Positions 1-64,000 of a stretch of DNA of 64,000 nt are shown here, piece by piece. The notes under the pieces were generated by a model. The model had not been told where the DNA came from, made no database searches, and saw nothing but the letters and a program-made list of their open reading frames with translations. Within the stretch, counting starts at the first letter, position 1. Each line of letters begins with the position of its first letter. This DNA is from Cylindrospermum sp. NIES-4074 (GTDB lineage Bacteria; Cyanobacteriota; Cyanobacteriia; Cyanobacteriales; Nostocaceae). A program made the position numbers and the translations under genes. Where the stretch lies: positions 6,289,687-6,353,686 of the forward strand of contig AP018269.1 of the NCBI GenBank assembly GCA_003994795.1, in the 5' to 3' direction.

Positions 1-3000
1 ACGAAAGCGGCAGCAGGTGCAGCTAGTTTAATTAAAACTGCGCTGGCATTACATCACAAAATCTTGCCACCAACAATTAACATTACTGAGCCAAATCCTA
101 AGCTGAACATTAAAAATTCGGCGTTTTATTTGAATACCGAAACTAGACCTTGGATTCGGGCAGCAGGGGAAGCGCCAAGACGTGCGGGTGTGAGTTCCTT
201 TGGTTTTGGTGGCACAAATTACCACGTTGTTTTAGAAGAGTATGAAGCTGATCAACACAGGGCTTATCGCTTACATAATGCGCCTAGTGAAGTGTTGATA
301 TTTGCTTCTACTCCGGCGCAATTGTTGGCTAAGTCTGAAGAGATTTTGGGTAAGTTTAAATCTGAGGATGGAGACAGACACTTTGCCCAATTAGTTCAGG
401 AGTGTCAAACACAAACAATTCCTCTGGCTGCGGCGAGATTTGGGTTTGTGGCAGAGAATTTGGCGGAAGCTTGCAAGTTATTGCAAATGAGTATTGATTT
501 GCTGAAACATAAAGGTTCAGCACCATCTTGGGAACATCCCCAAGGTATTTTTTACCGGGCTTCGGGGATGGATTTGGGCGGTAAAGTTGTGGCTTTGTTC
601 TCTGGACAAGGTTCGCAATATTTGGAGATGGGTAAAGATGCGGCGATGAACTTTCCAGAAATGCGCCGTCTTTATGGACAAATGGATAGTTTGTTGCTTA
701 AAGATAATTTGCAGCCGGTTTCAGAGATTGTGTTTCCCCATGCGGTTTTTGAGGAAGCAGAAAAGAATGCTCAAATTGCGGCTTTGCAAAGAACTGAATA
801 TGCTCAACCTGCGATTGGGGTATTTAGTGCGGGGCTGTATTCTATTCTCCAACAAGCTGGGTTTAAGTCAGATTTTACCGCCGGACACAGTTTTGGTGAA
901 TTGACGGCTTTGTGGGCTGCTGGAGTGCTGAGTGAAGAGGATTATTTGTTCTTGGTGAAATCCAGAGGACAAGCGATGGCTGCACCGGAAGACCCAGACC
1001 ATGATGCGGGCAGTATGCTGGCGGTGAAGGAAGATATAGTGAAGGTGGAAGCGGTGTTGAGGCACTTTCCCCAAGTATCGATCGCCAATCTCAATTCTCC
1101 CACACAAGTTGTCTTGGCTGGCCCAACGGCAGAAATCGGGAAAATCCGCCTCGCGTTGCATGACCAAGGTTATGCGGCTGTATTATTACCCGTCTCCGCA
1201 GCTTTCCACACACCGCTGATTGCTTTTGCTCAAAAATCATTTGCGATCGCCACTAAGTCTGTCGCTTTCCAAAATCCCAAAGTTCCCGTTTTCAGCAACC
1301 TCACCGGTAAGCCATATCCCAAGGAACCCCAAGCAATTCAAAAAACCTTGGAAAGCCATCTGTCTAACTCCGTGCTGTTTAAACAAGAAATTGAAAACAT
1401 CTATGCAGCCGGTGGTCATTGCTTCGTGGAATTCGGGCCGAAGCGGATTCTCACCAACTTGGTTAAAGACATTTTAGGCGATCGCCCCCATCTTACCGTA
1501 TCTCTCAACCCTAGCACCCAAAAGAATAGCGATCGCTCTTTGCGAGAAGCGGCTGTACAGTTGCGCGTTATTGGTATGGCTTTAACCAATCTTGACCCTT
1601 ACCAACTACCTCCAGTTCTACCCTCAACTCCCAACAAGAAAGCGTTAAATGTGAAGTTAAACGGCATTAACTACGTTTCTGAAAAAACCAGAAATGCCTT
1701 TACTCAAGCTTTGCAAGATGGGCACCAGGTCAAGACAATTCAAAATTCAAAATTCAAAATTCAAAATGAGGAAACTCCAACTCCATCGGGGTTGGTAGAA
1801 ACCCCACCTGTACCAAGCAATGGTAACGGGAAGCATGGCAGCAAAGAGAGCATTTCCCCTTCTCCCCTTTCACATCAACCAGCCCCAGAATTGAAGATGC
1901 AAACAACACCAGAAAAACTTGTAGACTTCCAACGGGTTCTTGAAAGTTTAGAACATCTGATGTCCCAGTTTCAGCAAAACCAAACTGAAAATTTACAAGT
2001 TCACGGGACTTATCTAAACCATCAGATGGAATACGCGAAAACGTTTTTCCAACTGATTCAACAACAAAACGCCCTGTTTGCTAATAATAAATCTGCTGAA
2101 ACTGCCGACCTGAAGCTGGTGGTGATGGAAAGCTTTGAGCGCAGCATGATGCAGTTTCACAACCAACAAGGTGAAACCCTCCGCATTCATGAGCAATATC
2201 TCCGGGAGCAGGTGGAATATGCTAAAAACTTCTTCCAACTTATCCAGCAAGAATATTCTCAGCTACTCTCAGGGGAAGGGGTAACTTTACCTGTTATTTC
2301 TAGTAATGGAAATGGCTCAACTGTCACGACAGATGCACCTGTTCCTCCTACTGTCAAAATGGTTGAAACTCAACCCTTCCCCGTAATTGAGCCAGTAGTT
2401 AAAAACGGTTCATCTGTAATTGCTGCACCAGCTGCCAAAGTTGCAGAACCTGTAATTGCCGCACCAGTTGCTAAAGTTGTAGAACCTGTAATTGAGGCAC
2501 CAGTTGCTAAAGTTGTGGAACCTGTAATTGCCGCACCAGTTGCTAAAGTTGCAGAACCTGTAATTGTAGAACCAGTTGCTAAAGTTGTAGAAACCCTACC
2601 TGAGCCGGTAGTTATTCCTGAAGCCACACCAACAGCTGGCATTAATATTGCTGAATTGGGTAATAACCTGTTAGCCATCACCAGCGAGAAAACCGGCTAC
2701 CCCATCGAAATGCTGGAATTTGAGATGGATATGGAAGCCGACTTAGGCATTGACTCCATCAAACGGGTAGAAATCCTGGGAGCATTGCAAGAATTATACC
2801 CAGACTTACCCAAGCCAAACTTAGAAGAACTGGCAGAAAAACGCACCATTGGTCAAGTTGTGGAGTATCTGCAATCCCACGCTGCGAGAAATGGTTCAGT
2901 AGCGGTTGCCATTCCTGAAGTACCAAAAGCAATTGAAACTCCTGTAATTATTGCACCAGAAATCAACGAAGTTGTCGCTTTCACTCCAGAACCAGAAGCA

Positions 3001-4146
3001 GAATCAGCAGTTAGTGATGAATTTGCCAACTTGGGTGAAACCCTGTTAGCCATCACCAGCGAAAAGACTGGCTACCCAGTGGAGATGCTGGAACTAGACA
3101 TGGACATGGAAGCCGACTTGGGAATTGATTCTATCAAACGGGTAGAAATCTTGGGAGCAATGCAAGAAACTTATCCCAATTTACCCAAGCCAAATATTGA
3201 AGAATTAGGTGACCTCCGCACCATCGGTCAAATAGTTGATTATCTCCAAAAGCTGGTTGGAGGTGAAAAAAAAAAGTCTCAGTTTGAGGTAGGGGCGGGG
3301 TCTCCCCGCCCTCCTCTCACGGTATCTCCCCGCCCTCCTCTTCCGGTATCTCCCCGCCCTCCTCTCGCGGTATCTCCCCTGGTGGAAGTGGTAGATTTAA
3401 CCCCCCCACCAGTAGTAGACCCCAATACCCCACGGCGTCCCGCTCAACTCAAAACCCTACCACGTCCTGATTATTTGGATTTCACATTACCAGAGGGACA
3501 CATCGGTTTAATCACCGATGATGGCACCCTCACCACTGCCAAACTAGCGTATTCCCTCATCGAACAAGGCTGGAAAGTAGTGGTTGTCAGTTTTCCCCAA
3601 TCTGTTGTTTTGCAGCAAGTGCCGTTGCCCACAGGCGTCACCCGCGTGACATTAGCAAACCTCAGTGAAGAGCATCTACAACAACAATTACAGGCAATTA
3701 TCAATCATTGCGGGCCGATTGGGGCTTTCATCCATCTACATCCGCTATTTGCGGCAGAAAAGACAGGTAAACTGTCCTATCCAGAAGCAGAAAAGGCGAT
3801 CGTTAAGCACGTATTTTTGATGGCTAAATATCTCAAACCATCTCTAAATGCAGCAGCGAATTTAGGACGTAGTTGTTTCTGCACAGTTGCTCGTCTCGAT
3901 GGTGCATTTGGGTGGGAATACAAAGAAAACTTTGGCGCAATTGGTGCCGGTTTATTTGGATTAACTAAGAGTTTGAGATGGGAATGGCCTAAGGTATTTA
4001 CCCGCGCTATTGATTTAAGTCCGAGTTTGGATGCTCAAGAATCAGCCGCAAATATCATTGCTGAATTGCATGATTCTAATCGATATATTGCTGAGGTTGG
4101 TTATGGTTTGCGGGGACGAGTCACGTTAACGGCTAAGGCTGAGTAA
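1..4146 (+). CDS. hglE: HglE-type heterocyst glycolipid polyketide synthase, 5' end outside window
   Basis: This multidomain synthase builds the long-chain aglycone of heterocyst glycolipids. The frame is open from base 1, so the gene starts upstream. By codon from base 1: the end of a ketosynthase (1-80, ending GFGGTNYHVVLEE); an acyltransferase (about 195-500, GQGSQYLEMG and nucleophile elbow GHSFGE at 295-300); two related helical segments (about 635-760); a 12-residue repeated Ala/Pro/Val linker (809-864); two carrier domains, each with the PUFA-synthase motif GIDSIKRVE (near 918 and 1043); a PRPP-rich linker; and the structural, non-catalytic half of a ketoreductase (about 1155-1381). 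The catalytic KR half lies in the next gene. The order KS-AT-ACP-ACP-KR matches PfaA and HglE of Anabaena. The linkers carry in-frame intergenic-type repeats. Confidence 0.93.
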   Translation, partial: TKAAAGAASLIKTALALHHKILPPTINITEPNPKLNIKNSAFYLNTETRPWIRAAGEAPRRAGVSSFGFGGTNYHVVLEEYEADQHRAYRLHNAPSEVLIFASTPAQLLAKSEEILGKFKSEDGDRHFAQLVQECQTQTIPLAAARFGFVAENLAEACKLLQMSIDLLKHKGSAPSWEHPQGIFYRASGMDLGGKVVALFSGQGSQYLEMGKDAAMNFPEMRRLYGQMDSLLLKDNLQPVSEIVFPHAVFEEAEKNAQIAALQRTEYAQPAIGVFSAGLYSILQQAGFKSDFTAGHSFGELTALWAAGVLSEEDYLFLVKSRGQAMAAPEDPDHDAGSMLAVKEDIVKVEAVLRHFPQVSIANLNSPTQVVLAGPTAEIGKIRLALHDQGYAAVLLPVSAAFHTPLIAFAQKSFAIATKSVAFQNPKVPVFSNLTGKPYPKEPQAIQKTLESHLSNSVLFKQEIENIYAAGGHCFVEFGPKRILTNLVKDILGDRPHLTVSLNPSTQKNSDRSLREAAVQLRVIGMALTNLDPYQLPPVLPSTPNKKALNVKLNGINYVSEKTRNAFTQALQDGHQVKTIQNSKFKIQNEETPTPSGLVETPPVPSNGNGKHGSKESISPSPLSHQPAPELKMQTTPEKLVDFQRVLESLEHLMSQFQQNQTENLQVHGTYLNHQMEYAKTFFQLIQQQNALFANNKSAETADLKLVVMESFERSMMQFHNQQGETLRIHEQYLREQVEYAKNFFQLIQQEYSQLLSGEGVTLPVISSNGNGSTVTTDAPVPPTVKMVETQPFPVIEPVVKNGSSVIAAPAAKVAEPVIAAPVAKVVEPVIEAPVAKVVEPVIAAPVAKVAEPVIVEPVAKVVETLPEPVVIPEATPTAGINIAELGNNLLAITSEKTGYPIEMLEFEMDMEADLGIDSIKRVEILGALQELYPDLPKPNLEELAEKRTIGQVVEYLQSHAARNGSVAVAIPEVPKAIETPVIIAPEINEVVAFTPEPEAESAVSDEFANLGETLLAITSEKTGYPVEMLELDMDMEADLGIDSIKRVEILGAMQETYPNLPKPNIEELGDLRTIGQIVDYLQKLVGGEKKKSQFEVGAGSPRPPLTVSPRPPLPVSPRPPLAVSPLVEVVDLTPPPVVDPNTPRRPAQLKTLPRPDYLDFTLPEGHIGLITDDGTLTTAKLAYSLIEQGWKVVVVSFPQSVVLQQVPLPTGVTRVTLANLSEEHLQQQLQAIINHCGPIGAFIHLHPLFAAEKTGKLSYPEAEKAIVKHVFLMAKYLKPSLNAAANLGRSCFCTVARLDGAFGWEYKENFGAIGAGLFGLTKSLRWEWPKVFTRAIDLSPSLDAQESAANIIAELHDSNRYIAEVGYGLRGRVTLTAKAE
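1738..1767 (+). repeat. Heptanucleotide ATTCAAA tandem repeat inside hglE
   Basis: About four copies of the 7-mer ATTCAAA sit in frame in the hglE linker after the acyltransferase and encode IQNSKFKIQN. The same 7-mer family occurs between genes and at gene ends elsewhere in the window (17362-17390, 28302-28318). Confidence 0.9.
2425..2592 (+). repeat. 36-bp tandem repeat coding the Ala/Pro/Val linker of HglE
   Basis: Four full units and one partial unit of 36 bp encode the 12-residue repeat APVAKVVEPVIA ahead of the first carrier domain. This is an elastic Pro/Ala/Val linker typical of the segments that tether carrier domains. The unit number could vary between strains. Confidence 0.93.
3301..3372 (+). 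repeat. Three 24-bp repeats in frame in hglE
   Basis: Three units of 24 bp (3301-3324, 3325-3348, 3349-3372) each encode SPRPPLxV. They follow GGGGCGGGGTCTCCCCGCCC, a palindrome of a kind normally seen between cyanobacterial genes; a similar one stands after psy near 51029. The insertion lies between the second carrier domain and the KR half, where a linker tolerates extra residues. Confidence 0.9.
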
Positions 4147-4286
4147 AAGGGGTGTAGGGGGTAGGGTGTAGGGTGTAGGGGGAAGATAGAAGGGGGTAGG
4201 GTAACAATTTGATAGCCTGGGAATTATGGACAGGCTTGCAATAATAGCTTTTCCCTACACCCCACACCCCACACCCCACACCCCAT
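4147..4286. repeat. G-rich/C-rich inverted repeat between hglE and the KR/DH gene
   Basis: A purine-rich run of GGGTGTAG-type repeats (about 4150-4201) is mirrored by CTACACCCC-type repeats (about 4252-4285). The two arms could pair into a long hairpin between two co-directional synthase genes. A role in attenuation or mRNA processing is inference only. Confidence 0.8.
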
Positions 4287-4337
4287 AAGTTGAGTTGCTT
4301 AAAAAAAGCTAGTTTATCCAGGTATTTTAGAGGATTT

Positions 4338-6065
4338 ATGACGCAAACAGTCCGCGATTATCCGTCATCTGTTTTTGTTGTCAGTGGCGGTGCAAAAGGG
4401 ATTACGGCTCAATGTACTATTAAGTTAGCACAGCAGCAACCTTGTAGATTTATTTTGCTTGGTCGTTCGGAGTTATTAGCAATTGAGCCGGATTTTGCTC
4501 GTGATTGTTTGGAAGATGCGGCTTTGAAAAAACGCATCATGGAGAATCTTTTGGCTCAAGGTGAGAAACCTACACCCATGAGTGTGCAAAAGATATTTAA
4601 TCAGATTACTTCCAGCCGCGAAATTAAAAGAACTCTAGCAGCAATTGAAGAAGCAGGGGCAAAAGCGGAATATATTAGTGTCGATGTCACCGATACAGTA
4701 GCTTTACAGCAAAAACTTGGGGCTGCTGTGGAACGGTTGGGAGCAATTACCGGTATTATTCATGGTGCGGGGAATTTAGCCGATAAGCTAATTGAGAAGA
4801 AAACAGAACAGGATTTTGAGAAAGTTTACACCGCTAAGGTGCAGGGGTTAGAAAATCTGTTGAGTTGCGTTAACCCCCAACAACTACAGCATTTAGTGCT
4901 GTTTTCTTCCGTCACAGGGTTTTATGGGAATATCGGTCAGACAGATTATGCGATCGCTAATGAGATTCTCAACAAATCAGCCCAACTGATGAAACAATAC
5001 TACCCCAAAACCCATGTGGTAGCAATTAACTGGGGCGGTTGGGATAGTGGAATGGTGACACCAGAACTCAAAAAAGCCTTTGCAGAAAGGGGAATTGATA
5101 TTATTCCCGTGGATGTGGGTACACAAATGCTAGTTAATGAACTGCATCCCGCTTATCACGAAACCACACAAGTAGTTATGGGTAATGCCATTACCCCACC
5201 ACCGGCACCCCTAGATCCACAACTTAAAAGCTATCGTATCCGGCGGCGGATGACATTAGCAGAAAATCCCTTTTTGCACGATCATACAATAGCAGGTTCC
5301 CCCGTATTACCAGCCACCTGCGCCATGTCTTGGATGATTAACGCTTGCGAAGAACTTTATCCAGGCTATCGATATTTACGTTGTCAAGACTTCAAAGTTT
5401 TAAAAGGTATCACCTTTAACGAACATCTTGCCAGCGAATATATTATGGAAGTGCAAGAGGTGACAAAAACCGATGGGGAAACCATCGAATTTCAAACCAA
5501 AATCCACAGCATCAACCCCAAAGGAAAAATCCAATATCATTTTTCTTCCTTCATCAAACTGGTGAGAAAAATGCCGGCGATTCCCATTTATGAATCAGTG
5601 GATCTCACAGAAGATAATATCATCACCACAAGAGGTAAAGATTTTTATCAAAATGGAGATTCTTCTTTATTTCATGGCCCCGCATTTCAAAAAATCACCA
5701 GAGTCTTAAACGTCAGTCCCACAAAACTCACAGCAGAATGTTATTGGGAAGAAATCACACCCCAACAACAAGGACAATTTCCTGTTAAATGGCATAATCC
5801 TTACACCAATGATATAAGTACCCAATCATTATGGATTTGGTTAAGCCATTATCATCAAGAAGTGTGTTTACCAGGACAATTGACACATTCCGAACAATTT
5901 GCCCTAACACCATGCAACAAAGCATTTTATGTATCTTGTGAAATCATCGGTAAAACAGATAGTGGAATCACCGCCAACTTCATCCTGCACAGCCGAGAAG
6001 GAGAAATATACTCACGTATTCTAGGCGCAAAAGCTGTCATTTGGCCAATGAAACTACTCAAATAA
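4338..6065 (+). CDS. hglF: Ketoreductase-dehydratase subunit of heterocyst glycolipid synthase (HglF-like)
   Basis: The N-terminal ~270 residues are the catalytic half of a PUFA-synthase-type ketoreductase: a nucleotide-binding SGGAKGI loop, a DVTD motif, the HGAGNLADK segment and the active-site stretch FSSVTGFYGNIGQTDYAIAN with Ser and Tyr. From about residue 300 there is a hot-dog dehydratase-like domain with HDHTIAGSPVLPA, whose His is the likely catalytic base. With the structural KR half at the end of hglE it would complete one KR, so the PfaA architecture is split over two genes here. I chose ATG 4338 because AGAGG lies just before it and the KR fold begins directly after; a TTG start at 4290 is also open. 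The letter hglF follows the gene order in Anabaena and is less certain than the function. Confidence 0.82.
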   Translation: MTQTVRDYPSSVFVVSGGAKGITAQCTIKLAQQQPCRFILLGRSELLAIEPDFARDCLEDAALKKRIMENLLAQGEKPTPMSVQKIFNQITSSREIKRTLAAIEEAGAKAEYISVDVTDTVALQQKLGAAVERLGAITGIIHGAGNLADKLIEKKTEQDFEKVYTAKVQGLENLLSCVNPQQLQHLVLFSSVTGFYGNIGQTDYAIANEILNKSAQLMKQYYPKTHVVAINWGGWDSGMVTPELKKAFAERGIDIIPVDVGTQMLVNELHPAYHETTQVVMGNAITPPPAPLDPQLKSYRIRRRMTLAENPFLHDHTIAGSPVLPATCAMSWMINACEELYPGYRYLRCQDFKVLKGITFNEHLASEYIMEVQEVTKTDGETIEFQTKIHSINPKGKIQYHFSSFIKLVRKMPAIPIYESVDLTEDNIITTRGKDFYQNGDSSLFHGPAFQKITRVLNVSPTKLTAECYWEEITPQQQGQFPVKWHNPYTNDISTQSLWIWLSHYHQEVCLPGQLTHSEQFALTPCNKAFYVSCEIIGKTDSGITANFILHSREGEIYSRILGAKAVIWPMKLLK

Positions 6066-6298
6066 AAGTAAATCCATAACAGACAAAAACCCCTTCCTTC
6101 TTCTCTTTCCTCTTCTTCTCTTCCTTCGCGCTCTTTGCGTCCTTTGCGGTTCGTTAAAAAAAACTTATCCACACACCAAAAAGGACAGCCAAAGCCAACA
6201 CACATTGCATCAAAGGGAATAGCGTAAATCGTTAAATCCTTGTCGTTTTGGGGAACTGCGTAAATCCTAAAAAGTTTGCCCCAACGAGGATTTCAACA

Positions 6299-7654
6299 GT
6301 GGAAAAAATCGCCATCATCGGGTTATCTTGTCTCTTCCCCGATGCTAAAAACCCCGAAGAATTTTGGCAGAATCTTACCGAAGAAAAAGATTCAACATCA
6401 TCCGTAACAGTTGCCGAATTAGGAGTAGATCCCGCAGTCTTTTATGATCCAATTAAAGGACAACCGGAAAAAATCTACTTCCTCAAGGGAGGATTTGTCC
6501 GTAACTTCAAATTTGACCCCAGCGAATACAACTTACCAGCAGAATTTGTTCACAGCTTAGACAACACCTTTAAATGGTCACTCTATGCAGCAAAACAAGC
6601 AATTCAGCAAAGTGGTTATTGGGGAAATCAAAGCGTACTGTCAAAATGTGGCGTCATATTAGGAACTCTGGCTTTACCCACAAAAACATCTAATCAATTG
6701 TTCTCGCCGATTTATCAGCAAACAATTGAACCTGCCATTAGCGAACTTTTACAGGAGCCAGATTTTCATTTAGCGGCATTACCAACCGCCACCAAAGCAT
6801 CCCCATACAATGCGATGATTTCCGGCTTACCAGCAGCGGTAATTTCTCAAGCAATGGGTCTTTCTGGGATTCATTTCTGTATGGATGCTGCCTGTTCATC
6901 ATCATTTTATGCCATTAAAATGGCGTGTCATTATCTCTGGTCACGCAAAGCTAACGTCATGTTAGCTGGTGCAATTAGTTGTACAGATCCACTGTTTTTA
7001 AGAATGTTGTTTTCTGGGATTCAAGGATATCCAGAAAATGGTATTAGTCGTCCTTTAGATAAATCATCCAGAGGACTAATTACATCCGAAGGGGTGGGAA
7101 TGGTGATGCTGAAACGCCATAGTGATGCAGTTAGAGATGGCGATCGCATTTTAGCCACTATTTGCGGCAGTGGACTCTCGAATGATGGTAAAGGTAAGCA
7201 CATACTTAGCCCCAGCACTAAAGGTCAAACCCTAGCTTTTGACAGAGCATATACTGAGGCGCAACTAAACCCCCAAGCAATTGATTACATGGAGTGTCAC
7301 GCTACCGGGACTTTACTGGGAGACAACACCGAATTTAACTCAATCGAGAGCTTTTTTGGTCAACACCAAGCTTCTCCTTTGGTGGGTTCTGCTAAAAGCA
7401 ATGTCGGTCATTTGCTCGTTGCTGCTGGAATGGTAAGCCTGACAAAGACAGTTTTAAGTATGTCTCATGGCGTTATTCCCGCAACTATTAATGTTGCTGA
7501 ACCCCTTGGTTCTGAGAGTAGTGTAATTTCTGCCAAAAACATTACAACAAAAGCCACGAAATGGCCGAGTAATCAACCAAAAAAACACGCGGCTTTAAGT
7601 GCTTTTGGTTTTGGTGGAACTAACTCACATCTAATTTTAGAACAAGGGGAATAA
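6299..7654 (+). CDS. hglG: Ketosynthase of heterocyst glycolipid synthase (HglG-like)
   Basis: This is a complete stand-alone beta-ketoacyl synthase of about 451 residues. All three catalytic residues are visible: Cys in MDAACSSSFYA, His in ECHATGTLLGD and His in KSNVGHLL; GFGGTNSHLILE closes the domain. It should condense an acyl chain with malonyl-ACP during aglycone elongation. I chose GTG 6299 (protein begins VEKIAIIGLSCLFP) because GAGG lies 9 bases upstream and KS domains begin at this point; a TTG at 6248 would add 17 residues without family support. The 232 bases upstream hold a pyrimidine-rich CCTTTGCGGTTCGTT-type repeat. The next gene starts 4 bases after the stop, so the two are probably translated together, consistent with a KS/KS-like pair. 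The symbol is by gene order. Confidence 0.85.
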   Translation: MEKIAIIGLSCLFPDAKNPEEFWQNLTEEKDSTSSVTVAELGVDPAVFYDPIKGQPEKIYFLKGGFVRNFKFDPSEYNLPAEFVHSLDNTFKWSLYAAKQAIQQSGYWGNQSVLSKCGVILGTLALPTKTSNQLFSPIYQQTIEPAISELLQEPDFHLAALPTATKASPYNAMISGLPAAVISQAMGLSGIHFCMDAACSSSFYAIKMACHYLWSRKANVMLAGAISCTDPLFLRMLFSGIQGYPENGISRPLDKSSRGLITSEGVGMVMLKRHSDAVRDGDRILATICGSGLSNDGKGKHILSPSTKGQTLAFDRAYTEAQLNPQAIDYMECHATGTLLGDNTEFNSIESFFGQHQASPLVGSAKSNVGHLLVAAGMVSLTKTVLSMSHGVIPATINVAEPLGSESSVISAKNITTKATKWPSNQPKKHAALSAFGFGGTNSHLILEQGE

Positions 7655-7658
7655 TCAC

Positions 7659-10600
7659 ATGAATAACGAAGCTAAAATTGCCATTGTGGGCATGGATGCG
7701 ATTTTTGGTGAATGTAATGGTTTAGATGCTTTTGAACGCAGTATTTATGATGGCAAACAGCATTTTATTCCTTTACCCTCCAAAAGATGGTATGGCATAG
7801 ATGAGCAAGAAAACTTACTCAAAGAGTATGGTTTGCCAGGAGGTAAAGCACCTTTAGGCGCTTACATCACAGATTTTGAAGTTGATACTTTAGCTTACAA
7901 AATCCCCCCTAATGAAGTTGAAAAACTGAATCCGCAACAATTGTTATTGCTGAAAGTTGCCGATCGCGCTCTCAAAGATGCCAAAATCCCTGAAGGGGGC
8001 AATGTAGCGGTAATTATCGCTGCTGACACAGAGTTATCTATCCACCAGCTACAACAAAGATGGAATTCATCTTGGCAGGTTAAAGATGGCTTAAACGCGG
8101 CGGAAATTTCCTTACCACCAGAAAAAATTGCTCAACTGGAAACCATTGTGAAAAACAGTGTTCACCAGCAAGTAGAAATTGGTGAATATCTCAGTTATAT
8201 CGCCAACATTATGGCGGGTCGAATTTCTTCTTTGTGGAATTTCACTGGCCCTTCTTTCACCATCAGCGCGGTAGAAACTGCTGCTTTCAAAGCCCTAGAA
8301 TTAGCGCAAATGCTGCTACTTTCCGGGGAAGTCGATGCAGTTGTGGTTGGTGCTGTTGATTTAGCCGGCGGTGTGGAAAACGTCTTATTGCGGAGTCAAT
8401 GGGGCAAAATTAACACAGGTATCAACACCTTAAGCTATGACCAAAAAGCCGATGGCTGGATGGTTGGTGAAGGTGCCGGTGCAGTTGTCCTCAAACGTCA
8501 TGATACAGCTTTAGCAAATGGCGATCGCATTTATGCCGCAATTGATGCCATTAACATTGGACAAGCTGCTTCTGTAGCGGTAGATGCAGCAACTGTTAAT
8601 CAAGTCTGCAATCAAGCTTTGGAAATGGCAGGTATCCAACCCGCAGATGTTAACTATGTGGAAGTTTGCGGTAGTGGTATCCCCCAAGAAGATGAAGCAG
8701 AAATTGCCGGTTTACTCCAAGCTTATCCCCCCGTGGGTGACGGTTTACATTGTGGAATTGGCAGCGTCAAAGCGAATATTGGCCATACTTTCATTGCTTC
8801 AGGAATTGCTAGTTTAATCAAAACTGCCCTGTGTCTTTATTACAGATACATTCCTGCCACACCCAATTGGTCTGGTGTCAAAAACCCCCAAGTGTGGGAA
8901 GGTAGCCCTTTTTACGTGGCTACAGAATCAAGACCTTGGTTTGTCAAAGATGGAATTTGCCGTATTGCTGCCGTTAATAGTTTGGGTTGTGACGGCACTT
9001 ATGCTCATTTAATTTTGTCGGAAGAACCCATTCAAAAAGAACGTCCCAGCAGATATTTACAGCAGATGCCTTTTTATCTGTTCCCTGTGGCAGCTGAAGA
9101 CCAGAATAATGTCATGGAGGTGCTAAATAATCTCCAAGAAACCATTGCCGCGAGTTCTTCTTTATCAACCTCAGCGAGTCAGGCTTTTGCTACCTTTGAA
9201 CAGCAACCCCAAGCCAAGTATGCCTTAGCTATCACGGGACGCAACCAAAAGGAATTACTCAAAGAAATTGAGTCTGCGCGCAAAGGGATAAATATTGCCT
9301 TCGAGAAGGGTACAGATTGGCAAACACCCCTTGGTAGCTATTTTACAGCCAAACCATTGGGTCAACAGAGTGCGATCGCTTATGTTTATCCAGCAGCAGT
9401 CAATTCTTATATTGGCATCGGTCGCAATGTCTTCCGCTTATTCCCTAAAGTTTTTGAGGATTTAAAAAGCAACAACCTCTACAACCGTGCTGCGGATGTG
9501 GAAAAGCTGGTTTACCCCCGAAACCTATCCAAATTGACCACAAGGCAACTGGAAACCCTCGAAAAGCGCTTATTAAATGATTCTCTGGCCATGTTTGAAA
9601 GCGAAATCGCTTTTGCCAGATACATGACAGCAATTTTTAGAGATGATTTCCAAGTTAAACCCCAATGCGTTTTTGGTTATAGCTTGGGTGAAACTAGCAT
9701 GATGGTTGCTCAGGGAGTTTGGAGTAATTTTGAAGGTGGAAGCAACACTTTAAACTCGTCCCCGCTGTTTGGTGATAAGTTATCTGGCCCCAAAAATGCT
9801 GTCCGTGAGTATTGGGGGTTGACAAATGCACCGGAAGACAATAACTTCTGGAGTACCTATGTCCTCATGGCTAATGCTGACCAAGTGAGGGAATGTGTCA
9901 AAAATGAACAGCACGTTTATCTAACGCAGATTAATACACCAGAAGAAGTGTTAATTGCCGGTGATGAAGCAGCTTGTCAGCGAGTGATTAAAACCCTTGG
10001 CTGTAATGCCTTTCCCGCACCATTTGACCATGTGATTCATTGTGAAGCGATGCGATCGCAATTTGGGGAAATCAAGAAGGTGAATACTCTCCCATCTGCC
10101 AGTATACCGGGGATTGTCTTCTATTCTGCCGCTGATTATCAACCCATTGCCCTGGATAGTGAAACCATTGCTCACAATATAGCCCAAGGACTGTGCCAAG
10201 AACTAGATTTTCCCCGACTAGTTAACCGCGTCTATGGTGATGGTGTCAAAATCTTTATCGAAGCTGGTGCAGGTAGCGTTTGTTCCCGCTGGATTGATAA
10301 AATACTCGTCAACAAAGAACACCTCACCGTATCCTTAAATCGTCGGGGAATGGATGACCATACATCCATAGTCAAAGCCTTAGCAAAACTCGTCAGCCAT
10401 CGCGTAGGTTTAGACTTATCACCACTCTACAATCTCTCCTCAGCAACTACCAATCAAAATAAATTAACACTGAGAAAAATTACCTTAGGTGGTAACTCAA
10501 TTACCGCTGCAATTTTGAGCGACGAAAACCGCCAACTGTTCCTCAATGACCGTAAACAACAGCATCATCAAAGCATAGCTAAATACCGAGAATCAAAAAT

Positions 10601-11003
10601 CATCAATTCTCTAGAAGCTAACAGCGAAAATACCCTCAGTGCCACTAATTGTCGCCCCATTCCACCATCTCATCCCCAGCCAGAAAAAGTCGAAATGAAA
10701 ACTATCATTGATAACGGTTTTGAACTTAGAGAACAACTACAATCTTCTGAGTTAACTGCCAATCAACCGATTTTTAACTCATTTGCTATCGCTCACGAAT
10801 CTAGCAACCTAATTAGCATGACACCCAATAAAGTATTAAATTTACATACTTCTCAGTATGAAAGGCTAAATGCTAACAATGCCCAATTAACCAAAGCCCA
10901 CACTAGCTTCCTACAAGCCAGACAAGACTTTAGCCAGCAAATGAGCGAAATCATTCAATTGCAGTTAACTTGTGCCCAAAACTTACTGAACGACAATAGG
11001 TAA
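7659..11003 (+). CDS. hglD: KS-like (chain-length-factor type) / acyltransferase protein HglD
   Basis: The 1114-residue protein resembles PfaB. Residues 1-450 have the ketosynthase fold, but the nucleophilic Cys is replaced by Glu (SAVETAAF) and the first His position reads EVCGSGI; only the His of KANIGH remains. It therefore cannot condense and looks like a chain-length or decarboxylase partner. Residues 560-900 are an acyltransferase with AYVYPA and the nucleophile elbow GYSLGE. After a low-complexity stretch, the last ~55 residues form a helical segment similar to the two in HglE (AHTSFLQARQDFSQQM against VHGTYLNHQMEYAKTF). AAGGGGA precedes the ATG. HglD is the name used for the Anabaena homologue in this position. 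Confidence 0.85.
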   Translation: MNNEAKIAIVGMDAIFGECNGLDAFERSIYDGKQHFIPLPSKRWYGIDEQENLLKEYGLPGGKAPLGAYITDFEVDTLAYKIPPNEVEKLNPQQLLLLKVADRALKDAKIPEGGNVAVIIAADTELSIHQLQQRWNSSWQVKDGLNAAEISLPPEKIAQLETIVKNSVHQQVEIGEYLSYIANIMAGRISSLWNFTGPSFTISAVETAAFKALELAQMLLLSGEVDAVVVGAVDLAGGVENVLLRSQWGKINTGINTLSYDQKADGWMVGEGAGAVVLKRHDTALANGDRIYAAIDAINIGQAASVAVDAATVNQVCNQALEMAGIQPADVNYVEVCGSGIPQEDEAEIAGLLQAYPPVGDGLHCGIGSVKANIGHTFIASGIASLIKTALCLYYRYIPATPNWSGVKNPQVWEGSPFYVATESRPWFVKDGICRIAAVNSLGCDGTYAHLILSEEPIQKERPSRYLQQMPFYLFPVAAEDQNNVMEVLNNLQETIAASSSLSTSASQAFATFEQQPQAKYALAITGRNQKELLKEIESARKGINIAFEKGTDWQTPLGSYFTAKPLGQQSAIAYVYPAAVNSYIGIGRNVFRLFPKVFEDLKSNNLYNRAADVEKLVYPRNLSKLTTRQLETLEKRLLNDSLAMFESEIAFARYMTAIFRDDFQVKPQCVFGYSLGETSMMVAQGVWSNFEGGSNTLNSSPLFGDKLSGPKNAVREYWGLTNAPEDNNFWSTYVLMANADQVRECVKNEQHVYLTQINTPEEVLIAGDEAACQRVIKTLGCNAFPAPFDHVIHCEAMRSQFGEIKKVNTLPSASIPGIVFYSAADYQPIALDSETIAHNIAQGLCQELDFPRLVNRVYGDGVKIFIEAGAGSVCSRWIDKILVNKEHLTVSLNRRGMDDHTSIVKALAKLVSHRVGLDLSPLYNLSSATTNQNKLTLRKITLGGNSITAAILSDENRQLFLNDRKQQHHQSIAKYRESKIINSLEANSENTLSATNCRPIPPSHPQPEKVEMKTIIDNGFELREQLQSSELTANQPIFNSFAIAHESSNLISMTPNKVLNLHTSQYERLNANNAQLTKAHTSFLQARQDFSQQMSEIIQLQLTCAQNLLNDNR

Positions 11004-11393
11004 TAGGTAATAGGTAATGGGTAATAGTTTTTTCCAATTACCTATCACCTAAGCTAAAAATCATCTAATTTGCATAATTAAATCAAATAAAACTCTTGTG
11101 GGGTGGGCATCTTGCCCGCCCGATTAATGCAAATTCCATGAAGAACAGCTTATTACCAACTTTCTCGTTCCCAGGTAGAACCTGGGAATGCAACCCAGAG
11201 GCTCTGCCTCGTCGTGTCTAATATGGTTCAAATAAAGCTAGCCCCCCAAATATCCCCTTTTCTTTTCATATGAAATTAAACCCCTTTTTTAAGAGAGGCT
11301 GGGGGTTCGGAAACCGAACCATATTACTTCATCCTTAATCCTTTCTTTTTCATCCTTGATAATCCATTGCTTATAACTTGAGGGATAAATACC
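11004..11393. other. Repeat-filled intergenic region before the PfaD-type gene
   Basis: Right after the stop there are about four copies of the 7-mer TAATAGG with a complementary CCTATTACC-like stretch near 11038. These are followed by a GGGTGGGCATCTTGCCCGCC palindrome (about 11101), a TTCCCAGGTAGAACCTGGGAA palindrome (about 11167) with CCAGAGGCTCTGCCTC, and a 108-bp element with terminal inverted repeats (listed separately). I see no gene. The downstream gene may need its own promoter in the last ~70 bases. Confidence 0.75.
11219..11326. repeat. 108-bp MITE-like element with 11-bp terminal inverted repeats
   Basis: TAATATGGTTC at 11219-11229 is the exact reverse complement of GAACCATATTA at 11316-11326. 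Further in, GCTAGCCCCCCA faces GAGGCTGGGGGT, so the whole element can fold on itself. It has no coding capacity. No clear target duplication was seen. Confidence 0.7.
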
Positions 11394-13073
11394 GTGACAA
11401 CCGTAGATACGGTACGCAGCAAACATGATAATGGTCTTGGTTTTTTCGCCTGGTCGCACAATCAAAACCAAGTATGGAAAGGTTCCTTAGATTGCATATC
11501 TTTTGAGCAAGGAGCCATCAAAGATAAATTGCTGGCATTAAATAAACCTTGTTATATCGTTAAAGTTGCCGGAAAAATCGGTGTCACCAACGATGGGTAT
11601 TTGTCCCCGCTTGACCAAAATACAACAGCAACAGTAGAACTATTACTATCTGTTCCCCCGCTCCGCATCCAACAATTAGGCGACCCTAATTTTCTCACCT
11701 TTCATGGAGTAAAATATGCTTATGTAACTGGCGCAATGGCTGGCGGTATTGCTTCAGAAGAAATGGTAATTGCTCTTGGTAAAGAACAAATATTAAGTTC
11801 ATTTGGTGCAGGTGGTTTAAGTCCAGACCGTTTAGAATCAGCTATTAACCAAATTCAACAAGCTTTACCCAATGGCCCTTACGCATTTAATTTAATTCAC
11901 AGTCCTAATGAACCTGCAATTGAACGCCGTGCAGTTGATTTATACCTCAAATATCAAGTAAGAACAGTTGAAGCTTCAGCATTTTTAGACTTGACTGCTA
12001 ACATCGTTTATTACCGTGCAGCAGGACTAAGTTTAAATGCTAGCAATCAAATTGAAATCAAAAATAAAGTCATTGCCAAAATTTCTCGCCGAGAAGTTGC
12101 CACTAAATTTTTACAACCAGCACCAGCAAGAATTCTTAAAGAACTGGTTGAGCAAGGGCTAATTAGTGAGTTACAAGCAACTCTCGCAGCTAAAGTACCA
12201 ATGGCTGATGATATCACCGTTGAAGCTGATTCTGGTGGACATACAGACAATCGTCCCTTGGTTTGTTTGCTGCCTTCAATTATTGCCTTGCGCGATGAAA
12301 TTCAAGCACAATATCATTACGAAAAACCTATTAGAATAGGAGTAGCTGGGGGAATTGGCACACCACATTCAGCCTTAGCAGCTTTTATGATGGGTGCTGC
12401 CTATATTATGACTGGCTCAATAAATCAGTCTTGCGTTGAATCTGGAGCTTGTGAATATACCAAAAAATTACTAGCTCAAGCAGAAATGGCTGATATGATG
12501 ATGGCTCCAGCAGCAGATATGTTTGAAATGGGAGTCAAGTTGCAAGTCCTCAAACGCGGCACAATGTTCCCCATGCGAGCGCAAAAACTTTACGAATTAT
12601 ACCGCGCTTATGACTCCATTGAAGACATTCCCCTAGCAGAAAGAGAGAAATTAGAAAAGCAAGTTTTCCGCAAAACTATCGCCGAAGTTTGGGAAGGAAC
12701 AGCGGCTTATTTATCCCAAAAAAATCCTGAAAAACTGGGTAAAGCAGTCAATAATCCTAAACTCAAAATGGCTGTGATTTTCCGCTGGTATTTAGGCTTA
12801 TCTTCCCGTTGGTCTAGCACTGGTGAAAAAGGTCGCGAAGTCGATTATCAAATTTGGTGCGGCCCAGCAATGGGTGGCTTCAACGACTGGGTGCGGGGTT
12901 CATACTTATCTGAACAAAATAATCGTCATGTAGTAGATGTTGCTTATCAAATTATGACAGGAGCAGCATTCTTATATCGCATCCAAAGTCTAAAAATTCA
13001 AGGCTTGCAAATGTCTGATTATTACAGTCAATACCACCCAGTACATACCGCTAATTTTTCAGGCTTGATTTAA
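11394..13073 (+). CDS. hglC: PfaD-type enoyl reductase of heterocyst glycolipid synthase (HglC)
   Basis: The 559-residue protein belongs to the PfaD / 2-nitropropane-dioxygenase-like TIM-barrel family, FMN enzymes that reduce enoyl-ACP in PUFA-type synthases. Visible markers are GAMAGGIASEEMV near residue 115, DSGGHTDNRP near 280, the phosphate-binding loop GVAGGIGTPHSALAAFMMGAAY near 320 and TGSINQSCVESG near 345. The length is usual for PfaD. Translation starts at GTG 11394, preceded by GAGGGAT. The gene ends the PUFA-synthase-like set KS/AT/ACP/KR, DH, KS, CLF/AT, ER. The function is well supported; attaching the symbol hglC to this member relies on gene order in Anabaena. Confidence 0.85.
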   Translation: MTTVDTVRSKHDNGLGFFAWSHNQNQVWKGSLDCISFEQGAIKDKLLALNKPCYIVKVAGKIGVTNDGYLSPLDQNTTATVELLLSVPPLRIQQLGDPNFLTFHGVKYAYVTGAMAGGIASEEMVIALGKEQILSSFGAGGLSPDRLESAINQIQQALPNGPYAFNLIHSPNEPAIERRAVDLYLKYQVRTVEASAFLDLTANIVYYRAAGLSLNASNQIEIKNKVIAKISRREVATKFLQPAPARILKELVEQGLISELQATLAAKVPMADDITVEADSGGHTDNRPLVCLLPSIIALRDEIQAQYHYEKPIRIGVAGGIGTPHSALAAFMMGAAYIMTGSINQSCVESGACEYTKKLLAQAEMADMMMAPAADMFEMGVKLQVLKRGTMFPMRAQKLYELYRAYDSIEDIPLAEREKLEKQVFRKTIAEVWEGTAAYLSQKNPEKLGKAVNNPKLKMAVIFRWYLGLSSRWSSTGEKGREVDYQIWCGPAMGGFNDWVRGSYLSEQNNRHVVDVAYQIMTGAAFLYRIQSLKIQGLQMSDYYSQYHPVHTANFSGLI

Positions 13074-13106
13074 CGAACAGAAACCGAGTTTCTCATGACC
13101 TCAAAG

Positions 13107-13129
13107 CCTCTCTCCTACAAGGAGAGAGG
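13107..13129 (+). repeat. Perfect 9-bp hairpin in the intergenic region after hglC
   Basis: CCTCTCTCC and GGAGAGAGG pair around a 5-base loop, inside a wider imperfect palindrome bounded by GACCTC and GAGGTC and an outer GAAACCGAG/CCGGTTTC pair (13080-13195). No T-run follows. It is of the mobile palindrome type common in Nostoc rather than a clear terminator. Confidence 0.6.
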
Positions 13130-13230
13130 TTTGGAGAGAGGTCAGACTGTATTGCATAAAAACTAAAAGCGCTATAGAAAATCCCGGTTTCTTTTTACCT
13201 CCGCCACAACACTACCTTCAAGGCTAGCAA

Positions 13231-13518
13231 ATGAGCATATCTGAACAACCTTATACCGCCCCAAAAATTCAAGCATGGTTAGTCAACCAACTAGCTGAAT
13301 TACTAGGAGTAGAAGCAGCAGAAATTGATATTACAGCACCCCTCGATAGTTACGGTTTAGATTCAGCACAAGCGATGCTACTTGCTGCTAAAGCTGGTAA
13401 ATTTCTCGGTTTTCAACTATCTCCCCTGCTGCTGTGGCATTACCCCACCATTGAATCACTTTCTCAGCGTTTAGCCGAAGAAGCTCAAACTTCAGATTCA
13501 GAAATATTTGAAATTTAG
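13231..13518 (+). CDS. Stand-alone acyl/peptidyl carrier protein
   Basis: This 95-residue protein is a single phosphopantetheine-binding domain. The attachment serine is in [10 protein letters not shown] near residue 50; helix 1 is [16 protein letters not shown] and the C-terminal helix is [15 protein letters not shown]. The motif is of modular PKS/NRPS type, not the DSIKRVE type of the HglE carriers, so it probably serves a different step such as loading or release. HetI, encoded 3 kb downstream, would phosphopantetheinylate it. In Anabaena the carrier domain at this end of the cluster is, as I recall, fused to a thioester reductase (HglB/HetM). Here the protein stops after the carrier and the reductase is missing. 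The next gene starts 36 bases downstream. Confidence 0.85.
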
Positions 13519-13554
13519 ACCTCGAAGCTGTCTTATAAGCAATGGTAAATAAAT

Positions 13555-15423
13555 ATGAATGCATCCGAAATTTTGTCAAGTCTTAAGCAAAAGGGTGTAC
13601 AAATTTGGGTTGAGAATGAAAAATTAAATATTCGTTCTCCCAAAGGCGTATTAACCCCAGGTATTCAGGCAGAACTAGCTGCACTCAAGCCAGAAATTCT
13701 GGAATTTCTCCGCGATGATAGCAAGCCGGCTCAAGGTGCTTATACAGTACCATTAACTCATGATTTAAGTTTACAAACAATTGGTCGTTTAATTGGCGAA
13801 GTTAGCGAGGATTTAAATCAAGAATCTAAGCAACCAATTATCGACCCAAAACTCATGGCTCAAAGGTTAACTATTACCTTTAGACCTCTGCCAAAGGGAT
13901 TCAAAAATACTGAGATTATCAAATTTAGAGCCGAACTCCAACAGAAGTTGCAAGCATACGGTGTGAATGTTGCACCTTGGCAACAAGCTACTACAGAGTT
14001 CCGCTATGAAATTAAAATCCCCTTTCTCAATTGGAAAAAAAGCATCACAACCAGAGTTGTAAAAACTGGTGTTAATGCTGTAATTGATATTGACAGACCA
14101 GCATCTGTTAGAAGTCGCGCAGAAACATTTGCTGCGGAAAAGCTGTATCAACTCTATTCTCGCTTTATTTTAAAAGACCGCAAAATCTCTGTTTCTAGAA
14201 TTGCAGGATTAATTGGTTGGGCTGAAGAGTGTGCAGCTAAATATATTGAAGACCCAACAAATACCCAGGTAATAGTTCTCACTGAATTAGACAGTAAATT
14301 TGTAAATTGGGAAACGCCCTATCAACAAAAAATTAAGATGGGGTTGAATACTCTAGTCAGGACTTTCTCGGAAATTGTGATTGGAGTTTCCCCTTCCCAA
14401 TTTTCAATCTTAAACATGAATCTATCTGATTCAGTCTTTTCTAGAAATGAGATAGATGGATTTGTTTTAAAATCACTAATTCCCAAAGTCTACGTTCCTA
14501 TTTTACCTTTGCCTCTCAGCAAGTTTAAGTTAGGTGAATATCAACCTCAGTCTTCTAGTTATGCCCAAAAGTTAGTTACTTTGAGTAAGCTACTGGCAAA
14601 CACCAACCTGTTTCCACCTGGTTCTAAGTTGAGTGAGGTAATTAAACGCCAATCTCATCGAGATATTGTCAATGTCATTGTCAATGGTAGAACTGGGGTT
14701 TCTTATGGCTTTGTCGCTTATGCAGAACCACCCCGTTATATTGGTGCAATTGAAATAACTGAAAGCGAGTGGCAAAGCTTATCTCCTGTTGTTGGATTTA
14801 ACTTTGATGAAGTCCGCCAAAATGGTATTGGTAGACGGTATTTAAAAACAAAAATTGGGGCAGAATATAAATTCAAGCAAGTTCCTGATATCTGGATACT
14901 CAGCGCTCGTTCTGGTTCCAATAAAACAAATCTGAGTCTAGAAAATGACATTCTCAGAATTGGTTTAACAGATCGGTTATTGCTAGAATTACCCGAAGGA
15001 GTTGATTCACAAGTTGCAGACATTAAGCCTTCATATGATGTTTATGTCATGCTGGCAATCGCTATGTCTTCAGCATTGTATGCACCCAATTTAATTAGCA
15101 ATGGTTTACCCATGATCCATTTCCACGGATACCCAGCAGTGGAATGGTTTCAAGAGGATGAATATTATGTTGGTGTTAACAATCCTTCTGTCCCTTGTGG
15201 AACGTATGAATCAGGAGTGTTTAACTTTCTGGGTATTTATAATTTGGTAAATCAACATGGCGATAATATTTCCCTAGCCAGCTTGATAGAACCAGATCAT
15301 GGAACTAATATCATCACCCCAGATTTAGATTATCTCATCACTAGAGTAATGGCTGGATGTGAACAGTCAGAAATTGAACTTGGTGGAAAACATTTCACTT
15401 CTCTCAAGACCAACACTAAATAG
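13555..15423 (+). CDS. Unrecognised 622-residue protein with N-terminal TubC-like docking domain
   Basis: Residues 1-52 (ILSSLKQKGVQIWVENEKL, RSPKGVLTPG, ELAALKPEILEFL) match the TubC N-terminal docking domain that joins subunits of hybrid PKS/NRPS lines; the carrier protein just upstream is an obvious partner. I do not recognise residues 95-622. There is no condensation HHxxxDG, no adenylation, reductase or thioesterase signature. A histidine-bearing GLPMIHFHGYPAVEWF segment lies near 510 and an AGCEQSEIELGGKHF tail at the end, both possibly catalytic or metal-binding. It stands where the chain-release enzyme of the glycolipid cluster is expected, so a role in release or transfer of the aglycone is a reasonable guess and no more. 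Confidence 0.75.
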   Translation: MNASEILSSLKQKGVQIWVENEKLNIRSPKGVLTPGIQAELAALKPEILEFLRDDSKPAQGAYTVPLTHDLSLQTIGRLIGEVSEDLNQESKQPIIDPKLMAQRLTITFRPLPKGFKNTEIIKFRAELQQKLQAYGVNVAPWQQATTEFRYEIKIPFLNWKKSITTRVVKTGVNAVIDIDRPASVRSRAETFAAEKLYQLYSRFILKDRKISVSRIAGLIGWAEECAAKYIEDPTNTQVIVLTELDSKFVNWETPYQQKIKMGLNTLVRTFSEIVIGVSPSQFSILNMNLSDSVFSRNEIDGFVLKSLIPKVYVPILPLPLSKFKLGEYQPQSSSYAQKLVTLSKLLANTNLFPPGSKLSEVIKRQSHRDIVNVIVNGRTGVSYGFVAYAEPPRYIGAIEITESEWQSLSPVVGFNFDEVRQNGIGRRYLKTKIGAEYKFKQVPDIWILSARSGSNKTNLSLENDILRIGLTDRLLLELPEGVDSQVADIKPSYDVYVMLAIAMSSALYAPNLISNGLPMIHFHGYPAVEWFQEDEYYVGVNNPSVPCGTYESGVFNFLGIYNLVNQHGDNISLASLIEPDHGTNIITPDLDYLITRVMAGCEQSEIELGGKHFTSLKTNTK

Positions 15424-15447
15424 AAACCTGAGTAATGGGCAATAGAA

Positions 15448-15495
15448 GTTAATTACCCATTACCTATTACCTATTACCTATTACCCATTACCCAT
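15448..15495. repeat. Heptanucleotide TACCTAT/TACCCAT repeat upstream of hetN
   Basis: About seven copies of a 7-mer (TTACCTA and TTACCCA variants) fill most of the gap between the 622-residue gene and the hetN-type gene. The same family in inverse orientation stands after hglD at 10999-11030. Confidence 0.9.
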
Positions 15496-15505
15496 CCCTA
15501 TTATC

Positions 15506-16369
15506 ATGACAATCATCAAAGGTAAGACAGTGCTTTTGACCGGTGCTTCACGCGGTCTTGGAGTATATATGGCTCGTAATTTGGCAAAAGAGCAAGCAAC
15601 TGTGGTTTGTGTTTCTCGTTCCGAGTCAGGGTTAGCTCAAACTTGCGCTGAAATTAATGGTTTGGGTGGTAAAGCAATTAGTATTCCCTTTGATGTTAGA
15701 AATCTGGAAGGTTTATCAAATTTAGCACAACAGGTTAATGAAGTTGCTGGGCCAGTGGATATTTTAATTAATAATGCTGGTATTGAAATTCATCGAATTT
15801 TTGCAGATTATTCTCTAGAGGAAATTCAGTCAGTATTGACAACTAATCTGCTTTCTGTGATGGAATTAACTCGTCAGTTTCTACCAAGTATGTTAGAACG
15901 GCGTAGTGGACATATTGTGAATATTGCTTCTCTTGCTGGTAAAAAGGGAGTTGCTTACAGCAGCATTTATTCAGCCAGTAAAGCCGGTTTGATTATGTGG
16001 ACTGATGCAATTAGGCAAGAATTGGCTGCAAGTGGCATCAAGGTTTCAGCAATTTGTCCCGGTTATGTCTGTGAAGCTGGAATGACGGTTGATAGTTGCG
16101 TACCAATACCCAAATTAGCGGGTGCATCTAAACCAATAAATGTAGCTAATGCCATCATCAAGGCTATTAAGCGAAATGAGGTAGAGGTAATTATCAATGA
16201 AAATGTGATACTAGAATATTTCACAAAACAAATGTTTGCTATTGGACAAATTTCACCCCGCTTGGTAGATTATATGTATCGCTGGATGGGTGTGGTGGAA
16301 CTAAATCAAAAGCGGGTGGAAAGTTTGGAAAAAAGTGAATATTTAGGAATTGATTCTCCTCATAAATAG
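15506..16369 (+). CDS. hetN: HetN-type short-chain dehydrogenase/reductase
   Basis: The 287 residues equal the length of Anabaena HetN, and the position between the glycolipid genes and hetI is the same. The protein is a classical SDR: TGASRGLG cofactor loop (residues 12-19), NNAG near 90, Ser of NIASLAG near 142 and YSASK near 155, so ketoreductase activity should be intact. In Anabaena 7120, HetN also carries ERGSGR, whose RGSGR pentapeptide keeps already formed heterocysts spaced. The homologous stretch here reads ERRSGH (15895-15912), so the patterning peptide is absent. The gene may serve only glycolipid ketoreduction in this strain. The start ATG is 10 bases after the heptamer repeats. 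Confidence 0.85.
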   Translation: MTIIKGKTVLLTGASRGLGVYMARNLAKEQATVVCVSRSESGLAQTCAEINGLGGKAISIPFDVRNLEGLSNLAQQVNEVAGPVDILINNAGIEIHRIFADYSLEEIQSVLTTNLLSVMELTRQFLPSMLERRSGHIVNIASLAGKKGVAYSSIYSASKAGLIMWTDAIRQELAASGIKVSAICPGYVCEAGMTVDSCVPIPKLAGASKPINVANAIIKAIKRNEVEVIINENVILEYFTKQMFAIGQISPRLVDYMYRWMGVVELNQKRVESLEKSEYLGIDSPHK

Positions 16370-16557
16370 CCCTAACGACTGGAAGTCGCGGCTACCAGAA
16401 CGAAGTCCGCCTGCGCGGACTGAATTCAGATTTTAAAAGTTGTATGGGGGCAAAATTAAAATAGCCCTAACGACTGGAAGTCGCGGCTACACAAACGAAG
16501 TCCGCCTGCGCGGACTGAATTCAGATTTTGAAACTTGTGTGGTGGCAAAATTCAAGA
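16368..16557. repeat. Two tandem ~95-bp palindromic repeats between hetN and hetI
   Basis: Two copies (from about 16368 and from about 16463) share TAGCCCTAACGACTGGAAGT, an AACGAAGTCCGC/GCGGACT hairpin and a CAAAATT tail. They separate the convergent hetN and hetI genes and contain no gene. Related TCGCGGCTAC and GTCCGC palindromes recur near 36755-36922. Confidence 0.85.
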
Positions 16558-16603
16558 TATGAAAGTATCTTTGTTTGTACTCATGAGTTAGTATTCAGCA
16601 CTC

Positions 16604-17344
16604 TTAATAGTGCCAGCATTGGAGATGTAAACTATCACCCGCTACGACAACAGCAGATCGATAATTGTCAGCAGGTATTAACTCTAATAAACTCCAGTTT
16701 TCAGAGGTTAACAATTTCGCTGGTTCAGTGGGTGTGAGGGATACTTCAATTTGTTCTAGTTGGGCTAGTCCTTCTCCAGTTGCTTTTAAATAGGCTTCTT
16801 TGCAAGTCCAGTAGCGGAAGAATATTTGTGGCTGTTGCTCAACAGGGAGCGATCGCACTAAATTATATTCTCTCGGCAAAAAGAACCGCTTGGCAAGGCT
16901 CTCTAGGTCGGAAACTGGGCGGATATGTTCAATATCTACACCAATTTGTCGCTGATAACTCACCCCACACAAACCCAATCCCTCGGAGTGAGACAAGTTA
17001 AACGACAGCCCACTATCAGCAAGTGTATCTGCTAGCACTGGCTTACCACGGGGCAGATAATCAAACCGCACTTTTGCCGGTTCAATATCCAAATATTGGC
17101 CTAATATAGAGCGAAGGATGCCCCTACCAGCAATAAAACGCTGTCGATGTTTGGGAAAATAAAACCGATCAGCCCGCGCTATTTCTTCACTAGAGAGGGT
17201 TTGAGCCAACGATTGCAGTTTTATTTCTGGTTGCTCCAAGTCTATTTGCCAGATATGTACATCATCGGGCAACAAAGTTAAATCTGTTGGTGCAGGTAGC
17301 CAGAGAGAATTAAAATCGGCATTATTCAGACCAAGGGGATTCAT
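16604..17344 (-). CDS. hetI: HetI, Sfp-type 4'-phosphopantetheinyl transferase
   Basis: The enzyme converts apo to holo carrier proteins by moving phosphopantetheine from CoA to the conserved serine; the clients here are the HglE carrier domains and the free carrier protein. The family signatures are complete: RGKPVL near residue 100, FNLSHSEG near 115, GVDIEHIRP near 133 with the Mg-binding Asp and Glu, and FRYWTCKEAYLKATGEGL near 180. The length (246) fits the Sfp/HetI class. It converges on hetN and is followed upstream, after 12 bases, by an alpha/beta hydrolase gene on the same strand. Confidence 0.93.
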   Translation of the reverse strand: MNPLGLNNADFNSLWLPAPTDLTLLPDDVHIWQIDLEQPEIKLQSLAQTLSSEEIARADRFYFPKHRQRFIAGRGILRSILGQYLDIEPAKVRFDYLPRGKPVLADTLADSGLSFNLSHSEGLGLCGVSYQRQIGVDIEHIRPVSDLESLAKRFFLPREYNLVRSLPVEQQPQIFFRYWTCKEAYLKATGEGLAQLEQIEVSLTPTEPAKLLTSENWSLLELIPADNYRSAVVVAGDSLHLQCWHY

Positions 17345-17356
17345 TGCGTGGGGTCT

Positions 17357-18460
17357 TCAATTTTGAATTTGGAATTTGGAATTTTGAATTTCCCGCAGGG
17401 GTTGACGCTGTTCTCCTAGCCACTGTAACACCCGATTCCATGCCCACCAAGGATCAGGGTCTTGGGCTTGGCGCTGTCCTCGTTTGCTACTCAAATAGCC
17501 AAGATGACCGCCGTAACGGGTGAGCAACAAATCTATCATCGGATTGCTTTCACTGGCAGCTGACAACTCAGGAACGATCGCCGGATGAAAAAATGGATCA
17601 TTGGCAGCATAGAGTATTAAGGTGGGTTTGGTTAACTTGGGCAACAGTTGTAAAGCATTACTGGCTTCATAATATGCTTCCACTGTGGGAAAACCCAATC
17701 GCTTAATTACCAGTTCCTCATCAAACCCCCAAATGCTATTTGCCCGATTAATTGCTTCAGCGTCAAAAGCTCCTGGATGAGCATCATGGATTTGCCAGGC
17801 GAGTTTCTTCAAATTACGGGCAATTCCTACCTCAAAGTACTTGCCAATGGGTTGTTTGACTAAATAAGTGAGCGATCGCAAAGAATCCAAATTTGGACAA
17901 ATCACCGCCCCACCCACAATGTCACTCTCTTTGAGTCCTAAATACTCGCCCCCCCTAGTTAAATCCGCCGCAATTTTTAGCCCCCAGAGTGCCAATTGTC
18001 CCCCTAATGAGAACCCCGTAAACCAAAATTTTTTCGGACAGCCCATTGCCGCAGCCGTAGCCGCAATATGCACAAAATCCTCCCCCTCATACAAGCCATC
18101 TGAGGTTAACGTTGGGGATAATTCAGCCGTTTTACCGTGGGCACGCCAATCAAATAACACTACAGCATATCCTTGGGCATAAGCTTTACGCCCCAGCAAA
18201 CGCAAAGACCATTGATCATCCAAACTTCCTGTAATGCCATAAGTACCCACAATCGTGCTATGGGCATTCTCCGGTATGGCGACCCAACCAAAAATTGGCA
18301 CACCTTGCCCACCCATAAAGACAGTTTTGTGATATGGCGGCTCTGGATCTAGAGAAGTACTTTCCCAATTACGCTCTCCCCACAAAGCAGTGTAAATAGT
18401 GGAAGCCACACCGTTTTGCAACAACTGAGGCGGTTTATAGGCGGGAAAATCCATCATCAT
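17357..18460 (-). CDS. YheT-like alpha/beta hydrolase
   Basis: The 367-residue protein belongs to the YheT/COG0429 group of alpha/beta hydrolases. The nucleophile elbow is TGFSLGGQLALWG near residue 150, DWRAHGKT lies near 107, and the likely acid and His are in LYAANDPFFHP near 285 and RYGGHLGYL near 320. The substrate is unknown; relatives act on esters or lipids. The C-terminus ends EIQNSKFQIQN, which is encoded by an ATTCAAA heptamer repeat (17362-17390), so the original stop was probably replaced when the repeat grew in. The gene lies 12 bases upstream of hetI on the same strand and may share its transcript. Three consecutive ATG codons open the frame. Confidence 0.8.
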   Translation of the reverse strand: MMMDFPAYKPPQLLQNGVASTIYTALWGERNWESTSLDPEPPYHKTVFMGGQGVPIFGWVAIPENAHSTIVGTYGITGSLDDQWSLRLLGRKAYAQGYAVVLFDWRAHGKTAELSPTLTSDGLYEGEDFVHIAATAAAMGCPKKFWFTGFSLGGQLALWGLKIAADLTRGGEYLGLKESDIVGGAVICPNLDSLRSLTYLVKQPIGKYFEVGIARNLKKLAWQIHDAHPGAFDAEAINRANSIWGFDEELVIKRLGFPTVEAYYEASNALQLLPKLTKPTLILYAANDPFFHPAIVPELSAASESNPMIDLLLTRYGGHLGYLSSKRGQRQAQDPDPWWAWNRVLQWLGEQRQPLREIQNSKFQIQN

Positions 18461-18613
18461 AGGGAATTTTGTGTAATTTAGTCTTGATTTCGGGATTCTT
18501 TAATCTTAATATTTATGTAAGATTTAAAATCTTTTTTATAATCAAGACAGCAATCTTTGTATCTACCAAAGGTTCTTAATTATCCTTAAATAAGTAGTCA
18601 TAATTTTTTAAGA

Positions 18614-19357
18614 ATGCCGAGGATTCTTGTCATAGACGATGACCCAGCGATTTCAGAACTTGTTGCCGTCAACTTGGAAATGGCTGGCTACGATGTTAGT
18701 CAAGCCGAAGACGGCATCAAAGGTCAGGCGCTGGCCCTCCAGCTACAACCAGACCTGATTATGCTCGACCTGATGTTGCCAAGAGTAGACGGCTTTACCG
18801 TCTGCCAACGCCTACGTCGGGATGAGCGTACAGCTGAAATTCCCGTCCTAATGTTGACGGCTTTAAGCCAAACTCAGGATAAGGTGGAAGGATTCAATGC
18901 CGGCGCAGATGACTACCTCACCAAACCCTTTGAAGTAGAAGAACTGCTGGCACGGGTGCGGGCCCTATTGCGACGAACTGACCGCATCCCCCAAGCAGCA
19001 AAACACAGCGAAATTCTGAACTATGGTTCTTTAACCCTCGTTCCAGAAAGATTTGAGGCGATATGGTTCAATGAGACCGTAAAACTGACTCACTTGGAGT
19101 TTGAACTGCTTCACTGCTTGCTTCAGCGCCACGGTCAGACAGTTTCCCCCAGCGAAATCCTCAGAGAAGTTTGGGGTTACGATCCTGATGATGATATCGA
19201 AACCATTCGAGTTCATATCCGCCACTTGAGAACTAAACTAGAACCAGACCCCCGCCATCCTCGCTATATCAAGACTGTCTATGGTGCGGGATACTGTCTA
19301 GAGTTACCCAGTATACCGCCATCGGTTGAGGGGGCCACCGCAACAGTAGTTGAGTAA
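18614..19357 (+). CDS. rpaA: RpaA, OmpR-family response regulator
   Basis: The 247 residues give a receiver domain (DDDP acidic pocket, phospho-acceptor Asp in [14 protein letters not shown], conserved Lys in [10 protein letters not shown]) and a winged-helix DNA-binding domain ending [16 protein letters not shown]. Nearly every position agrees with RpaA as I know it from Synechococcus and Anabaena, including the linker [18 protein letters not shown]. RpaA takes output from the KaiC clock through SasA/CikA and also affects energy transfer from phycobilisomes. It is monocistronic, with a 153-base AT-rich upstream region and a strong hairpin terminator downstream. Confidence 0.93.
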
Positions 19358-19397
19358 ATATATTTCTCAATTTGCTCAACTCCCTTAATTAATGGCA

Positions 19398-19440
19398 AAA
19401 TTGGCACTCCTTGCTGTAAAAATCCAGGGAGTGCCAATTT
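19398..19440 (+). terminator. rpaA terminator hairpin
   Basis: AAATTGGCACTCC (19398-19410) pairs perfectly with GGAGTGCCAATTT (19428-19440) and is followed by ATTTTTAATT, about 40 bases after the rpaA stop. Confidence 0.8.
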
Positions 19441-19492
19441 ATTTTTAATTGGCAATAATTATTGTTAATAAATATTAGTTTATGTAAGAAGA

Positions 19493-20207
19493 AGCCCTGA
19501 AATAAATTTCGGGCTGAAAGCTCAAGTCATCTAAAGATGACTAAATTCAAGGAAAAACCAACCCGTTAAAACGGGTTTTGGCTTTGAGCCGGAAATTTAT
19601 TTCACGGCTATATTCAATTATTCAGCTTCATCAAAATCTCTCTCTAAACTCTTAATAATCGTACCTTGACGATGATGCTCTTTTTGGTTATTGACATAGG
19701 CTTTTGCGTCATCTAGTTGTTTACCCCCTAAACTTAAAACACCATAGCCATTTTGCCAACTAAACTCTAAATTTGAAGATAATTTACAATGATTCAAATG
19801 GTAAGAACTACTTCCTTTAATTTGCTTGACAAATTCTGCAATAGATAGTTTTGGTGGAATAGAAGCTACAATATGAATATGATTTTCTGTTCCATTAATA
19901 GCATGAATAATACAACCCAAAGCATCACCTTTGCCGATTATATATCCATACAATTCTGACTCTTTCTCTGGAGTAATTAAAGGTTGGCGATTTTGCGTTG
20001 CCCAAATCAAATGATAATAAGTTCTCCAAAATGGCATATTTTTAGTAATTCAATTTACTGTTTTAACTGGTTTTGGCTTTTAGCCGGAGAATATAGCCCA
20101 TAAATTTCGGGCTGAAAGCTCAAGTCATCTGAAAATGACTAAACTCAATGAAAAACTAACCCGTTTTAACGGGTTTTGGCTTTGAGCCGGAAATTTATTT
20201 CACGGCT
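19493..20207 (-). mobile_element. Y1-transposase gene bracketed by palindromic repeats (RAYT/IS200-like unit)
   Basis: A transposase gene is flanked by two similar ~115-bp palindromic copies, 19493-19609 and 20095-20207, in direct orientation. Each holds a GTCATCT..AGATGAC-like hairpin and an AACCCGTT..AACGGGTT hairpin. The left copy also has near-perfect ~25-bp terminal inverted repeats (TGAAATAAATTTC core). A half copy stands at about 20060-20093. The layout matches REP-associated tyrosine transposases, in which the enzyme recognises such hairpins. Confidence 0.75.
19618..20037 (-). CDS. REP-associated/IS200-like Y1 tyrosine transposase
   Basis: This 139-residue HUH single-strand transposase is of the Transposase_17 family. 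The metal-binding HUH motif is in ENHIHIVAS near residue 53, and the nucleophilic Tyr with its helper Gln is in AYVNNQKEHHRQ near 113. The start YYHLIWATQNRQPL is typical. All catalytic parts are present, so the enzyme is probably functional. No TnpB partner accompanies it, which together with the flanking palindromes favours a RAYT over a true IS605. Confidence 0.88.
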   Translation of the reverse strand: MPFWRTYYHLIWATQNRQPLITPEKESELYGYIIGKGDALGCIIHAINGTENHIHIVASIPPKLSIAEFVKQIKGSSSYHLNHCKLSSNLEFSWQNGYGVLSLGGKQLDDAKAYVNNQKEHHRQGTIIKSLERDFDEAE

Positions 20208-20218
20208 TCACTCAGATA

Positions 20219-20836
20219 TCACAATTTATAAATCTGACTAGCGGCAATAACCTGCTCAACTGTTATATTTAATTCTATAAAAGTAGGAGAAATTATTCGG
20301 TCTTTTCCTGTAAATGCTTGCATTTGATATTGCTCATCAACCAACTGATAAACAAAAATAGTCGGTACTTTGGGATTCCCTAGATAATTTCTAGAGGCAA
20401 TCGCTAAATAATCCACAATCCAATATTCTTTAATTCCCAAACGTTGATATTCATCTAGTTTGTCAATATAATCATCTTCCCAGTTGGTTGATGTTACTTC
20501 TACAGCTAGTTGAATTGGTTCGATAACAGCGCCGTAAGTTGTAACATTGGCGTTCCATAAAGATGCACTTACTACGCTAACATCTGGGTTTCTCCCTCGC
20601 TGCTCCCCGTTGGCTGTAATAGTTCTGATGACTATATCTTTATCAACAATATAGTCAAGTTCTAAACGCTCGCTTTCTCTATCAAGAGATTTAACAAGAT
20701 ATCTGGCTATATTTTTATGCGCCCTAATAGCTTCCTCTTTGACAATCTCCCCATTCACCAATTCGTAAATACCATCATCAGGACGATGTTCGAGAAATCC
20801 TTCAAAAGTCAGTTTTTTAAGTGTAGTGGTAGTCAT
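20219..20836 (-). CDS. Uma2-family (DUF820) PD-(D/E)XK protein
   Basis: The 205-residue protein has the Uma2/DUF820 fold, a restriction-endonuclease-like domain greatly expanded in cyanobacteria and of unproven function. Markers are DGIYELVNGEIV near residue 18, NPDVSVV near 82, the acid-rich AVEVTSTNWEDDYIDKLDEY near 110 and GIKEYWIVDY near 135, which line up with the D, E and K of the nuclease core. It begins just outside the right palindrome of the transposase unit. Two further Uma2 genes lie at 26836 and 62861; they are not close copies of this one. Confidence 0.88.
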   Translation of the reverse strand: MTTTTLKKLTFEGFLEHRPDDGIYELVNGEIVKEEAIRAHKNIARYLVKSLDRESERLELDYIVDKDIVIRTITANGEQRGRNPDVSVVSASLWNANVTTYGAVIEPIQLAVEVTSTNWEDDYIDKLDEYQRLGIKEYWIVDYLAIASRNYLGNPKVPTIFVYQLVDEQYQMQAFTGKDRIISPTFIELNITVEQVIAASQIYKL

Positions 20837-21060
20837 AGAAGCCTCCTATCCCCATTTTAGAACATCCTCTAAGGTACTTCCAACAAATAAATTACCCAAT
20901 CTTGATGGGCGGGCGAGACGCCCAACCCACAAGAGATAGTTGGAGATTTTTTATTTGGAAGTCTTTAAAGTAAATGTTCTTATTGCATCTTTTCGCCGTA
21001 AATATGAAAAATAAGAAGATAACTAAGTGGATTAAATATATTTAATCTTATTAAACTAAA

Positions 21061-21090
21061 GGAAGCAATTCATAATTATGAATTACTTCC
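21061..21090 (-). terminator. chlP terminator hairpin
   Basis: A 30-base near-perfect palindrome (GGAAG, AATTCATAATTATGAATT core, CTTCC) lies 30 bases past the chlP stop. On the minus strand it is followed by TTTAGTTTAATAAG, giving a plausible intrinsic terminator. Confidence 0.7.
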
Positions 21091-21120
21091 TCTATATACT
21101 CGCCAACCTGAGACAATTTC

Positions 21121-22341
21121 TTAGGGCGCGAGGGCGTTACCGCGAATTAGGCTACCAATAGTTTTGGCAGTAATTTTGAGTTGGGTGATGGGATTAGCTG
21201 GAACAACTGTTTTATACAGATAACTATCAAATGTTAGCTTCTGCACATCCATGTCGCCGCACATTTCTACAAACGCTTCGCGGGTAGCGTCGGAACGATA
21301 AAAGACAGTTTGCAGGATATCCAGCACCTTGTAGGTGAGTCCGTATTTTTTATCCCAACGCTTCAGGTAAATCTTGAGGTCGCCTTCAGAAGGAATGCGC
21401 GCACCGTTGTTGGATGCTTCTACAATCACTTCGGCGCACATCCGCCCAGATTTAGCTGCAAAGTAAATACCTTCACCAGAGGACTTGGTAACGTAGCCTG
21501 CGGCGTCTCCCACCAAAGCGATGCGACCAACAACACGTCGGGGACGGGGATGTTCGGGGATGGGGTGAGCTTCTACTTTGATGATTTTACCACCAGCTAA
21601 TTTTTCAGAAGCACGGGCGCGGATACCTGCTTGTAACTGTTTGATGCTGGCTTTGTGGACTTGCATTGTGCCAGTACCGACGGCTACGTGGTCATATTTG
21701 GGGAAAACCCAAGCGTAGAAGTCGGTGGAAACGTCATCGCCAACGTACATTTCGGCGAGGTCGTTGTAATATGCCATTTTGTCTTCGGGTAGACGAATGC
21801 GTTCTTGGAAGGCGATCGCATAATTATAATCCCCAGCATCCATTTCTTTGGCAATGCGAGAATTGGCCCCATCCGCCCCAATCACTAAATCTACCTTCAG
21901 GGTTTTGGCTATCCCTTCAGATCCACCTTCTGTATGGTCAACATAATGGATGGTATATGGGTCTTTATTATTTGTGGGTATATCGAGTTTATGAACCGTG
22001 GCATTTATTAAAATTGCGCCTAGTTTTGCCGCCCGATCCCGCAAGAAGCCATCCAGCACTTCCCGGCGGCACATACCTATATATTCATCTTGATTTATCA
22101 GATTGATATCAACCTCACGATTGGAGGGTGAAATCATTTTCATTTTCCGCACTCGGCGATCGATAATTTCTGGTGGTAAGTCAAACTCACTCACCATACA
22201 TAAGGGAATGGCTCCCCCGCAGGGTTTAGCGTTATCTAGCTTGCGCTCAATCAGGTAAGTTTCAATTCCAGCCTTTGCCAGTGTCTCAGCGGCAGAAGAA
22301 CCAGCTGGGCCTGAACCCACAACAGCAACCCGTAGTGTCAA
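21121..22341 (-). CDS. chlP: Geranylgeranyl reductase ChlP
   Basis: ChlP reduces the geranylgeranyl chain to phytyl for chlorophyll and tocopherol. An FAD-binding GxGxxG loop (VAVVGSGPAGSSAAE) opens the protein, followed by CGGAIP near residue 40, DLVIGADGANS near 145 and the second FAD site RIALVGDAAGYVTKSSGEGI near 270. I place the start at TTG 22341: this gives 406 residues, the usual ChlP length, with GGGAG six bases upstream, and the protein begins (M)TLRVAVVGSG. An ATG at 22377 would add 12 residues not found in the family. The gene is monocistronic. Confidence 0.92.
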   Translation of the reverse strand: MTLRVAVVGSGPAGSSAAETLAKAGIETYLIERKLDNAKPCGGAIPLCMVSEFDLPPEIIDRRVRKMKMISPSNREVDINLINQDEYIGMCRREVLDGFLRDRAAKLGAILINATVHKLDIPTNNKDPYTIHYVDHTEGGSEGIAKTLKVDLVIGADGANSRIAKEMDAGDYNYAIAFQERIRLPEDKMAYYNDLAEMYVGDDVSTDFYAWVFPKYDHVAVGTGTMQVHKASIKQLQAGIRARASEKLAGGKIIKVEAHPIPEHPRPRRVVGRIALVGDAAGYVTKSSGEGIYFAAKSGRMCAEVIVEASNNGARIPSEGDLKIYLKRWDKKYGLTYKVLDILQTVFYRSDATREAFVEMCGDMDVQKLTFDSYLYKTVVPANPITQLKITAKTIGSLIRGNALAP

Positions 22342-22575
22342 AGGTTTTCTCCCAATCTTCACATTTACCGAAAGCATCGTATCACGGTCTTTTAGCTGAT
22401 TTCGCCTTCTACCTTCAGGTTTTGAGTGAAATGCAATATTCCTTAATATTGCGATACAAAAAACAGCCTCTAGGGTAATTAAAACTTTAGAAAAAAATAA
22501 TATTTAATGGCAGCGAAATCAGTATTCATAGATGGGAAGTTATGGGAATGCTAAACTAGCTCAGGGTATGAAACA

Positions 22576-23139
22576 ATGCAAATTTCTTTATGGGATTCTT
22601 GTTCTAGACAAATCAGCACAGCCGCGATTACGGGATATCAAAAGCACATTTCCCCTCACAAAGGCTTTGCTTGCGCGCATCGAGTTTTGTATGGTGGTGA
22701 ATCTTGCTCGCAATATATTAAGCGGACGATCGCCGAAGAAGGATTAAGTACAATATTGGTTAAGTCCCGCAGTCGGTTTCAAGCTTGTCAGCAAGCTAAC
22801 CAGATTTTGCGATCGCCTACAGCGCGTGGGATGCGTTCACCTACGGTGCGCGGGACGCGATCGCAATCTGAAAACCCAGAACTTCCAGAAGACGACTATG
22901 AGGAAAATCTCGAAAAAGAAATACCAGCACCTCAATCTGCCCAAAAATCCTCATTCAGGGGTTATGACTGCATTGATTGTGGCAATGTGAGCTGTGATTG
23001 TGCTGAAATCCTCACCATGATTCCTGATTGCAGTTCCCTAGATGGCACAGCCCTAGATTGCAGTGGTGCTGATTGCAGTTCTCTAGATTGTGGTGCGGCT
23101 GATTGCGGTTCTTTAGATTGTGGTGGCTGTAGTTGGTAA
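22576..23139 (+). CDS. YidD-like membrane-insertion factor with cysteine-rich repeat tail
   Basis: Residues 8-60 (GYQKHISPHKGFACAHRVLYGGESCSQYIKR) are the YidD domain, a small protein at the inner face of the membrane that helps YidC insert proteins; its conserved Cys pattern is present. After residue 80 the gene differs from standard ~75-residue YidD. The sequence first reads RSPTARGMRSPTVRGTRS, coded by a HIP1-bearing tandem repeat (about 22808-22866). An acidic linker follows, then a tail of DC/LDCG repeats holding many cysteines from about residue 134. Such Cys-rich ends are known from some cyanobacterial YidD proteins, and metal or disulfide chemistry is possible. ATG 22576 was chosen since the YidD domain needs it. 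Confidence 0.8.
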   Translation: MQISLWDSCSRQISTAAITGYQKHISPHKGFACAHRVLYGGESCSQYIKRTIAEEGLSTILVKSRSRFQACQQANQILRSPTARGMRSPTVRGTRSQSENPELPEDDYEENLEKEIPAPQSAQKSSFRGYDCIDCGNVSCDCAEILTMIPDCSSLDGTALDCSGADCSSLDCGAADCGSLDCGGCSW

Positions 23140-23241
23140 TTTTCTCTAATTTAAGTAATCCATAACCACGTAAGTATGCTATATATAAAGCACTGTAATC
23201 CTAGACAGGATTCGTAGATTAATCGCAGAGGTGTACTACCA

Positions 23242-24258
23242 GTGGGCATATTAGTTGAGAATGTCTCCAAACAGTTTGGCAGTTTCAAAGCCGTTGACCA
23301 AGTAAATCTGGAAATTAAGAGCGGTTCACTAGTCGCTTTACTGGGGCCATCAGGTTCTGGTAAGTCTACCCTGCTGCGGTTAATTGCAGGTTTAGAAATG
23401 CCTGATAGCGGCAAAATATATTTAACAGGCAACGATGCCACAAGTCAAAGTGTGCAACAGCGAAACATTGGGTTTGTGTTTCAGCACTATGCTCTATTTA
23501 AGCATTTAACTGTACGTCAAAATATAGCCTTTGGTTTAGAAATTCGCAAAAAGCCGGAACAGAAGATTAAGGGACGAGTAGAACAGTTGCTAGAATTGGT
23601 GCAATTGAGTGGATTAGGCGATCGCTATCCTTCACAACTTTCCGGTGGTCAAAGACAACGGGTAGCCTTAGCTAGAGCGCTAGCAGTAGAACCCAGCGTA
23701 TTATTGCTAGATGAACCTTTCGGGGCACTTGATGCCAAAGTCCGCAAAGACTTACGCGCATGGTTACGCCGTCTCCATGATGAAGTTCACGTTACCACCG
23801 TTTTTGTCACCCACGACCAAGAAGAAGCAATGGAAGTTTCTGACGAAGTGGTGGTGATGAATAAAGGGCGGGTAGAACAGGTAGGGACACCAGCGCAGAT
23901 TTACGATAATCCTGCCACAGCGTTTGTAATGAGCTTTATTGGCCCAGTCAACGTCTTACCCAGTTCCTCAAAGATTTTCCAAAGCAGCGCTTTTGAGTCA
24001 TCAAACCCACAAGTATTTTTACGCCCCCAAGATGTAATTATAGAAAAAATGGCCAACGGTGCCACAGCTGCGGCTACAGTCAACCGAGTGATTCATTTGG
24101 GTTGGGAAATTCAAATAGAACTAAATTTAGATGATGGGCAAGTTGTGACAGCGCACCTAACACGCGATCGTTTTGATCAGTTAGAGTTAGAACCACAACA
24201 GCGCGTATATGTCAAGCCCAAAGATGCCAAATCTTTCCCAGTCTACTATTCAATTTAG
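23242..24258 (+). CDS. cysA: CysA, sulfate/thiosulfate ABC transporter ATPase
   Basis: The 338-residue ABC ATPase has a Walker A (GPSGSGKST, about residue 35), Q-loop [14 protein letters not shown], signature LSGGQRQR, Walker [13 protein letters not shown] and H-loop VTHDQEE. The regulatory C-terminal domain contains VFLRPQDV near residue 252, and the general pattern fits CysA of sulfate importers. No sulfate permease or binding protein is next to it, so substrate assignment rests on the ATPase alone and could be another oxyanion. Translation starts at GTG 23242. The 100-base upstream region contains no other gene. Confidence 0.82.
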
Positions 24259-24343
24259 AAGTATTTCACCTCTCAACACACACCTGTGAAGCTTGGGAGG
24301 TTTAATCACTTGTTGATGAGTGCAAATCGATTTAACTAGCACC

Positions 24344-25411
24344 TTAAACAAACGTTTTGAGAAACTTAAGTGCTTCAGTTTTATTTTGAAAGAGGGCATG
24401 AATTAAGTCACCGTTATTATAACGAATATCAATCTCGTACTTTAATGCTGGTGCGACTGTAGTTTGATTATCTGGCTCTTCATTACTTATTATGCTAAAT
24501 ACGTCCATTCATCAGACTGAAACCCTTGCCGGATAAGAACAACAGTTGTTATTGTTAAGTGTTTTGGACTTGGTTATAAAATTTAGTCTACAAAAACCTG
24601 TAAGCCTTGATTTTAAAGGCAAGTTCTAGATTTTCATTAAAAATTCAGCATAACACCTACTGAAGAGCCGATTATCTGGATAATTCTGGATATATTCAAT
24701 GGCATTTTCAATAGTTACGGATTGCTGAACTATTCCATGTAAGACAATAACATTTACTTCTTGAACTAGTCTAGCAAAGGACTGTTCTAAGGTATGGATA
24801 AAGTTATCTATTTGGGATTTTTCTAGTCTCAGTAATTGATTTTTAATGTTGGTGATATTCTGCGCTGATAAACCATTCAATTGAGCGATCTTATTTTGAA
24901 ACTCTACTTCTGAAGTTTTTTCATTAAAAGATGCATTTATACCAACTGATGCAAATGCTTTAACTATATTGTCATACTCAAGATAAAGGATTTTAAAGCC
25001 CTTAGACTCTAGTTGATTAAGCGCACCTTGAGTAAAAACACCTGCTAGAATAGCACCTAAAAACGGATTAAGTTGACTATAGGTATCTGCCAGAGGGATA
25101 AGCGCTCCTTCAATTTCTTGAACTTTGTTTCTAGAATGTTTAGTGTAACGTCGCCATGCAGTTTCAATAAATGCTACTGGAAGACCGAGAGTATCTTCTG
25201 TTCCTCCTCGCTCCAGTACATAATCAAGGTCATGATTGTTACCATATCGATCCTGCCATGATACCTTTTTACTGATTCGTGCCTTGCGCTTCTTCTGATA
25301 GTCCAAGTAAAACCCATGTTTATCAGCTACTTGTTGTAGCGTCTCACGAATAAATTCTTGAATTAAATTTCCGATAATTTGACCCCATTTATGTGAAAAT
25401 GACTCTGCCAT
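24344..25411 (-). pseudogene. Type II restriction endonuclease gene interrupted by a 196-bp MITE
   Basis: The frame from 25411 codes a PD-(D/E)XK endonuclease: DLDYVLERGG near residue 62 supplies an acid, and AFIETAWRRYTKHSRNKVQEI near 80 the Glu and basic residues. At present translation runs into the MITE and stops at 24626, giving 261 residues whose last 14 (RLFSRCYAEFLMKI) come from the insertion site and the MITE. Removing the MITE and one copy of the 8-bp target duplication restores the frame exactly through to a TAA at 24344. This gives 287 residues, with 40 lost ones that read as real protein (LKYEIDIRYNNGDL, ending KFLKTFV). The methyltransferase gene lies 36 bases upstream. Whether the shortened enzyme still cuts is unknown. 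Confidence 0.85.
24474..24669 (-). mobile_element. 196-bp MITE, copy A, inside the endonuclease gene
   Basis: The element starts GGCTCTTCA and ends TGAAGAGCC, with imperfect 23-bp terminal inverted repeats (19 of 23 positions by eye). It is flanked by a perfect 8-bp direct duplication GATTATCT (24466-24473 and 24670-24677). It matches copy B at 33200-33395, in inverse orientation, with a single mismatch that I can see. It contains no transposase gene, so it must have moved with an enzyme from elsewhere. Confidence 0.92.
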
Positions 25412-25447
25412 TATATCTAGTTAACAGTAATTGATGTGATTATTAGT

Positions 25448-26755
25448 TTACCCGTGAACCCATAAACAACCTTCACAAAGAGGAATTCTGTGTTTGCGGT
25501 TTTTCCACTTCACATTTCGGTCACGTATTTTTACAAACTCCCAAGATTTAAACCCTGCTGCTTGTGCTAGTAAACCCATCCATTCAATTACCGGCACATA
25601 AACACCATAGGGAGCAGAATCACCAATCACAAAGCAAACTATTGCAGGAGTTTTGCAGACTCGACGTAGTGCTAGCCAAACTTTAGCCATATCAAAAAAG
25701 TAGCAAGCAATCATCAAATGATAATTTTTTTTACCCCCATGTAAATGTCGTTCTTCAGATAACTGGTGATAGACCTTAATAATACTAGACTTGATGGGTT
25801 CGAGTTCTGGAGATGCCAGAATCTCATCAATATTTACATTTTTATTTGTGACGTGCTGCGAACATGAACGAATTAAATATTGCCGCACTGCACTTTGTAA
25901 ATCACCCCAACCAGAAATTTCTTGCATAAAACACATTTCTAAACGAGTAGCATCTGCATAGTCATAGTTGTTAGCATATGGTGGCGAGGTAATTACCAAA
26001 TTGGCAAAATTATCAGGTATACCCTGGCAAGTTCGGGCATCAGATTGAATAATATTCGCCACAGAATTTGCTGTTTTTTGAGCAATTCTCATATCTGTAG
26101 CCATACTTTCTGCCATTAGCTGAAAAGCAGATATTGGCTCTAACGGAGATTGTTTTCTTTTGTTGGGTAAAATATACTGCCAAGGCGCAGTTCCAGCATG
26201 AGAAACGTGGCGAAGGATTGACACAAGTGTCAACCAAACTAACTGGGATTGAGTTGAATCATCAGCAAGCTTTTCCCAAGATTGTCGCAATCTATCTAAA
26301 GATTCTAGTGAGGATATGCTAAAGCAATCATGAATCAACTTTGGATATTTATCTACACAAGCTTGCAGATGTTCAGTAGACTCAATAACATTTTTTGTAT
26401 ATTGAAGATAGGCATCAGCATCAGTTTGATATAAAAGTTTAGCTTTTGCTATCCGCACAACGAATGGATGAGCCTCAACCCCATAACATTTAATTCCTAG
26501 CTTTTCAGATGCGAGTAAGGTTGTACCAGAACCAGCAAATGGATCTAAGACAATAACTTCTCCTTTTTGCTTGGCTTGATTAATGATTGTTTCTACCCAT
26601 TGTGCAGAGAATCCTGCACTAAATCTAAACCAGCGGTGAACTGGCAATTTCATGTTATCTATGAAGGTAGAAGAACTGTTGAAAGATTTAGAAGTAATAG
26701 AAGATAGTTGTGGAGCTAAAATTTCTTTAAATGGCAATTCTAATTGTTCACTCAT
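25448..26755 (-). CDS. DNA methyltransferase of a type II restriction-modification system
   Basis: The 435-residue protein has the AdoMet-binding motif VLDPFAGSGTT near residue 70, and further on the catalytic motif LVITSPPYANNYDYAD near residue 250. TSPPY is usual for N4-cytosine methyltransferases, though N6-adenine is possible. Motif I precedes motif IV. The C-terminal part (KVWLALRRVCKTPAIVCFVIGDS) is the end of the fold. It is followed after 36 bases by the cognate endonuclease gene, which is broken by a MITE. The methyltransferase may thus be a solitary survivor that still marks the genome. Confidence 0.88.
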   Translation of the reverse strand: MSEQLELPFKEILAPQLSSITSKSFNSSSTFIDNMKLPVHRWFRFSAGFSAQWVETIINQAKQKGEVIVLDPFAGSGTTLLASEKLGIKCYGVEAHPFVVRIAKAKLLYQTDADAYLQYTKNVIESTEHLQACVDKYPKLIHDCFSISSLESLDRLRQSWEKLADDSTQSQLVWLTLVSILRHVSHAGTAPWQYILPNKRKQSPLEPISAFQLMAESMATDMRIAQKTANSVANIIQSDARTCQGIPDNFANLVITSPPYANNYDYADATRLEMCFMQEISGWGDLQSAVRQYLIRSCSQHVTNKNVNIDEILASPELEPIKSSIIKVYHQLSEERHLHGGKKNYHLMIACYFFDMAKVWLALRRVCKTPAIVCFVIGDSAPYGVYVPVIEWMGLLAQAAGFKSWEFVKIRDRNVKWKNRKHRIPLCEGCLWVHG

Positions 26756-26835
26756 GCTGAGGTTTATTATTTGTTATATTCTGAATCAATAAAATAGCCA
26801 TTGCCTTTTTGTTTTCAAGTGAAGATGCAATTCCC

Positions 26836-27420
26836 TCAACTAAAACTCACAGGTGGTAACATCTCCAAAACTACAATCTGCAAATCAGGAAACTCTAAGG
26901 GTGAAATAATCCCATCTTCTGCCAAAATCACTTCACTTTGATAACCGTCTTCAGTTGGTTCGCGGAATATATGCAAATAACGGTTAACCACATCTAACAC
27001 CCAATAATCTTTAATTCCCGCTTGAGAATAAGCTTTAGCTTTAGTTTCACAATCTAATTTCAAACTGCTATCTGCTACTTCAATAATCAGATAAACTTCT
27101 GAAGGGGTGGGATGATGATCTGCATACCACAGCGGGTCAACTTTAACAACAGAAATATCCGGTTCTGGTTCAGACCGATTATTTAACTTTACGGGGTCTT
27201 GAACAGATACCCAAGCGCGTTTTCCTAAAAGGTTTTTCAGTAAATAATCTGTTCTCCCCACAGCTGACCGATGGGCTGTTCCTTTAGCAATCATCCAAAT
27301 TATCTTCCCTTCCAGAAGTTCCACACGTTCATCTGCACCAAAAATTCCAGCCTCAGCCATCCGGTGGTACTCGTCAACTGTCCACAGGCGCAGTTTTAAA
27401 GTTGTTTCTGTGTTCTGCAT
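26836..27420 (-). CDS. Uma2-family (DUF820) PD-(D/E)XK protein
   Basis: This 194-residue Uma2 protein shows WTVDEYHRMAEAGIFGADERVELLEGKI at the start, EPDISVV near residue 90, and the nuclease-like core VYLIIEVADSSLKLD with KAKAYSQAGIKDYWVLDV. The conserved acids and the Lys are in place. The cellular role of the family is unknown. It lies beside the restriction-modification pair on the same strand, separated by 80 AT-rich bases. Confidence 0.9.
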   Translation of the reverse strand: MQNTETTLKLRLWTVDEYHRMAEAGIFGADERVELLEGKIIWMIAKGTAHRSAVGRTDYLLKNLLGKRAWVSVQDPVKLNNRSEPEPDISVVKVDPLWYADHHPTPSEVYLIIEVADSSLKLDCETKAKAYSQAGIKDYWVLDVVNRYLHIFREPTEDGYQSEVILAEDGIISPLEFPDLQIVVLEMLPPVSFS

Positions 27421-27545
27421 GGCTTATTTAGCAACTGTGAGGAGCAATTCATATCCTAACATTTTTAACTTGACATATCAATATTAATATGATAGGGACA
27501 CAGCATTGCTGCGCCCCTACCCCGCGTTGCATCCAAAGATAAGTT

Positions 27546-28307
27546 TTATTCTTCCACAATTTGAATTTCATCGAGTTGGTTAATCACCACATCCGCACCT
27601 CGGACATTATCGGATTTACCCACCCAAGTGATGCCAATACAACCTGCTGCTTTAGCATTACGGGCCATTTGCATATCACCGACGGAATCACCTACCATCA
27701 GAGTAGCCCCTGGTTCGACTCCCAAAGCTTGGCAAGCTTGCAAAAATAATACTGGATCTGGTTTACTCGGCCCCTCATCTACTCCCATTTCCAGCTTGAT
27801 ATAATCCCTTAGCTGGTGAGTGGCGACAAATTCCTGCACTTCTTGAGTTGTCGCCGCTGAAAGAATGCCAAGTTTTAACCCTGCTGCTGACAGAGACTGC
27901 AACACGTCCAAGCTACCCACAAACAGCGGTGAGGGGGTTGTACCAATATATTGTTCAGCTTCCGCTAAAGCTTGACGGGCGATTTTTAAAGACTCAAACC
28001 ATCCTCTACCAGTTTCGGCAATATATGCCGCAGCTGCCACTTCTGTTTCCCGGCGACTCGCTACTGATATTAAACCGGCTGGATCTAGGCGATCGCTATT
28101 TATCCCAAAAGCCATTAACAACGGTTCCCCAATTCCGGGAATCTGTGCGTCTATCATCCGCGCACATCTTTGTCCAAGCGATCGCAAATACACTTCAGAA
28201 TCTTCTAAGGTACCATTTTTATCAAACAAAATCGCTTGGATATTAGAAAATATGCTGTTTTTACATTTAATAGTAGCCAAAGATTCCACCCCGCTCAAGC
28301 AATTCAA
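27546..28307 (-). CDS. HAD-superfamily hydrolase (Gph-like)
   Basis: The 253-residue phosphatase-like HAD protein has the usual order of motifs: nucleophile motif AILFDKNGTLEDSE near residue 26, a helical cap, LGILSAAT motif II near 135, Lys in EGPSKPDP near 178 and VGDSVGDMQMARNAKAAG near 201. Motif I reads DKNGT rather than DxDGT: the nucleophile Asp is kept, but the second Asp, normally the general acid/base, is Asn. The family would suggest a phosphoglycolate- or sugar-phosphatase; the Asn makes the activity uncertain. It lies downstream of rps1 on the same strand but behind a terminator. Confidence 0.8.
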   Translation of the reverse strand: MNCLSGVESLATIKCKNSIFSNIQAILFDKNGTLEDSEVYLRSLGQRCARMIDAQIPGIGEPLLMAFGINSDRLDPAGLISVASRRETEVAAAAYIAETGRGWFESLKIARQALAEAEQYIGTTPSPLFVGSLDVLQSLSAAGLKLGILSAATTQEVQEFVATHQLRDYIKLEMGVDEGPSKPDPVLFLQACQALGVEPGATLMVGDSVGDMQMARNAKAAGCIGITWVGKSDNVRGADVVINQLDEIQIVEE

Positions 28308-28349
28308 AATTCAAAATGAAAACGCCAATTAGCTATTAGCACTCATAAA

Positions 28350-28372
28350 AAAAGAGGGATTTCCCCTCTTTT
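28350..28372 (-). terminator. rps1 terminator
   Basis: On the minus strand AAAAGAGGG pairs with CCCTCTTTT around a 5-base loop and runs into a T-rich tract, about 50 bases past the rps1 stop. This is a clean intrinsic terminator that separates rps1 from the HAD gene. Confidence 0.85.
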
Positions 28373-28419
28373 ATATTGCTTTAATTCTCTTAGTTGCAGG
28401 TAATTACAACTAAAATTTA

Positions 28420-29457
28420 TTACTCTTCAACAGCTACGGGAATCTCTTCCTCGGTTTCAGTAGCTGGGGGAATCTCTTCCTCAATTTCAGTAGCTGGGGG
28501 GATATCTTCCTCCGCTAAAGCTTCCGCTGGTGCAGCCGCGACGGCAGTAGCACCTTGCTGTTTAGCTAGCAGCTGTTCCCGATACTTAGCTGCCATTTCT
28601 TCAGCCTTATCATAGACTAAATCACGGTTCTTAATCATGTCACCGGGCTCGGGTTCCAACTGTTTGGTAGATAAGGAAATCCGTCCCCTTTCTGCATCCA
28701 AGTCAATGATCATGACTTTCACTTCATCATTGACATTGAACACGCTATGAGGTGTATCAATATGCTCGTGAGAAATCTCGGAGATGTGTAGTAGTCCGCT
28801 GACGCCACCGATGTCGATGAAAGCACCGTAAGGCTTGATACCGCGAACTGTACCAATTACCACCTCGCCAACTTCCAAACGGTTCATCTTGCGCTCAACC
28901 AACGCCCGACGATGAGAGAGAACTAGGCGGTTACGTTCTTCATCTACTTCAAGGAATTTCAATGGTAGTTCTTCGCCTACCAATTCTTCCTTAGGCTTGC
29001 GAGTGCTGATGTGAGAACCGGGGATAAATCCGCGCAGTCCCTCAATGCGTACCAATGCTCCACCACGATTAGTCGCAAACACGCCAGAACGGACAGTCGC
29101 ATCTTCTGCTTGCAACTGCCGTACTCGCTCCCAAGCCCGCATATATTCAATTCGACGGATCGAAAGAGTTAGCTGACCATCTTCGTTTTCATCGGTGAGG
29201 ATGAAAAATTCCCGTGTTTCGTTTGATTGTAAGACTTCTTCCGGGCTATCCACCCGGTTAATAGACATTTCTTGTATGGGTATATATGCTGCTGTTTTAG
29301 CACCTATGTCAATCAGAGCGCCGCGCGGCTCTATACTGAAGACAGTTCCTGGCACTATATCTCCAGGGCTAAAGTGGTAATCGTATTTGTCAAGTAGAGC
29401 AGCGAAATCTTCGTGAGTAAATCCAATTTCTGTAGCGGTTAAGTTCTGATTGACCAT
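28420..29457 (-). CDS. rps1: 30S ribosomal protein S1
   Basis: The 345-residue cyanobacterial S1 has three S1 RNA-binding repeats: from about residue 30 (GDIVPGTVFSIEPRGALIDIG), 118 (SGVFATNRGGALVRIEGLRGFIPGS) and 200 (GEVVIGTVRGIKPYGAFIDIGGVSGLLH). The acidic tail contains repeated EEEIPPATE units. This three-domain form is usual for cyanobacteria and chloroplasts and shorter than the six-domain enterobacterial S1. It binds mRNA leaders on the small subunit and assists initiation. The 417-base upstream region carries a long heptamer array beyond the probable promoter. Confidence 0.95.
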   Translation of the reverse strand: MVNQNLTATEIGFTHEDFAALLDKYDYHFSPGDIVPGTVFSIEPRGALIDIGAKTAAYIPIQEMSINRVDSPEEVLQSNETREFFILTDENEDGQLTLSIRRIEYMRAWERVRQLQAEDATVRSGVFATNRGGALVRIEGLRGFIPGSHISTRKPKEELVGEELPLKFLEVDEERNRLVLSHRRALVERKMNRLEVGEVVIGTVRGIKPYGAFIDIGGVSGLLHISEISHEHIDTPHSVFNVNDEVKVMIIDLDAERGRISLSTKQLEPEPGDMIKNRDLVYDKAEEMAAKYREQLLAKQQGATAVAAAPAEALAEEDIPPATEIEEEIPPATETEEEIPVAVEE

Positions 29458-29640
29458 GCTGATTTGTTCCTGGTTCTAGTCTCCGTAAGGGTTTTGCCAC
29501 AAGTCTCGATGTATATGCAAGCGCTTAATTATAGCAGTCTACACTTAACATCCTTTATTATCGTAGCGCAGAAAAGCTAGTATTAACACATATTAACTTC
29601 CAGATAGAAAATTATATCATATTTTGAAAAATTAGTCATT

Positions 29641-29742
29641 GAGTGCTGAGTGCTGAGTGCTGAGTGCTGAGTGCTGAGTGCTGAGTGCTGAGTGCTGAGT
29701 GCTGAGTGCTGAGTGCTGAGTGCTGAGTGCTGAGTGCTGAGT
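29641..29742. repeat. About 14 tandem copies of GAGTGCT
   Basis: An essentially perfect array of the 7-mer GAGTGCT spans about 100 bases between rps1 and psbT. It is a short tandemly repeated repetitive (STRR) sequence of filamentous cyanobacteria. The same 7-mer, inverted, occurs in four copies at about 32429-32460. Confidence 0.97.
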
Positions 29743-29802
29743 TTTCCCCATTACTCATTACCAATTACCCATTACCAGCCCAGACAAGGATAAAAATGAG
29801 AA

Positions 29803-29836
29803 TATCCGTTGCTACTCTATTTAGTAACAACGGATA
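29803..29836 (-). terminator. psbB-psbT terminator hairpin
   Basis: TATCCGTTGCTAC and GTAACAACGGATA pair over 13 positions with one wobble around an 8-base loop, about 40 bases past the psbT stop. The minus strand continues TTCTCATTTTTATCC. Confidence 0.75.
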
Positions 29837-29874
29837 CAAGGTTTATTTTCCCTTATAAGTCTGGTAATAACAAC

Positions 29875-29979
29875 CTACTTATCTTTTCTCTCAAAGCGGG
29901 GGGGTTCGCGAAAGGCGATCGCAAAAAAGAGAACGCCTATTGCCAAGGTCAAAATCAAGATGTATGCAACGCTTTCCAT
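29875..29979 (-). CDS. psbT: Photosystem II protein PsbT
   Basis: This 34-residue protein begins MESVAYILILTLAIGVLFF and ends RFERKDK. A single membrane helix is followed by the conserved FREPPRF segment, as in PsbT of all oxygenic phototrophs. It sits at the PSII dimer interface near CP47 and D1 and helps repair of the acceptor side. It follows psbB by 92 bases on the same strand, the usual cyanobacterial and plastid arrangement. Confidence 0.96.
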   Translation of the reverse strand: MESVAYILILTLAIGVLFFAIAFREPPRFERKDK

Positions 29980-30030
29980 ATTACAAGTTCCTGCCTCTTG
30001 AGCCAGTAATCTTAGTTTACCAAGCCAAAC

Positions 30031-30065
30031 AAAAAGTATGAAGTCATGAATACTTCATACTTTTT
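30031..30065 (-). terminator. Hairpin between psbB and psbT
   Basis: AAAAAGTATGAAG pairs perfectly with CTTCATACTTTTT around a 9-base loop, 6 bases after the psbB stop. It could partly end transcription after psbB, or mark a processing and stability site that lowers psbT relative to psbB. The T-run on the minus strand fits an intrinsic terminator. Confidence 0.7.
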
Positions 30066-30071
30066 CTTAGT

Positions 30072-31601
30072 TTAAGCTTCCTTACGAACGCGAGTGCTCT
30101 TGTCACCCACTTTCTGGAACAGACCCCACTCAACTTGTTCTTCTAGATCCGCTTCCACACCAGCAAACACATCTCGGTAAATTGTCCGAGCGCCATGCCA
30201 GATGTGACCAAAGAAGAACAGCAGAGCAAACACAGCGTGTCCAAAGGTAAACCAACCTCTGGGAGAAGTGCGGAATACACCGTCAGAGTTCAAGGTTTCC
30301 CGGTCAAATTCAAAGATTTCACCACCTTGAGCTTTACGAGCATATTTCTTCACATCAGCTGGCTCGGTGAAGGTCTTGCCATCAAGATCGCCGCCATAGA
30401 AGCTGACAGTAACGCCAGATTGCTCAAAGCTATACTTGGATTCTGCCCGACGGAAGGGAATGTCAGCGCGGACAACACCATCTTTGTCAGTCAAAATTAC
30501 TGGGAAGGTTTCAAAGAAGTTGGGCAGACGACGCACTGTTAACTCTCTGCCTTCAGAATCTTTGAATACGGCGTGTCCTTGCCAAGATTGAGCAATGCCA
30601 TCACCCTTCACCATAGGGCCTGTGCGGAATAGACCACCTTTGGCGGGGCTATTACCCACATAGTCATAAAAAGCCAGCTTTTCAGGAATTTGTGCCCAAG
30701 CCTCAGCCAGGGTTGCACCTTGACCAACGCTAGTTTGCACGCGGCGCTCAATTTCCTGACGGAAGTAGCCTTGATCCCATTGGTAGCGGGTAGGGCCAAA
30801 CAGTTCAATGGGGGTGGTAGCGTTACCGTACCACATAGTACCAGCTACAACGAAGGCAGCAAAGAAAACTGCTGCGATACTGCTAGAAAGTACTGTTTCA
30901 ATGTTCCCCATCCGTAGGGCTTTGTAGAGCCGTTCGGGGGGTCTTACTGTGAGGTGGAATAAACCAGCAATAATACCAACAACGCCAGCGGCAATGTGGT
31001 GAGCCACAACACCACCAGGGTTAAATGGGTTAAACCCGGCTGGCCCCCATTCTGGTGCTACTGGCTGAATGCTGCCAGTTACACCAAAGGCGTCAGAAAC
31101 CCACATTCCTGGGCCAAATAATCCGGTGAGGTGAAAAGCACCAAAACCAAAACAGAGTAGACCAGATAAAAACAGGTGAATGCCAAACATTTTTGGCAAG
31201 TCTAGGGCTGGTTCACCTGTGCGGGGATCTCTAAAGAGTTCTAAATCCCAATAAACCCAGTGCCAAACGGCAGCTAGGAATAACAGACCAGAAAGAACAA
31301 TGTGAGCCGCAGCAACGCCTTCAAATGACCAGAAACCAGGATCGGTTGCAGGTGCGCCAGTAACGCTCCAACCACCCCAAGATTGGGTGACTCCTAAACG
31401 TGACATGAAGGGGAGAACGAACATCCCTTGACGCCACATTGGGTTGAGAACTGGATCACTAGGGTCATAAGTTGCCAGTTCGTATAATGCCATCGAACCA
31501 GCCCAGCCTGCCACTAGAGCTGTGTGCATCAAGTGTACAGAAATCAGCCGACCTGGATCGTTCAGAACGACTGTATGTACTCGGTACCAGGGTAGTCCCA
31601 T
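30072..31601 (-). CDS. psbB: Photosystem II CP47 chlorophyll protein
   Basis: CP47 is the core antenna of photosystem II: six membrane helices bind chlorophyll a, and a large lumenal loop (about residues 260-440) lies before the last helix. The start [19 protein letters not shown], paired His in the helices ([14 protein letters not shown]) and the end [16 protein letters not shown] are those of CP47. The length of 509 is standard. It is transcribed with psbT behind it; upstream lies a 900-base repeat-rich stretch that must hold its promoter. Confidence 0.98.
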
Positions 31602-32503
31602 TGACTACGCTCCTCCTCGATGATGAATTTATGTTTACAAAGCAATTTTCTTACCGAGGTGCTCAGAGGCGGAACCCGCCATTTAGAGAACTCTCTGAGT
31701 TTTTGTTATTGCCAAGGTTCTGAGTTTAACCACAGCTTAAATCTGAATGAGTCAGACAGTATGGCTTGTTTGGCATTGTTTATCCGCTTCACTAGCTCTA
31801 CCCTGTGGAGTTGCTATGGTTTCTATGTGCCTCAGCCTTAACTCTGTTCGGCTTGCTGCCAACAAAGTTGGAAGGGAATCAGGCACAAAACCCGCTCGCG
31901 CGATGGCATGCCTGCCCGCAGGAGGCGTTCGGCCCTGCCGTGCCGGAGGCGTTCGCCTAGATAACTTGCCGGAGGTTTTTCTGAGATCAAACACTCCCCT
32001 GGTTTTTAATCAACAAGGCAAACGCCTGTAAGACGTTTGGGCTATAGGATGCGCTAACTCTCAGGAAGTCGCTTTTTCGGCGTCTACACAATTACCAGGC
32101 AAAAATGAGAATGTTTTAAAAAGTGTAACTATTGATGGCACTGTTTGCAAGCGTGTAAATAGTTGCGACTACGTAGCGTGTCGCCGGAATTTCTCCGCCA
32201 ATCTCTATCAGGGATCTAATTTGCTTACTTTTATGATTTCAATGCGGAAGCAGAGCAACAGGAAGGCAAGGAAGGAGACAAGGAGGACTTATTATCAGCT
32301 ATGGCAACCTTCTCGGCGGTTAGGACATTGTTAATTGCTCAAAGCCTTGAAACAACTGGGTTCATACTCAGCAACGCCAGTCCGACGCCACTTGCTTCAA
32401 GTCAGGGAACCCGTCCAACGCAGTGGCTCCTCAGCACTCAGCACTCAGCACTCAGCACTTTGCTCTCTCTCTTCCTTGTCTCTCCCATCTTTCCCTGCCT
32501 TTG
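31602..32503. other. 900-bp non-coding stretch upstream of psbB
   Basis: No convincing gene was found. The first ~100 bases should contain the psbB leader and promoter on the minus strand. From 31880 to 31980 there are GC-rich palindromes (CATGCCTGCCCGCAGG and two copies of GGAGGCGTTCG), of the type that moves in Nostoc genomes. Around 32429-32460 stand four inverted copies of the GAGTGCT heptamer. Purine-rich 32255-32290 and pyrimidine-rich 32463-32505 are loosely complementary. Short open frames here are made of repeats. Confidence 0.65.
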
Positions 32504-32830
32504 CTAGTGAACTACTAGTTGGATGTTTTGCAGCTGACACTTTGCCTCGGCTGTACCTAGTCGTTCGATTACCTGTTCAGCGCTCATCAGACGCTTAAGT
32601 ACTACTTGACCAATGACCTGATTGGCACTTTCTGATGTGATTGGCTTGACTTCGACGGTGAGAACCGCTTCTTCAACTCGATAAAGCCAAAGTAATTCAT
32701 TGTCTTCTACTAAACAAATATTCAGTCGCTGAATATCTGGTTGGCGTCGCCATGCGGTTATCTGCCACAATCCATCGGATGCCCACACTCTGCCAATGGC
32801 CCATCCCTCAGAGAGAAAAAAATACTTCAC
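32504..32830 (-). CDS. Conserved-looking hypothetical protein, 108 residues
   Basis: I do not recognise a named family. The protein (MKYFFLSEGWAIGRVWASDG at the start) is balanced and well-folded in composition, with alternating beta-like stretches (LNICLVEDNELLWLYRVEEAVLTVEVKP) and a C-terminal helix containing LMSAEQVIERLG, quite unlike the repeat-derived frames around it. It is most likely a small soluble cyanobacterial protein. It is divergent from the ABC transporter genes downstream on the plus strand. Confidence 0.6.
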   Translation of the reverse strand: MKYFFLSEGWAIGRVWASDGLWQITAWRRQPDIQRLNICLVEDNELLWLYRVEEAVLTVEVKPITSESANQVIGQVVLKRLMSAEQVIERLGTAEAKCQLQNIQLVVH

Positions 32831-33692
32831 TGTCTTAGTCTCACTTTTAGGCTCTCAATTTGCTGTCAATAATATCCCGATCATCTCAGGCGCTGATGTA
32901 TCAACGATGAAGTTTGTTAGTTTAAAGAGCAAGCTGACGCTCCTAACGTCGAAGATAGTTTTGCGATCGCCAACATATGCACCATCGCCTGCGGTAGGTG
33001 CTTTGCATCATCACTCACCCAAGCTGTAACAGGCAAAATCCTGCTGTACTTCACTTGAGCTACTAGAAAAGCTTGACAAACTTCTTCCTGTGTTAATTAA
33101 AAATCTACGATAAATCTCGTTAATGTGGAAAATTTTAATTAAATAAACAGTTTTGACTGCTCAACCCTGATTAAACTCTATATTTTTGTTAATATTTTTG
33201 GCTCTTCAGTAGGTGTTATGCTGAATTTTTAATGAAAATCTAGAACTTGCCTTTAAAATCAAGGCTTACAGGTTTTTGTAGACTAAATTTTATAACCAAG
33301 TCCAAAACACTTAACAATAACAACTGTTGTTCTTATCCGGCAAGGGTTTCAGTCTGATTAATGGACGTATTTAGCATAATAAGTAATGAAGAGCCATATT
33401 TTTTGTGCCCAAGTTAGCTAAATTGTGTAAGGTTGATGGCGCTAACTTGCTTTAGATCAACTTAAATGTAAAGTTAAGTAACTAAAATGATTTGGGTAAG
33501 TGTAATTAAATGCAAGTACTGTGTAACAGCGAGAATAATCTACAATCAGTTCCAACACGGCGATAATCATGTTTACCCATACCAGACTTTTGAGCAAAAT
33601 GCATCACCAGAATTAATGAATTATAAGAAATAAAGCATAAGAGTTACATATATAGTAGAGTTGCTGACCGCTGATTGAAAATATTTAATTGT
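32831..33692. other. Non-coding stretch containing MITE copy B
   Basis: This is an 860-base AT-rich gap between divergent genes. It holds the promoter side of the 108-residue gene, one HIP1 site near 32964, the MITE at 33200-33395, and about 290 bases upstream of the binding-protein gene. No further gene was seen. Confidence 0.65.
33200..33395 (+). mobile_element. 196-bp MITE, copy B
   Basis: The ends and length equal those of copy A (GGCTCTTCA..TGAAGAGCC), with one internal mismatch. An 8-bp direct duplication ATATTTTT flanks it (33192-33199 and 33396-33403). Target sequences of the two copies differ, but both are 8 bp and AT-rich, showing real transposition rather than segmental duplication. 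Confidence 0.92.
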
Positions 33693-35345
33693 ATGACTTG
33701 GTTTTCTTTAACCGTGAGACAGTGGGGTAGGATGACAAAATTCCTATGCTTGTGCTGTCTATCTTTACTGTTGGTTGTTAGTTGTACACCTCGTCCACAG
33801 GCAACTACCCCAACTCCTGGTTCTATCAATACTCCTACAGGTGATGGTCGCATTACAATAGGTACAACTGCAAAGCCCAGAACCCTTGATCCGGCTGATG
33901 CTTATGAATTGGCAGCCTTGGGTTTAGTATTTAATATGAGCGATCGCCTCTACACCTACGAACCAGGTAGCACAGAAATTAAGCCCCAACTGGCCACAGC
34001 ATTACCCAAAGTCAGTGCAGATGGTTTAACTTACATCATTCCCCTGCGTCAGGGAGTAGTTTTTCATGACGATACTCCCTTCAACGCCAAAGCAATGGAG
34101 TTTACCATCCAACGCTTTATTCAAAATAAGGGTAAACCTTCTTTCTTACTATCCGATACAGTAGCCTCAGTAAAAGCCACAGGCGATTATGAGTTAACAA
34201 TCAAGCTGAAAAAGCCATTTGCAGCCTTTCCATCCCTGCTGGCGTTTTCAGGCGTGTGTGCAGTATCACCCAAATCTTACGAACTTGGTGCAGGGAAATT
34301 TAAGCCAAATATCTTTGTGGGTACAGGGCCTTACAAGTTAGCGCAGTATGGTACTGATTCACTGCGATTTGATGTGTTTGATAAGTATTGGGGAGAAAAA
34401 CCCGCCAATAAAGGAGTTAACGTCCAAATTCAAACCAGTCCGGTTAATTTGTTTAATGCCTTCCGCACCAATACAATAGATGTTGCTTACCTGTCACTGG
34501 AACCCGACCAAATCCGTAGTTTAGAAGAAAGTTCTAAAAAAGGAGATTTGCAGGCGATCAGCGCTAAGGGTAGCGTAGTGAGTTATATGGTGTTGAATCG
34601 GAATCAGAAGCCATTGGATAAACCAGAGGTTCGAGGTGCGATCGCTTCCTTAGTTGACCGTCCCTTAATTATGCAACGCGCTCTGTTTGGTCAGGCTGAT
34701 CCACTTTATAGCATGATTCCCACCACCTTTAATGTTACCCAACCATTATTTAAAGATAAATACGGTGATGGCAACATTGAGCAGTCTAAAAAATTATTAA
34801 CCGCCGCTGGTTTCTCCAAAGCAAATCCGGCGAAAGTACAAATTTGGTATCCTTCTAGTTCACCAACTCGCGCTTTAGCAGCACAGACAATTAAAGCCCT
34901 TGCAGATACCAAATTGGATGGCATCCTGCAATTTGAAGTCAACCCTGTAGAATCTGCAACCTTCTTTAAAGAAGGCCCTAAAGGTTTATATGCAGCAACT
35001 TTACTTGATTGGTATCCAGACTTTTTAGATCCAGATAACTACGTGCAACCATTTTTATATTGTTCCAAAGGTTCAGTTGCTAAAGGATGTGAAGAAGGTG
35101 GTAGCCAAAGTCAGGGTTCCTTTTACTATAGCGAAACTGTCAATAAGCTAATTGATCAGCAACGTCAAGAACAAAACCCTGAAGCCCGCAAGAAAATATT
35201 TGCCGATATTCAAACCCAAGTAGCAACTGATATTCCTTACATTCCTTTATGGCAAAACAAAGATTATGTATTTGCCCAAAAAGGTGTAAGTAATGTGCAA
35301 CTTGACCCCACCCAGAATCTAGTTTACAAAACCATCAAAAAGTAA
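33693..35345 (+). CDS. ABC transporter substrate-binding lipoprotein, peptide/nickel type
   Basis: The protein belongs to the SBP_bac_5 (DppA/OppA) family. A lipoprotein signal CLSLLLVVSC is followed by a Thr/Pro linker, then ITIGTTAKPRTLDPADAYE, DGLTYIIPLRQGVVFHDDTPFNAKAMEFTIQ-type elements and the C-terminal IPYIPLWQNKDYVFAQ. It should deliver oligopeptides or similar solutes to a permease from outside the plasma membrane. I chose ATG 33693 because it gives a basic n-region; ATG 33732 also makes a full signal, and a TTG at 33675 is less likely. The permease gene follows after a 229-base gap. Confidence 0.88.
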   Translation: MTWFSLTVRQWGRMTKFLCLCCLSLLLVVSCTPRPQATTPTPGSINTPTGDGRITIGTTAKPRTLDPADAYELAALGLVFNMSDRLYTYEPGSTEIKPQLATALPKVSADGLTYIIPLRQGVVFHDDTPFNAKAMEFTIQRFIQNKGKPSFLLSDTVASVKATGDYELTIKLKKPFAAFPSLLAFSGVCAVSPKSYELGAGKFKPNIFVGTGPYKLAQYGTDSLRFDVFDKYWGEKPANKGVNVQIQTSPVNLFNAFRTNTIDVAYLSLEPDQIRSLEESSKKGDLQAISAKGSVVSYMVLNRNQKPLDKPEVRGAIASLVDRPLIMQRALFGQADPLYSMIPTTFNVTQPLFKDKYGDGNIEQSKKLLTAAGFSKANPAKVQIWYPSSSPTRALAAQTIKALADTKLDGILQFEVNPVESATFFKEGPKGLYAATLLDWYPDFLDPDNYVQPFLYCSKGSVAKGCEEGGSQSQGSFYYSETVNKLIDQQRQEQNPEARKKIFADIQTQVATDIPYIPLWQNKDYVFAQKGVSNVQLDPTQNLVYKTIKK

Positions 35346-35574
35346 TTATTAGTTAGTTGTCTTTTGTCTTTACGTAAGCATTCAGCCGTCAGCTATCAGC
35401 TTTCTTTAAAGACTTTATGAGCATTCTGGCAGAGGGAGAACTAATTATTTTTGGTGTAAGTTTCCCCAACTCAAAACCCTTAAATTCGGTCTAAAACCCG
35501 GTTTTAGCTGAATGCTGACCGCTGAAGTGCTGAATGCTTTTGTTTTGACAATTGACAACTGACAATTAAAAAAT

Positions 35575-36600
35575 ATGTCCCGATCTAAAGCTTTACAATA
35601 TTACATCGTTTCCCGGTTGCTGCTAGCGCCACTCCAGCTATTAACAATCATTACCATCGTCTTTCTGTTACTCAGAGCAACACCAGGAGATCCAGTAGAT
35701 GCAATTCTTGGTGGACGTGCGCCAGAAAGCGCCAAAGAGGAATTGCGTAAACAACTGGGTTTAAACTTGCCTATCTGGCTACAATATTTAAATTATTTGG
35801 GAAACATTCTGCACTTTGATTTGGGAACTTCTATAACCAGTCGGGGAGAGAATGTTGGAGCGATAATTGGGCAATATTTCCCAGCGACTGTAGAGTTAGC
35901 AGTTTTTAGTATGGCGGTTGCACTCATTGTCGGTGTTGCCGTTGGTACACTTTCCGCTTCTCGTCCTGGGACTTATTTTGATCTTGGTGGGCGCTTGTTT
36001 GGGATTATCACTTATGCACTTCCCATGTTTTGGGCGGGTATGCTGTTGCAGTTAATTTTCTCAGTCCAACTGCATTGGTTCCCCAATTCCAACCGCTTTC
36101 CGCCAAATCTTCCCGCTCCCACTGGTTTCACAGGTTTGTATACAATTGATAGTCTACTGAGTGCTAATATTAGCCAGTTTTTCACATCTTTGCACCATTT
36201 GGCCCTTCCTAGCCTCACTTTGGGAATATTGCTCAGTGGGATTTTTGAGCGCATTGTGCGAGTGAATTTAAGGCAAACTCTGCGTGCAGATTATGTAGAA
36301 GCGGCTAGAGCCAGAGGAATTGGAGAAAATAAGATTTTAGTCTCCCATGCTTTAAAGAATGCCTTAATTCCTGTAATTACGGTGTTGGGGTTGACTTTTG
36401 CTTCCCTGCTGGGTGGGGCAATTTTGACTGAGGTGACGTTTTCATGGCCTGGGTTAGCAAATCGACTGTATCAAGCCATCTCTGACCGCGATTATCCTAC
36501 TGTGCAAGGGGTTTTGGTCTTTTTTGGGGCGATCGTTGTTAGTGCCAGCATTTTAATTGATATTCTCAATGCTTATGTAGATCCACGAATTAGGTATTAG
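35575..36600 (+). CDS. ABC transporter permease, DppB/OppB type
   Basis: The 341 residues have six predicted membrane helices. The start YYIVSRLLLAPLQLLTIITIVFLLLRATPGDPV and the EAA loop DYVEAARARGIGENKILVSHALKNALIPV near residue 240 are typical of the DppB family. It is the partner of the lipoprotein upstream. No DppC-type second permease or ATPase follows: a strong terminator stands 36 bases after the stop, so the remaining subunits must be elsewhere. Confidence 0.92.
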   Translation: MSRSKALQYYIVSRLLLAPLQLLTIITIVFLLLRATPGDPVDAILGGRAPESAKEELRKQLGLNLPIWLQYLNYLGNILHFDLGTSITSRGENVGAIIGQYFPATVELAVFSMAVALIVGVAVGTLSASRPGTYFDLGGRLFGIITYALPMFWAGMLLQLIFSVQLHWFPNSNRFPPNLPAPTGFTGLYTIDSLLSANISQFFTSLHHLALPSLTLGILLSGIFERIVRVNLRQTLRADYVEAARARGIGENKILVSHALKNALIPVITVLGLTFASLLGGAILTEVTFSWPGLANRLYQAISDRDYPTVQGVLVFFGAIVVSASILIDILNAYVDPRIRY

Positions 36601-36635
36601 GAAAGGCTGATTAATTCTTGCTTGTTTTCTTGTGG

Positions 36636-36661
36636 GGCGGGCCGGATAGCCCGCCTTTTTT
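36636..36661 (+). terminator. Intrinsic terminator after the permease gene
   Basis: GGCGGGC pairs with GCCCGCC around CGGATA and is followed directly by six T. This is a textbook form. Confidence 0.92.
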
Positions 36662-36731
36662 ATACCGTTTTGTTGTTAACTAAGCTACTCACTATTACAA
36701 CAGTTTTCATCTATTTGAACCACACCTATCG

Positions 36732-36946
36732 TAGGGGCACAGCACTGCTCATTGGTGTCAACTTAAGCGGTTGAAAACCGCAACTACACAGACAAAACCC
36801 ACACTTCGACAAGCTCAGTGACCACCTGCGTGGGTTTCAAACGGCTAATTTTTCCTTAGTCCACGGAGGTGGACTTTGTTTGTGTAGCCGCGATTTCTAG
36901 TCGCTAGGGCTTAAGTTGACACGCATGAGCACTGCTGTGCCTCTAC
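36732..36946. repeat. Nested inverted-repeat (MITE-like) element
   Basis: GTGTCAACTTAAGC at 36755-36768 is perfectly inverted at 36909-36922. Outside it, GGGGCACAGCACTGCTCA and TGAGCACTGCTGTGCCTC extend the inverted repeat with a few mismatches to about 36732-36946. Inside, GTAGCCGCGATTTCTAGTCG and CCACGGAGGTGG palindromes resemble those between hetN and hetI. The rest of the 450-base gap 36601-37053 holds only the terminator and the upstream region of the next gene. Confidence 0.75.
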
Positions 36947-37053
36947 CGTATGGTCTATTTACATGAAAATTGCTGTAATTACAGTTAGAAATGATCTGCC
37001 CCCATTTCTCCTGCCCCCGCGCAGAGTTACCATAATTCAAGGTCGCATAGTGG

Positions 37054-37437
37054 ATGTTGAAGATGAATAACCCCTACGACTTTGAAGATGATGATCTCGA
37101 CTTTGATGATGAGGATTTATTTACCATGAATCCCGTCAGCAAAATGACCGAAGGAGAAAAGCTACAGCGGTTTAAGCGGTTTTTCGACAGCAGCAGCCGT
37201 GCAATGTTGCAAGACTGCCTATTTCGCATCGTCAATCATGAAGATGGTACGGGTACATTAGAGATTCTGTGCCCTAATGAAGTCGTCCGTCAACGCCTTA
37301 CCAAAAAAAAGCGCAAAATTATCAACAACATTGACGGCTGTTGGAGCCATATTAAATGGTTCTCTCTATGTATCCAACAAGATGGCGAGTTAGATTGTCA
37401 GACTTTCAACCGTAACGGTGATTTAATCCAACCTTAG
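37054..37437 (+). CDS. Small acidic conserved hypothetical protein
   Basis: The 127 residues comprise a very acidic start (FEDDDLDFDDEDLF) and a compact domain with KLQRFKRFFDSSSRAMLQDCLFRIVN, GTLEILCPNEVVRQRLTKKKRKI and IKWFSLCIQQDGEL. I do not recognise a named family; the composition and codon use look genuine. A second ATG at 37063 is an equally good start. The next gene follows after a heptamer-repeat gap on the same strand. Confidence 0.75.
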   Translation: MLKMNNPYDFEDDDLDFDDEDLFTMNPVSKMTEGEKLQRFKRFFDSSSRAMLQDCLFRIVNHEDGTGTLEILCPNEVVRQRLTKKKRKIINNIDGCWSHIKWFSLCIQQDGELDCQTFNRNGDLIQP

Positions 37438-37439
37438 CG

Positions 37440-37504
37440 TCATTTGACCAATGACCAATGACCTGTTTGACCAATGACTAATGACCTGTTTGACCAATGA
37501 CTAA
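37440..37504. repeat. TTGACCAATGAC-type tandem repeat reaching into a start codon
   Basis: Repeated GACCAATGAC and CCTGTTTGACCAATGACTAA units fill the gap between two small genes. The ATG of the downstream gene (37497) is itself part of a CCAATGACTAA unit. Similar units occur at 56263-56425. Confidence 0.85.
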
Positions 37505-37748
37505 AAAACAAAAATTTCCTTACCTAGTTGGTTCTAAGTGGACAGCACAGCGAAAAGTTGATGGCTGGCGACACTTCCAAGTAGTCAACCGGAAAAATCA
37601 AGGTAAATGGGTATATGCGGAACTGGTTGCTGCCTGTGACCCTAATGTGCGTTTCTGGGTTAATGCCAAGTTATTACAGGATAACTCTCAGTGGCAAGCT
37701 GGCTGGCAAACACTAGAAGAAATTCAGGCGATCGCAAATTTTGAATAA
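37497..37748 (+). CDS. Tryptophan-rich small protein (TIGR02450 type)
   Basis: The 83-residue protein starts MTKKQKFPYLVGSKWTAQ and is rich in Trp (KWTAQ, GWRHF, GKWVYAEL, RFWVNAKLL, SQWQAGWQTLEE). This is the pattern of the TIGR02450 family of cyanobacteria and some proteobacteria, whose function is unknown. The start codon is provided by the upstream repeat, so the leader and its ribosome-binding site are probably not ancestral. Confidence 0.85.
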   Translation: MTKKQKFPYLVGSKWTAQRKVDGWRHFQVVNRKNQGKWVYAELVAACDPNVRFWVNAKLLQDNSQWQAGWQTLEEIQAIANFE

Positions 37749-38313
37749 GGTTTAGCCCAGAATCCCCTAATTTAATAATAATTTACAAGATATCAGCCGT
37801 GAGCGAAGCTCCTCCAAAGGAGTCTAGCTCATAACCAGCACTCAAATAGTTTTAGCAGTTGTCCCAAATATACAAATTTATCTGTAATCCAAAGCTGCAC
37901 TAGTATTTCCAGCATTAGGCTGACAAACCCTCCCTTCACCTTGGCCTTATCTCTCTTCTGCCACCAAATTCAGCTGGTTTTACAATCAGCTTTTTATATG
38001 CAAAGCATTGTTAAATGACCATTTCAGCTTTTTTTATTTTGTAACTAATTTTATTAAAATAAACAATAAATTTGATTTAAATTGAATTTTTAGAGCAATA
38101 TAAACCTAAATAGGCTATGAAACCTTAAAAATATCTAATTAAATTCCTAATTATCCACCTCAGAGCCTTATACAAATTAAGTACCCCTTTATTTTCCTAG
38201 CAATTTGCACAATAATGGCACTCACATACCTCACGCATCGCCAACTCAGGCTAGGTGAAGGGTAAATGTTTGAGCCACCAGTTTGAAAAAAACACTATAA
38301 GAGGCAAACCAAA
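37749..38313. other. Long AT-rich leader region upstream of chlL
   Basis: These 565 bases have no gene. A CTCCTCCAAAGGAG hairpin near 37810 may end the previous transcript. The region 37980-38210 is strongly AT-rich and must hold the chlL promoter and a long leader. I found no clear activator site. Confidence 0.6.
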
Positions 38314-39180
38314 GTGAAACTAGCAGTTTATGGAAAAGGTGGAATCGGCAAATCCACAACTAGCTGTAATATCTCAGTCGCCCTAGCCAAACGTGGTAAA
38401 AAAGTGCTGCAAATTGGCTGTGACCCCAAACACGACAGCACCTTCACCCTCACCGGGTTCTTGATTCCCACAATTATCGACACCTTGCAAGAAAAAGACT
38501 ATCACTACGAAGATGTCTGGCCGGAAGATGTGATTTACAAAGGCTATGGCGGTGTTGATTGCGTGGAAGCGGGTGGCCCACCTGCGGGAGCAGGCTGTGG
38601 TGGCTATGTAGTAGGCGAAACCGTTAAATTACTTAAAGAACTCAACGCCTTTGATGAGTACGATGTAATTCTATTTGACGTACTAGGTGACGTTGTTTGT
38701 GGTGGTTTTGCTGCACCACTCAACTATGCAGATTATTGCCTAATTGTGACTGACAATGGCTTTGATGCCTTATTTGCAGCCAACCGCATCGCCGCTTCAG
38801 TACGCGAAAAAGCACGCACTCACCCACTACGTCTAGCTGGGTTAATTGGTAATCGTACTTCCAAGCGTGACTTGATTGAGAAATATATTGAAGCAGTACC
38901 GATGCCAGTACTCGAAGTATTACCTTTAATTGAAGATATCCGTGTTTCCCGTGTTAAGGGCAAGACTTTGTTTGAAATGGCAGAGTCAGATCCTTCTCTG
39001 GAGTACGTTTGCGACTACTACCTCAGCATTGCTGACCAAATACTATCGCGTCCTGAAGGTGTCGTTCCGAACGATGCCCCAGACCGTGAGTTGTTTTCTT
39101 TGTTGTCTGATTTTTATCTAAATCCGAGTAAACCCCAGGTTCCTAATGCCGAAGAGGAATTAGACTTGATGATTGTATAA
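38314..39180 (+). CDS. chlL: ChlL, ATPase of light-independent protochlorophyllide reductase
   Basis: ChlL is the nitrogenase-Fe-protein-like dimer that passes electrons with ATP to ChlN-ChlB, allowing chlorophyll synthesis in the dark. Its P-loop is [10 protein letters not shown] (residues 6-15). The two cysteines that hold the shared 4Fe-4S cluster are in [12 protein letters not shown] near 95 and [11 protein letters not shown] near 129, and switch II is FDVLGDVVC. The length of 288 is standard. Translation starts at GTG 38314 with AGAGG nine bases before. The cluster is oxygen-sensitive, so activity probably depends on low oxygen. Confidence 0.97.
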
Positions 39181-39213
39181 ATCATTTTACCTCTCAGGAT
39201 AGGGGACAAGAAT

Positions 39214-40023
39214 ATGGCTTTTTTTCACAGCTTTACAGATTCACTAAAACAAAAGTGGTTGCAATTTTTCCAGGTGAATCGAGACTGGGTTACTCTGCAC
39301 ATGGAAGTAGAATCAGTTTATACCCCTGATGGCGGGAAGCGACCATCTTCTTACCTCATCCTGGGAGTAGTGAATGCGCTGGAACCCAAACTAGCGCAGT
39401 TGATGTTCCCTTTTTCCAAACTTAATCCTGATGCCGATACCCTGATTGAGGTGCTGGATTTAAATTTTGACCCAGACATCGCTCTTGGTAACCGCTTCAT
39501 TCCCCCAGCAGAAGTAGAGACGGACGACGACGACTATAAGTCAGAGGTTTTGATTGATGTCACATCTGAAGATGAAGCATTAACTGATCACAATTCAAAC
39601 GGCTTTGGGGAGGATGCGGTCGTTCAAGAAGAGTTCACAATTACGGATATTAACCAAGAAGTCTTGGTGTTAAGCGATTCCGAGGAAATTCAAGATGAAT
39701 TTGGTGAGCTTTCTTTATCTGACGAAAACGACTCACAAGATGAGTTGAACCAGACATCTGGTCTGGAAATAGCGGATGATTTTGGCGAAATTTCCTTCGA
39801 TTCTGCCGATTCTGCGACTTTAACTGAAGACGATTCGGAAGATCCGGTACTTGGAGAACTGAATACAACAGACGCAAATGCCTTTAGCGATGTGTTGTCT
39901 GATGTCTGGGGTGATGAAACATCACTGCAAAAGAGTGAAGAAAATAACGACTTTTTAGGGGAAGAACTGCCATCTGGCGTTTTTGACGAATCAGAGATTG
40001 CTCGTCTGTTCCCCAACTCTTAA
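39214..40023 (+). CDS. DUF5331-type cyanobacterial protein between chlL and chlN
   Basis: The 269 residues comprise an N-terminal domain of about 90 (KQKWLQFFQVNRDWV, GGKRPSSYLILGVVNALEPKL, EVLDLNFDPD) and a very acidic, low-complexity remainder rich in Asp, Glu and Ser. The N-terminal domain is clearly the same as in the gene at 54962-55873, so the two are paralogues. The function is unknown. The position between chlL and chlN (33 bases after one, 160 before the other) suggests co-expression with dark chlorophyll synthesis. Confidence 0.8.
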   Translation: MAFFHSFTDSLKQKWLQFFQVNRDWVTLHMEVESVYTPDGGKRPSSYLILGVVNALEPKLAQLMFPFSKLNPDADTLIEVLDLNFDPDIALGNRFIPPAEVETDDDDYKSEVLIDVTSEDEALTDHNSNGFGEDAVVQEEFTITDINQEVLVLSDSEEIQDEFGELSLSDENDSQDELNQTSGLEIADDFGEISFDSADSATLTEDDSEDPVLGELNTTDANAFSDVLSDVWGDETSLQKSEENNDFLGEELPSGVFDESEIARLFPNS

Positions 40024-40143
40024 TTATTGCCGTTCCTCACAATTTTAGATTTTGGATTTTGGATTTTGGCACTGAGGAAATTATCTCAGGATATTTATCT
40101 CCCCAGTCCTTGATCCAAAATCACAGCATCTAAAATTGGTTGA

Positions 40144-41589
<1,446 letters not shown>

Positions 41590-41621
41590 GTTTTGGCTTT
41601 TTCAGTAACAGCATAATTTAG

Positions 41622-41648
41622 GGCGGACTTTCGGGTTCGCCTTTTTTT
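41622..41648 (+). terminator. chlN terminator
   Basis: GGCGGA pairs with TTCGCC (one wobble) and is followed by seven T, 33 bases after the chlN stop. Confidence 0.8.
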
Positions 41649-41679
41649 GTGTCGCGCAAAGAGGCAGGGGAGCAAAGTT

Positions 41680-42798
41680 TTATTCCATATATTCAATGAA
41701 AATATTGCACATATATCTAATAGACCCTAATAATTTATCAAGCTTTTCTTTCTCGAACGGTTTATGAATATAAGCATTTTTGTGAACTATCGTATTTCTT
41801 TGTTCAATAGCATTTTGACAATCTAATAATACATCATCTGGAATCAGTTCTTTTTTGATAAATAGAGGGTAGATTATGTTAATCTTACTCCTAAGACTGT
41901 CAGAAGTTTTTATCAATCTTTGTATTTTCTCTATTTGAAGTCTGTTTAAATCATCTAAATTTAATAAATCATCATATTTACCATTGCTGGTAAAATTATC
42001 AATTGCGCTTTCTAAAGCTAAGACACCTTCAATTAAGGCATTTCTATGATATCCTTCAAATGCTAAGAGGTCTGCATTGGCTAATGTTTTTAAAATATTA
42101 AAACCTTTAATACGTTTATTATCAACTATAAAATTCTTTGCTTCTGTCCATTCTTCTTGTGTGATGAGGGAAATTGTCATATCTCTTTGTGTGGTAAGTC
42201 TTCCTCCTGGATTTATACGGATTCCCGTTAGTTTATCCCATTTAACCCAATCATAAAAATCGGATTTTACTTTCATGGAAAATTTTCTTATGTATCTAAT
42301 TGCACTACCAAAAGAATCATTTTGTTCATATTCTAATAACCAATAATGTCTTTTATAGTTTCTAAAATAAATGAACATTTTATTCAAAACATTGATTGCT
42401 GATTCCATAATGTTTACAGTTAATATCTCATATTCCTTAACTAAATCTTGATATTCTAGATCGTTAGATTTTCTTTCAATACGTTTTTCTTCAAAAATGA
42501 ATTGTATAATTTCATCAGATAAATTATGAATAACAATATCTATGTATACTTTATCAACAAATTGTTTTGAGTTTTTAATCTCTTCAATAGCTTCTTTTAC
42601 AACTTCATATTGATCTTCAAATTCTGAAAATGGATTAAAAATGCAATTTTCATCAAACCATATTTTTATTGACATATTATCCTTTTCGTAAGTCATGATA
42701 TTATTTATATCAGGCAACCAATTTTTAAAATATAAAAGATTTGCATAATCGTTAATTCCTTTAACTGGTACAAGCATTCTTACTAAAATTTCGTTCAT
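41680..42798 (-). CDS. Large hypothetical protein with C-terminal HEPN-like domain
   Basis: This is a protein of about 372 residues, Lys/Ile/Asn-rich and AT-rich, unlike its neighbours, suggesting gene transfer. The C-terminal ~120 residues are helical and contain AIEQRNTIVHKN, an R-x4-H motif as in HEPN ribonucleases. The preceding helices (LIEGVLALESAIDNF) fit HEPN domains attached to large N-terminal regions. HEPN proteins often act in toxin or phage-defence systems, but no partner is adjacent, so a function cannot be stated. ATG 42798 has GGGGAG upstream; 42822 is possible. Confidence 0.7.
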   Translation of the reverse strand: MNEILVRMLVPVKGINDYANLLYFKNWLPDINNIMTYEKDNMSIKIWFDENCIFNPFSEFEDQYEVVKEAIEEIKNSKQFVDKVYIDIVIHNLSDEIIQFIFEEKRIERKSNDLEYQDLVKEYEILTVNIMESAINVLNKMFIYFRNYKRHYWLLEYEQNDSFGSAIRYIRKFSMKVKSDFYDWVKWDKLTGIRINPGGRLTTQRDMTISLITQEEWTEAKNFIVDNKRIKGFNILKTLANADLLAFEGYHRNALIEGVLALESAIDNFTSNGKYDDLLNLDDLNRLQIEKIQRLIKTSDSLRSKINIIYPLFIKKELIPDDVLLDCQNAIEQRNTIVHKNAYIHKPFEKEKLDKLLGSIRYMCNIFIEYME

Positions 42799-43226
42799 CT
42801 TATTTAATACTCCCCATAACAACTTATGGTATAAATCTTAGCATGATGATGGTTAGAACACAATGCTCAGAGTAGCACAAGCCATAATAAAAAATGGCTA
42901 AATGTAGGTTGGGTAGAGGAACGAAACCCAACAATCAATGATATAACGCTATCAAGCCCGCCTGGGAATGAATTCCCAGTCTAATAGCCAAAGTCCGTTA
43001 AAACGGACTGTAATATTTTCTGAGTCGTCTTCAGACGACTTTTGTTATTAGCCTCAGAATTCATTCTGAGGCGGGTTGTTAGGACTAATACAAGATGTAT
43101 TTATTGAAATTTTCTTTATTCTGTAATTACAGGTAAATCTATGCCTACATATCAACAAATAAATGAATATGAGACAATTTCTATTTAAACCAGCAATCTA
43201 TTAAATATGGAGAAGTGGCGATTTAA
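42799..43226. other. Intergenic region with palindromic repeats
   Basis: The region 42902-42935 is the common GTAGGTTGGGT..ACCCAAC cyanobacterial repeat. From 42955 to 43083 there is a set of hairpins (CTGGGAATGAATTCCCAG, AGTCCGTTAAAACGGACT, GTCGTCTTCAGACGAC, CTCAGAATTCATTCTGAG) bounded by CCCGCCT and inverted AGGCGGG. This is the same build as the palindromes around the Y1 transposase at 19.5 kb. No gene was seen. Confidence 0.75.
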
Positions 43227-43559
43227 TTAACTAACGGCAAAATCTGTATATTTACGCACAGACGGCAATTGAAAGCCTAAAACAATATCTTCTTTTGGTA
43301 CACCTAATTCAACCAATTCATTAGCAATTCCCACCTCTGTACCATCTTGCTGAATCCAGATTTTACCATCAATAATATCTAGATGGAGAACTGGCCCATA
43401 AATACGGTTTTGTTCACGCCAACCTACATAAACTAATTGATAATGGTCGTTTTCTGTATCAAAAATCGTCTGTGCTTGAATGCGTTTATCCCAAACAATA
43501 CTAGCGTGTTGTTTAAGTAAATTCTGAATGTATTGCCGATATTCTTCTAGCTTTGCCAT
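43227..43559 (-). CDS. XisI-family protein
   Basis: The 110-residue protein is of the family of XisI, first described as an excision controlling factor of the fdxN element of Anabaena, and since found in many copies in cyanobacterial genomes without such elements. Typical parts are LEEYRQYIQNLLKQHA, DHYQLVYVGW, VLHLDIIDGKIWIQQDGTE and the end ELGVPKEDIVLGFQLPSVRKYTDFAV. It is normally translated together with XisH, a nuclease-like protein just upstream. Here only a 16-codon remnant of xisH remains, overlapping the xisI start, so XisI is an orphan. Confidence 0.9.
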   Translation of the reverse strand: MAKLEEYRQYIQNLLKQHASIVWDKRIQAQTIFDTENDHYQLVYVGWREQNRIYGPVLHLDIIDGKIWIQQDGTEVGIANELVELGVPKEDIVLGFQLPSVRKYTDFAVS

Positions 43560-43597
43560 TCTGATATTACCTTATGAAAAGCATCTTTTGCTGGCAC
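43547..43597 (-). pseudogene. xisH deletion scar
   Basis: Reading from GTG 43597 gives VPAKDAFHKVISEWQS and a stop. The first eight residues are the conserved XisH beginning (M/V-PAKD-x-FH). The last part looks like the XisH end, xVIxxW, which in intact pairs overlaps the xisI start as it does here. About 120 codons between are gone in one clean deletion. Confidence 0.75.
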
Positions 43598-43707
43598 AGA
43601 TTTAATTCCAAGTTGATAATTATTGATTCAAATTGATATAAATACTTTCACGACTAACAGCATAATCTGACAAAATAGGCGCATTTGTACCAACACACGC
43701 TGCAAAA

Positions 43708-44556
43708 TCAACTGACAACAACGCCGAATTTTAATAACATTCTGGGTAAATAATCGTCTAAGTTCTTAATGTGTTCATCATTTAGCTCAATTAGGTTAAG
43801 TTCGTATTTTTGATATAATTCTTGCTTCGCTTTCTTACGCGCTAAATACTCCGGCTCGTTCTCATATCCCCAGTATTCAACATACACTTTACCCCCAGGA
43901 ATATAAAAGTCACAGTAAACTTCTTCCTCTATGGGTAGCCGACGTTCGTAAGCATGAACTAGCTCCGCCATATACAGCCAATTATCAATCAAAACTTCAG
44001 CTTTAGACCGCACAAAATGACCGTCTGTTGTGCGATGCTGTGCGCTGGATCGATACTTTTCGCGGAACCCTTGCTTAGTGATTACTTCTGTTGTGTTCCG
44101 TTCTAAATTGTCACCTTTAATACTCTCGATAGTCGCTAGAAACACTTCATTTGTCAGAATTGACTCTGGCCAAAGGACATAAGGTGTGTTGTCTTGAGGG
44201 TGGGTTTTCTGCACAGCCCCAAAAGCAAGTCCGCGCTTAGTGGCTACCCAGCCGTTGCGTTCTTTGTTCACCAATCCTAACTCAGCTAACATGGGGTTAA
44301 CTTTGTTCTTGGATATTTCTAGTTTCTCGCTGATGTTGGTAGCAGATATCAGGGAGGGGGAAGACGATGGCTGCGGTTTTGGTTTGGGTGGTGATATGGG
44401 TTGAGCATTGTTAGCTTTCCAATGCTCATAGCATAATTTATGACCTGGTTTGGAAACTGGTTGATTACATCCGGGTGAAGTGCAGGTTTCCGGTGACGGT
44501 GATGACAAAGCTTGATTTATGGTAACTAACTTACGGATCAAAGGATTTAAGTCCAT
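43708..44556 (-). CDS. Zinc-ribbon/winged-helix protein with PD-(D/E)XK-like C-terminal domain
   Basis: The 282 residues include a four-ligand metal motif CTSPGCNQPVSKPGHKLCYEHW (residues 20-42), a Pro/Ser linker, a winged-helix-like part (ATNISEKLEISKNKVNPMLAELGLV) and a C-terminal nuclease-like domain from residue 175. In that domain, SKAEVLIDNWLY, YCDFYIPGGKVYVEYWGY and KKAKQELYQKYELNLIEL match the E, D, ExxW and helix pattern of endonuclease folds fused to helicases. Cyanobacterial members are often misnamed as glycerol kinases. I infer a DNA- or RNA-directed nuclease of unknown role. Confidence 0.72.
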   Translation of the reverse strand: MDLNPLIRKLVTINQALSSPSPETCTSPGCNQPVSKPGHKLCYEHWKANNAQPISPPKPKPQPSSSPSLISATNISEKLEISKNKVNPMLAELGLVNKERNGWVATKRGLAFGAVQKTHPQDNTPYVLWPESILTNEVFLATIESIKGDNLERNTTEVITKQGFREKYRSSAQHRTTDGHFVRSKAEVLIDNWLYMAELVHAYERRLPIEEEVYCDFYIPGGKVYVEYWGYENEPEYLARKKAKQELYQKYELNLIELNDEHIKNLDDYLPRMLLKFGVVVS

Positions 44557-45191
44557 AGTAATTGATAATGTCCGCGTTATGTATCGACACTTGTCAGTGC
44601 TTGAACGCGATTATACCATACACTACTAACATATCGCTCAAGTAAATTTCTAATATGTTGTCAATATTCTGCTATGTTTGCCATTTTGATTCACTTAATA
44701 TTTTTTAACTAAACACTCCCAAGTGCAGAGGAGAAAAAAAGGCATCGCTAATTAAGAAATATTTTGTAATTAACTTAAAATGTAACTTTAAAAACAAGTT
44801 AAATAGAAATATTACTGCAATAAGCATAATTTCCTGTATGACTAAAATGCTGTAAACCACTGCTGCACAATGTTTTGGGGCGTTGGTTGAGTGATTAACT
44901 TGCTTATTGAGAAAGCGAATACAAAGCATTTAGTGAGCACTCAATTTTTTCGTGAGGTATGTCATAGAATCATCACTTTATTTTCAATAACTCGACGTGA
45001 GCTAGTTAAGTTGCCAATACCTCAATTAGTACCAAAAAAATTTTTTCTAATTCGGAGGTGATCAGAAAATATCAACTTTACTATCTAAGTAAGCGAAGAG
45101 TTGAGCACCACAAATGTATTCTTAACTAACGTGAGATGGAAAAAAAGTGTTTACTAACGGAATCATCCGTTTACTATCAGGAGGAAAATCG
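44557..45191. other. AT-rich intergenic region upstream of the leader-peptide gene
   Basis: This stretch of 635 bases has no supported gene. A 74-codon frame on the minus strand (44705-44929) has no ribosome-binding site and poor composition. A direct CTCAATT/CTCAATTAG motif and an AATTCGGAGGTGATCAG stretch occur near 44940-45070. The last 60 bases lead to the strong ribosome-binding site AGGAGG of the next gene. Confidence 0.6.
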
Positions 45192-45425
45192 ATGTTATAC
45201 CTCGAAAACCTCGAAGATCAGAAATTATTTACCGAACTCAGCCCTGAAGAATCTGCTAACATTAACGGTGGTAAAGGTGATGAAAGTGATGACAATGGTG
45301 AAGGTAAGTTTGGTGCAAGCAGATATCTCAAAGCCTTAGGCATTGCCTATCTCAGCCCACCTAAAGTTGGCGAAGTCACAGATGACGAAGCGTTGCTAGC
45401 TCAATACATAGGTTGGAAAGATTAG
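45192..45425 (+). CDS. Double-glycine leader peptide, putative RiPP/bacteriocin precursor
   Basis: The 77-residue peptide starts MLYLENLEDQKLFTELSPEE and continues SANINGG, a helical leader with ELSxEE and a double-glycine site, the form cut by C39-protease ABC exporters. The core after GG is acidic and glycine-rich (KGDESDDNGEGKFGAS), then SRYLKALGIAYLSPPKVGE. It has no Cys and few Ser/Thr, so lanthionine rings are impossible. CAGGAGG lies seven bases before the ATG, indicating strong translation; an upstream frame from 45147 lacks one. No peptidase, exporter or maturation enzyme is near. Product and role are unknown. Confidence 0.75.
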   Translation: MLYLENLEDQKLFTELSPEESANINGGKGDESDDNGEGKFGASRYLKALGIAYLSPPKVGEVTDDEALLAQYIGWKD

Positions 45426-45560
45426 CAAGGCTGATTTGATTCTTAATGCTTGAGAAAAATATGGAATTCGCATTTTTCAATCTTCCCTCATCAGCATTAA
45501 GAAATGACTGATAGTAAATATGTCTTTTAATCCCATTGAGTTAAAACAAGTACCAAATTA

Positions 45561-45591
45561 GAAAACCGATTATTGTCAGCAATCGGTTTTC
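45561..45591. terminator. Hairpin between the leader-peptide gene and the convergent GH3 gene
   Basis: GAAAACCGATT pairs perfectly with AATCGGTTTTC around a 9-base loop. T-rich on the plus side and A-rich before it, it could terminate transcription from both directions. Confidence 0.75.
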
Positions 45592-45655
45592 TTCCATATG
45601 AATTAATTTGGAAATAAGCTGATTTTAATTGTATTTTTTGAGAAAAAGCAAAAAG

Positions 45656-46759
45656 CTATTCTGGCTTTCCATCTTGAAAAGAACAAGCGATCGCCAATTG
45701 AGCATTTTTCACCAATGTCTCTTGATCCAGAGGATGCACAGCATATTGGGGAGTTACCGCTAGTAATTTCTCAATTCTCTCCCTAGCCGCAGCCACCACC
45801 GACTCATCGAGGCTACCGTTACCCAAAGACTCAGCAAAATCTTCGGCTATGCGATAGGTGCGTTCAATCGATGAGGAATTAATATTGCGGGATACTATAA
45901 ATAAATCGCAACCAGCATGAATTGCTCGCGCTACAGTGCCAGACTGGATAAACATCTCAGAGATAGCTTTCATATCTAAGTCATCTGACACCACCACCCC
46001 TTCAAAGCCCAGTTCCTCCCGCAGGATATCATTCAGAATGGACTGGGAAAGTGTCGCTGGCACATCAGGATCTATTTTGGGAAACAGAATGTGAGCCGTC
46101 ATAATTAACGGGATCTGCGCCTCAATCAGGGTTTTAAAAGGTATAAGTTCCCGATTTCGCAAGTCTTCTAAAGTCAGATTGAGTATTGGTAGTTCGATGT
46201 GGGAATCTTTGCTGGTGTCTCCATGTCCGGGAAAGTGCTTGGCGCAACCGAGAATTCCCGACTCCTGAAGTCCGAGATAGTAATCACGGGCACCAAGACT
46301 TGCAGTTTCGGGAGTGCTACCAAAGGCGCGAGGCCCAATAATAGGGTTTTGGGGATGGGAAAAAATATCAGCTACTGGTGCCCAAGATAAGTTGATACCA
46401 AGTGACTTGAGTTCTACTGCGGTGGCTCTTGCGACTTCACGAGAATGCGATCGCCATAAATAAGCATAAGGAAAGCGGGTAATCGGCAAGGGTGTACGCA
46501 CAACTCGACCACCTTCATGATCTAAGGTGGTGAACATAGAGTCACGTTCAGCATATTGGCGAATTTGGTCAATTAACTGCCGGAAGCTTTCTAGCCACAC
46601 CTCATAAGGGGTGCCATCCAAAAAGTTCTTACCAAAGAAGATTACCCCAATCGGTTTTAATTCACTAAGCGCCCGTTTATCATCATCGCTTAAGGTAGTG
46701 CCCGAAATACCGAGAATCAGGTGATTCCCAAAGCCTCGGAACTGCTGCAATTCTGGCAT
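45656..46759 (-). CDS. Glycoside hydrolase family 3, beta-N-acetylhexosaminidase type
   Basis: The 367-residue GH3 enzyme is of the NagZ type, which removes N-acetylglucosamine from muropeptides during wall recycling. The loop KHFPGHGDTSKDSHIELP near residue 175 carries the His/Asp dyad special to this group, and GVVVSDDLDMKAI near 255 gives the nucleophile Asp. DHEGGRV and GPRAFGS are further family motifs. There is no signal peptide, agreeing with a cytoplasmic enzyme. Confidence 0.88.
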   Translation of the reverse strand: MPELQQFRGFGNHLILGISGTTLSDDDKRALSELKPIGVIFFGKNFLDGTPYEVWLESFRQLIDQIRQYAERDSMFTTLDHEGGRVVRTPLPITRFPYAYLWRSHSREVARATAVELKSLGINLSWAPVADIFSHPQNPIIGPRAFGSTPETASLGARDYYLGLQESGILGCAKHFPGHGDTSKDSHIELPILNLTLEDLRNRELIPFKTLIEAQIPLIMTAHILFPKIDPDVPATLSQSILNDILREELGFEGVVVSDDLDMKAISEMFIQSGTVARAIHAGCDLFIVSRNINSSSIERTYRIAEDFAESLGNGSLDESVVAAARERIEKLLAVTPQYAVHPLDQETLVKNAQLAIACSFQDGKPE

Positions 46760-46844
46760 GATGTGTTACCTGCGGTTGTCAACTCATGGCAATAGTAATT
46801 GCTAGTGGGCATTGATGCAATGTGCCATGAGTGATGATCAAGAC

Positions 46845-48068
46845 TTAATTAAAGTCTGAAACTAGTATCAGTTCTCCAGCAGGTTTATTGGGCAAGGTGG
46901 AGGGTTTTAAGGTCATTTTGGGGGCGTTGGGTTGCAGAATTACGGCTTCATAAGATACCACCCCGGTGGTTTCGCTCCCAATACAGCGAGATGCTTCTCT
47001 GGATAAATCGAGGCTTCTGGGGGGAATATATGGGCCGCGATCGTTCACCCGCACAATTACAGCTTTGCCATTTTGCAAATTTGTTACCTGTAAGTAAGTA
47101 TTAAATGGTAGGGAACGATGGGCAACTGTAAGTTCATTTTGGTTATATGTCTCACCATTAGCCGTTAAGCGACCGTGAAAATAGCCACCATACCAAGAAG
47201 CAACACCAGAAAGTTTTGTTTGTGAAGGCTGTAAACCATACATTTCCATTTGCCCTTGCACAAGTGTTAGGGGTGGTGCTTGTAAAGCTACACGGAGATT
47301 ATTCACCCATTCAATGGCTAACACATCTCCACTTCGTTCGCTTTCACGAGTAATTTGTTGATCAACGCCAAACAAAAAGCGATTTCCCACCATTAAGGCT
47401 GGAGTGCCATCAACTAAGGCCGGTCGTAATTGAGTAGCATCTAAATTGGGCGAGTTCACTAGTTGCGTTAAGCGTTGTTTCATGGAATTCGCGACGATTT
47501 CGTTAGGCAAATTAGCAACTATATGGTTATTTACCCACACTTCATAGTTGCCTGCGTCTCGATTCACAACCGCTACTGGTAAAGCAGAACTAGAACTTTG
47601 CTTAACCGGCTGGGTGTAGTAGAAGAAAGATTGGAGCGATCGCAAAATTTTATTAGGAAAAAAATCTTGGTGAGAAGAACTGGATTGAATCAATTTTGGC
47701 GGTAGCAGATTACTGGCAATTTGGGATCTTGTTTGTTCAGCTACAATTTCTGGCACAGCAGAGCAAAATTGTTGTTGATTTTCATTTATTGTATCCGCCG
47801 CACTATTGGGCGATTTTACTAGGTTTCTTTGTGACTCCTCACCCCCCCAGTCTATTGTCAAAAACCTGTAGGAGAGTGTTTTTTGCCAAAGATTTACTTG
47901 CTGGTTGGGCAGCACAAACGATGGACGATGCTGACTTACATATTTCCTAAAATTGACTGCACCTTTTGCCAGTGATGCCTTTGCTGTCAAATTCGCTGGT
48001 AAGCTGGCGTTAAAAGACAAAGCAGCATTAATCCAGGATGTAATCCAAAGAAGTCCAATCAATAGCAT
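46845..48068 (-). CDS. RlpA-like septal ring lytic transglycosylase/expansin-like protein
   Basis: The C-terminal ~100 residues form the double-psi beta-barrel of RlpA: SGVASWYGGYFHGRLTANGE, VAHRSLPFNTYLQVTNL and VRVNDRGPYIPPRSLDLS hold the conserved Glu and Asp. RlpA cleaves naked glycan strands, often at septa. The N-terminal 250 residues are cyanobacteria-specific, with a YEVWVNNHIVANLPNEIVANSM region near 190-215. I chose ATG 48068, where a signal-like MLLIGLLWITSWINAALSF begins; an ATG at 48176 adds 36 residues before it. Confidence 0.83.
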   Translation of the reverse strand: MLLIGLLWITSWINAALSFNASLPANLTAKASLAKGAVNFRKYVSQHRPSFVLPNQQVNLWQKTLSYRFLTIDWGGEESQRNLVKSPNSAADTINENQQQFCSAVPEIVAEQTRSQIASNLLPPKLIQSSSSHQDFFPNKILRSLQSFFYYTQPVKQSSSSALPVAVVNRDAGNYEVWVNNHIVANLPNEIVANSMKQRLTQLVNSPNLDATQLRPALVDGTPALMVGNRFLFGVDQQITRESERSGDVLAIEWVNNLRVALQAPPLTLVQGQMEMYGLQPSQTKLSGVASWYGGYFHGRLTANGETYNQNELTVAHRSLPFNTYLQVTNLQNGKAVIVRVNDRGPYIPPRSLDLSREASRCIGSETTGVVSYEAVILQPNAPKMTLKPSTLPNKPAGELILVSDFN

Positions 48069-48176
48069 GGTTAGGTTAATTTTATGGTAAACGCACACTT
48101 CTGAAGAAATGTAGCTTGAGTCTTGGTAAAGAAGGTTTTTGAAAAAGCCAGAGCATAAAAATTTTCCTTGAGACAA

Positions 48177-48654
48177 AGAAAATTTTTGATAAATTTAAAC
48201 GTGAATGCTGAATATCTCAGCCGGGATCATCATATCTTGTTCTCAATCAATAAGTAAATAAAACTTTTAAATGTACTTATTAACTATTACTAGCTTTTAA
48301 ATTTATTTTTTTTATCATTTACTCTAAATTTCACATTTTTTAATCATCCTATTTGTACGTGAAACTGCGTAGGAATTAAAATATTTTTATTAAAAGAAAT
48401 ACATGAATAATATATTATTGACTGAGGCAAAAGATACTGGGGATCAGTCTTGAGTTATGTTCCTGGGATTTCCCAGAAAATTAATCACATCATCAGTATT
48501 GGTGCATTATGGTTGCAGGTGTATATGGTGATAATTCCTTGGTGTCGCAGTTTTTTAGGGAAGCAATCGCACAATTACTGCCAAATGTAACGGTTTGCAA
48601 CGTATAATGAGAACGACAAAACGACAAAGAAATTTTGAAGGGCAGTAGGTTTAA
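48177..48654. other. AT-rich intergenic region between rlpA and pds
   Basis: The roughly 480 bases between divergent genes hold both promoters. The part 48240-48420 is very AT-rich with poly-T tracts. No repeat or gene was found. Confidence 0.6.
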
Positions 48655-51010
<2,356 letters not shown>

Positions 51011-51135
51011 TTTGGTCAGCGCTCAGTAGGGGCGGGGTTTCCCCGCCCGTGGTCAATAGCAATATAAAAGAACAACTGTCAAATAACTATTGACCAAACC
51101 AAAAAAACCTGCTAAACTTATTTTTCATGACCAGT

Positions 51136-51227
51136 GGAGAGGTGGCTGAGTGGTCGAAAGCGGCAGATTGCTAATCTGTTGTACGGCAGGCAACTCCGTA
51201 CCGAGGGTTCGAATCCCTCCCTCTCCG
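51136..51227 (+). tRNA. tRNA-Ser (GCU)
   Basis: This is a 92-base class II tRNA. The acceptor stem GGAGAGG/CCTCTCC has discriminator G, the anticodon loop is ATTGCTAATC with anticodon GCT, there is a long variable arm (GTACGGCAGGCAACTCCGTAC) and a T-loop GGTTCGAATCC. CCA is not encoded. Confidence 0.96.
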
Positions 51228-51417
51228 TTTTCCAGCAATTGAAACACAATAGCCAGTGTGTTTGTAAATAAATATGAATCTTAGGCTCATCACTCATACT
51301 CCTTAATGAGGATGGTATTATTGATGCTTTGGAGCCTCGATAGGATTAAACTTAATTAAAAGTCTAGCTTTAATCTGACTTTCAGGCTCCTGAACATCAG
51401 AAGAGTGAAAGTGATAT

Positions 51418-52743
51418 ATGCCAAGAATTAATATTGCCTTAGCCTTGAGTGTAAGTACCATAGCGACTGGGTTCCTATTAGCAGGTTGCCAAGGTTCCAA
51501 TCCACGTGAAAAAACAATCATCAGTGGCAGCACCCCCACCCCAGCACCTAGCCCAACTACCCCCATCGGCAGTGGCGAAGGGTTGAAAATTGGCAGTCTG
51601 TTACCATCAACTGGTGACTTGGCTTCTATTGGACAAGAAATGGCAGGTTCTGTACCCTTACTCGTCGAAACCGTCAACGCTTGCGGCGGCGTGAATGGCG
51701 AACCAGTTACCTTAGTACCAGTAGATGACCAAACCGACCCCAAAGCCGGTGCAGCCGGGATGACTAAACTAGCAACCTTGGATAAAGTAGCTGGTGTAGT
51801 TGGTTCCTTTGCCAGCAGCGTTTCTACAGCCGCTGTCTCAGTTGCTGTACCCAATAAAGTCGTGCTGATTTCCCCTGGTAGTACCAGCCCTGTGTTTACC
51901 ACAAAAGCGCAAAAAGGTGACTTTAAAGGCTTTTGGGCGCGGACTGCTCCCCCAGATACCTACCAAGCACTAGCATTAGCCCAACTTGCGAAGAAAAAAG
52001 GTTATAAGCGAGTTTCTACAGTTGTGATTAACAACGACTATGGCGTTGGTCTAGAAAAAGCATTTGTGGAAACTTTTGAAAAATTGGGGGGAACCGTAGT
52101 TAATAAAAGTAACCCCGTCCGCTATGACCCCAAAGCTGGGACATTTGACACCGAAGCTACTGCTGCTTTTGCAGGTAAACCAGAAGCAGTTCTAGCTGTG
52201 ATGTACGCCGAAACCGGCAGTTTATTCCTGAAAGCCGCTTACCAGCAAGGTGTGACTAAAGGGGTACAAATTCTGCTCACAGATGGGGTGAAATCTAATT
52301 CTTTCCCAGAACAAGTGGGCAAAAGTAGCGATGGTAAATATCTTTTATCTGGGGCGATCGGTACAGTACCTGGTTCTAATGGTAAAGCATTAGCAGCTTT
52401 CAACAAACTGTGGCAAGACAAAAAAGGCGGTTCACCAGGAGAATATGCGCCTCAAGCCTGGGATGCTGCCGCTTTGTTAGCATTAGCCGCCCAAGCCGCT
52501 AAACAAAATACAGGTGTTGGTATCGCTAGTAAAATCCGTGAAGTAGGAGCAGGGCCTGGTACAGAAGTTACCGATGTTTGTGAGGGACTAAAGTTGCTCA
52601 AAGAAGGTAAAAAGATCAACTACCAAGGGGCTAGCGGTGATGTAGATGTTGACGCCAACGGCGATGTCCTTGGTACTTATGATGTCTGGACAGTAGGAGA
52701 TGATGGCAAAATTAAGGTGATTGACAAAGTTAGCCCCAAGTAA
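51418..52743 (+). CDS. ABC transporter amino-acid-binding lipoprotein (NatB-like)
   Basis: The 441-residue protein is of the Peripla_BP_6 (branched-chain amino acid/LivJ) type. A lipoprotein signal ends LLAGC at residue 24; a Thr/Pro linker follows, then KIGSLLPSTGDLASIGQEM, VNACGGVNGEPVTLVPVDDQTDP and GVVGSFASSVSTAAVSVA, all family marks. In Anabaena the NatB protein of the N-I neutral amino acid transporter has this form, but the permease and ATPase genes are not nearby, so the symbol is withheld. The 190 bases upstream, after tRNA-Ser, contain no gene. Confidence 0.88.
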   Translation: MPRINIALALSVSTIATGFLLAGCQGSNPREKTIISGSTPTPAPSPTTPIGSGEGLKIGSLLPSTGDLASIGQEMAGSVPLLVETVNACGGVNGEPVTLVPVDDQTDPKAGAAGMTKLATLDKVAGVVGSFASSVSTAAVSVAVPNKVVLISPGSTSPVFTTKAQKGDFKGFWARTAPPDTYQALALAQLAKKKGYKRVSTVVINNDYGVGLEKAFVETFEKLGGTVVNKSNPVRYDPKAGTFDTEATAAFAGKPEAVLAVMYAETGSLFLKAAYQQGVTKGVQILLTDGVKSNSFPEQVGKSSDGKYLLSGAIGTVPGSNGKALAAFNKLWQDKKGGSPGEYAPQAWDAAALLALAAQAAKQNTGVGIASKIREVGAGPGTEVTDVCEGLKLLKEGKKINYQGASGDVDVDANGDVLGTYDVWTVGDDGKIKVIDKVSPK

Positions 52744-52763
52744 GGGTTAAAAAATCACCAATA

Positions 52764-52872
52764 GAAAAGGCGATGTCTACGACGGGCTTTCCTGGGTCAC
52801 GCTACGCGATCGCCTACGCATTTTCTGTGGGGGGTGCGTACTTCGCAGCTTACTGTAGGTATCGCCTTTTCA
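52764..52872. repeat. Palindromic repeat after the binding-protein gene
   Basis: GAAAAGGCGATGTCTAC near 52764-52780 is imperfectly inverted as GTAGGTATCGCCTTTTC at 52856-52872. Between them lie further GC-rich palindromes with a HIP1 site (ACGCGATCGCCTACGC). The stem may also end transcription of the upstream gene. Confidence 0.75.
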
Positions 52873-52938
52873 ATCAAGTGGACGGCTGAGGGACAAAGAT
52901 GGCTTTGTCCCTAAAAGTTAAATTAAACAGAATTGAGA

Positions 52939-53733
52939 TTAAAAGCCAGTGAAGTTGTAACCGACTCCTAGCGATAAACCGACATCAGTTTGGTCGAAAA
53001 ATCCAGCATTCACCGCCACGTTGGCTGTAAATTGTGGGTTTAGAGGCACATCAATACCACCAGTTAATAAAACGGCAACTTGTGAGTCATCACCAGTTTT
53101 AATTGCTGCACCTACTCCTACGTAAGGCGCAATAGGTAAAGGTTCGCTAAATACATCGTCTGTCCGCTGGAAGGAAAAGTCATAGGTGACAGGAACGAGA
53201 AATGTGGTATCGTCTCCCAAGATTACCGATGGTCGTACTGATACTGTATTTGTGAGACCAACCTTGCTGATGACGGCAAAGTTACCATCACCTAAGGCTG
53301 AGTCATTACCACTCAAACCGATATTGCCTGCAACGCCGATATAGCTTCTGCCACCACGGGTAGTTCTACCTACTTGAATATCTGATTGCGCTACTTGATT
53401 TGGTTGTGCCACTTGAGGAGCAGATTGTTGAGCAGTAGCCCCTGCGTATTTAGGAAGTAAAACTACCGATGAAGTTGCTACTGTCCCCGGAACTGGTGTG
53501 AGTGTGCGATTGGGGATTGCTTGTGTTGTTGCGTTGGGGAACTGCTGCCCTTCTTTCACAGCAGGTACTGTAGAGAGGTTAGATTTTTCAGTTTCTAGTT
53601 CCGCGCTCAACTGGTTGGTAGGCTCGCTTAAGGGCTGAGTCTTCACCTGATCTACTGTTTGAGCAACTGCGGATAAGCTGCTACCTAGCACTGAGAGAGC
53701 AGCTAAACTGGTTATCCAAATACGAAGAAACAT
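52939..53733 (-). CDS. Predicted outer-membrane beta-barrel protein
   Basis: The protein of about 264 residues has a clear signal peptide (MFLRIWITSLAALSVLGSSLSAVAQ), a Gln/Pro-rich low-complexity section (30-115) and a C-terminal ~150-residue barrel-like domain of alternating strands (GGRSYIGVAGNIGLSG, SVRPSVILGDDTTFLVPVTYDFSF, APYVGVGAAIKTGD, FTANVAVNAGF). It ends GVGYNFTGF with a terminal Phe as outer-membrane proteins do. The function is unknown. ATG 53733 was preferred over GTG 53748 because it begins the signal directly. Confidence 0.75.
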   Translation of the reverse strand: MFLRIWITSLAALSVLGSSLSAVAQTVDQVKTQPLSEPTNQLSAELETEKSNLSTVPAVKEGQQFPNATTQAIPNRTLTPVPGTVATSSVVLLPKYAGATAQQSAPQVAQPNQVAQSDIQVGRTTRGGRSYIGVAGNIGLSGNDSALGDGNFAVISKVGLTNTVSVRPSVILGDDTTFLVPVTYDFSFQRTDDVFSEPLPIAPYVGVGAAIKTGDDSQVAVLLTGGIDVPLNPQFTANVAVNAGFFDQTDVGLSLGVGYNFTGF

Positions 53734-53748
53734 AGTATTCACATCCAC

Positions 53749-54080
53749 TCCAAAAAAATGGCCACAATAGATAAATAAGGTTTTCTGTTGATTTTAGTCA
53801 ACAAATTCCGGCAATATTCAACATTTAACACCAAAAAATCAACTTTTACATCTTTACTTTGACGTATAAAGTCGGTATTCAAAGGCGAAATTCGGAATAC
53901 TAGATCCTGACTTTGACAGATGACAGAAATTATTTAGCATTTACCCGCTCTGGGATTTTTTATTCTTCTGAGTAAAGCGCCCTAAACCACCTATCCATAA
54001 ATACGTTGCAGCCGCAGAGCAACTTATTTGCTAAGATTTCCAAGGTGAAAACATCTTCATTAAGGCAACTCTTCATCCCC
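53749..54080. other. Divergent promoter region
   Basis: About 330 AT-rich bases lie between the outer-membrane gene and ygfZ. No repeat or gene was seen apart from the uncertain N-terminal extension of ygfZ from 54006. Confidence 0.55.
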
Positions 54081-55064
54081 ATGCCCACATCTGTAATTGA
54101 CAGTCAAGACGCAGCAGCTATCCAAGCAGCAAGAGCAGGGGTTGCTGTTAGCGATCGCTCTCATTGGGGACGCATCCGTGTTTCTGATGTTGATCGTCTG
54201 CGTTTTTTACACAACCAAAGTACCAACGACTTCCAAAGCCTCAAACCTGGCGCAGGCTGTGATACGGTAATGGTGACATCCACCGCCCGCACCATTGATT
54301 TAGTTAGTGCCTATGTTCTAGATGATGCAGTGCTACTGCTGGTTTCCCCTAACCGCCGAGAATTTATCCTGCAATGGCTAGATCGTTATATTTTCTTTGC
54401 TGATAAAGTGCAATTGACCGATATCACCAATGAAACTGCAACTTTCAGCCTGATGGGGCCAGGAAGTGACGCCATCATTAAAAAGCTAGGTGCTGAGTCA
54501 ATTATCGGTCAAGCCTACGGACAGAATCTCCTACTTGATGGGGGAGTAATAGTTGCTGTGGGTAGTGGCTTGGCTACACCTGGATATACCCTAATTTTGC
54601 CAGCTGCTGAAAAAGACCAGCTGTGGAGCCAAATTTTAGCATTAGGGGCAATTGAGTTGAGCGATCGCGCTTGGGAGGTGTTGCGAATCCAAGAAGGACG
54701 CCCAGCCCCAGATTTAGAATTGACAGATGATTACAACCCCCTGGAAGCTGGTTTATGGCAGACAATTTCCTTTAACAAAGGTTGCTATATTGGGCAAGAG
54801 ACGATCGCCAGATTAAACACCTATAAAGGCGTAAAACAATACCTTTGGGGTATTGCTCTCAGTGCCCCTGCGGAAGTAGGAGACGTAATTACAATCGGTG
54901 ATGAAAAAGTTGGTAAACTTACCAGCTACACAAAAACCATTGATGGCTACTTTGGATTAGGTTACATTCGCAGCAAAGCCGGTGGTATTGGCTTGAAAGT
55001 GCAAGTGGGTGCAACCCAGGGGGAAATAGTAGCAGTCCCCTTTGTTTCCCACGAATATCCATAG
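54081..55064 (+). CDS. ygfZ: YgfZ/GcvT-like folate-binding protein
   Basis: The protein of about 327 residues has the aminomethyltransferase fold and the YgfZ signature NKGCYIGQETIARLNTYKG near residue 235, whose Cys is essential in YgfZ. YgfZ assists repair and assembly of certain Fe-S clusters, using folate. ATG 54081 (MPTSVIDSQDAAAIQAARAG) was preferred because homology begins there; 54006 would add 25 residues. The end overlaps the convergent DUF5331 gene by 103 bases. Confidence 0.88.
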   Translation: MPTSVIDSQDAAAIQAARAGVAVSDRSHWGRIRVSDVDRLRFLHNQSTNDFQSLKPGAGCDTVMVTSTARTIDLVSAYVLDDAVLLLVSPNRREFILQWLDRYIFFADKVQLTDITNETATFSLMGPGSDAIIKKLGAESIIGQAYGQNLLLDGGVIVAVGSGLATPGYTLILPAAEKDQLWSQILALGAIELSDRAWEVLRIQEGRPAPDLELTDDYNPLEAGLWQTISFNKGCYIGQETIARLNTYKGVKQYLWGIALSAPAEVGDVITIGDEKVGKLTSYTKTIDGYFGLGYIRSKAGGIGLKVQVGATQGEIVAVPFVSHEYP

Positions 55065-55873
55065 TCCAAATTTTTGTTCGCAGTGGGGGTGAAAACAGCT
55101 TCCTCCCGATTCCCTCCTCTACCCTGACAAAACTCATCTACCCAAGAAGCGATACTACGGGCATTAGTTTGGGGAATATTTTGGATTGGCAATTTAACAG
55201 ATTTGCCATTGCTGGAAACATCGGTAACTACTGTCAGAAAAGGCAGAGTTTTAGTTTGACGAGGAATATCTGTGGCGATCGCCAGATTTGGCAGAGTTTT
55301 AATTTTGCTGGGAACCTCTGTGGCTATAATTAGCGATCGCCCAGCTTGATATTCGCGGATATTTCTAGAAAGGGGCTTCTGGGAAACTAGGGTTTTTAGT
55401 GGAAGTTGGGTAGCGACTGCAATTGATGAGGCAGGTTGGCGCTGGTTTTCAACTTGAGTCGTAATCTTAAATAACAAAGGTTTGTGTCCCCGTGGTGGCC
55501 CAGTGAGTGAAGGTTTCACTGGAGAGTGACCATTAACCTGTGGTGTGGGTTGATTTTGAGCCTTATCTTCAATTTGGTTGATGGCCAAAGAATGCTCTAA
55601 TTGTGGTAAACCCAACTCTTCATCAGGATTGAAATTAAGACCTAAAGCTGTGATTATGCGATCGGGATTGTTATTCAAATCCACAATAAAAGAAACTATT
55701 TGCTCAAACTGCGGTTCTAGAACCGACAAAGTAGCCAAAATATAACCAGACGAAGGACGCCGCAAACCATCATAGGTGTCCCACACGCGCATTTTGACCA
55801 ACCAAGAACGATTTTGCTCGTAGTAAATCAGCCACTTTATTTTCAGTGATTGCCGTAGCTGCTGAATGTCCAT
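54962..55873 (-). CDS. DUF5331-type protein, second copy
   Basis: The 303 residues start MDIQQLRQSLKIKWLIYYEQ; the N-terminal domain (NRSWLVKMRVWDTYDGLRRP, SGYILATLSVLEPQ, LGLNFNPDEELGL) parallels that of the protein between chlL and chlN. The rest is basic and Pro/Thr-rich with repeated I/A-T-D/E-x-P-x-x-x-K-T-L units (ATEVPSKIKTL, ATDIPRQTKTL), the opposite charge to the acidic paralogue. ATG 55873 has AGAGGAG upstream. Its last 34 codons run antisense through the end of ygfZ. Confidence 0.75.
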   Translation of the reverse strand: MDIQQLRQSLKIKWLIYYEQNRSWLVKMRVWDTYDGLRRPSSGYILATLSVLEPQFEQIVSFIVDLNNNPDRIITALGLNFNPDEELGLPQLEHSLAINQIEDKAQNQPTPQVNGHSPVKPSLTGPPRGHKPLLFKITTQVENQRQPASSIAVATQLPLKTLVSQKPLSRNIREYQAGRSLIIATEVPSKIKTLPNLAIATDIPRQTKTLPFLTVVTDVSSNGKSVKLPIQNIPQTNARSIASWVDEFCQGRGGNREEAVFTPTANKNLDYGYSWETKGTATISPWVAPTCTFKPIPPALLRM

Positions 55874-55932
55874 CGGTCTCCTCTCTTCAGTGAACATAAG
55901 TGCAGACTTGATATATTTTTTGGCGATCGGCT

Positions 55933-56229
55933 TTATCCCTGGGGATGAAACCGATAATAAAGCATCTGTTTAACTTTTTGACCACCTAATAAATGTTGTT
56001 CTACCAGTAGAGGTACTTCCTGGGGTAGAACGCCGCTATACCAGACTCTATCTGGTAACACTAGCACCATTGGCCCATTGCCACACTGTCCCAAACAGCC
56101 ACTAGGTGTAACTGTCACATTAAGGACAGGTAAAGATTGAAAAGCTTTTAGTATCAAGGCTGCACCCTGCTTTTTACAAGTGCGATTTTGGCACACCCGC
56201 ACGCATCTAGAAGAACTAAGTTGTTCCAT
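55933..56229 (-). CDS. Thioredoxin-like 2Fe-2S ferredoxin
   Basis: The 98-residue protein has cysteines spaced as in thioredoxin-like [2Fe-2S] ferredoxins (VCQNRTCKKQGA and later SGCLGQCGNGP), ending in a short strand-helix part. It would carry electrons in the cytoplasm; the partner is unknown. ATG 56229 was chosen; an upstream TTG at 56262 lies in a repeat. The DUF5331 gene follows on the same strand. Confidence 0.88.
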   Translation of the reverse strand: MEQLSSSRCVRVCQNRTCKKQGAALILKAFQSLPVLNVTVTPSGCLGQCGNGPMVLVLPDRVWYSGVLPQEVPLLVEQHLLGGQKVKQMLYYRFHPQG

Positions 56230-56262
56230 ATTGAAGAGTTTACTGGTTGAGTCATTAGTCAA

Positions 56263-56425
56263 CTAATGACCAATGACCGAATTTTAGATTTTAAATTTTG
56301 GATTTTGGATTCAAGATTCAAAATTTAAAAAGGGTGATAAGCCCCTGACTTGATTCCTGAGGTCAATCTAAAATCTAAAATCTAAAATCCAAAATTGTTT
56401 GACTAATGACTAATGACCAATGACT
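56263..56425. repeat. Heptamer and AAATCTA-type repeats between cysK and the 2Fe-2S gene
   Basis: Several units of GACTAATGACCAATGAC and of ATCTAAAATCTAAAATC, with inverted ATTTTAGATTTTAAATTTTG, can fold together. The cysK stop and its last codons (LVIGH) are inside the repeat. Confidence 0.85.
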
Positions 56426-57387
56426 AATCCTTTTGATGCTAGCCATTCGGAGTTAAATATCCGCGACTGATATCGAGAACCACTATCACACAAGATAGTA
56501 ACGATAGTATGTCCTGGCCCCAACTGCTTCGCTAGGGCCACAGCTGCCCCAACATTAATACCCGTCGAACCACCCATTAGCAGCCCATCTTGCCGTAGTA
56601 ACTGGTAAACAACCCGCAAAGCTTCTTGATCATCCACTTGGATAGCATCATCAGCAGGTGCGCCTTCCATGTTCGCTGTGACGCGGCTGTTACCGATGCC
56701 TTCAGTGATAGAATTGCCTTCTATCTTGATTTCACCTGTTTTGATATAACTATACAGACCACTACCAAGCGGGTCAGCAACGACGCATTTAACCGCCGGA
56801 TTTTGCTCTTTCAAATACAACGCCACACCCGCATAAGTACCACCCGTACCTGTGGATGCCACCCAACCATCAATTTTACCTTCTGTCTGAGTCCAAATTT
56901 CTGGGCCTGTGGTTTTATAGTGGGCGATGCGATTAGCTAAATTATCAAATTGATTTGCCCAAATGGCGTTTTCTAACTCAGCAGCAATTCTGCCAGATAA
57001 CTTGACGTAGTTATTGGGGTCTTTGTAGGGTACAGCGGGGACACGACGAACTTCTGCACCCAAGGTTGTCAGTGCATCTATCTTTTCTTGTGACTGGGTA
57101 TCAGGAATAATAATCAGGCATTTGTAGCCTTTAGCATTGCAAATATGCGCCAGTCCAATGCCAGTGTTACCAGCAGTGCCTTCGACAACAGTACCACCAG
57201 GTTTAAGCAGACCCTTTGCTTCCGCGTCTTCGATGATGTAAAGTGCGGCGCGGTCTTTGACAGAACCGCCAGGATTGAGGAATTCTGCTTTAGCGAGAAT
57301 TTCGCACCCTGTTTCTTCACTAAAGCTGTTTAAGCGAATCAGCGGGGTGTTGCCGATGGTGCCAACGAAACCATTTTTGATATCCAT
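56410..57387 (-). CDS. cysK: Cysteine synthase
   Basis: The 325-residue fold-type II PLP enzyme makes cysteine from O-acetylserine and sulfide. The PLP lysine is in NPGGSVKDRAA near residue 43; the substrate loop EGTAGNTGIG is near 70 and the phosphate-binding GTGGTYAG near 180. The EGTAGNTG variant, in place of TSGNTG, marks a cysteine-synthase subgroup that includes some cystathionine-beta-synthase-like members, so side activities are possible. The last residues LVIGH are coded by a TGACCAATGAC-type repeat, so the original end has been replaced. Confidence 0.9.
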   Translation of the reverse strand: MDIKNGFVGTIGNTPLIRLNSFSEETGCEILAKAEFLNPGGSVKDRAALYIIEDAEAKGLLKPGGTVVEGTAGNTGIGLAHICNAKGYKCLIIIPDTQSQEKIDALTTLGAEVRRVPAVPYKDPNNYVKLSGRIAAELENAIWANQFDNLANRIAHYKTTGPEIWTQTEGKIDGWVASTGTGGTYAGVALYLKEQNPAVKCVVADPLGSGLYSYIKTGEIKIEGNSITEGIGNSRVTANMEGAPADDAIQVDDQEALRVVYQLLRQDGLLMGGSTGINVGAAVALAKQLGPGHTIVTILCDSGSRYQSRIFNSEWLASKGLVIGH

Positions 57388-57861
57388 TTTGAATTTACCT
57401 GAGTTTTTCTGCTTTATAAAACTTACCTAAACTTAGTCTAACTAGGCTTAGTGTTTACTTCCTGCTTCAGCCAAGGTAGTTAGCTACTTCTTGCGGTCAA
57501 GCCAACCGTACTTTTATATCAGGAGCGAGGACTTAATAATTGTAGGGTGAGGAGTAACCACCGTTTTCTAAGATGGTAATTAATAGCATTTTACACCTGT
57601 TTCCTAGCTTAAATTACGTACTATAAATAAAGAATAATCGCAACAATAGGCTTTTTAAACCAAAATTTCCGACAATAGCGCCTGAATAGGTGAATTTAAC
57701 TATCATAAGTAATATTGCTCTTTCTCGCTTTAGCTGATCAGATAACTGGGGGTGAAACTGTAATTTTACTGTAGCTTTAAATTATTGTAGTCAGCTAAAA
57801 TACAGCATAATTGACTAGTAATCACCGATATCATTTCACGTCCTAGACAGGGTGGACACCG
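57388..57861. other. Intergenic region between cysK and the dynamin cluster
   Basis: The 474 bases are divergent, AT-rich and without a gene. A TTAGTCTAACTAGGCTTAGTG imperfect palindrome stands near 57434. They must hold the promoter of the three-gene dynamin run. Confidence 0.55.
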
Positions 57862-58158
57862 ATGAAATTTCAAGATGAACATGAGCAAGAACTGCAACGT
57901 CAGGTAGAAATGCGTCTCCGGGAAATGGAAAGTAACATTGGTGGTACTAATGCACCTTTTCATAAAACTGTGAAGCATCAGCCAGAAAATCTTCAGCAGC
58001 CGTGGATGAAAAAAGCTATTCTCGCGGCAAAACTTTTTGGACTTGGTGTTGCAGTGCTGGTTGCGGTGCGAGTAGCCTCTGTGTTAGCGGGAATTGTGAT
58101 GTTCGCGGCATTGGCTTGGCTAACTTACAAACTATTTTTTGAATCCAAGAAAAATTAA
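57862..58158 (+). CDS. Small membrane protein ahead of the dynamin genes
   Basis: The 98 residues include a charged, helical N-terminus (DEHEQELQRQVEMRLREMES), one or two closely spaced membrane helices (AAKLFGLGVAVLVAVRVASVLAG, VMFAALAWLTYKLFF) and a basic end. There is no recognised family. It lies 22 bases before the BDLP gene on the same strand, so it is probably translated with it, and may anchor or regulate dynamin at the membrane. That link is inference from position. Confidence 0.75.
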   Translation: MKFQDEHEQELQRQVEMRLREMESNIGGTNAPFHKTVKHQPENLQQPWMKKAILAAKLFGLGVAVLVAVRVASVLAGIVMFAALAWLTYKLFFESKKN

Positions 58159-58180
58159 CCTTAATTAGAGTGTCATCATT

Positions 58181-60262
58181 ATGAGTCATCAAGTGGGAAC
58201 TGACAGATTTATCAATGATTTAGAGCGTTTTGCTCAGGTACGCTCAGAGATTTCTGTTTGTTTGAACAAAATCGCAGACACAATTAATCAAGCTGAGTTA
58301 GCCGGAGATACTTCATCAGGGAAACTTAGTTTAGCACGGGATATTGAAGATATTACGGTAGCTAGTAAAAATCTCAGTCAAGGTGTATTTCGTCTGTTAG
58401 TTTTGGGGGATATGAAACGTGGTAAAAGTACCTTTCTTAATGCTTTAATTGGTGAAAATTTATTGCCTAGTGATGTTAACCCCTGTACGGCAATATTAAC
58501 AGTTTTACGCTATGGCCCAGAGAAAAAAGTCACCATTCATTTTAATGATGGCAAAAGACCACAGCAGCTAGATTTCCAGAGCTTTAAATATAAGTATACT
58601 ATTGACCCATCGGAAGCTAAAAAACTAGAACAAGAGCAAAAAGCAGCATTTCCTGATGTTGATTATGCAGTAGTTGAGTATCCTTTAACGCTCTTAGAAA
58701 AGGGAATCGAAATTGTTGACAGTCCAGGCTTGAATGACACAGAAGCGCGTAATGAATTATCTTTAGGTTATGTGAATAATTGCCACGCGATTCTGTTTGT
58801 TATGCGAGCTTCACAACCTTGTACTTTGGGTGAGCGTCGCTACCTAGAAAATTATCTCAAAGGTCGAGGATTAACGGTTTTCTTCTTAATTAATGCTTGG
58901 GATCAGGTGAAGGAATCCTTGATTGATCCTGATGATATAGATGAGTTACAAGCATCAGAAGAAAGACTCAGACAAGTATTTAGAGCGAATTTGGCAGAAT
59001 ATTGTAGTGTAGATGGTCAGAATGTCTATGAGGAGCGGGTGTTTGAGCTTTCGTCAATTCAAGCACTGAGACGCAGGTTGAAGAACCCCCAAGCAGATTT
59101 AGCGGGAACTGGCTTTCCTTTGTTTATGGGGGCTTTGAACACTTTTCTGACTAGAGAACGTGCGATCGCCGAACTGCGACAGGTTAGAACCCTTGCTAGA
59201 CTTGCCTGCAACCACACCCGCGAAGCGATCGCCAGACGTTTACCATTACTTGATCAAGATGTTGATGAATTAAAAAACCGGATTGATTCTGTAGAACCAG
59301 AGTTTAATAAACTCACAAATATCCGGGATGGCTTTCAAAAAGAAATCATCAATACCAGAGATACCCAAGCACGAGCAATTTCTGAATCCTTTCGCAGCTA
59401 CGTTTTAAACTTAGGTGATACCTTTGAAAGCGATTTTCTCCGCTATCAGCCAGAATTAAATCTGTTTGATTTTCTCAGCAGCGGTAAACGGGAAGCATTT
59501 AACACTGCATTGCAAAAAGCCTTTGAACAATACATTACTGATAAATTTTCTGCTTGGACTTTAACTGCTGAAAAAGATATTAATGCAGCCTTCCGAGAAC
59601 TAACTCGCAGTGCAACACAATACGGCGCATCTTACAGTCAAGTCACCGACCAAATCACAGAAAAGCTAACTGGACAAAAAGTTAAAGTCAATACCACTAG
59701 CACCGCAGAAGATGATAATTCTCCGGGATGGGCAAAATGGGCAATGGGATTGTTATCTTTGTCTAGGGGTAACTTAGCTGGCGTTGCATTGGCTGGTGCT
59801 GGATTTGATTGGAAAAATATTTTGTTAAACTACTTCACCGTCATTGGAATTGGTGGAATGATTACCGCAGTTACAGGTATTTTTCTTGGCCCCATCGGTT
59901 TCGCGCTACTAGGTTTGGGCGTGGGAGTTTTACAAGCAGATCAAGCACGTAAAGAATTAGTAAAAACTGCCAAAAAAGAGTTAGTAAAATATCTGCCACA
60001 AGTAGCTCATGAGCAATCACCGATTGTATACGATGCGGTGAAAGAATGTTTTGATGCTTATGAAAAAGAAGTGGGTAAGCGGATTAATGATGACATTACA
60101 TCTCGCAAAGCTGAATTAGATAATCTGCTAAAACAGAAAGAAACACGAGAAATCAATCGGGAGAGTGAGTTAAAAAGGTTGAAAACTTTGCAGGAAAATG
60201 TAATTGAACAATTGCAAAAAATTGAGGCAGCATATAGCAATTTATTAGCTTACTATAGCTAA
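58181..60262 (+). CDS. Bacterial dynamin-like protein BDLP
   Basis: The 693-residue length and sequence agree with BDLP of Nostoc punctiforme, the first bacterial dynamin with a solved structure. The GTPase domain has P-loop GDMKRGKST (76-84, Lys82), switch II DSPGLNDTE near 185 and G4-like NAWDQ near 245. The neck and trunk helices follow, and the hydrophobic paddle (WKNILLNYFTVIGIGGMITA, FLGPIGFALLGLG; about 545-595) inserts into membrane, after which the trunk returns to end AYSNLLAYYS. BDLP polymerises on lipid tubes with GTP; its job in the cell is unresolved. A second dynamin gene follows 150 bases downstream. Confidence 0.95.
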   Translation: MSHQVGTDRFINDLERFAQVRSEISVCLNKIADTINQAELAGDTSSGKLSLARDIEDITVASKNLSQGVFRLLVLGDMKRGKSTFLNALIGENLLPSDVNPCTAILTVLRYGPEKKVTIHFNDGKRPQQLDFQSFKYKYTIDPSEAKKLEQEQKAAFPDVDYAVVEYPLTLLEKGIEIVDSPGLNDTEARNELSLGYVNNCHAILFVMRASQPCTLGERRYLENYLKGRGLTVFFLINAWDQVKESLIDPDDIDELQASEERLRQVFRANLAEYCSVDGQNVYEERVFELSSIQALRRRLKNPQADLAGTGFPLFMGALNTFLTRERAIAELRQVRTLARLACNHTREAIARRLPLLDQDVDELKNRIDSVEPEFNKLTNIRDGFQKEIINTRDTQARAISESFRSYVLNLGDTFESDFLRYQPELNLFDFLSSGKREAFNTALQKAFEQYITDKFSAWTLTAEKDINAAFRELTRSATQYGASYSQVTDQITEKLTGQKVKVNTTSTAEDDNSPGWAKWAMGLLSLSRGNLAGVALAGAGFDWKNILLNYFTVIGIGGMITAVTGIFLGPIGFALLGLGVGVLQADQARKELVKTAKKELVKYLPQVAHEQSPIVYDAVKECFDAYEKEVGKRINDDITSRKAELDNLLKQKETREINRESELKRLKTLQENVIEQLQKIEAAYSNLLAYYS

Positions 60263-60412
60263 AGGAGAATTTTCATTCTCTAATATATTTGGGGAATAGA
60301 GAATTAAACCACAGATAAACACAGATAATAGGTCGGTGTTTATCTGTGTTTCCAGATATATTCCCAATTTTTGTGATAATTATATCCTTGGATGAAGTTC
60401 GTATAAAAAACT

Positions 60413-62680
60413 ATGCAACAACTGTATGAGGGTTATAAAGATTTAGCAGATGCTCTTAAAACTTCTGCTGCATTACTAGGTTTAGAGCCGCAATCACAAC
60501 TGCATCAAGATGTAATTGCTGTTGGCAATTATCTGGCTAATCCTAATTTTCGGATTGCGGTATTTGGGCCCTTTAATCATGGCAAGTCAACTTTGATAAA
60601 TGCCATGTTGGGAAATCGCACTCTACCAATTGATTTGATTCCGACTACAGGTGCAGCAATTACTGTTAAGTATGGCTCGACTTTAAGAACTCGTATTATG
60701 TTGGTGGATGGTACAGAAATCTACCGCAGTGGGACAGAAGTTTTACAGCAGTTTGCCGTTCTTGATGGTAATAGACAGATGCGAAAAGATGTAGCATCTG
60801 TAGAAGTTTTTTGTCCCCATCCTTTTTTAGAAACAGGTGTGGAATTTGTTGATTTACCAGGGACAAATGACAGAGAAGCACAAGATCAATTAGTACGCGA
60901 TCGCCTTTTAAGTGCAGATTTAGTTATCCAACTCCTAGACGCACGCAAGTTAATGACTTTGGGTGAGCGGGAAAATTTGCGCGATTGGCTATTAGATCGG
61001 GGTATTAAAACAGTTATTTTTGTCGCCAATTTTATTAATTTACTTGAACCCGACGAGCAAAAACAAATTCAAAATCGTCTGTTATTTGTGGCAGAAAGCT
61101 TTCGCGCGGAATTACCTCCAGGTTTTAGTAATTTGCACCGAGTTGATGCTTTACCTGCCTTAAGAGCGAGATTAAAAGGTGATGTCACCGCTGCCAATAG
61201 TAGTGGTTTAACAGCTTTTGAAACAGCTTTGCAAAATATTGTCGGGATTTTTCAACAAAATTCTGGAGATGTACGCTTGCCAAGAGTGCAAGCTATAGCC
61301 TCAAAAATTCTCCCATCATTAATCGCTAAAATTTACGCCCTTGCTAATGAAATTAAAACCTTTGATGATAAACAAAATGCCAAAATAGAAATTAAACAAA
61401 AAGCTGCTAACTTAATTTACAAAGGTTTTAACACTAGCATATTTGAGCTACGTGATTGGCTATCTTTACCCAATCTGCTTGCAAAATACCAAGCTGATGC
61501 CGCAGTAGCAATGGCAGAAAATAACTTTAAATCTTGGCAGACAAACACTTTAAAAAAAGACCTGACAATATTACAATTAGCCGTGGTAAAGTGGCTCTAT
61601 CAAGCTTACGATTTTTTCCAGGAAGAAAGACCAGAAGATTTATTAATTCCCTTTCCTAATGAACCAATATTAAACCTACCTCCAAAACCTCATAATGCTA
61701 ATGATTTGAATGAACCGGGTGCAATTGCTGTTGGGGGTGGGATTGGTTGGCTATTAGGTGGGCCTGTAGGCGCTGCTGTTGTCGGAAGTATTTCCTATTT
61801 ATTAAATAAGAATATTCAACAACAAGATGATAAATCAGTTCAAGCATCTTATCATCAACAAGTTGCCAAAATTTGTATAGCAGCAGCCGAGAATTTCTTA
61901 TCGCGCTTTAGCAGTCAAGGGTTATCAATTTTGGCTGAATATGAACAAAAAGCCGCGAAAGTAATTCATTTTCCAGTTAATCAAGAACCGCTAGAAATTA
62001 CCAAAAAGCGGGAAGAGATGCAGCGGTTGCAAAATGGTTTTAATCGGTTGCTGCAAGAGTTGACTAAAGCAAATATACCTGCAAAATATCAACCTTATAG
62101 AGAAATCCCCAAATCTCAAAATTCTAATAGTGGCTATTCCCCAGCCAATAATACTGCGAACCAGCCACGACCAGAAAATACTGCTCAAAATGCTGAAAAA
62201 AAGGTAGAACCTCCGCGTCAGCAAGTTTATTCACCGCCTCCACAGGCTGAAAAGAAGGTAGAACCTCCGCGTCAGCAGGTTTACTCACCGCCACCACCAC
62301 CAAAAGCACCTCCTTCGCCACGTCCCCATGAGGTAGAGGCAAAATTCCGCAATTGGGAACTTGATGAGGAAATAGCGCGAATAAAAGCCGAAATGCGATC
62401 GCCCGCTTCGCAAACAGGTAAGCAGCAGACAAATCAAAGCAGTGAACCGCCTAACCAACCCCAAAATCAAGCAGAAAAAGACAAAATTACTCGTGCATAC
62501 AGCGTGTTTGGATTACAACCAAGCGCTTCTTTTGCTGAGGTGAAACAAGCTTATCGAACTTTAGTGAAAAAATGGCATCCAGATTTATTTGTTAATCAAC
62601 CGCAACTGTTAAAACAAGCGCAAGAGAAGATGCGGTTAGTTAATGAAGCTTACACAATATTGTCAGCTAAAAATAGTTGA
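60413..62680 (+). CDS. Dynamin-like GTPase fused to a C-terminal J domain
   Basis: The 755 residues have P-loop FGPFNHGKST (51-60), a G2 Thr in PTTGAAITV near 85 and switch II DLPGTNDRE near 148. The usual G4 N/T-KxD is not evident (VANFINLLEPDEQ), so nucleotide specificity may differ. A helical trunk follows, then a glycine-rich membrane-type hairpin AVGGGIGWLLGGPVGAAVVG near 440 as paddle, more helices, and a Pro-rich linker with a direct repeat (KKVEPPRQQVYSPPP twice). A J domain (695-752) ends the protein: AYSVFGLQPSASFAEVKQAY with the catalytic HPD in KKWHPDLF at 721-723. J domains stimulate DnaK, so Hsp70 may remodel the dynamin polymer. Confidence 0.9.
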   Translation: MQQLYEGYKDLADALKTSAALLGLEPQSQLHQDVIAVGNYLANPNFRIAVFGPFNHGKSTLINAMLGNRTLPIDLIPTTGAAITVKYGSTLRTRIMLVDGTEIYRSGTEVLQQFAVLDGNRQMRKDVASVEVFCPHPFLETGVEFVDLPGTNDREAQDQLVRDRLLSADLVIQLLDARKLMTLGERENLRDWLLDRGIKTVIFVANFINLLEPDEQKQIQNRLLFVAESFRAELPPGFSNLHRVDALPALRARLKGDVTAANSSGLTAFETALQNIVGIFQQNSGDVRLPRVQAIASKILPSLIAKIYALANEIKTFDDKQNAKIEIKQKAANLIYKGFNTSIFELRDWLSLPNLLAKYQADAAVAMAENNFKSWQTNTLKKDLTILQLAVVKWLYQAYDFFQEERPEDLLIPFPNEPILNLPPKPHNANDLNEPGAIAVGGGIGWLLGGPVGAAVVGSISYLLNKNIQQQDDKSVQASYHQQVAKICIAAAENFLSRFSSQGLSILAEYEQKAAKVIHFPVNQEPLEITKKREEMQRLQNGFNRLLQELTKANIPAKYQPYREIPKSQNSNSGYSPANNTANQPRPENTAQNAEKKVEPPRQQVYSPPPQAEKKVEPPRQQVYSPPPPPKAPPSPRPHEVEAKFRNWELDEEIARIKAEMRSPASQTGKQQTNQSSEPPNQPQNQAEKDKITRAYSVFGLQPSASFAEVKQAYRTLVKKWHPDLFVNQPQLLKQAQEKMRLVNEAYTILSAKNS

Positions 62681-62860
62681 TGACAATAAATCATGTATGG
62701 ATGTTTTCAAATAAATTAAATATGCACCCGAAATTAAAAGCTATCTTGTAGAGACGTTTCATGAAACATCTCTACATCATGGTCTAAATAGAAATCGCTT
62801 GATGAAATCGCCACAAGCCTTCCATGTACTATTTGTAGAAGAATAAATATAAATAGCTGT

Positions 62861-63445
62861 TTACCAAATTTTACTCATATTCAGAACAAACCCAGGTAAC
62901 ACCAATTCGCCACTTATAGTATCAGGATTCTCTAGACATTCCACTGGTTTACCTGGACGATAGACATAAACCTTGCGGTGTTTACGGTCAATTAACCAGC
63001 CTAGTTGTATTCCTGGTTCCTGCATATATTCTGCCATCTTTTCTTGCAAAGGCTTGAGATTATCAGAGGCGGATCTGAGTTCAATGACAAAATCTGGACA
63101 AATGGGAGCAAACTTTGTTTGTTGTTCTGATGTGAGAGTATTCCATCTTTCTAATTTAATCCAAGATGCATCAGGAGAACGTTCTGCACCTGTTGATAGT
63201 TTAAATCCGGTGCTGGAACTAAAAGTTATACCTGTGCTATCTTGTTCTGACCACACCCACAATTGTCCAAAAATATTGCCTTCTCGATTCCCTGTTTCTG
63301 AACCAGTAGGTGCCATAATTGATATCTCTCCAAATTTATTCCTCTCAATGCGTAAATCACGATTCACTTGACAAAATTCAAAAAATTGTTCGTCTGTCAT
63401 TTGCATTGATGGCGGAAACTGAAAAACTAAAGGAGAGGAAACCAT
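62861..63445 (-). CDS. Uma2-family (DUF820) PD-(D/E)XK protein
   Basis: The Uma2 protein of about 194 residues starts MVSSPLVFQFPPSMQMTDEQ and has FCQVNRDLRIERNKFGEISIMAPTG, ERSPDASWI near 95 and the nuclease-like CPDFVIELRSASDNLKPL with KMAEYMQEPGIQLGWLID near 140. The acids and Lys of the fold are present. The family function is unknown. A start at 63493 would add 16 residues; ATG 63445 fits the family better. It lies downstream of the peroxiredoxin gene on the same strand, behind a hairpin. Confidence 0.88.
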   Translation of the reverse strand: MVSSPLVFQFPPSMQMTDEQFFEFCQVNRDLRIERNKFGEISIMAPTGSETGNREGNIFGQLWVWSEQDSTGITFSSSTGFKLSTGAERSPDASWIKLERWNTLTSEQQTKFAPICPDFVIELRSASDNLKPLQEKMAEYMQEPGIQLGWLIDRKHRKVYVYRPGKPVECLENPDTISGELVLPGFVLNMSKIW

Positions 63446-63487
63446 AATGGTTAACTGGAATGACTCGATATTTTTATTTTGACGCAA

Positions 63488-63529
63488 AAACACAAAGACG
63501 CCAAGATTTAACTTTGCGCCTTTGTGTTT
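63488..63529 (-). terminator. Hairpin after the peroxiredoxin gene
   Basis: AAACACAAAG and CTTTGTGTTT pair, with an imperfect inner GCGC/CGTC-type stem, 25 bases past the stop; T-rich on the minus strand. Related CCTTTGCG repeats occur near 6120. Confidence 0.6.
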
Positions 63530-63553
63530 AATGTGCTAATTAATTGGAGAACC

Positions 63554-64000
63554 TTACTTGTTAGGTTGAGGAGTCAGACGCAGATAGGGTTTGACTTCTT
63601 GATAACCTTTGGGGAATTTTTCTTTTAGCACTTCTGGATCTTTCAAGGATGGGACAATTACGACATCCTCACCATCTTTCCAGTCAGCTGGGGTAGCGAC
63701 GCTGTAATTATCAGTCAGTTGCAGAGAATCAATCACCCGCAACAGTTCATCAAAATTGCGTCCAGTGCTGGGGGGGTAGGTGAAAGTGAGACGGAGTTTT
63801 TTATTGGGGTCAATAACGAACACCGATCGCACCGTTACCGTATTGCTAGCGTTGGGATGAACCATGTCGTAAAGGTCAGAAACCTTACGATCTGGATCTG
63901 CCAAAATTGGGTAGTTAAGACTGGTGCTTTGAGTTTCTTCGATATCTCCTACCCATCCTTTGTGGGATTCGACATCATCCACGCTGAGTGCGATCGCCTT
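63554..64000 (-). CDS. 1-Cys peroxiredoxin (Prx6 type), 5' end outside window
   Basis: The frame is open to the last base of the window and reads KAIALSVDDVESHKGWVGDI at the edge, so the gene starts beyond 64000 and the active-site Cys is not visible. The remaining parts are those of a 1-Cys peroxiredoxin: YPILADPDRKVSDLYDMVHP, RSVFVIDPNKKLRLTFTYP, GRNFDELLRVIDSLQL and the extended C-terminal domain ATPADWKDGEDVVIVPSL ending KPYLRLTPQP. It reduces hydroperoxides. Confidence 0.93.
   Translation of the reverse strand, partial: KAIALSVDDVESHKGWVGDIEETQSTSLNYPILADPDRKVSDLYDMVHPNASNTVTVRSVFVIDPNKKLRLTFTYPPSTGRNFDELLRVIDSLQLTDNYSVATPADWKDGEDVVIVPSLKDPEVLKEKFPKGYQEVKPYLRLTPQPNK

Follow-up and report, generated by a model that had tools for sequence, protein, structure and literature searches.

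Two recent insertions of a 196-bp MITE in Cylindrospermum sp. NIES-4074, one within a restriction-enzyme gene, and the ISL3-type ends of its family

The window, a 64,000-nucleotide stretch of Cylindrospermum sp. NIES-4074 (contig AP018269.1, positions 6,289,687 to 6,353,686), contains two copies of a 196-bp MITE, which were delimited by pairwise comparison and, for copy 1, by full-length relatives in other genomes. Copy 1 lies at 24474..24669 on the forward strand and copy 2 at 33200..33395 on the reverse strand, an opposite orientation that was absent from the first-pass annotation. As that annotation had claimed with exact coordinates, the two copies differ at one position (195/196 positions agree between copy 1 and the reverse complement of copy 2), and its claim of different perfect 8-bp duplications at both sites was likewise confirmed: GATTATCT flanks copy 1 at 24466..24473 and 24670..24677, and ATATTTTT flanks copy 2 at 33192..33199 and 33396..33403, all four being placed by the empty sites in relatives. 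The 9-bp terminal inverted repeat described there is real yet is just the start of an imperfect inverted repeat of ~27 bp, GGCTCTTCANTANNTNTTATGCTNAAT, the left and right ends of which can be distinguished (in copy 1, 24474..24500 on the forward strand and 24643..24669 on the reverse strand). Genome-wide, and allowing ≤3 mismatches, there are 12 forward and 14 reverse matches to the GGCTCTTCANTANNTNTTATGCTNAAT-type end pattern, 26 in all, compared with 0 for its reversed control. With a length of 196 bp and ~27-bp repeats, the element has the size of a MITE (<~500 bp with terminal inverted repeats), and coding capacity was not apparent in the six frames of 35 non-redundant copies, in which the median longest open run is 17–29 codons and the maximum 56.

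Insertion of copy 1 has cut short a gene for a type II restriction enzyme. The remaining open reading frame (24626..25411, reverse strand, 261 codons) matches PADLOC REase_II at E 1.6e-53, with residues 1–244 aligned to positions 1–246 of the 288 in the model; its last ~13 codons come from the duplication and the MITE, and the best ten relatives in other genomes match it up to residue 248–250. Nine of these ten have frames of 291–299 codons, and the severed 3' part of the gene lies beyond the MITE at 24344..24473 (reverse strand), collinear with three loci of relatives (L159, L160 and L161). Relatives of the gene are present in 42/217 genomes, own included; nine more distant ones are single frames of 733–752 codons, probably representing endonuclease–methyltransferase fusions. 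Searches of Pfam, NCBIfam and solved structures gave no match to the frame at 24626..25411. The partner DNA methyltransferase gene (25448..26755, reverse strand, 435 aa; N6_N4_Mtase 2.1e-16, PADLOC MTase_II 3.4e-135) is uninterrupted. Copy 1 is an example of a MITE that severs a restriction enzyme while leaving the methyltransferase gene intact, and we infer that restriction activity has been lost and that the methyltransferase remains functional. Copy 2 lies within no listed open reading frame of ≥80 codons, and promoter-like sites around it show no excess (2 versus a shuffle mean of 3.0).

The similarity between copies 1 and 2 ends at the element ends and does not continue past the duplications, and empty sites are seen elsewhere for both copies; together, these two results support the first-pass reading of the pair as the outcome of recent transposition of a non-autonomous element. 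For copy 1, the flanks without the MITE and one duplication align gap-free to L159, L160 and L161 over 522–536 bp at 79–81% identity, and two of the more distant relatives tried aligned only with gaps. For copy 2, a genome of the same genus (G040) aligns through the junction at 72% identity; of the 272 alignment columns, 3 are gaps, including one at the duplication. With 99.5% identity, a distance of 8.5 kb and inverted orientation, the copies look as might be expected if segmental duplication or recombination, and not transposition, had produced the pair. However, the similarity is confined to the element, the duplications are perfect and different, and further copies lie far off on the chromosome; because there are two empty sites and two different duplications, we consider segmental duplication refuted and leave it next to no probability.

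The genome contains seven full-length copies, four with 98–100% and three with 83–84% identity to copy 1, and six of the seven have perfect 8-bp duplications, matching the dispersed copies with duplications that characterize MITEs. The seventh, L005, is without a duplication; a different MITE, ~185 bp long and similar at its ends, lies 17 bp away. The search of the whole genome and of relatives that had been proposed for the 196-bp sequence also returned further copies in related genomes, the query matching at least 102 of 217 genomes of Nostocaceae at E 1e-3 or better, a count that takes in partial and sister-lineage matches and for which ≤3 candidates were scored per genome, making copy numbers lower bounds. 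From the match lists, we chose and aligned 70 full-length rows representing 69 distinct copies (L068 = L151), of which 67 rows measure 194–196 bp. Because perfect duplications occur in 53 of the 70 rows at 8 bp, in 1 at 7 bp and in 0 at 9 bp, they are not due to chance; among distinct copies, 52/69 have perfect 8-bp duplications, and the remaining 17 rows are mismatched or without duplication. The MITE was also found in 6 plasmid records, and phage records gave no match to the MITE or to an insertion sequence of the T2 type described below.

The MITE ends recur on autonomous elements, in agreement with the first-pass expectation that the ends and the target size would suffice to find the transposase family, which is ISL3. 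Looking, as proposed there, for full insertion sequences with the same ends and 8-bp duplications, we found that 25 of 30 ISL3 loci in related genomes have a pair of MITE-type ~27-bp ends, that the MITE end pattern fits these elements (clade T1) with 0–4 mismatches, that 23/25 measure 1425–1458 bp (~1.43 kb), and that 17/25 have perfect 8-bp duplications with none perfect in 8/25. In one of them, L100, an open frame of 444 codons matches DDE_Tnp_ISL3 (4.8e-63) and contains the ISL3 zinc ribbon, and the L100 transposase matches NCBIfam ISL3 at 7.2e-95. Both marks of the family, namely autonomous elements with the same ends encoding an ISL3 DDE transposase and an 8-bp target duplication (perfect in 53/70 MITE rows), are thus present. 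The window pair very probably represents two recent insertions of a 196-bp MITE with a T1-type ISL3 transposase acting in trans. In our model, ~1.43-kb T1 insertion sequences with the same ~27-bp ends would supply the ISL3-family DDE transposase in trans, the transposase would bind the MITE ends, and an AT-rich target would be cut with an 8-bp stagger, giving the 8-bp duplication. Judged from sequence, the mover of these particular copies was probably a T1-clade transposase, which may have come from an element since lost or carried on another replicon. L005 and the eight T1 elements without a perfect duplication count against this explanation.

No intact T1-clade transposase was found in the NIES-4074 assembly (5 contigs, 100% complete). 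A PF01610 profile search of the genome gave only one ISL3 gene, bearing one stop, and two partial matches, and this lack of a present-day transposase source counts against the explanation above. The best genome match to the T1 transposase has 46% identity and groups with a third clade, T3, within which the mean identity is 0.85 (L222 was left out of the transposase alignment behind the T1, T2 and T3 identities). The damaged T3 gene retained here, together with the 8-bp duplications that T3 elements also give (4/7 perfect), makes it conceivable that another transposase, such as one of clade T3, moved the copies; however, T3 ends mostly start GGCTCTCCCAGA and fit the MITE ends with 5–8 mismatches versus 0–4 for T1, and we regard this alternative as very unlikely. 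With a T1-type transposase as the mover, the pair fixes the exact ends, the target size and the transposase clade, and the missing cognate transposase prompts one to ask how elements of this kind persist once their source is gone.

Internal deletion of an insertion sequence is the usual origin of MITEs, although it is not required for mobilization by ISL3. In the 25 T1 insertion sequences, matches to the MITE profile are confined to ~24–50 bp near the ends, and the MITE core was not found in them (further inside, E values are 1.5 or worse). Simple loss of the interior of a T1 element therefore does not explain the MITE, and we have set this origin aside as unsupported. The MITE can therefore be described as a core of other or unrecognized origin that is enclosed by two ISL3 ends. 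This core comprises element positions 30–168 (24503..24641 in copy 1, forward strand) and is common to a sister lineage, T2. Mean identity among 35 non-redundant T1 copies is 73.5%, and inner conservation is clustered at element positions 124–151 (24597..24624 in copy 1, forward strand), with p = 0.0042 in column shuffles with a 28-column window and p values of 0.003 and 0.02 with windows of 20 and 15 columns, respectively. These columns also tend to show conservation among T2 elements (Spearman 0.33, p 8e-5). The clustering is accounted for by neither RNA structure nor coding; contact with a host factor or the transposase is our guess.

An RNA function of the core was considered and rejected, the consensus fold energy being 0 on both strands and no better than in 100 column shuffles each. 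The whole MITE folds at z −4.0, a signal that we attribute chiefly to the long inverted repeat, and Rfam gave no match at either copy, its one weak match elsewhere in the window being below the gathering score. We also noted by eye possible symmetric inner sites (CCTT-N7-AAG-N4-ACAG in both arms, 51–72 from each end) and dropped them as unproven: their in-register similarity ranks 5 of 37 shifts over positions 28–98 and 2 of 37 over positions 41–80, and single-copy alignments have a mean z of 0.38. An exact 21-base core word occurs in 21 stretches, of which 15, all in cyanobacterial records, match the core profile with E values no higher than 7.8e-10. The other six match just 23–43 core positions (E 3e-5 to 3e-3) and belong to records of Clostridia, Lachnospiraceae, Pseudomonas (twice), Paenibacillus and one further bacterium. 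We treat these six as chance matches, least surely L301 (3e-5), and do not propose a spread beyond cyanobacteria.

The sister lineage emerged from a core-only profile, which found complete or near-complete cores in nine of the fetched elements that have different ends (L102–L105, L152–L154, L156 and L157). With ≤3 mismatches, the T2 end GGNTCTTNCGTACTTAGCGTGCTAAAT is present in 44/217 genomes. In 20 T2 MITEs of 194–196 bp, picked because both ends appeared among the matches listed, the core is present in 20/20 at E 4e-7 or better, and one T2-lineage MITE, in genome G059, interrupts a relative of the restriction-enzyme gene that is cut by copy 1. Some ISL3 insertion sequences, ~1.3 kb long, likewise have T2 ends, and the transposases of these insertion sequences have a mean identity of 45% to those of T1. 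When the cores of 35 T1 and 20 T2 rows are placed on a tree, a branch with support 97/93 separates the two end classes; repeated switching of ends was ruled out, one change being placed on this tree of 55 rows. The MITE belongs to an old and widespread family of two lineages. As part of the reading of T2 given below, and held no more firmly than it, we suggest that a single split in the family gave rise to two end types with the same core, each matched to its own ISL3 clade.

The two lineages differ in their footprint. Matching flanking 8-mers were found in 0/35 T2 elements (20 MITEs, 3 further MITEs and 12 insertion sequences), and the mean 8-mer match in T2 is 0.36 versus 0.35 between different elements and 0.91 in T1. 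Genome G065 has four copies of a 1296-bp T2 element that are 99.2–100% identical and have duplications in 0/4 cases, and age therefore cannot account for all of the missing duplications. A fifth copy in G065, L353, is also without a duplication, its flanks having GTTTTC in common one base out of step, and none of three plasmid-borne T2 copies (two in Gloeothece plasmids, one in a Calothrix plasmid) has one. Taken singly, the left and the right flanks of T2 elements both fit the T1 target profile best directly at the element end (left p 1.7e-12, right p 4.4e-8), these p-values being approximate because the comparison is with overlapping windows further out. No exact pair was found among cross-copy partner 8-mers in the five G065 copies read, of at least eight near-identical ones.

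Relatives of the T2 sites show how the flanks are arranged. At L102, homology in three relatives ends exactly at the left end and restarts ~50 bp past the right end, and the relatives hold ~1.7–1.8 kb between the two homologous flanks. At L243/L256, the left flank corresponds to the restriction-enzyme gene, and for the right flank there is no match in the relatives' stretches. At L277, a flank of the first element is a repeat, which makes this element uninformative; for the second element, three relatives match the left flank as far as the element, and the right flank consists of a repeat that also occurs elsewhere. At L342, two relatives match the right flank starting at the element, and the left flank is not adjoining there. 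These sites fit replicative transposition within the replicon, the main rival being recombination between copies.

Our findings suggest, but do not prove, that one ISL3 branch transposes replicatively, with rearrangement. More specifically, we tentatively propose, at rather less than an even chance, that the T2 transposase works replicatively within the replicon such that each event yields a deletion or inversion and the ends keep different targets. It is also quite possible, if short of probable, that T2 duplications are made normally and then lost by recombination between copies or with age, with no unusual mechanism. Some host genomes have dozens of T2 ends, the majority of T2 MITEs differ considerably from their closest neighbour, and recombination between copies and adjacent deletions are known to remove duplications, as described in PMC11708052. 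Such loss is at odds with 0/35 matches at 8 bp and a mean match at the level seen between different elements, with the four near-identical G065 copies and L353 all lacking a matching duplication, and with the T1 MITEs in the genus of G059–G065, 5/6 of which keep perfect duplications. If replicative transposition of T2 is true, the ISL3 family contains a genome-rearranging branch, with MITEs spreading in the same way. Two lineages with one core and different ends, one with and one without matching duplications, constitute a natural experiment on what determines the mode of transposition in the ISL3 family.

MITEs in cyanobacteria and the gene knock-outs that they cause (PMC10969869) are already known, as is the ISL3 family, and the window pair is ordinary as a MITE; something more than that could lie in the T2 lineage. 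Among the matches listed in a literature search of partial coverage (titles and abstract openings), there was no description of this element or of an ISL3 clade without duplications. The MITE resembles the ISL3 family in that its partner elements have DDE_Tnp_ISL3 and the ISL3 zinc ribbon, ends starting GG(C/T)TCTT and an 8-bp AT-rich target duplication; unlike family members, it has no gene of its own, and the 25 T1-clade insertion sequences do not contain its core. Rearrangements at which insertion sequences of the IS3, IS5 and IS481 types lack target duplications are described in PMC11708052; similarly, the two flanks of T2 elements differ from each other and, in the relatives compared, do not adjoin. 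However, the word ISL3 is absent from the main text of that source, and here all T2 elements read are without duplications. Nezha, a cyanobacterial MITE with ISNpu3-like elements as its proposed mover (Zhou, Tran and Xu 2008, as given in PMC10969869 and PMC3049150), is likewise a small non-autonomous cyanobacterial element linked by its ends to an insertion sequence, a likeness by description only. Finally, MITEs inactivated microcystin genes in Anabaena, according to PMC10969869, and copy 1 parallels them, by description and not by sequence, as a MITE disrupting a gene in a filamentous cyanobacterium, except that its target is a restriction-enzyme gene.

In the genome of Cylindrospermum sp. 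NIES-4074, a 297-codon ORF is flanked on both sides by MITEs of ~185 bp with ends of the T1 type, that is, of the MITE lineage one copy of which truncates the restriction endonuclease gene in the window (fetched stretch L101, 585-2099; C1:4747384-4748898). By eye, the predicted product looks like a GNAT acetyltransferase, and the whole is a possible MITE-bounded cassette; no outer duplication surrounds the MITE pair. A second family of MITEs, 185-189 bp long, occurs in the same genome; its ends are of the T1 type and its interior is mostly different (L113, 1599-1783; L114, 1769-1953; L115, 1442-1630; L116, 1336-1521).

In G059, a genome from a different genus, a relative of the truncated restriction-enzyme gene is cut at about codon 228 by a MITE of the sister lineage T2 (L243/L256; G059:C18:229503-229696), the right flank of which has no match to this gene in the relatives compared. 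A single further genome, G065, contains at least eight near-identical ISL3 elements of ~1.3 kb each, and matching target duplications were found in none of the five read (L324-L327 and L353).

The window itself holds other repeats, including a tandem run of the heptamer TGAGTGC (29640-29744) and a 95-bp tandem pair (16364-16553). A segment of this pair is found again, in inverted orientation and with 87% identity, 20 kb farther on (36858-36911). At 19502-20219, two 120-bp direct repeats, 90% alike, lie on either side of a 139-codon ORF, the predicted product of which resembles, on inspection by eye, a Y1 (RAYT-like) transposase.
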